In this document: positions 1-26,663 of the stretch, one piece after another | Position numbering within the stretch: position 1 is the first letter of the stretch | Layout of the letters: each line of letters starts with the position of its first letter | From: a virus | DNA length: 26,663 nucleotides | Virus record (IMG/VR): IMGVR_UViG_3300008459_000317 | Location: 1 to 26,663 of that record | Direction: 5' to 3' (one strand) | Notes under the pieces: generated by a model | Told to the model about the DNA's origin: nothing | Databases searched by the model: none | The model's input: only the letters and a program-made list of their open reading frames with translations | Made by a program: the position numbers and the translations under genes

Positions 1-2
1 TG

Positions 3-101
3 GAAGATATGATTAGTCATTCAGAACATAAAAAAATTAAATACGTCAGTGAAGAAGATGATGTAATGATTGGTTGTGACGGTGGAGCCTGTTCAATTTA
101 A
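3..101 (+). CDS. nrdA: Ribonucleoside-diphosphate reductase large subunit, C-terminal end (partial)
   Basis: Only the last 32 codons are in the window; the open frame enters from the left edge and stops at TAA 99-101. The protein ends in CDGGACSI. Class Ia NrdA proteins end in a flexible tail with two cysteines (E. coli ends CESGACKI) that passes electrons from thioredoxin or glutaredoxin to the active-site disulfide. The match to this tail, and the nrdB gene 76 bases downstream, make the assignment strong despite the short length. NrdA with NrdB converts ribonucleoside diphosphates to deoxyribonucleotides, here presumably supplying phage DNA synthesis. The catalytic barrel and allosteric domains lie outside the window, so I cannot say whether the gene is intact or intein-split. 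Confidence 0.88.
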   Translation, partial: EDMISHSEHKKIKYVSEEDDVMIGCDGGACSI

Positions 102-130
102 TTTGACATTTAAATTATAATAAACTAAAT

Positions 131-163
131 TTAAGGGTGGTATTAAAAATCACCCTTTTATAT
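131..163 (+). terminator. Hairpin between nrdA and nrdB, possible terminator or RNA-processing site
   Basis: AAGGGTGGT (133-141) can pair with ATCACCCTT (149-157), with one G-T wobble and a 7-base A/T loop. It is followed by TTTATATATA rather than a clean T run. It lies in the 76-base gap between the nrdA stop and the nrdB start. It could be a weak or attenuating terminator that sets the NrdA:NrdB ratio, or a stabilising 3' end. The pairing is seen directly; the role is inferred. Confidence 0.55.
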
Positions 164-177
164 ATAATAAAGACAAT

Positions 178-1254
178 ATGAACACAAAAAGTTTAGTTAA
201 CCTAAAAAACGATATTGATTACACAAAAGAACCAGTTTTCTTTGGAGAAAGTTTAAATCTTGAAAGATATGATAGATTTAAATATGTTGGTTTTTTTGAA
301 CTATTTAAAAAACAATTAAACTCATTTTGGTTACCAGAGGAGATTGATTTATCTAAAGATAGGTTAGATTACAAAAATATGACTGAAAATGAAAAATTCA
401 TTTTCACATCTAATCTAAAGTACCAAATCTTACTAGATAGTGTACAAAGTAGAGGTATACATCATTTAACAGAAGACTTATCTAATCCTGAAGTTGAAGC
501 TTTTTGTTCTGCTTGGGCTATGTTTGAAACATTACACTCTTATTCTTATACACATATAATTAAAAATGTTTACCCAGTACCTGGTGAAGTTTTTGATAAC
601 ATTCTAAATGATGAACAAATCATTAAAAGAACTGTATCAGTTACTAAGTATTATGATGACATGATTAATTCATTAGGTGATTCTATCGAAGAACGTAAGA
701 AAAAATTATATCTAACTTTGATGTCTATTAACATACTTGAAGGTATTAGATTCTACGTTTCTTTCGCATGTTCTTACGCTTTTGCACAAAACGGTAAGAT
801 GGAAGGTAACTCAAAAATCATTTCATTAATAAATAAAGATGAGAATTTACATCTAGGATTTACCCAAAAACTATTAGTCGATTTAAAAACTAAAGAAGAT
901 GAAGGTTTTATGGAGGTGGCAAAAGAATGTGAACCAATTGTTATTGAAATGTTTAAGAACGCTGCTGAAGAAGAAATGGAATGGGCTGAATATTTGTTTA
1001 AGGACGGTGCTATGTTAGGTTTAAATTCAGAAATCTTAAAAAGATACATGATGTTTTTAACCAACCAAAGAATGAAAGCGATTAAATTAGAACCTATCTT
1101 TGAAAGAGTAAAAAATCCAATTAATTGGATTAATGCTTGGACTACTTCTGAAGGTACACAATCAGCACCACAAGAAACTGAGATTGATTCTTACAATATC
1201 GGTTCTGTTAAGTCTGATTTGAATGACATAAAATTTGATGAATTTAATTTTTAA
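178..1254 (+). CDS. nrdB: Ribonucleoside-diphosphate reductase class Ia small subunit
   Basis: This 358-residue protein is the radical-generating beta subunit of class I ribonucleotide reductase. The di-iron ligand set of the ferritin-like fold can be read in full by comparison with E. coli NrdB: Asp87 (LLDSVQ), Glu117 and His120 (FETLH), Glu188 (LEGIRFY), Glu222 and His225 (DENLH). Tyr124, four residues after His120 in SYSYTHI, matches the radical tyrosine Y122 of E. coli. The C-terminus is acidic and ends DEFNF, like the tail that docks NrdB on NrdA. Length is near the usual 340-380. It follows nrdA and the two should form one functional pair. No Shine-Dalgarno sequence precedes the ATG; the start is chosen because it gives the full N-terminal region. 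All key residues are present, so the enzyme should be active. Confidence 0.97.
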   Translation: MNTKSLVNLKNDIDYTKEPVFFGESLNLERYDRFKYVGFFELFKKQLNSFWLPEEIDLSKDRLDYKNMTENEKFIFTSNLKYQILLDSVQSRGIHHLTEDLSNPEVEAFCSAWAMFETLHSYSYTHIIKNVYPVPGEVFDNILNDEQIIKRTVSVTKYYDDMINSLGDSIEERKKKLYLTLMSINILEGIRFYVSFACSYAFAQNGKMEGNSKIISLINKDENLHLGFTQKLLVDLKTKEDEGFMEVAKECEPIVIEMFKNAAEEEMEWAEYLFKDGAMLGLNSEILKRYMMFLTNQRMKAIKLEPIFERVKNPINWINAWTTSEGTQSAPQETEIDSYNIGSVKSDLNDIKFDEFNF

Positions 1255-1272
1255 TTAATTACTTACAAAAAT

Positions 1273-1299
1273 AAAAAACCTCCATATGGAGGTTTTTTT
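1273..1299 (+). terminator. Palindromic rho-independent terminator after nrdB
   Basis: An A6-CCTCC arm at 1273-1283 pairs perfectly with GGAGG-T6 at 1288-1298 around a 4-base ATAT loop, and one further T follows at 1299. The 11-bp stem is flanked by A and T runs on both sides, so it could stop transcription in either direction. It begins 18 bases after the nrdB stop and separates the nucleotide-metabolism genes from the structural block. Confidence 0.88.
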
Positions 1300-1346
1300 A
1301 TGCTTTAACTTTAAATTTTATTTTTTAATGGTAAATTTCTTTGACA

Positions 1347-1360
1347 GATATTTATAAGTA
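1347..1360 (+). promoter_or_regulatory. A/T motif at the gp25 start, shared with position 20547
   Basis: GATATTTATAAGTA here and GATATTTATAAATA at 20547-20560 differ at one base of 14, and both lie just before or on a start codon in two of the few real intergenic gaps. The core resembles the T4 late promoter box TATAAATA. Against a promoter here, its last base is the A of the ATG, so transcription would start inside the gene. It may instead be a translation-start context or chance in A/T-rich DNA. Confidence 0.3.
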
Positions 1361-1746
1361 TGGCACAAAAAAAATATATAAACATACAATTCCCTTTCAA
1401 AGACGACTCTGAAAATAAGTTTTTGGAAATGAATAGTGATCCTAAAAGAGCTATAAAAGCTGATTTAGTTCACCTGTTATTAACCAACATTGGGGAAAGA
1501 TTATATTTACCTGATTTTGGTGCTAATCTAAGACAATATATTTTTGAACAAAACGATGAACCGTCTTGGAGTAGTATAAAAAACGAAATTAACGGAGCCA
1601 TAAAAAAATTCATACCTAATTTAACAATAACAGAATTATCATCTGAAAAATCTGAAGAAAACGAACATGCGGTTATAATTAGAATAGACTATGTTGTAAC
1701 AACAGGGGCTTTCCAATCAACAGATTTCGTTATATTAAAACTATAA
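1360..1746 (+). CDS. gp25-like baseplate wedge protein
   Basis: This 128-residue protein fits the gp25/IraD-like family, small baseplate wedge subunits of T4-type phages, P2 gpW and related contractile injection systems. The region at residues 43-63 (NIGERLYLPDFG then LRQYIFEQ) is the family's most recognisable stretch, an invariant-looking G-R-x(3)-P-x-F-G-x(2)-L pattern followed by a short amphipathic helix. The C-terminal half holds the expected beta strands (AVIIRIDYVV). Length matches the usual 110-140. In T4, gp25 binds the gp6 dimer and helps connect baseplate and sheath; the gp6-like gene follows 4 bases later, consistent with that partnership. It is the first gene of the long structural block. 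Confidence 0.92.
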   Translation: MAQKKYINIQFPFKDDSENKFLEMNSDPKRAIKADLVHLLLTNIGERLYLPDFGANLRQYIFEQNDEPSWSSIKNEINGAIKKFIPNLTITELSSEKSEENEHAVIIRIDYVVTTGAFQSTDFVILKL

Positions 1747-1750
1747 AAAA

Positions 1751-3565
1751 ATGGCAGAAAAAAAAATAAATTATTTCGCTAGAAATTTCGCTGATGTTAG
1801 AGGTGAACTAGTAGATTACGTTAAACACTTTTACCCAGAACTATACCAAGATTTTAATGACGCATCTATTGGTACTATGTTGATTGAGTTAAATGCGGCA
1901 ACAGCTGACATGTTATCTTATCATACAGACAGAATGTTTACTGAAACACAAATAGACTATGCACAAGAAAGAAGGTCTGTGATGAATATTGCTAGAACTT
2001 TAGGTTTAAAAGTACCTGGTAGGAGATCAGCGATAACTTTAGTTGACTTTTCTGTCACAGTACCGGTTAATGGTGATACATTTGATATTAGGTACGCACC
2101 TATAATTAGATATGGTACACAAGTGGTTGGTGCTGGACAAACTTTTGAAACTTTAAATGATATTGATTTTTCTTCACCATTTAGTAATGGTGGTATACCC
2201 AACAGGTTGATAATACCTAATATCAATGTTAATAGTCAAATAACAAGTTATACTTTAGTTAAAAGAGAAATTGTTAGTAATGGTGTTACTAAAATATTTA
2301 AAAAAATTATTGATACAACAGACTCAGTACCCTTTTTAGAAATACTATTACCCGATAATAACGTAGTTTCGGTAGAACAAATAATAACAAAAGACGGTAC
2401 AACTTTTACTAATAACCCAGACTCAAGTGAATTTTTGAATCAAAATATAAGATGGTTTGAAGTTGATTCTTTAGCTGAGGATAAAATATTTGTCGATGAT
2501 CCTTTAAGAAGTACAGACAATAGTGGTATTATCCCAGGTAAATGGATTTCTGTTAGTAAAAAATTTATTAAAGAATATACTGACACTGGGTTTTGTAAAT
2601 TAACTTTTGGTTCTGGTTATTCCGATGATTTTTATTTACAAAATTATACTAGTAATCAGTATGTCTTACAAATGTCTAACTTTTTTAATAGTACAGCTTT
2701 GGGTGAAATACCTAAACCTAACAGTACTTTGTATGTGAGATATAGAGTTGGTGGTGGTACAGGTGCTAATATAGGTGCTAACACTATTAATTCTGTTGGT
2801 TTAGTAGATATGACAATTAATGGACCCAACCCTAGAAATAATCAAGCAGTTAGAGCATCATTAAGAGTTAACAATCCAGTTCCAGCCTTTGGTGGTGGTG
2901 ATGAACCTACTTTAGAAGAAGTAAGATATATGACTAAATATAACTTTGCTTCACAAAATAGAGCTGTGACTTTAAAAGATTACTTGGCAATAATTTTTAA
3001 AATGCCAGGTAAATTTGGCGTACCTTATAGAATGCAAATAAATGAGAATCAAAATAAGGTTGAGTTTGCTATTTTAGGTTTAAACTCTAACTCTAAATTA
3101 GACAACTCCTCAACGAATACTCTAAAGGAAAATATGGCAACATGGTTATCTGATTATAGAATGATTAATGATTATGTTATCATAAAAGACGGTAGGATAA
3201 TAAACTTATCTTTTGATATTGACATTTATACAGATAAAACCTTTAATCAAGGTGAAGTCATTAATAATGTTATTAATGTCGTTAAAAAGTATTTTGACAT
3301 TAATAAATGGCAAATGGGTCAAAACATATACCTAACACAGTTAATAGAGGCTATAAATAATGTTGCTGGTGTATTAAATGTTATTGATATAAAAATTTAT
3401 AATGAAGTTGGTGGTGATTACTCTAATAATCAAACTAACCAATCTTTAAATAATGAGAATAACGAAATTGATTTAACGGTAGATTATGCTTTATTTGCTG
3501 AATACGACTCAATGTTTGAGATAAAATTTCCACAAAAAGATATTAGAGTGAGGGTTAAATCTTAA
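1751..3565 (+). CDS. Baseplate wedge protein, gp6 / baseplate J-like
   Basis: This 604-residue protein resembles T4 gp6 and P2 gpJ, the wedge protein whose dimers form the inner ring of the baseplate. The N-terminus (about residues 27-62) has the family pattern of a short aromatic helix, then DASIGTMLIELNAATADMLSYH. The C-terminus (about residues 485-560) shows the usual strand-helix-strand module with IDIYTDKTFNQGEVINNVI, then YLTQLIEAINNVAGVLNVIDI, close to the conserved GV-x(2)-V ending of baseplate J proteins. T4 gp6 is 660 residues, so the size fits. The TAA stop overlaps the ATG of the next gene (TAATG), implying coupled translation. The family call is made from these end regions; the middle is divergent. 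Confidence 0.88.
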   Translation: MAEKKINYFARNFADVRGELVDYVKHFYPELYQDFNDASIGTMLIELNAATADMLSYHTDRMFTETQIDYAQERRSVMNIARTLGLKVPGRRSAITLVDFSVTVPVNGDTFDIRYAPIIRYGTQVVGAGQTFETLNDIDFSSPFSNGGIPNRLIIPNINVNSQITSYTLVKREIVSNGVTKIFKKIIDTTDSVPFLEILLPDNNVVSVEQIITKDGTTFTNNPDSSEFLNQNIRWFEVDSLAEDKIFVDDPLRSTDNSGIIPGKWISVSKKFIKEYTDTGFCKLTFGSGYSDDFYLQNYTSNQYVLQMSNFFNSTALGEIPKPNSTLYVRYRVGGGTGANIGANTINSVGLVDMTINGPNPRNNQAVRASLRVNNPVPAFGGGDEPTLEEVRYMTKYNFASQNRAVTLKDYLAIIFKMPGKFGVPYRMQINENQNKVEFAILGLNSNSKLDNSSTNTLKENMATWLSDYRMINDYVIIKDGRIINLSFDIDIYTDKTFNQGEVINNVINVVKKYFDINKWQMGQNIYLTQLIEAINNVAGVLNVIDIKIYNEVGGDYSNNQTNQSLNNENNEIDLTVDYALFAEYDSMFEIKFPQKDIRVRVKS

Positions 3566-5406
3566 TGGAGACAAATAATATAACAAATTTACTCGGTAGT
3601 AAAAGATTCAAGTTAGGTAAAAATACTAACACTAATATACAATTACAGTTAGAAAATACAACAAAAAATCTAATTGAGTATGATGCCTTAGATATTGTTA
3701 ACTTACAAGAATTATTTGAACAAGAAAGGAATGAATGTAGTAAGTATCGTATTAACGGTAAATTAAACATTTATGTTTCTGGTGAAGTTGCCACAGCATC
3801 TACTGTATACTTAGAGGGTAAATATAGTTCATACTCTTGGGACCCATTATTCTATGGTAATCCACCTGTAGCACCAAGTAATTGGGTAATGCAAATAACC
3901 TACCCATCTGATTCTGATATTGATTTTGTTTTAAAATCAAGAACTAACTCTGGTTTAATAGCTTCTAATGCCTTTAGAGGGTTACAATATGAAACACTTA
4001 GTTATGTTAATATAAATAACGATAATTATTTAACAATAATAGGGATTCAGAATCACAATTTATCTGTAGGTGACTCTGTTTATATTTACAGTTATAATGC
4101 GTACAACCCACTCCAAGGTATACACAAAGTAAAATCGTTAGGTGTTAACAGTACGGATGAGAAAAAACACTTAACATTAGAAACAATAGTAAACCCAACA
4201 AACGTACCTTTAACTAACGGTAATTTTGTTAAAATAGTTAACCCATCTTTTGATGATGTAAACGTAAATAATTTAAACAGTTTTATAAAAGCTACAGCCA
4301 CAGATTTAAGTGGTAATACCACAGGTTCTTATACACCACAAGAGGTAAGATATACAACAATAACTACCTCATTACCAAATGATTTATTAATAGGTGATTT
4401 TATAGAAATTAGAGATTACCCAACTTTTTATTTAAACGGTATATGGAAGGTATCTAATATTTTAAATCCTAATAAATTTGTTATTAGAGCTACAGTTTCA
4501 AACACAAAAGGGGTTGAATATAACCCAACACCAACACCTAATTTTAGAAGAATTGAAGGAACTCCTTCTGAGTATTATGTTAGAAAATTTGAGGTTTTGA
4601 CTTCAAATAATTATGAAGTTTACCCAGCATCTTTTTCTACTAACATCTACCCAGATGTTTCTGATATAAGTATAGGTCTATTAAATGACACATACCTCTT
4701 CCAATTTAATAAAGATGTTAATGTAGGTAATTTAATTGATAATAGAAACGGACCCATATCTGAATTATATTACACAATTATTAAAAGATCTGGTAACCTC
4801 CCTTTTAATTGGTCAGATGTTACATCGGATTGGGAATTCAATTATAAAGATGCTAATACTATTAACGGTTTAGAATTCATCTCAAAAAATAATAGTTCTG
4901 GTATCGGTACTATAGAAAAATTCTCTGCTAGAACAGAAACAATTGATACTTTCGGTAATGTTGAAATTTTAAGTGGTGATAAATATATAGGGGATTTTGT
5001 GGAGTTTAATCGTTTAGAAATAAAAGAAACTACGATATCTGATATTATACATCGATTTGGACCCAATACCAACCCAAACGGAAATGGTTACTATTATAAA
5101 CCATTTAAAAAATTACAAATAAGGGTTTATTCTAACTTTACAGAACAGGCTGAATCAATAGATAATATTGTTGATATACCTAACAATTATGTTACATACC
5201 CAGATAAATCGATAGCGTGGAAGGATTTATTAACCGTTGGTTACTATGAAGAAGGTTCTAATGGTGTTAACTACCCATTTTTAAACGCTTCACATTATTT
5301 TTATTTTAACCATAATCTTTTTGTTAGAAAACAAGTTCCACAAAGTACTATGGATTTTAGTTCTTCTAGGTTTAGAGACGTTACAAAAGATAATTTAATA
5401 TGTTAA
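3565..5406 (+). CDS. Structural protein with two small beta-barrel repeats, function unknown
   Basis: I do not recognise this 613-residue protein as a named family. Two segments look like copies of one module: residues about 154-210 (HNLSVGDSVYI, then LQGIHKV) and about 261-310 (NDLLIGDFIEI, then LNGIWKV). The pattern of a Gly-Asp turn, a short strand, then NG-x-x-KV resembles small beta-barrel modules often seen in phage tail proteins. No signal peptide or membrane segment is visible. By position just after gp6 it could stand where T4 has gp7 or gp8, but I see no sequence support for either. The start overlaps the gp6 stop as TAATG, and the end overlaps the next gene by 7 bases. A baseplate or tail role is inferred from context. 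Confidence 0.6.
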   Translation: METNNITNLLGSKRFKLGKNTNTNIQLQLENTTKNLIEYDALDIVNLQELFEQERNECSKYRINGKLNIYVSGEVATASTVYLEGKYSSYSWDPLFYGNPPVAPSNWVMQITYPSDSDIDFVLKSRTNSGLIASNAFRGLQYETLSYVNINNDNYLTIIGIQNHNLSVGDSVYIYSYNAYNPLQGIHKVKSLGVNSTDEKKHLTLETIVNPTNVPLTNGNFVKIVNPSFDDVNVNNLNSFIKATATDLSGNTTGSYTPQEVRYTTITTSLPNDLLIGDFIEIRDYPTFYLNGIWKVSNILNPNKFVIRATVSNTKGVEYNPTPTPNFRRIEGTPSEYYVRKFEVLTSNNYEVYPASFSTNIYPDVSDISIGLLNDTYLFQFNKDVNVGNLIDNRNGPISELYYTIIKRSGNLPFNWSDVTSDWEFNYKDANTINGLEFISKNNSSGIGTIEKFSARTETIDTFGNVEILSGDKYIGDFVEFNRLEIKETTISDIIHRFGPNTNPNGNGYYYKPFKKLQIRVYSNFTEQAESIDNIVDIPNNYVTYPDKSIAWKDLLTVGYYEEGSNGVNYPFLNASHYFYFNHNLFVRKQVPQSTMDFSSSRFRDVTKDNLIC

Positions 5407-6167
5407 TAAAATATCAAATAAGAAATAATTTTGAAACTACTACCGCAACAACAGTTAACGGTGACACAGTACTTTCTAAAAATATTACTATACCCTTAAA
5501 CACTAATTTTTTCCCCATAGATTATGGTGATGATTTAGAAGATATAATAATTGCTGAAAGAAAAAAAGCGACAAACCCAAATTTTGATTCCGAAACTATA
5601 AAATACCTGTACAATAATTCTAATAATGATTTGTATATAAAATTTAGATTTTGGGATACCGTAACTTCTAGTTATGATATAAAATATGAGAACTCTGGTA
5701 TTTTAACTAACGATATTCTAAAAAATACTAACGGCTTTAAAAAAAGTTTTTTTAGATTATATTTTTATGATTCTAACGATATCGAAACTAACAGTTTAAT
5801 TTTTACTGAAGATATAGATGTTGACTATACCACAAAACCTGAATTTAAATTCAATAGGTTATATTGGTTACGTAATGATAAGTATTTTACTGAAAACAGT
5901 AATTCTAATAGAACCATATATATGGAGGCTAGGTTTTTTAATGCTAAAACTGGTGTTATAAAAAAATTTATAAACATTCCTTTGTCTATAAACGATTTGT
6001 TAACTATAGACCAATACAGTAACCCAAACAATCATGGTTGGAGATACAGCCCAATTACTTTAAGAAACCCCAAAATAAATAACGGCGAGTATAATTTTTT
6101 CCCAACACCAAACGTTGGGGCTAATACTCAAACTGTTATAACTTTATCTGAATTTATAATTAAATAA
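5400..6167 (+). CDS. Hypothetical structural protein
   Basis: No family is recognised in this 255-residue protein. It is rich in Asn, Asp, Tyr and Phe, predicted to be mostly beta, with no membrane segment, signal peptide or cysteine motif. Residues around 90-190 contain several alternating aromatic strands (KSFFRLYFYD, RTIYMEARFF). The ATG lies 7 bases inside the end of the preceding gene and only one base separates its stop from the next ATG, so it is translated as part of the baseplate block. A structural role is inferred only from this context and composition. Confidence 0.5.
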   Translation: MLIKYQIRNNFETTTATTVNGDTVLSKNITIPLNTNFFPIDYGDDLEDIIIAERKKATNPNFDSETIKYLYNNSNNDLYIKFRFWDTVTSSYDIKYENSGILTNDILKNTNGFKKSFFRLYFYDSNDIETNSLIFTEDIDVDYTTKPEFKFNRLYWLRNDKYFTENSNSNRTIYMEARFFNAKTGVIKKFINIPLSINDLLTIDQYSNPNNHGWRYSPITLRNPKINNGEYNFFPTPNVGANTQTVITLSEFIIK

Positions 6168-6168
6168 A

Positions 6169-7992
6169 ATGGAGATTTATAAAAGAAAAGTGGGGTATGA
6201 AAGTTTTGGTAGAACAAACGATTTAGTTATTACCGCAACAACTTTAAATTTCCCTATATTTTTAACCCAAAATTTCGAGGACATAGGTATTTATACCGAT
6301 ACAGAAAATCCTGTTTACGAGATTTTAGATTTTAGTAGTGTTTGGAATTTATCTAATAATGGTAGTAATCAAAAACCTTGTGGTATATTAAATAATTGTA
6401 CAGTTAGTTTTACTGAGAATGGTACTATAAGTTATTTCGGGGCTAGTGATGGTGCTTTATCTGTTAACATTAGTAATTGTACACCAGCAACTTATGAATG
6501 GTCAGGCCCAAATAATTTTGCTTCTACCACACAAAATATCAGTAATTTAAAGTCTGGTAATTATACTTTAAAAATAACTGATTCTAATTGTGATATGACA
6601 TATGCCTCTTATTATTTACAACAACCTAGAGGTTTAGGTGCTAACGTAACATCATCGAACTCACAAGTTAACGATGTTAATGGTACTTGTAACGGTTCTG
6701 CGACGGTGGTTGTACAAGGTGGTGTACCACCTTATACATATTTATGGTATTCTGGTACAACATCTAATGTTATTGGAACAACAGATACAATAACTAATTT
6801 ATGTTCCGGTACCTATAACGTACAGGTAACAGATTCCACACCACCACCAATCGGACCTGTTATTGTATCAGGTGTATTTACTATTACCGAACCTAGTGCT
6901 TTATCTGGTTCTGTGATAACAAAAGTGGAAATTATTTGTTATGGTGAAGACAACGGTCTAATAACCATCCAAGGTGCTGGAGGTAATGCACCAACTGGTT
7001 ATACATACACTTTAAATGGTATTGTTAAAAATAGTGCCACAAACGTTACCTATAGTGGTTTAACAGCTGGTAATTATATAGTACAAATAAAAGACGACTC
7101 TGGAAGTATTTATAATTTAAATTTTAACTTAACAAACCCACCACAAATCACAACAACTTACAACATAAATCACGCAACATGTTACGGTGAAACAGGCTCC
7201 ATCTCAACCTCAACAAATGGTGGTACCCCACCTTACACCATAACATTAACAAATACTTTAGAAAATGATGTTTATGATACAGACGCTAATGGTTTAGCAC
7301 AGGAATTAACCCCTGGTCCTTATTTATTGGAGGTTTTAGATTCTAATGGTTGTACAAATCAATATAATTTGAATGTGTTACAAAGACCTAGATTAGGTAT
7401 AACTTATACAACACCAGCTTTAACTAATGGTTATAACATACCTTGTTTTGGTAATAGTGTCTCAGTTAACTTAACTACTTCTTATTTAAGTGATTCTTAT
7501 ATCACAAACCCATCAGCCAATCAGTTAAAATATTATCTAAATGATACACTAGTTTCAACTAGTTACATATCGTATTCAATACCTTCAAACATTACATTAT
7601 CATTAAATGCTGGTGATAATATTATTAAGGTTGAAGACGGTAATGGTTGTACAACAACTAAAACGATTAAGATAACACAACCAGCAATGCCATTATCAAT
7701 AACATATGGTTTAGTCAAGGTAGAGGATTCAGCTTGTGGAACAGTATCAGCACCAGCTGGTGGTGGTAGTGTGACTTGTTCTTGTCCTGGTGGTTGTGGT
7801 AGATGTAGACAAGCTGTTATCGATATTAACGGTGGTGTAGCACCTTACACAATCGTGTGGAGTGATTCTGGAGTAAATAATCAATTAACATCAGCAGTAC
7901 ATTGTGTAGGGTATTCTATCATAAATGGACCTATAACCGCTACAGTAACAGACGCTAACGGATGTATTCAAACAGTAAGTATTAGTATATGA
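6169..7992 (+). CDS. SprB-type repeat protein of the virion, probable adhesin
   Basis: The 607 residues divide into an N-terminal part (1-70), perhaps the virion anchor, and six beta-rich repeats of about 80-100 residues (roughly 74-153, 160-243, 244-324, 325-405, 408-505, 508-607). Repeats show the SprB pattern: a GG-x-PPYT strand (GGVPPYTYLW, GGTPPYTITL, GGVAPYTIVW), a loop, then an L-x-x-G-x-Y-x-x-x-x-x-D-x-x-GC ending (SGNYTLKITDSNC, SGTYNVQVTDS, VTDANGC). SprB repeats are known from large gliding adhesins of flavobacteria. Here they sit between overlapping phage genes, so this is very likely a phage fibre or baseplate decoration that binds a cell surface or glycan. The last repeat carries a Cys/Gly-rich insertion at residues 523-546. 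No signal peptide or type IX secretion tail is visible. It is the only gene here ending in TGA, overlapping the next as ATGA. Confidence 0.8.
   Translation: MEIYKRKVGYESFGRTNDLVITATTLNFPIFLTQNFEDIGIYTDTENPVYEILDFSSVWNLSNNGSNQKPCGILNNCTVSFTENGTISYFGASDGALSVNISNCTPATYEWSGPNNFASTTQNISNLKSGNYTLKITDSNCDMTYASYYLQQPRGLGANVTSSNSQVNDVNGTCNGSATVVVQGGVPPYTYLWYSGTTSNVIGTTDTITNLCSGTYNVQVTDSTPPPIGPVIVSGVFTITEPSALSGSVITKVEIICYGEDNGLITIQGAGGNAPTGYTYTLNGIVKNSATNVTYSGLTAGNYIVQIKDDSGSIYNLNFNLTNPPQITTTYNINHATCYGETGSISTSTNGGTPPYTITLTNTLENDVYDTDANGLAQELTPGPYLLEVLDSNGCTNQYNLNVLQRPRLGITYTTPALTNGYNIPCFGNSVSVNLTTSYLSDSYITNPSANQLKYYLNDTLVSTSYISYSIPSNITLSLNAGDNIIKVEDGNGCTTTKTIKITQPAMPLSITYGLVKVEDSACGTVSAPAGGGSVTCSCPGGCGRCRQAVIDINGGVAPYTIVWSDSGVNNQLTSAVHCVGYSIINGPITATVTDANGCIQTVSISI
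6388..7989 (+). repeat. Six tandem SprB-like protein repeats
   Basis: The region encodes six diverged copies of an 80-100 residue immunoglobulin-like unit. Copies are joined by short proline-containing linkers (for example LQQP, ITEP, LTNPP, VLQRP, ITQP). Conservation is at protein level (PPYT strand, G-x-Y strand, D-x-x-GC end); I saw no long identical DNA repeats, which points to old duplication or acquisition rather than recent expansion. Confidence 0.75.
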
Positions 7993-8465
7993 TAGTAGGT
8001 AAAACATCACATAAATTAGATTTAATATCTAAAAATGAAAGAGGTGGAAACACTTTCGAAGTTGGTTGGAATGGGGTCACACCTAACGGTGATAATTTTT
8101 TAGTAACCAACATCATATATAACCCTATAACTATTACGGGTATATCTGAAATACATTATACCATAGGTGAAATAAATTATGTAACAAAATACTCACCTAA
8201 AACAGAAAACGGTTCGATATTAACTGAACACCCAACAACATTCTCAACAAACAACACAGGTTATTTTTTTGAATTTAAAGGTAATGATATTAAAGAGGAG
8301 GCTAAAATGGGGATGGTTTTTGAACCAAAAATCTATAACAATCTATTTATAGAAAGAATGAATTTAGCTGTTTTTGAAAGACATTCCAGATTGGCTGAAG
8401 TTAAAACTTTAACTAATTTAATAGAATACAGAAACGGATATTATAACATAAAAGAAGATATATAA
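7989..8465 (+). CDS. Hypothetical small structural protein
   Basis: No family is recognised in this 158-residue protein. The N-terminal two thirds look beta-rich (TFEVGWNGVTP, ITITGISEIHYTIG). The C-terminal 50 residues are different, with a likely helix around MFIE-type sequence (LFIERMNLAVFERHSRLAEV) and a basic/aromatic end. This layout, a beta domain plus a helical tail, would suit a small connector between larger baseplate or fibre proteins. The start overlaps the SprB-repeat gene (ATGA), suggesting matched expression, and the next gene begins 2 bases after the stop. Confidence 0.5.
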   Translation: MIVGKTSHKLDLISKNERGGNTFEVGWNGVTPNGDNFLVTNIIYNPITITGISEIHYTIGEINYVTKYSPKTENGSILTEHPTTFSTNNTGYFFEFKGNDIKEEAKMGMVFEPKIYNNLFIERMNLAVFERHSRLAEVKTLTNLIEYRNGYYNIKEDI

Positions 8466-8467
8466 TT

Positions 8468-9352
8468 ATGGCAACAGGTAATTACGGAATTGTTAGACCA
8501 GCTACGGTCAAACCAAATGATATGGAAATATGGTACACGTTTACACCATCAAGAGACGTTGCACCAACAATACCACTACAACAATTAACACCTAATCAAG
8601 TAATCTCGGAATTTAATGAACCAGGTGCTGTCTCACTATTTGGTGGTCTATATAATTTAAAACTACCTGTAACTAATTTTTCAGCTAAAGGTATCTACAA
8701 TGTTATTATAAGGCCAAAAGAAATAAAAACTAAAATTATTGATTGTGGTGTTCTAGCAGCATTTCCTGATATTAAAGGTATTGTGTTAGATTTAAATATT
8801 TTAGGTATAACCGATACTAACGCTTTAGTTGGTTACCGTATTGAATATTACGATAATAACGGACAGAAAATACCTAATTTTTTTAGAGTAATAACTTCAG
8901 CTAATAAAGCAGAACCTGTAACCGCTAACTTAACTAATACCACACAAAAATCTATAAGATATAGATTTAATGATAATTCTAATCTTGTTTTTTGTACATT
9001 AACACCTAGTACTGCACCAAACGTTAGACCTAATAATTTTCCTGATATTGGTACACCTAATCAAAATATTACTGTAACAAACACATTCTTTAACCCAATA
9101 AGTTTGGAGATTGATATGGTTGAATATGATATTGAAACATTAGCTTATGGTGTTTTTGGTAATCAGATTAAATCGATTACTGATGGTAAATATACTATAT
9201 ATGATTTTCAAAATCGTATATATAAACAATATAACCTTTACGAAATACAAGATCAATTTACAGGTGAACCTTTACATGAAGTTCGTCAAATAGTTAATAA
9301 TATTGACTTCACAAAAGATTTCAATACAATCACTAATGTTCCGACACTATAA
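8468..9352 (+). CDS. Hypothetical structural protein
   Basis: No family is recognised in this 294-residue protein. It is mostly beta by composition, with proline-rich turns in the first 60 residues and a more charged C-terminus containing a likely helix-turn segment (YDFQNRIYKQYNLYEIQDQF) around residues 248-267. There is no membrane segment or signal peptide, and only two cysteines. It starts 2 bases after the previous stop, and its own stop is 2 bases before the gpI-like gene, placing it inside the baseplate block. A baseplate or tail role is inferred from position alone. Confidence 0.5.
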   Translation: MATGNYGIVRPATVKPNDMEIWYTFTPSRDVAPTIPLQQLTPNQVISEFNEPGAVSLFGGLYNLKLPVTNFSAKGIYNVIIRPKEIKTKIIDCGVLAAFPDIKGIVLDLNILGITDTNALVGYRIEYYDNNGQKIPNFFRVITSANKAEPVTANLTNTTQKSIRYRFNDNSNLVFCTLTPSTAPNVRPNNFPDIGTPNQNITVTNTFFNPISLEIDMVEYDIETLAYGVFGNQIKSITDGKYTIYDFQNRIYKQYNLYEIQDQFTGEPLHEVRQIVNNIDFTKDFNTITNVPTL

Positions 9353-9354
9353 TA

Positions 9355-11415
9355 ATGGGAAACGTTAAAGTAATACCACGCTCGTTAACCGAAGCGTACA
9401 AAAGAAGGGAAGGTGATTTTTCACCAAATTTAGTCGGACTCCAATTTACTAATGGTGAATCTCTTTTCACTTTTGGTAATTTTCAAATCACGACAAACCT
9501 TTCTAGTAGGGAGGCTAAAGATTTTATTTTAGGGGGTCAATGGTCTGAATACTATTCTTTAAATAATTTAAATTTAACACAAGAATCTTCTGAAATATTG
9601 GTTTCTAATGATGTTAATTTAAAACTAAATTTCAACCCAAAAAACATAAGTAGGTATGTTTATTTTGGTAGTTTCTATGAATTAATTAGAGTTACTTTAG
9701 AAGAAATTATCCAAAAATGGAAAGGTTCTTTATATGTAAATCCGTTCAACAACACCAATACTGTTTTAAATACTATATTATCATTTAGTTATGATAACGG
9801 CCAAAATGTTTCTAGTTTTTTAATACCTAGTGAAGCTATCGACAATAAATTTGAGTTAATAATTAATTCAGAAGAAGTCGATAATTTTACAGATGGTTTG
9901 TATAATATAAATAATTACTATCAAAACTATGTAATTTGGAATAAAGAATCTGATATAAAAGTACCTATAATAGGTTTTACTGGGTTAACAACTGATTTTC
10001 CTTATTTAAAAGTTATTACCAAAGGTAACCCGTTCCCACTTTTAACAGCTAGTACTTTTGCTCAAACCACTTATCATGTAATGCCTGTTGATAACGAAAT
10101 CAACCTGTTTTTTAAAGAGTTGACAGATTTTCAAAAAGTATTACTAAATAATTTAACCTCACCAAAATATACATCGGAGTTTAAAGTACCATTAGAAATT
10201 GATGGTAATATTATTTACTACGATAAATCTTATACTTGGCCAACAACAGATGGTTATAACATTGATATAAACAATTATGCTTATAGAAAGTATGTTGAAG
10301 ATATTCTATCTATGGCAGATAGTTTTGATACGTACAAAACAGATTTGGTGTCGAGGAGATTTGTTTCAGAAACTATACAAGAATATGATACTGATGGTGA
10401 TGGTTCTGAAGTTTATGGTAGAAAAGTTAAAAAACTTTTAAGGATTTACGGAAGGGAGTTTGACGAGGTAAAAAAATATATAGACGGTATTTCTTTCGCT
10501 AATGTCGTAACTTATGATAAATTAGATAATACCTCTGACAATTTAATCAAAACTATAGCTAAAAACTTTGGTTTTGATTTTTTCTTAACAACAACTAATG
10601 ATAATTTTGATTTACTGTCACAACTAGAATCTAGTAGTCAACCAGTTTTTAGTGGTTATTCTAGGAATTTATCGGCAAAAGAATTAGAAACTGAATTGTG
10701 GAGAAGACTTATTATCAATGCGTGGTGGTTATTTAAATCAAAAGGTACTAGAAAAGTTATTGAATTTTTCTTTAAACTTTTTAAAATACCTGAATGTTTA
10801 GTTTCATTAGATGAGTATGTTTATTTAGCGAAAGATAGGTTAGATCCAAGAGATGTTTTATTAGAAATTGCTAAAATAACAGACATAGATATCGATACAC
10901 TTAGTATCGAAGACTTACCGATAGACATATTTGGGTTCCCTAAAAAATTCCCAAACAGACAGGATAACTATTTCCAAATGAGTGGTTATTGGTATAATGG
11001 GGGTAATGAATCAACAGAAGGTAATAACCCACATGTTGGTCCTTATGATTTTGGTAACAGTTATATAAACCAATATAGATGTTTTTCACCTAACTATAGT
11101 TTTTATATAACAGGTGGTACATTAATAGATGTTTATAAAAATAGTTTTAACACTTACAACAAAGGAACCTTTATTTTTGACCAAAATGGGTTACCAGTAC
11201 CTTATTATGATTATGCTTACGCAAATTTTTTAAATCAAAATAATTTGGTTAAAAACATGACTATAAGTAAAGCTGGACTAACATATGTTGGTGGAAGTGA
11301 TTCTGCGTTGTATCAAACACCTAGTGGAGACACTTATTCAATGAAAATATCTTTTATAACAGCACCTAAAAATGTTACCTCCACTAACATTTATACTAAA
11401 TCTTTGTATGAGTAA
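9355..11415 (+). CDS. Baseplate-associated protein with possible P2 gpI-like segment
   Basis: This protein has 686 residues. The N-terminal half has a conserved-looking stretch around residues 98-125 (YVYFGSFYELIRVTLEEI). Residues 443-480 contain an arginine pair, a helix, then KSKGTRKVIEFFFKLFKIPE. A helix followed by K-G-T and a second hydrophobic helix is the pattern I associate with P2 gpI-type tail proteins, which follow gpW and gpJ in P2-like baseplates. The gp25-like and gp6-like genes upstream make such a member plausible, although five genes intervene. An acidic loop DTDGDG near residue 345 resembles a calcium-binding turn. The protein is far longer than P2 gpI (about 180 residues), so any relation would be to one domain. 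The CDS is certain; the gpI link is a moderate inference. Confidence 0.55.
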   Translation: MGNVKVIPRSLTEAYKRREGDFSPNLVGLQFTNGESLFTFGNFQITTNLSSREAKDFILGGQWSEYYSLNNLNLTQESSEILVSNDVNLKLNFNPKNISRYVYFGSFYELIRVTLEEIIQKWKGSLYVNPFNNTNTVLNTILSFSYDNGQNVSSFLIPSEAIDNKFELIINSEEVDNFTDGLYNINNYYQNYVIWNKESDIKVPIIGFTGLTTDFPYLKVITKGNPFPLLTASTFAQTTYHVMPVDNEINLFFKELTDFQKVLLNNLTSPKYTSEFKVPLEIDGNIIYYDKSYTWPTTDGYNIDINNYAYRKYVEDILSMADSFDTYKTDLVSRRFVSETIQEYDTDGDGSEVYGRKVKKLLRIYGREFDEVKKYIDGISFANVVTYDKLDNTSDNLIKTIAKNFGFDFFLTTTNDNFDLLSQLESSSQPVFSGYSRNLSAKELETELWRRLIINAWWLFKSKGTRKVIEFFFKLFKIPECLVSLDEYVYLAKDRLDPRDVLLEIAKITDIDIDTLSIEDLPIDIFGFPKKFPNRQDNYFQMSGYWYNGGNESTEGNNPHVGPYDFGNSYINQYRCFSPNYSFYITGGTLIDVYKNSFNTYNKGTFIFDQNGLPVPYYDYAYANFLNQNNLVKNMTISKAGLTYVGGSDSALYQTPSGDTYSMKISFITAPKNVTSTNIYTKSLYE

Positions 11416-11417
11416 AA

Positions 11418-11425
11418 TATAAATA
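11418..11425 (+). promoter_or_regulatory. TATAAATA box upstream of the first Cys-rich gene
   Basis: The sequence matches exactly the T4 late promoter box. It starts 3 bases after the previous stop codon and ends 20 bases before the ATG at 11446, so a transcript starting about 6 bases beyond the box would have a leader of roughly 15 bases. The same octamer occurs inside coding sequence at 15599 and 24822, so chance is possible in this A/T-rich DNA. Confidence 0.35.
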
Positions 11426-11445
11426 AAAAAAATAGAAATTTTAAT

Positions 11446-12639
11446 ATGGCAGATGATATAAATGTGATAATCAAGAAATGTGTTAAAAACGATAGTTCAA
11501 AGTGTCGTGAAGATTTAATATTTAAAGAAGATGGTACTGTTTTTTATTTAGACGCGTTTTTTGGTAATCTTACTCAGGTTGATAGTTTAAATTGTTGTAA
11601 AAGTTATTATTGGGTTGATGATGATGGTTTATGTTATTGGTGTCCACCAGAAGTTAAAACAATTTGTGGTATGGAATCATATGTTGATAGTTTGACTGAT
11701 ATTGAAGTTAATAATGTATCTACGATTTTGGGTTGGAATTCTAACACACAACAAACACAAAGAGATTGGTTAGAATCAATTTTAACTAACTTTTTCCCTA
11801 ACGAATGTTTTATATTAGACAATCAAAATAAAATGATTTCTAATTCCGAATGTTGTCGGTTAAGAGGTGGTAGATGGGTTTTTAACGAAACCTTAAACAC
11901 TTACTATTGTATCAATTCAAACATTTATAATACAGGTAATGTTATAATGCCATCATCTTCAAAAACATCATCACCATCAGTACCACAAAAAACATATTGT
12001 GATGAAAGTCATGTTGATGAATACCATGTTTGGGTTGATTCATCTAATAACCCTATTTCACAAATATGTTGTACCCAACTAGGGAAACAATACAACACAA
12101 ATGGTTCAATTTTAGTTTACAGAAATGGTAATTTTTTTGGGTCAAAAAATGATTACGTTGCTTTAAGTAAATATAAATCATACTGTACGGACTGCCCAAC
12201 ATCTATAAACATAGTTGGTGAGTATGTTTATAACAATGTAGATAATGTTGGTTTAAACGAAAAATGTTGTATTGATTATGATTTTACATACGATAACACA
12301 AATAGTAAGTGTGTTGAATGTCCTAGTACAACACTAAATTCACCTCAACCCGATGGTTCTACTATAATTACAACAACTTCTGGTAATCAATTACCTAAAA
12401 CTTGTTGCATTAAACTAAATAAATGGTTTAATGACACACTTAATAAGTGTTATCTATGCCCACCTTCAGATGATAACGGATATACATTTAATACAGGTAG
12501 TGTCTATACAGAAATTACATATCAAGGAACTAGTTTAACACAAGAATGTTGTGATTATTATAAAAAATCTATGTCCAACTATGGTAGTAATATAAATTGG
12601 GATGCTAATCTTGGTAAATGTTTAATAAAAAATAATTAA
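11446..12639 (+). CDS. Cysteine-rich modular protein with six CC modules
   Basis: I recognise no family. The 397 residues include 27 cysteines in a repeated plan: a Cys-Cys pair, then usually an aromatic-containing stretch and a terminal Cys that is often part of C-x-x-C-P. CC pairs are at residues 50-51, 136-137, 208-209, 274-275, 320-321 and 368-369; C-x-x-C pairs at 63-66, 247-250, 289-292 and 335-338. Clear examples are NEKCCIDYDF ending KCVECP and PKTCCIKLNKW ending KCYLCP. The spacing could serve metal binding or disulfide bonding; a cytoplasmically assembled phage protein makes metal binding or late oxidation on release both possible. There is no signal peptide. The following gene has related modules, so the two probably act together, perhaps as a fibre or baseplate appendage. 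Confidence 0.65.
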   Translation: MADDINVIIKKCVKNDSSKCREDLIFKEDGTVFYLDAFFGNLTQVDSLNCCKSYYWVDDDGLCYWCPPEVKTICGMESYVDSLTDIEVNNVSTILGWNSNTQQTQRDWLESILTNFFPNECFILDNQNKMISNSECCRLRGGRWVFNETLNTYYCINSNIYNTGNVIMPSSSKTSSPSVPQKTYCDESHVDEYHVWVDSSNNPISQICCTQLGKQYNTNGSILVYRNGNFFGSKNDYVALSKYKSYCTDCPTSINIVGEYVYNNVDNVGLNEKCCIDYDFTYDNTNSKCVECPSTTLNSPQPDGSTIITTTSGNQLPKTCCIKLNKWFNDTLNKCYLCPPSDDNGYTFNTGSVYTEITYQGTSLTQECCDYYKKSMSNYGSNINWDANLGKCLIKNN

Positions 12640-12655
12640 AGGATAAATAATAATG
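12637..12655 (+). promoter_or_regulatory. Shine-Dalgarno-like ribosome binding site
   Basis: AAAGGA (12638-12643) stands 9 bases before the ATG at 12653, between the two Cys-rich genes. It is the clearest Shine-Dalgarno-like site in the window; most other genes have A-rich leaders or stop-start overlaps instead. The overlapping GATAAATA at 12642-12649 is one base from the TATAAATA box but is better explained as leader. Confidence 0.45.
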
Positions 12656-14473
12656 CCAGTATTAAATTTTACAAATAATATAACACCTACAAGTTCTTGT
12701 GGACCATATTCAATTGGTACAGACGGTTTGGTAATAGGTGCTAATAACTTTTACTGTTGTAATAAAAACGTTATAAACACAATAAACTTACCTAATGATA
12801 AACAATATTATTGGTATGGTGGTAAATGTTATCAAAAAGAAATTTGTAATAATGACATTTATTGTGTTAATGATAATTTTGATTTTGATGAATGGAATGA
12901 AGTTTTATACCCATCATATCATAACGGTAATACATTCCAAGACGACAATTCTATAGCATATAATTTCGTTAGTCAGGCGATTATAACAGGATTTACTTTT
13001 TATGTTGATGCCGAAAACGGTAATATGTTAAATGAGTTTTGTTGTAAAATCGCTGGTGGTACTTATTTAAGTAACGGTGTTTGTTCTTGTAATAATAATA
13101 TCGTTGAAACATATTCATCTAGATGTTTATCAACTCTAGACGACATATTAGCACTAATTTCGACACCTAACGGTAAAACATTCTTTATAGAAAACTTCCC
13201 TCAAATAGGGTACTCTTTAAATCTTAATAATGATCAAATTAATTTTATTATTAGATTCATAGATGAAGATGATATTTTAAACGATGTAAACAGTAATAAC
13301 ATACCGGATAGTGTTGAGGCTAAATTAATGTTAACAACGGCTTTAAACAACACTGGTGGTTTTTATGTTGATTTTGGTGATATAACAAATACACCTAGAT
13401 TGACTACAGAAAACGTATGTATTGAAAACGGTTATTGGGACACCCAAAAACAAAATTGTATGTGTAAACCAGTTAATAAAAACTGTGAAATTACTATAAC
13501 AAACACTAAAATTAAGACCATATCAGATGAGTACAACAATCCTGTACAAATAGTTGTTAATTATTCAAATGAAGCCCCTATAGGTGAAGATTGTTGTAAT
13601 AAATTGATTGAAGATTATAACACTAAATATAAATGGTCTGGACAATATTGTTACGCAACAGAAGTAGAACTTTGTGTACCAGCAACTATTAACCTTAATG
13701 AAGGTAAAAACATGGTGGTGGAACCTTGTGATAATGATTTAAAATTATCTTTGTGGTTTTACTTTGGTACACCTAATCTTAAATGTGAACCAAAGTCTGA
13801 TAAAAAATGTTGTTACAATAGTTCACTACCCATTATAGCGGAAATAAAAACAACCGAAACAAATTTAAACCAATCTTTAACACAGGTTAAAACATTTAAC
13901 TCTGAAACAGATGGGTTTGATACTTGGGTTAGATTAGAATCGACCTTACCAACATCTGGTTTAACATTAAATTTTGGTTTAAATGTTGAAATAACTCAAG
14001 GTTTAAGTTGTTGTTGTAATTACGATATATTTGTAGACGACATTAGAGTTGATTGTTTAACACAAGAATCTTTAGTTACAATCAATAACATTAAATGTCC
14101 TGGTTTTGAAATTAATAAAGTTATAGATAATAAAAAATCTTGGGTTTACAATCCTGGTTTACCAGAAGTCGGCATATCAATATATGATGACAATGAAAGA
14201 CTTGATGGTAGTTTTGGGTTATTAAACGGTGAAGGTAGTATTAATAGAACATTCGCACCTAGTTTAGATGCTAATATACCTTGGAGGTATACTAATTATT
14301 TTGAACAATCAGGTGTTTATGAAAATCACAGTAATCTAGTTATAAATTCAAAAGAACTTTGGTTAACTTACGATATGTGTGCCAATTGTCCAATAAGTGC
14401 GACCACCTTAACTTGTCCCGAAGGTTACATACTTTCAGCTAATACAACAATTTGTTATTCAGGAAATACTTAA
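12653..14473 (+). CDS. Cysteine-rich modular protein with possible C-terminal jelly-roll domain
   Basis: The protein has 606 residues and 32 cysteines. The first half repeats the CC-module theme of the preceding gene: CC at residues 35-36 with YYWYGGKC, CC at 130-131 with GGTYLSNGVC, a single-Cys variant near 256-271 (ENGYWDTQKQNC), and CC at 314-315 with YKWSGQYC. Residues 205-224 contain DVNSNNIPDSVE, a degraded form of the calcium-binding D-x-D-x-D-G-x-x-D-x-x-E turn. Residues about 365-470 alternate strands and end CNYDIFVDDIRVDC, reminiscent of carbohydrate-binding jelly-roll modules, followed by more beta structure and a Cys-x-x-Cys segment (576-579). No signal peptide or membrane helix is visible. 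Surface or glycan binding is an inference from these weak resemblances. The two Cys-rich genes form a pair, 13 bases apart. Confidence 0.6.
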   Translation: MPVLNFTNNITPTSSCGPYSIGTDGLVIGANNFYCCNKNVINTINLPNDKQYYWYGGKCYQKEICNNDIYCVNDNFDFDEWNEVLYPSYHNGNTFQDDNSIAYNFVSQAIITGFTFYVDAENGNMLNEFCCKIAGGTYLSNGVCSCNNNIVETYSSRCLSTLDDILALISTPNGKTFFIENFPQIGYSLNLNNDQINFIIRFIDEDDILNDVNSNNIPDSVEAKLMLTTALNNTGGFYVDFGDITNTPRLTTENVCIENGYWDTQKQNCMCKPVNKNCEITITNTKIKTISDEYNNPVQIVVNYSNEAPIGEDCCNKLIEDYNTKYKWSGQYCYATEVELCVPATINLNEGKNMVVEPCDNDLKLSLWFYFGTPNLKCEPKSDKKCCYNSSLPIIAEIKTTETNLNQSLTQVKTFNSETDGFDTWVRLESTLPTSGLTLNFGLNVEITQGLSCCCNYDIFVDDIRVDCLTQESLVTINNIKCPGFEINKVIDNKKSWVYNPGLPEVGISIYDDNERLDGSFGLLNGEGSINRTFAPSLDANIPWRYTNYFEQSGVYENHSNLVINSKELWLTYDMCANCPISATTLTCPEGYILSANTTICYSGNT

Positions 14474-14499
14474 AATAATATTTATTATAAAAACAAGTA

Positions 14500-14982
14500 A
14501 TGTTAATAACATCAGCTACAACAGTAAATACGGTTAGAAACCTAAGTATTCAAGAAATAGAAACTTATAAAAAACAGTTTCAAAGTTTTTGGATTCCTTT
14601 TATGGAACAATTTATACCTGCAACAACAATATGGGTTGCTGGTGAAAGATGGTGTAACGAACCTTGTCCAATTGTTAATACATGTGAGTTTGAATTAACT
14701 AGCTCTGAAATTACTATTGAAAAAATACCACCATATTTTTTTGAAAACCCAAAAGAAAAAGGTCCAAGGGGTGGTTATGAAGTACCTAAATCACAGGCAT
14801 CAAGTGTTGCTGCGATGGGTGCTCCAAAAGGTACACAACCTACTAGTTCACCTAATATTGTAAAAACACAAGATTTGGGTCAAACTATTACCACAGAATT
14901 AGTTAGGACAGAAGAGGAAACTAATATTAACATAGCGGGTTATAGAAATAAATTTACGGCAATAGAAACACAAGTCATATAA
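14500..14982 (+). CDS. Small structural or linker protein, function unknown
   Basis: No family is recognised in this 160-residue protein. Residues 1-60 include a helix (LSIQEIETYKKQFQSFWIPF) and a compact motif IPATTIWVAGERWC with further cysteines at 56 and 62. Residues about 85-120 are Gly/Pro/Ser/Ala-rich and look disordered, and the C-terminal 40 residues look extended. This arrangement suggests a small folded head plus a flexible tail that tethers larger subunits, which is inference. The gene lies between the Cys-rich pair and the propeller gene and shares a TAATG overlap with the latter. Confidence 0.5.
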   Translation: MLITSATTVNTVRNLSIQEIETYKKQFQSFWIPFMEQFIPATTIWVAGERWCNEPCPIVNTCEFELTSSEITIEKIPPYFFENPKEKGPRGGYEVPKSQASSVAAMGAPKGTQPTSSPNIVKTQDLGQTITTELVRTEEETNINIAGYRNKFTAIETQVI

Positions 14983-17486
14983 TGGGATTTTTATGTAATA
15001 AAAAAAGTGAAGAAAAAAATGTGTCACAAGTACAATTATTTGAACAAAATTTTTTACGTGACATAGGGTTAGATAATATTATTACCGTAAACACTGATAC
15101 AAACTTTTGTGTTGAGGTTTTTAAAAACCCTCAGTTTTATGTGGAAGGAGCTACCAAGTTATATTCTGGTATGACATTAACTGGTTGTATGACAGGGTAT
15201 ACTCAAGGCATTTATAATTTAGATTATGTGTCTGATTTTAGTGTAAAATATTTTATAACAGGTAACACAAATTATTTTGATTACGTTGGTAGTTTTGGTA
15301 CTAAAACTTTTTCCAAAGACACTTTTAAAGTAGATAAAGCAACTAATTTACTTATTGATGGTTCTGAAATTATTAATAATGTAACACCTTTTAATCTAAT
15401 AAAAAGAACTAACCCTTCTTTATCTGGTGGGTCAATATCTGTTAATAATACACCTAATTCTATAACTTTTAATCAAACTAATAATAAATTATATGTCGTC
15501 AATAAATCATCGAATAATATTTCGGTAATTGATTGTGATGATAATTCTATCACAAATACAATAACTGGTTTTACTAATCCACATTCTTGTGTTTACAATA
15601 TAAATAATAATAAGGTTTACGTCACTAATCAGACGGCTTCTTCTGTAAGTGTTATAAATTGTGAAACCAATACAGTAACTTCAACAATATCTAGTGTTGG
15701 TACCGCTCCTACTTACATGACTTATAATACGAATAATAATAGTATATATGTTACTGACCAAGTAACATCATCTATTTACGTTATTAATTGTAACACCAAT
15801 TCTATTACTGCAACAATAACAGGTAATACACCAACTGGATTGAGTAACATTACTACTGGTAATACACTTTATGTAACAAATATGGGTTCAAATAACATAT
15901 CGGTTATAGATTGTGTTAATAACGTTGTTACAACAACAATATCTTTTAGTGGCACACCTTTTCAATTAGCTTATAGTAGTCGTAATAACAATTTATATGT
16001 TAATTTAACGGGTGATACTAATATCTATAAAATTAGTTGTAATGACAATACTATTAAGAAAACAATACCTATCAGTGCTTACAGTTATACTTTAACTTAT
16101 AACCAAGGTGGTAATTCAATATACACAAACAATTATACAAATAATACAGTTTCTATCATAGATTGTGATACTGATTTATTGTTTGATACCGTCAATGTTA
16201 ATAATGGGCCTATAAGTTCAATTTATAATAACTTAAATAATAATTTTTATGTGGTTAATAATTTAAGTAATAATGTTACTATTTTATCAGCATCAACCCT
16301 TTCTACTATAAATCAATTGTTTTCTTTAGGTGATATACCTAAAACATGGGGTGAATATATGATAAGAACTTATTACACCTTTTACGGTAAAATATGTAAC
16401 CTAAATACTTTCACAAATAGTTGGACATCTTATCCACAACAAAATCTTTTTGATAACGCGACTGATTATTATTTCATGACAGTTATTAATCCGCCGTCAC
16501 CTAGTTTAGCACCACCACCTATGGCACCGGTGGCTAATTATAATTTCATTCAAGATGTTTTATTGGTTGATGGATTAACATCACAACGTACTCAAGAAGC
16601 TGTAAACGATGCTTTAAATTATTTTATATTAAAAGCAAAACCGTCAAACCCCTCATTAGCTTTGATATTTGTTAACGGTATTAAAATGAGTTACCAATAC
16701 GATTATTTAATTAAAGATTCTGGACCTAGTACTCCAAGTGTTTTAGTATTCAATGATAACATCTCTATTAAAAGAACTGATATTATTGTTGCTAACTATA
16801 TTGTTGGTGTTTCTGAAAGTGCTGGTGATAGTGATTATAGTAAGTGGTTTAGTAATACTGAATCAGTAACTAATATAACTTTGGATACAAACCCAGGGGA
16901 TTTCCCAAATAAAATGTACATCAACAAAAATACGTTGACTGGTAATTATGAATTATATGTAACACAACCTATAGATCCTAATAACTCAGTTTTCTTAACA
17001 ATTAACGGTATTGAAATGATACAAGACCGACAATTTTATCTAAGTAGTTCACAAAAAAATAGAATTATTTTAGATAAAAAGTATACCGAATCAATAAACA
17101 TTAATGATATTATTTCCATTTTAGCAGTTTCACCTAATCTTATAACCGGAGATAGTGATTATGGTAGTTTAACAAAAAACCAATTTTATACTCAATGGAC
17201 TATAAACAGTGTTTTACCGGAGAATGTAACAGGTAAGTTTTTGATACAGGTTTGTGATGAAGAAAATGATTATAGTAATATTTTATATGAAAAAATGGTT
17301 AACTATGAACAAAATAAAACTGATTACGATACCACTATAACAGATATAGCTATTGGTAATTACTATAAGTTTAGAGTTTTGTTTGAAACTACTTATAAAG
17401 GTTACTTGAATAACGAAATAACAACCTGTTCATATTCTGAAGGGTATTTTAACACTAAAAGTGATTATATTAATAACTCATATTAA
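14982..17486 (+). CDS. Structural protein carrying a seven-bladed YVTN beta-propeller
   Basis: The protein has 834 residues. Residues about 151-450 hold seven consecutive blades of about 40 residues. Each has a strand like NNKLYVVN or NKVYVTN, then ISVIDC, then N-x-I-x-x-TI, the YVTN repeat pattern; seven copies suffice to close a propeller. The first six blades have a cysteine at the same place (VIDC, VINC, KISC, IIDC); the seventh has Ser-Ala. A Pro-rich linker (about 504-517) follows. Residues 558-607 and 669-716 are two copies of another phage-type module (FVNGIKM and TINGIEM, each followed by strands and a D-I-I or D-I-I-S strand). YVTN proteins are usually surface proteins of bacteria and archaea, and propellers often bind proteins or glycans. 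The TAATG overlaps at both ends tie it to the structural block. A receptor-binding or decoration role is inferred. Confidence 0.75.
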   Translation: MGFLCNKKSEEKNVSQVQLFEQNFLRDIGLDNIITVNTDTNFCVEVFKNPQFYVEGATKLYSGMTLTGCMTGYTQGIYNLDYVSDFSVKYFITGNTNYFDYVGSFGTKTFSKDTFKVDKATNLLIDGSEIINNVTPFNLIKRTNPSLSGGSISVNNTPNSITFNQTNNKLYVVNKSSNNISVIDCDDNSITNTITGFTNPHSCVYNINNNKVYVTNQTASSVSVINCETNTVTSTISSVGTAPTYMTYNTNNNSIYVTDQVTSSIYVINCNTNSITATITGNTPTGLSNITTGNTLYVTNMGSNNISVIDCVNNVVTTTISFSGTPFQLAYSSRNNNLYVNLTGDTNIYKISCNDNTIKKTIPISAYSYTLTYNQGGNSIYTNNYTNNTVSIIDCDTDLLFDTVNVNNGPISSIYNNLNNNFYVVNNLSNNVTILSASTLSTINQLFSLGDIPKTWGEYMIRTYYTFYGKICNLNTFTNSWTSYPQQNLFDNATDYYFMTVINPPSPSLAPPPMAPVANYNFIQDVLLVDGLTSQRTQEAVNDALNYFILKAKPSNPSLALIFVNGIKMSYQYDYLIKDSGPSTPSVLVFNDNISIKRTDIIVANYIVGVSESAGDSDYSKWFSNTESVTNITLDTNPGDFPNKMYINKNTLTGNYELYVTQPIDPNNSVFLTINGIEMIQDRQFYLSSSQKNRIILDKKYTESININDIISILAVSPNLITGDSDYGSLTKNQFYTQWTINSVLPENVTGKFLIQVCDEENDYSNILYEKMVNYEQNKTDYDTTITDIAIGNYYKFRVLFETTYKGYLNNEITTCSYSEGYFNTKSDYINNSY
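15432..16331 (+). repeat. Seven YVTN-type beta-propeller repeats
   Basis: Seven tandem units of about 40 codons encode the propeller. Units share N/D-rich turns, a YVTN-like strand and an I-D/N-C strand end; DNA-level identity between units is limited by eye. Boundaries are approximate. Confidence 0.8.
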
Positions 17487-20400
17487 TGGCTAACGAATCA
17501 ATAAGGATTAGAACAACACCAGGTGTTGATAAAAATATTAGAATTAAGTTAGAACAAGATTTTGATTTTTTAGAAATCCTAAGTCTTAAAATAAATCAAG
17601 AAGATTTATATCAAACCTTTTGTTCAGATTATGGTGTTGTTGTTGGTAGAGTGGTGATTAATAAAGGGTTTGGAGTACCAAACGCTAAAGTTTCTGTTTT
17701 TATACCGATAAGTAGTGAAGATCAAAAAAATCAGTTAATAAAAGATTTATATCCTTTTAAAACACCATATCAAAAAGATAATAATGGTGTTAGATATAAT
17801 CTTTTATTATCAAAAGCAACTTGTTTTTTAAATACAGCTGTCGGTTCATTCCCAACTAAAAATGATGTTTTAGATAATGATATTGTTTTAGAGGTATTTG
17901 ATAAATATTACAAATATACAACAAAAACAAATAACTCTGGTGACTTCATGTTATTTGGTGTACCTATTGGTCAACAACAAATGCATATGGATGTTGATAT
18001 AAGTGATATTGGTGCAGCTAGTGTTAGACCTTATGATTTAATAGCAGAAGGTTATCCAGAAAAATTATTTGAATCTAAAGTTAAGTTTAAAACATCTACC
18101 AATTTAGATAGTTTACCACAAATCAAATCTGGTAACAAATCTGTGGAAGTTATCCCTTTTTGGGGTGATAACGAACAGTGTGAAATTGGTATAACTAGAC
18201 TTGATTTTGATACTGGCGTTAACGTAACACCTACAGCTTTATTTTTTGGTTCTATCTTTTCAGATACAGGTAAAATGGCTGTAAACAGAGGGTGTAACCC
18301 AAAAAATGATATGGGGGAACAAGATTCTTTTAGAACTGGACCTGGTAAAATAAAGATGATTAGAGTCAAAGAAATTGATTCAATTGAATGGGCTGTTAAT
18401 AGTGTAGTAAAACCTTTAGATTTAGAAGAATTTGAACTAAATGATGGTGACTTAATAGATAATGATGGTGTTTTTGCCTACACAATACCTATGAATGTTG
18501 GTCATGCTATAACAGACGAGTTTGGGGCTTTAATACCATCATCAGACCCTTCAGTAGGAATTCCTACAAAAGGTATGTATCGTTTTGCTATGAAATTTAG
18601 TGAGGCTCCATCTAATCGTAAACTTAGAACGGCTACAATGTTATTCCCTAGTCTAGGTCAGGATTTTGGTGGTACTGGTGGTTTTGTTAGAGGACAAACA
18701 ACACCTGGTACTGAAGACCAAAGATTTAGTACTAACATAAACGACTATAACCCACCAGATATTGATAAAGAATTTCATACTTTTGAATGGAAACAATTAT
18801 ATACCATAGCTCATTTTATAAAAAAATATAAAAAAGGTGGTAATAGATTTAGTTTTGTTGGTGTTAAAAACACCGATGTTAACGGAACAAATAACTTATT
18901 TCCTTTTAATAATGCTATATGGAAATTTGATATTTTATATTATATAATAGCTGCTGGTATAGATGCTTTTGCTGCTTTATTGATGTATCTGATAATATTA
19001 ACATCATTTTGTTTTGGTTTTTGTATAAACATACGTATAACAATTCTTAAAAGAACTTTTAATATACTACAATTATGTTTTAGTGTTTGTTTATACGCTT
19101 GGTTAGCAAGACTCATAGGTACTATTAAATTACCGGCGGAAGACTGTGGACCAAACGGTGACGGTTACGAAATTAATTTCGTTAGATGTAACTCTGATAA
19201 TGGTTATTGTGGTAGTTATCAAACCCTACATTTTACTGGTGATTCTGGACCTAATTGTGCTGGTAGAACCTTTAACGCGGGTATTAGACCAGATCCTTTC
19301 CCACCTAGTGTTACTAACAATGAATGTATGCAGGCTGTTTATCAATGGCTTTGTTGTGTTAAGTACAATTTAGCTGAAACTAGAAATGTTATGAGAAGGA
19401 ACTTCAACGATGCTTGGGTTTTTGGTACAGCTTATTTATTTCAATTTAAATATAAAAGTAGAGTACAAAAGAAAAAAGGTACTTTTGATATTAAAGAAAA
19501 GTTTTGTGGACCTGGTGCTGACCATGTTAGAGGTGACAATTATAAAGCTAATACATGTTGTATAGACACTAATCCCAATACTTGTGAAAAATGTTTGTTA
19601 AGAGGACCGGGTAAAACCAGAGGACATCAGTATGTTGGTATAGCTAACTACCATGAAGTTTGGCATAATGGCGCAACTTCAGCCAAAAAAACTGGTGCTG
19701 TCGATTTAAATGATATCATATACTGTAACGCTTTAATGTCAACAAAAATAGTTTCTTTGGGTAGGATTGAAATGTGTGAAGAAACTTTAGAAAACATAGA
19801 ACTATCAATTAGAGCTAATAGAGGTATAGATATTTACGGACAAAAACCACAATTCTATACAGGTACTTTTAATGAAAGTGGTTGGGATGCTAACTATTGG
19901 ATTCAACAGTTAGATGAGAGTTCCTATAAAGACCCGAAAGATGTTTTTCTTTACACAGCAAAACGTTATGGTTGTGCTTTGAATTTAATGTTTGATAAAC
20001 AACAGGGTTGTCATGAGTATGAGTTAAAAGATGAACCATATTTTTTCATAAAAGAAGTTTCTAAATTATATACTGATATTGTAACGGTTGTTGATAATAT
20101 CGGTGATGAAGTTTTTAGACCTACAAGGATTATTGCTAATAGTCCAGATGTAGACAATCAAGCCGGAAATCCTAACGATCCTAATTATGTTACGGCAGAT
20201 GGGGGTTTTGAAGTGGATAGAGATATTGCAAACAGATTTAGTCCTTGTGGTGGTGATTCTAGTAAACCTTGTATACCGTATACTGAAACGTCTGGTAATT
20301 GGAATGGTGATAATGGTATTTTAGGTGCTGGTAATCAAGTTTGGGGTGGTCCTTGGACTGATGAACAATATTCAGATTTTTCTACATATCCTGAAGCTTT

Positions 20401-20530
20401 TGATAATATTAGAAATTTAACCGCTAGGAACAATAAAAACACCAAAAGTAATATACCATACTATTATTTCGGTATACGTCCAGGAAAAACAGCTATCAAT
20501 AAATTAAGAAAAGAGTTCTTTTTAGAATAA
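17486..20530 (+). CDS. Large structural protein with internal transmembrane helices, possible membrane-engaging component
   Basis: This is the longest gene in the window (1014 residues). Residues about 48-75 and 141-170 (GRVVINKGFGVPNAKVSVF and NNSGDFMLFGVPIG) match the start and end of a carboxypeptidase-regulatory-like beta-sandwich, with a long insertion between. Residues 481-514 and 524-546 are strongly hydrophobic, with a basic RITILKR turn between them, and read as two or three membrane helices. After them comes a cysteine-rich region (about 554-705) including CC at 622-623 and NTCCI followed by CEKC near 683-695. The C-terminus (about 720-1014) is soluble-looking. A tape measure is unlikely because the N-terminal half is beta-rich and not coiled coil. 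Membrane helices inside a baseplate-cluster protein suggest insertion into the host envelope during DNA entry, which is inference. No signal peptide is visible. Confidence 0.6.
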   Translation: MANESIRIRTTPGVDKNIRIKLEQDFDFLEILSLKINQEDLYQTFCSDYGVVVGRVVINKGFGVPNAKVSVFIPISSEDQKNQLIKDLYPFKTPYQKDNNGVRYNLLLSKATCFLNTAVGSFPTKNDVLDNDIVLEVFDKYYKYTTKTNNSGDFMLFGVPIGQQQMHMDVDISDIGAASVRPYDLIAEGYPEKLFESKVKFKTSTNLDSLPQIKSGNKSVEVIPFWGDNEQCEIGITRLDFDTGVNVTPTALFFGSIFSDTGKMAVNRGCNPKNDMGEQDSFRTGPGKIKMIRVKEIDSIEWAVNSVVKPLDLEEFELNDGDLIDNDGVFAYTIPMNVGHAITDEFGALIPSSDPSVGIPTKGMYRFAMKFSEAPSNRKLRTATMLFPSLGQDFGGTGGFVRGQTTPGTEDQRFSTNINDYNPPDIDKEFHTFEWKQLYTIAHFIKKYKKGGNRFSFVGVKNTDVNGTNNLFPFNNAIWKFDILYYIIAAGIDAFAALLMYLIILTSFCFGFCINIRITILKRTFNILQLCFSVCLYAWLARLIGTIKLPAEDCGPNGDGYEINFVRCNSDNGYCGSYQTLHFTGDSGPNCAGRTFNAGIRPDPFPPSVTNNECMQAVYQWLCCVKYNLAETRNVMRRNFNDAWVFGTAYLFQFKYKSRVQKKKGTFDIKEKFCGPGADHVRGDNYKANTCCIDTNPNTCEKCLLRGPGKTRGHQYVGIANYHEVWHNGATSAKKTGAVDLNDIIYCNALMSTKIVSLGRIEMCEETLENIELSIRANRGIDIYGQKPQFYTGTFNESGWDANYWIQQLDESSYKDPKDVFLYTAKRYGCALNLMFDKQQGCHEYELKDEPYFFIKEVSKLYTDIVTVVDNIGDEVFRPTRIIANSPDVDNQAGNPNDPNYVTADGGFEVDRDIANRFSPCGGDSSKPCIPYTETSGNWNGDNGILGAGNQVWGGPWTDEQYSDFSTYPEAFDNIRNLTARNNKNTKSNIPYYYFGIRPGKTAINKLRKEFFLE

Positions 20531-20546
20531 TAAAAAATATAATAAT

Positions 20547-20560
20547 GATATTTATAAATA
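20547..20560 (+). promoter_or_regulatory. TATAAATA-containing motif before the tail-fibre-like genes
   Basis: GATATTTATAAATA lies in the 40-base gap before the GTG start at 20571 and matches 13 of 14 bases of the motif at 1347. The octamer 20553-20560 is identical to the T4 late promoter box. A start about 6 bases downstream would leave a leader of only about 4 bases. The gap, the repeated motif and the change of gene type all fit a new transcription unit here, but no -35-like element is evident. Confidence 0.4.
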
Positions 20561-20570
20561 AAAATTAAAA

Positions 20571-22655
20571 GTGAGTTATATCGATAAAAATAGTAACATT
20601 GTAGTAAGTGCTAGAATGACAAATGAAGGTAGAAAACTACTTTCTTTAGGTTTATTAACATTTGATTCATTTAGATTAGGTGATTCTAACATTGATTATT
20701 TAACTTTAGGTACTGGTTATGATATTAGTTTAGAAAATATCATGAGAGCTAAAGCTGAAAATCCTGATATAAAAACAGCTATATTACCTACAGCTAATGC
20801 GGCCAATACATATGTTTCAATACCCACACTTAATCCTGTGATTTTAGAAACACTTATACAGGCACCTAAAATTGGTTTTTTTGAATATAATAGTGGTACT
20901 ACAATTCAGTATACGGCTTATACAACAACTAACTATAGTTTACAAAGTGACACAATAATCTCTATATCTGGTACTACTGGTGGTACAATTATCAACATAT
21001 CACAGGCACCAACTTACGGTTCTAATACTTACGAACCACAGGCGGGTGATTTGATGGTTGTTAAAATGAGTAATAATGAAATTAGTACTACACAAAACAA
21101 GAGTGTGGTGGAATTAAATACACCAGTACCTTATTTGTGGTTTCAAGTGGAAGAAATTGTATCAGGTTCTTTGGCAACAAATAATTTAGTTATAAAAATA
21201 GATAGAGATTTTGCTGGATTTCCAACGTACTCAGGGCCTAATTATTGTTGGGCAACTTTTTACCCATTAGGTTTATCATCCCAAGGTACTACTTATGAAG
21301 GTGGTACACAAAACAGTTTATTTAGTTCAGGTGGTTTTTTCAGTGCGGGTACTGTATGGAACATGAATAATGTTTGGTCTTACCCACTAATAGGTACTAA
21401 TTACCCTAACGGTACTTACGAATCTTTTGAAACTTACGGTTCTGAAACTTATATAGGTAGTAAAGAATATTTTGGTTATACAACTGAAGTTTTATTAAAA
21501 GATAGTACTATAACAAAAACATATTCAGATTATATACCTTCCGTCAGTTTAATACATTATACTAATAAAGAAACTTGTGATAATCAGGCTGAACAAAAAT
21601 ATGGACAAAAATTTTATGTTAATTCAACATCAAACACACCACCAAAATTAATTATACCTACTTTAATGTGGCATAAAAACTACAGTGGTGTTACTATTGG
21701 AGAAACATTTATGGGTTCTAACACTGGTCTTACACAGTATGTAACAATTTCAGGTTCTAACACAACTATTGCTTTTAAAGATTTGGTTGATACTTACAAC
21801 AACAAAGTGGGTAGAGTTTACCCTGAATTACAAATGTTCAGTATTCACGACCAAGAGTTAGTTGCGGCACTTTCTTATAAATCAAACAGAAATTGGACTT
21901 TACCAACCATTAAGGCTAACTTAGGTGGTTCTAGTAATGACGGTATAATTGATGGTACTGAAATATTATATTTAACTTATTTGTTTGAAAGTAATACCGG
22001 TTATACCACAGGTTTACACTGTCAAAATGTGGTTTCAATAGAGTTTGATGATTCTTGTCCACAAACAGTACAACAGACAATTAATGTAACATTCCCTCTT
22101 GGTGAACTACCTTTTATGAAAGTATCTGGTGGTACTGGATGGTACGCAGATAAATTTTATATTTTAGCACAAAGACAACAAGTAGGTACATTACCTGATC
22201 CGACACAATGGAAGTTGATAGATTTAACATCTGAAATAAATGGACACACAGTTGGTAATAGAATTAACCCATTAAACATTGAATCAACTACTTTTAGTTT
22301 GACTAATAGTAAATACGTAGGTGGTACAACGTATGTTTTAAATGACTTTATCAAAATACCACAAACTAACGAGTGGGATGCTTTACAATTTGGTGATGAA
22401 AGATTTTTCTACGGTAATGTTGAAGCGGTGGGTGTAACCACTAAATATAGAACTAAGTTTGTATTTAACGTACCACCAACTATGTTTAATTGGAGTAATA
22501 ATCCTACATGGAAAAATTCTAATCAAAAAGTACATATCAATGAGGTTGGTGTCTACGATGTAAATAAAAAATTGGTAGCAATAGGTAAAATGAATTTCCC
22601 GATTGAAATGGCATCTAATGCTACTATAATAATTGAAATTTCATTTGATTTATAA
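20571..22655 (+). CDS. Tail-fibre-like structural protein
   Basis: The protein has 694 residues and starts with GTG, the only in-frame candidate near the left edge that keeps the N-terminal module. Residues about 10-45 (SARMTNEGRKLLSLG, then FRLGDSNIDY) are shared in pattern with the next two genes. The C-terminal 40 residues (VHINEVGVYDV, KKLVAIGKMNFPIEM) resemble the tail-collar fibre domain, whose proteins often have an I-x-E-x-G-x-Y-D then L-x-A-x-G motif; in that family the domain is usually N-terminal. The middle is a long, beta-rich, Thr/Ser/Asn/Gly-rich region typical of fibre shafts. A role as fibre or collar-type subunit is likely, with exact identity unknown. Its stop overlaps the next ATG (TAATG). 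Confidence 0.6.
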   Translation: MSYIDKNSNIVVSARMTNEGRKLLSLGLLTFDSFRLGDSNIDYLTLGTGYDISLENIMRAKAENPDIKTAILPTANAANTYVSIPTLNPVILETLIQAPKIGFFEYNSGTTIQYTAYTTTNYSLQSDTIISISGTTGGTIINISQAPTYGSNTYEPQAGDLMVVKMSNNEISTTQNKSVVELNTPVPYLWFQVEEIVSGSLATNNLVIKIDRDFAGFPTYSGPNYCWATFYPLGLSSQGTTYEGGTQNSLFSSGGFFSAGTVWNMNNVWSYPLIGTNYPNGTYESFETYGSETYIGSKEYFGYTTEVLLKDSTITKTYSDYIPSVSLIHYTNKETCDNQAEQKYGQKFYVNSTSNTPPKLIIPTLMWHKNYSGVTIGETFMGSNTGLTQYVTISGSNTTIAFKDLVDTYNNKVGRVYPELQMFSIHDQELVAALSYKSNRNWTLPTIKANLGGSSNDGIIDGTEILYLTYLFESNTGYTTGLHCQNVVSIEFDDSCPQTVQQTINVTFPLGELPFMKVSGGTGWYADKFYILAQRQQVGTLPDPTQWKLIDLTSEINGHTVGNRINPLNIESTTFSLTNSKYVGGTTYVLNDFIKIPQTNEWDALQFGDERFFYGNVEAVGVTTKYRTKFVFNVPPTMFNWSNNPTWKNSNQKVHINEVGVYDVNKKLVAIGKMNFPIEMASNATIIIEISFDL

Positions 22656-22882
22656 TGGCTTTTATTGGTGGTAATAAAGATAAATTAAGATTTGTTCTAA
22701 CTGAATTGGGGCAAAAAACTTTAGCACAAAAAGGTTTAGAAAAGTCAATTATTTACTATAATCTATACGACCAAGAAGTTAACTATGAAATTGATGCATA
22801 TCCTTATCTAGTTGTTGACTTAAATGGTAGTAAAAAAACTGTAGTACCAGATAGCATAAATTTTAAAGATAATTTAATATAA
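22655..22882 (+). CDS. Stand-alone copy of the shared N-terminal module, 75 residues
   Basis: This short protein is little more than the module seen at the start of its neighbours: FVLTELGQKTLAQKGL, then IIYYNLYDQEVNY, versus ALTPLGYKTLMKKGL, then IVYYNMNDNYHNY in the following gene. It then ends after a short strand-rich tail (DAYPYLVVDLNGSKKT). TAATG overlap with the previous gene and a 2-base gap to the next show it is translated in the cluster, so it is probably a real gene and not a remnant. It may be a small subunit that pairs with the longer paralogues. Function unknown. Confidence 0.6.
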   Translation: MAFIGGNKDKLRFVLTELGQKTLAQKGLEKSIIYYNLYDQEVNYEIDAYPYLVVDLNGSKKTVVPDSINFKDNLI

Positions 22883-22884
22883 CA

Positions 22885-23997
22885 ATGGCAACAATAAAAA
22901 CGGCTTTAACCCCACTTGGTTATAAAACCTTAATGAAAAAGGGTTTAGTGAATGAGATTGTTTATTACAACATGAACGATAATTACCATAACTATTTAGT
23001 TACCGCTAAAGAAAGTTTGGTTCCTGAAATAACTGGTGGACACAATCAAATAACAACTTCAGAATCAGCTTTTGCTAATTACGATGGTTTATTTGTTACA
23101 ACACCCACACTAAGTGAAATTGAAAACACCACTAGTAGAGTTAAAGTTGAATTCATAAAAGAACAATGTTATTACGAATTTAACCAAAGTAATTTAAACA
23201 TGATTGTTAACATCAATCCTTGGTTAAATCAATTATCTAATTTGACGTATAGTCCTAATATGCAAGGTTTGACATTAAACTTATGGGATTATATTATGGT
23301 AACTAAACAAAGTTTAAATGTTAGCACTAAAAATTATGATGATGTTAAGTTTATAACTAATCTAAATGTTGGTTGGGTACCAAAAACAGATTTTGATATT
23401 CAAACACTACAATTACTCTCACCAAGATTCGTTAAAAAATTGGGTACTAAAAAAGAAATGGTTGATAATACTACAGTGAAAAATGCATCACCGTTTTTAT
23501 TATCATTCTCAACGTATACTGTTAACGGTAATGCAATACATAATATGGCAGGTAGATTTAGTTTGGTTACAAATAATTTTGGTTATTGGGTTGATAACAA
23601 TAAGTTTTTGACAACAACAGAATTAGAAACCTCCGATATTTCCACGTATAGTAAAATTTATCCGGCATCTAAAATAGGTAATGAAATATATTATTTACCA
23701 AAAAACGTTGCATACCCAACCTCAGAAGGGTTTGTAGGTTACGCAGTAAACATGGTAAACGTAGATGGTAGTGGTAAAAAACTTATTACCGCTATGGTTG
23801 AACAAGCTATTTTATTTATGAAAACATATGGTACATATAATTCTCTTGATAATACATATACATTAACAGTTAATTTAAGTACTACCGTTTTTAATCAGGA
23901 GGTGAATTCAATAACAACTAAGTATGGTGGTAATATTACAATTAATTTTGTTTATAATCCATCAGACATAACAAGTAGTGTAATAAATCTAATATAA
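22885..23997 (+). CDS. Structural protein with the shared N-terminal module, function unknown
   Basis: The 370 residues begin with the module (about 5-40) shared with the preceding two genes. The remainder is not recognised; it is beta-rich with some helix (ITAMVEQAILFMKTY near 302-316) and contains one cysteine. A cluster of Asn/Thr-rich strands ends the protein. The stop overlaps the next start as TAATG. The shared module suggests that it docks on the same structure as its neighbours, perhaps a tail or baseplate surface. This is inference. Confidence 0.55.
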   Translation: MATIKTALTPLGYKTLMKKGLVNEIVYYNMNDNYHNYLVTAKESLVPEITGGHNQITTSESAFANYDGLFVTTPTLSEIENTTSRVKVEFIKEQCYYEFNQSNLNMIVNINPWLNQLSNLTYSPNMQGLTLNLWDYIMVTKQSLNVSTKNYDDVKFITNLNVGWVPKTDFDIQTLQLLSPRFVKKLGTKKEMVDNTTVKNASPFLLSFSTYTVNGNAIHNMAGRFSLVTNNFGYWVDNNKFLTTTELETSDISTYSKIYPASKIGNEIYYLPKNVAYPTSEGFVGYAVNMVNVDGSGKKLITAMVEQAILFMKTYGTYNSLDNTYTLTVNLSTTVFNQEVNSITTKYGGNITINFVYNPSDITSSVINLI

Positions 23998-24212
23998 TGG
24001 CTCTAATATTACCAACATACAGTCCTAATTACGTGGACTTTAAAATACCGGATCAAATTACAAACCCCGAATTATCTTCTAAAGATTATTTTTATTCACC
24101 CGATAATAAAGATTTTGTGTTTAAAGATGGTGAAGTTAATACCACAGTTAACATAGATTTTTGGAGTTTAGACTGTTCATATTTTAATAATAAATTTTTT
24201 ACAACAATTTAA
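23997..24212 (+). CDS. Hypothetical 71-residue protein
   Basis: Small acidic and aromatic protein without a recognised family. It begins with an extended Pro/Tyr-containing stretch (LPTYSPNYVDFKIPDQ) and has strands near the end (TVNIDFWSLDC). The start lies in the TAATG overlap with the preceding gene and the stop is one base before the next ATG, which argues that it is truly expressed. It may be a short adaptor in the fibre cluster. Confidence 0.5.
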   Translation: MALILPTYSPNYVDFKIPDQITNPELSSKDYFYSPDNKDFVFKDGEVNTTVNIDFWSLDCSYFNNKFFTTI

Positions 24213-24213
24213 A

Positions 24214-25413
24214 ATGAGTTTACAACCAGTACAAGAAGTATATACAAGTGAGGAATCTAATATTTCTAATACATACACTATAGCATTAGGTGATGAAATA
24301 AAGTATTACAGAATACCTTCATACAATAATACTAACTTCACAACATCTTCATTATCACACTTATGGTCTTTCTTTAATCTAAGAACAGAAGTTGATTACA
24401 ATTTATCTAATACGTCTTATATAAACGGTGGTTTATTAGGTACGGCCTTAGAAAAATTACCAGAAGCTTTTTGGAATTATGGTGCTATAGGATTTTCTTT
24501 AGATAATGATAACTATAGAATACAAGTTTATGGTCAAAACTTAGCTATGCAAATACCTTTAAATTCTAGTTATACAGGTATGACATCGGGTTTAACAGCA
24601 ACAACTTTATATAGTTCTTTTGTTTATAACCCTGACGCTTTAATAAAAAACCCTTATGATTTATGTTCTGGTGCTAAAGTAGATTCTTTTAAAAGTGAGG
24701 CTAGTAAAGCATATACTAATGATGTTGGTATTGGTTTCGCTTACGCTGACGGTAAAAACCCAAATCCAGAAAATAACTACAAGTTTTATGATAGTGGTGT
24801 GGTTTATTTAGTTTCTAATGATATAAATAATACATTCTCAGGTTCAACAGGATCTAGTGTTAGTTGGGGTTACTTGTACGGCCAACCAAACAAATACGCT
24901 AACGGTTCACCATTAATAAGTTTTGAACCTAGTAATACACAATTTTCTGGTGTTGGCGGTTATGACAGAATTGTTGGAGCTTTATTTTTAAACTACGGTT
25001 TTGGATTCATATTCGATCCTGAATTAACACAATCTTTCAATTGGTCACCAGCCTCAGGTGATCCTGATTCAATATCTGGTGCCACTTTTACATCTGGTAG
25101 TACGGCAGTTAGAGGACAGGATTTAGATTTAGCCGAAATATTAAATGTAAAAATAGTTGCTGATGGTAATACTTGGAAAGGTTCAACCAATAGTTCTTAT
25201 GTTGGTACTGGACTTAGTTGTGGTGTTGCAACAACAACAATTACATTACACGATAATTTAGGTAATTGTTTAGCTATAGCAAAACCTGATGAGGCTTTAA
25301 TAAAAAATGATGGTAATTACTTAATTTTTGATTTAAAACTACCTCTTTCACAAGAAATACAAACTGGTTTAGCTGACACAAGAGGTATTGTAGATAATAT
25401 TAATATATCATAA
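24214..25413 (+). CDS. Hypothetical structural protein at the end of the late block
   Basis: No family is recognised in this 399-residue protein. It is rich in Gly, Ser, Asn and aromatic residues, beta-like throughout, with recurring short glycine turns (YGAIGFSLDNDNYR, VGIGFAYADG, YGFGFIFDPE). Two cysteines near residues 336-352 flank the strand TTTITLHDNLGN. There is no membrane segment or signal peptide. It is the last gene of the coupled series before a 22-base gap and the RuvC-like gene. A tail or capsid-surface role is inferred from context. Confidence 0.5.
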   Translation: MSLQPVQEVYTSEESNISNTYTIALGDEIKYYRIPSYNNTNFTTSSLSHLWSFFNLRTEVDYNLSNTSYINGGLLGTALEKLPEAFWNYGAIGFSLDNDNYRIQVYGQNLAMQIPLNSSYTGMTSGLTATTLYSSFVYNPDALIKNPYDLCSGAKVDSFKSEASKAYTNDVGIGFAYADGKNPNPENNYKFYDSGVVYLVSNDINNTFSGSTGSSVSWGYLYGQPNKYANGSPLISFEPSNTQFSGVGGYDRIVGALFLNYGFGFIFDPELTQSFNWSPASGDPDSISGATFTSGSTAVRGQDLDLAEILNVKIVADGNTWKGSTNSSYVGTGLSCGVATTTITLHDNLGNCLAIAKPDEALIKNDGNYLIFDLKLPLSQEIQTGLADTRGIVDNINIS

Positions 25414-25435
25414 TAAAAAAAAATATAATTGTTTT

Positions 25436-26059
25436 ATGGGTAGAATTTTAGGATTAGACGTGTCAACCAAAACCATTGGTATGGCATTATTTGAGGGTGA
25501 TGGTAAATTATTGGAGTTAACACACATAACACCAAAAATCAAACCACAACCTGAGAATAAATTAGAGGAACTCTTTAGGAAGGTTGATGCTTTCGAAAAG
25601 TTATTAACAAGATATATGGATCTTGATATTGAGAAAGTGGTCATTGAAGAGCCACTTTTAAACTCAAATAATGTTAATACGGTAGGAACTTTATTGAGAT
25701 TTAATGGTATGATTTCTAAAGTTGTAGATGATGTTTTAGGTATCATACCTGAGTTTATTTCATCTTATGATTCACGTGCAAATGCATTCCCAGAATTAAT
25801 GGCTGTTAGAACACATGACAAAACAGGTCAACCATATAAAGAAAAAGATTTAAAAACTAAAAAACCTGTTTTATTTGGGTCTTATCCTTGGGATATTGAT
25901 AAAAAACAAATTATTTGGGATAAAGTTGCTGACCGTGAACCACATATTGTATGGGAATACGACAAGAACATGAAGTTAAAAAAAGAAAACTTCGATATGA
26001 CTGACGCTTATGCATGTGGTTTAGCTTGGTTAAAGATTAACGGACAAGTGAAAAATTAA
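25436..26059 (+). CDS. RuvC-like Holliday junction resolvase
   Basis: The 207-residue protein has the RNase H-like fold of RuvC. Visible catalytic acids are Asp8 in the first strand (ILGLDVSTKTIGMAL), a glutamate at 71 or 72 (VVIEEPLL), and Asp187 and Asp190 near the C-terminus (MTDAYACGLAWL), which match the D-E-D-D layout. Length is slightly above bacterial RuvC (about 170), with an insertion of charged residues around 126-180. Such enzymes cleave four-way junctions and other branched DNA made during phage replication and before packaging, a role filled by gp49 in T4. The gene starts after a 22-base A/T gap and is followed 37 bases later by the primase, so it opens a DNA-replication group. 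Confidence 0.85.
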   Translation: MGRILGLDVSTKTIGMALFEGDGKLLELTHITPKIKPQPENKLEELFRKVDAFEKLLTRYMDLDIEKVVIEEPLLNSNNVNTVGTLLRFNGMISKVVDDVLGIIPEFISSYDSRANAFPELMAVRTHDKTGQPYKEKDLKTKKPVLFGSYPWDIDKKQIIWDKVADREPHIVWEYDKNMKLKKENFDMTDAYACGLAWLKINGQVKN

Positions 26060-26090
26060 TTTTACTAACTCAAAATTTTAGGTTATATTT

Positions 26091-26102
26091 TCCCATATGG
26101 GA
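26091..26102 (+). promoter_or_regulatory. Perfect 12-bp palindrome over the primase start codon
   Basis: TCCCATATGGGA is perfectly palindromic and contains the ATG (26097-26099) of the primase gene. In RNA it could form a 4-bp stem with an AUAU loop that hides part of the start codon; in DNA it could be an operator. The core CCATATGG also forms the centre of the terminator at 1273-1299. A role in control is inferred. Confidence 0.35.
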
Positions 26103-26663
26103 CAAATAGAAAACTCCTTATTATTAGACATTATAGTTGAAATTTTAGGTACCCCTAGGAAAGAAAATCCTACTAGGGGTCAATTTTCTTTTGATTGTCC
26201 TGTTTGTTCTGCTGAAAAAGATATGCCTGAAGGTGATGGTAAAGGTAATTTTGAACTTAATTTAAATAAAAACGCTTACCATTGTTGGGCTTGTGGTGGT
26301 ACACATAACACTCACGGTTCTATTACTAAACTAATTTCAAAGTTTGGGAACAGAGACCACAAAAATAAAGTAAAAAAACTAGGGATTAATCTAAGTGAAA
26401 CCAAATTAACACCCAAAGTCATTAAAGAATTACGTGAAGTACAACTACCTGAAGAATTTACCCCTTTCGAGGGTACAAATCCCAATAGTTTACCATACAA
26501 AGAGGCTTGGAATTATCTAACCAAACAAAGAAATCTAACTCAAGATATTATTTTTAAACATAAAATGGGTTATACCACGGAAGGTGAATACGCTTTCAGG
26601 ATTATCGTACCATCTTACGATAAAGAAGGTAAATTAAATTATTTTACAGGTCGTGCTTGGTCA
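26097..26663 (+). CDS. DNA primase, DnaG-type zinc-finger N-terminus (partial)
   Basis: The frame is open from ATG 26097 to the window end, giving 189 residues. Residues about 34-66 form a zinc-binding site: FDCPVC, then a 24-residue spacer and YHCWACGG, matching the C-x-x-C ... H-C-x-x-C core of CHC2-type primase fingers. The expected next part, the start of the RNA-polymerase/TOPRIM region, is suggested by NYLTKQRNL and YAFRIIVPSYDKEG, and then the sequence is cut. The protein would lay RNA primers for lagging-strand synthesis, alone or as a primase-helicase; the right edge hides which. It follows the RuvC-like gene by 37 bases. I see no clear ribosome binding site, and a palindrome covers the start codon. 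Confidence 0.8.
   Translation, partial: MGQIENSLLLDIIVEILGTPRKENPTRGQFSFDCPVCSAEKDMPEGDGKGNFELNLNKNAYHCWACGGTHNTHGSITKLISKFGNRDHKNKVKKLGINLSETKLTPKVIKELREVQLPEEFTPFEGTNPNSLPYKEAWNYLTKQRNLTQDIIFKHKMGYTTEGEYAFRIIVPSYDKEGKLNYFTGRAWS
26151..26180 (+). repeat. Inverted repeat inside the primase gene
   Basis: ACCCCTAG at 26151-26158 is the exact reverse complement of CTAGGGGT at 26173-26180, with a 14-base loop. It lies about 55 bases after the primase start, in the linker before the zinc finger. It has no T run, so it is not a typical terminator. It could be an RNA fold affecting translation or a protein site, or coincidence. Confidence 0.35.

Follow-up and report, generated by a model that had tools for sequence, protein, structure and literature searches.

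Beta-propellers have been described in several phage tails and tail-like machines. PhiKZ gp131C (PDB 4GBF) carries a seven-bladed propeller at the periphery of the baseplate, with a proposed role in receptor binding or cell degradation (PMC4901313), and propellers also occur in phage receptor-binding proteins, including Gp45 of Staphylococcus phage phi11 (PMC4901313). In extracellular contractile injection systems, the tail fibres swap binding domains, beta-propeller lectins included (PMC12923769). Propeller adhesins in phage tails are therefore already known; in the part of the literature covered, we found no account of a loop-inserted YVTN propeller that moves between non-homologous tail genes, and such a mobile insert appears to be undescribed. 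Here we analyse a sequence of an uncultured large phage, the IMG/VR record IMGVR_UViG_3300008459_000317 (positions 1 to 26,663), which carries a baseplate/tail gene module; the window below means this whole stretch of 26,663 nucleotides. The gene of interest and its parts are as follows:

14982..17486, + strand: whole gene, 834 aa; core (residues 1-140 and 441-834) with propeller insert; orthologs at a conserved gene position
14982..15401, + strand: core part 1, residues 1-140 (alignment and models)
15402..16301, + strand: inserted stretch of ~300 aa, residues 141-440, missing from ten orthologs (alignment)
15426..15440, + strand: predicted ring-closing N-terminal strand, residues 149-153 (DSSP on AlphaFold2 model)
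15441..15566, + strand: blade 1, residues 154-195 (AlphaFold2/DSSP and blade comparison)
15567..15692, + strand: blade 2, residues 196-237 (AlphaFold2/DSSP and blade comparison)
15693..15821, + strand: blade 3, residues 238-280 (AlphaFold2/DSSP and blade comparison)
15822..15944, + strand: blade 4, residues 281-321 (AlphaFold2/DSSP and blade comparison); best TIGR02276 match
15945..16070, + strand: blade 5, residues 322-363 (AlphaFold2/DSSP and blade comparison)
16071..16196, + strand: blade 6, residues 364-405 (AlphaFold2/DSSP and blade comparison)
16197..16289, + strand: blade 7, three strands, residues 406-436 (AlphaFold2/DSSP), completed by strand 149-153
16302..17483, + strand: core part 2, residues 441-834; beta-sandwich domains in series, joining residue 140 directly in propeller-less orthologs

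The inserted stretch belongs to the YVTN repeat family. The NCBIfam model TIGR02276 matches five stretches of the 834-aa protein (E 3e-32, 110.3 bits vs a cut-off of 27.85), the Pfam YNCE and Lactonase models both score over their own cut-offs, and the closest solved relative is the archaeal surface-layer propeller 1l0q (E 1.6e-30). YVTN-like motifs recur blade by blade (YVVN, YVTN, YVTD, YVTN, YVNL, YTNN, YVVN) with a spacing of 41-43, and the mean blade-to-blade identity is 37% vs 25% (maximum 30%) in 200 shuffles. In an AlphaFold2 model built from 16 orthologs, DSSP assigns to the propeller stretch 28 strands, i.e. seven blades of four with a 3+1 closure, at a pLDDT of about 90; by this strand count, strand 149-153 would be the fourth strand of blade 7. 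In the Foldseek ranking 1l0q led, followed by YncE at TM values of 0.81-0.84 by target length. The model confirms the complete seven-bladed propeller that the first-pass annotation had read from the sequence and predicts a closed ring of four-stranded blades. The coordinates of that annotation, 15432-16331 (residues 151-450), hold to within about fifteen residues at either end, with the predicted ring starting slightly earlier and spanning residues 149-436 (15426-16289) from the closing strand to the last blade strand.

The core begins with a conserved MGFLC start and a beta-rich N-terminal domain. A fold search with the model found no close solved relative of the core; multi-Ig matches such as complement C3 chains reached a TM of about 0.15 and were not accepted as evidence of homology. 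We take these weak matches to reflect tandem Ig-like domains, and the domains of core part 2 are accordingly described as putatively Ig-like. PHROGs provided no family for the propeller protein or the eight neighbours scanned, and a candidate assignment to the CIS12 injection-system family was rejected at 19 bits vs a cut-off of 860.

An enzymatic role was also considered, in which the propeller would degrade a host surface polymer as a lactonase, lyase or glycosidase type of enzyme instead of binding to it. Phage tailspikes with propeller enzymes do exist, e.g. endosialidases (PMC4901313), and models of lactonase, Vgb-lyase and YncE match weakly, but the equivalog cut-offs are far from reached, both for YncE (73.8 vs 400) and for 6-phosphogluconolactonase (PRK11028; 33.4 vs 370). 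Histidine is entirely absent from four of the phage propellers examined (L104, L105, L250 and L252), so that none is conserved, and the positions common to the phage propellers are mainly those of the repeat consensus; no ligand site was identified in the propeller. We regard an enzymatic role as very unlikely, and the lack of histidine would favour binding over histidine-based catalysis.

Single-sequence searches with the full protein or with neighbouring genes gave almost no matches; relatives were obtained with the baseplate-J gene and with alignments. The baseplate-J search yielded 59 IMG/VR loci, many with the same gene order. Among deposited phages there was no full-length relative of the 834-aa protein, the lone match being limited to the propeller. 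The human-gut phage MT836048 (26.7%, unannotated), in which only the propeller-bearing ORF matched the window, was dropped as a relative.

At the gene position itself, an alignment of 16 proteins comprises six propeller carriers (five full-length and one truncated by the contig end) and ten non-carriers, and NCBIfam propeller models match 6/16 members of the set, in agreement with this division. The site is occupied by 300-324 residues in the five full-length carriers and by at most three residues in the ten others, where the equivalents of residues 1-140 run straight into those of 441-834 midway through the motif PFxxI-TxxTIxxxFxxGxLPKxW. A model of a propeller-less ortholog places the insertion point in a short loop between strands at residues 131-136 and 144-149. 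On the alignment, then, the propeller is a true insert at one site of a tail-module protein. The first-pass annotation had described the domain as sitting "as if inserted" and had suggested a comparison with related phages for versions without it; the ten propeller-less orthologs, continuous in sequence across the site, bear this out. Of the two outcomes that it named as refuting, neither was seen: a propeller is what the model predicts, and only some of the homologues have one. A second loop, A (core residues about 59-66), carries other inserts in two propeller-less members, of 163 aa in L114 (L114:1757-2245, - strand) and of about 240 aa in L141 (L141:3843-4706, + strand), neither of which has a Pfam match over the cut-off.

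The propeller gene lies downstream of gp25-like and baseplate-J/gp6-like genes in a conserved order, within a contractile-tail module, and from these two genes onward the order is the same in the window and its relatives as far as the contigs reach. A homologue of the J gene in a Flavobacterium phage is annotated as baseplate wedge. This gene order points to a tail location of the propeller protein; of the earlier description as a phage structural protein, the phage origin is borne out by the viral record and its baseplate/tail module, and the word structural rests on the gene neighbourhood. Another tail-module protein of the window (6169-7992) contains SprB repeats (PF13573, E 1.2e-18), which are typical of Bacteroidetes gliding adhesins and speak for a host-surface context. 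Several further features were observed in this region. The gene pairs at 9355-12639 and 12653-14982 are separate in the window and form one fused ORF in several relatives (e.g. L104, L105 and L110). Upstream of the propeller gene, at 11446-14473, there are two Cys-rich repeat-like proteins with CCxxLGG/CCKIAGG-type motifs. The gene at 17486-20530 encodes a Cys-rich protein of 1014 aa that is hydrophobic in a central segment and has relatives in >500 IMG/VR stretches and no PHROG or Pfam match.

Carriers and non-carriers are intermixed both in the core tree and in a tree of three neighbouring proteins, with four changes on each, although many branches of these trees lack resolution. Forcing the carriers into one clade was rejected (AU p = 0.006), and the best-supported mixed sister pair unites the carrier L104 with the non-carrier L114 (99/98). 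Because the carriers do not form one clade, the propeller must have been gained or lost repeatedly. One explanation is an ancestral propeller followed by repeated clean loss in several lineages, with no need for horizontal exchange within this gene. It would account for the use of the same insertion site and the same domain class by all carriers, and the parsimony change counts, which do not distinguish gain from loss, fit it as well as gain. It requires, however, many precise in-frame losses, and all four outgroup-side members (L117, L137, L140 and L141) are without the propeller. We consider pure ancestral loss unlikely, also in view of the non-homologous carriers described below. The number of carriers reflects the phage collections scanned, which gave few of them, and pattern-based scans, which miss divergent ones.

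Within the ortholog group, the propellers evolve faster than the protein that carries them. For most pairs of carriers the propellers are 27-37% identical vs 37-64% for the cores, the corresponding values for L105/L111 being 50% vs 65%; in the close pair L110/L116 the propellers are 90% identical. These values bear on the proposal that the propeller is a structural spacer or decoration that stabilises a contact between virion parts of the baseplate or tail without itself taking part in recognition of the host. Beta-propeller proteins are indeed also found as purely structural parts of virions, e.g. podophage nozzles, but a required virion contact would be expected to be more conserved than a domain that diverges faster than its core and that ten orthologs do without in gene modules otherwise much alike. 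A spacer role is therefore quite improbable in our estimation.

The close pair L110/L116 is near-identical over gene residues 1-200 and again from about residue 352 to the contig end, whereas a sharply bounded tract inside the propeller (roughly blades 2-5) differs at 80/468 nt; the remainder of the gene stretch compared has 13 differing positions (Fisher p 3e-16). Since the propeller differences are mostly synonymous (dN/dS about 0.14), an imported tract would fit this pattern better than hypermutation. Diversification driven by a diversity-generating retroelement (DGR) is disfavoured: RVT_1, the reverse transcriptase model, had no match in 12 related contigs including the carriers G009, G028 and G033, records that are possibly incomplete, and most differences in the variable tract are silent. 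Further patches at L110 positions of about 4800-5100, 9000-9300 and 11700-12600 diverge from the otherwise near-identical L116. They suggest mosaic recombination across the tail region of this pair, with the propeller as one site among several.

Scans based on the propeller identified three non-homologous large-phage proteins, in L252, L250 and L262, that match the window protein in the propeller only. The L252 protein (794 aa, on a 385-kb contig) and the L250 protein (515 aa) have propellers 41% and 38% identical to that of the window, and the 1760-aa L262 protein has a propeller of the same subfamily. The gene next to the L252 carrier is a tandem paralog without a propeller, with flanks 60% and 36% identical. 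In another phage, L265, the syntenic ortholog of the L252 gene (503 aa) has flanks 57% identical and lacks exactly the 300-odd propeller residues. The propeller-less paralog and ortholog imply that the same insertion occurred in an unrelated gene, and presence and absence can thus be compared in two unrelated genes. The L252 paralogs (L252:7551-12961, + strand) are tail-fibre-like, and the second, propeller-less one has long Thr/Ala/Pro-rich mucin-like linkers. The L262 protein (L262:2485-7767, + strand) has, in addition to its YVTN propeller, a thrombospondin type 1 (spondin) domain (E 3.9e-11), and a weak SprB match, under the cut-off, follows directly on the propeller.

In a tree with 29 cellular YVTN proteins taken from a genome scan, seven phage propellers, those from unrelated genes included, group together (98/89), and WOR-3 and Latescibacterota proteins are nearest to them; long branches and repeats possibly aligned out of register make the exact placing unsure. 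This grouping makes transfer from phage to phage likelier than a fresh capture from a cell. The first-pass annotation had noted that YVTN propellers are usually domains of microbial surface proteins; a single drop-in from a cell is too simple in view of the phage group. A single phage clade is also compatible with ancestral loss; kindred propellers in the non-homologous L250, L252 and L262 proteins are inexplicable by loss alone. At the 'VIDC' position, Cys is frequent in the phage propellers of the group and Gly prevails in the cellular ones, a difference that is only suggestive because the patterns used in the searches were biased towards Cys or Ala at this position.

The same type of insert in unrelated tail genes suggests that phages trade the propeller as a ready-made attachment part. 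Its edges are similar in part: the propeller starts like (N/A/P)PS(L/I/V)xGxxIxV in the window, L252 and L250 and ends like NVT(I/L)(L/I)SA in the window and L252. More tentatively, and with considerable doubt, it may be a standard plug-in cassette of ~300 aa that moves from one adsorption gene to another, non-homologous one in large Bacteroidota phages, its specificity changing as blades recombine, so that the repeat itself would be the engine of diversification.

Taken together, we estimate at about two in three the probability that the gene product belongs to the tail/baseplate module of a large contractile-tailed phage, and that its optional propeller is an exchangeable binding module gained, lost or exchanged by recombination. 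That the propeller is optional, fast-diverging and loop-inserted is best explained by a binding role, most likely that of an exchangeable surface-binding module displayed by an Ig-like chain on the baseplate or tail of Bacteroidota myophages. Ribosomal protein bS21, a trait of freshwater Bacteroidetes myophages (PMC9723584), is encoded in 3/12 contigs tested, the L252 carrier among them. Display on the virion, the binding function with its ligand and recombination as the mechanism are what we infer from these data. The protein would form a chain of beta-sandwich (Ig-like) domains in the tail or baseplate, and in some phages a seven-bladed YVTN propeller of ~300 aa would be accommodated in a single loop of the N-terminal domain, an arrangement that should let it fold independently and project from the core. 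There it could bind a host receptor or a cell-surface polymer. Recombination between tail genes would lead to gain, loss and exchange of the propeller among phages, and recombination inside the repeat array could swap groups of blades and thereby alter the binding faces.

This constitutes a natural experiment: for two unrelated genes, versions of the same tail-module protein that contain an entire folded domain can be set beside versions that lack it, which makes the acquisition of new receptor-binding parts by phages directly testable. The system also reveals the loops at which an entire additional domain can be accommodated. In large Bacteroidota phages it connects the evolution of tails with a repeat whose blades are similar enough that recombination could exchange them.

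Among known propellers, the archaeal 1l0q is the best solved relative both by sequence and by fold E-value and shares the YVTN repeats, whereas it belongs to a cellular surface-layer protein with PKD domains and has no phage context. BtuG2 of Bacteroides (PDB 8bai/8okv) and other YncE-family surface propellers are likewise YncE-like and come from the Bacteroidota cell surface, with weak sequence (E 0.0017) and fold matches; BtuG2, however, is a cobalamin-binding lipoprotein, distant in sequence and not of phage origin. The fibres of injection systems (PMC12923769) are contractile-tail adhesins that trade binding domains, as proposed here, but the exchange there concerns the tail fibres of injection systems, in contrast to the phage tail-module protein with its loop insert, and YVTN repeats are unmentioned in that paper. 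Gp45 of phi11 (PMC4901313) has a propeller in a tail receptor-binding protein and an N-terminal strand that closes the ring, and differs in its five non-YVTN blades, its triple-helix stem and tower and its Gram-positive host. Finally, the propeller of PhiKZ gp131C is a C-terminal domain, in contrast to the loop insert at residues 149-436 of 834 in the window; PMC4901313 describes no propeller-less gp131C orthologs, and in the database searches 4GBF is absent from the 21 PDB matches at E <= 1 and from the best 60 of 82 at E <= 10. What the two have in common is the number of blades, seven, and the origin of the protein from a large phage with a contractile tail.
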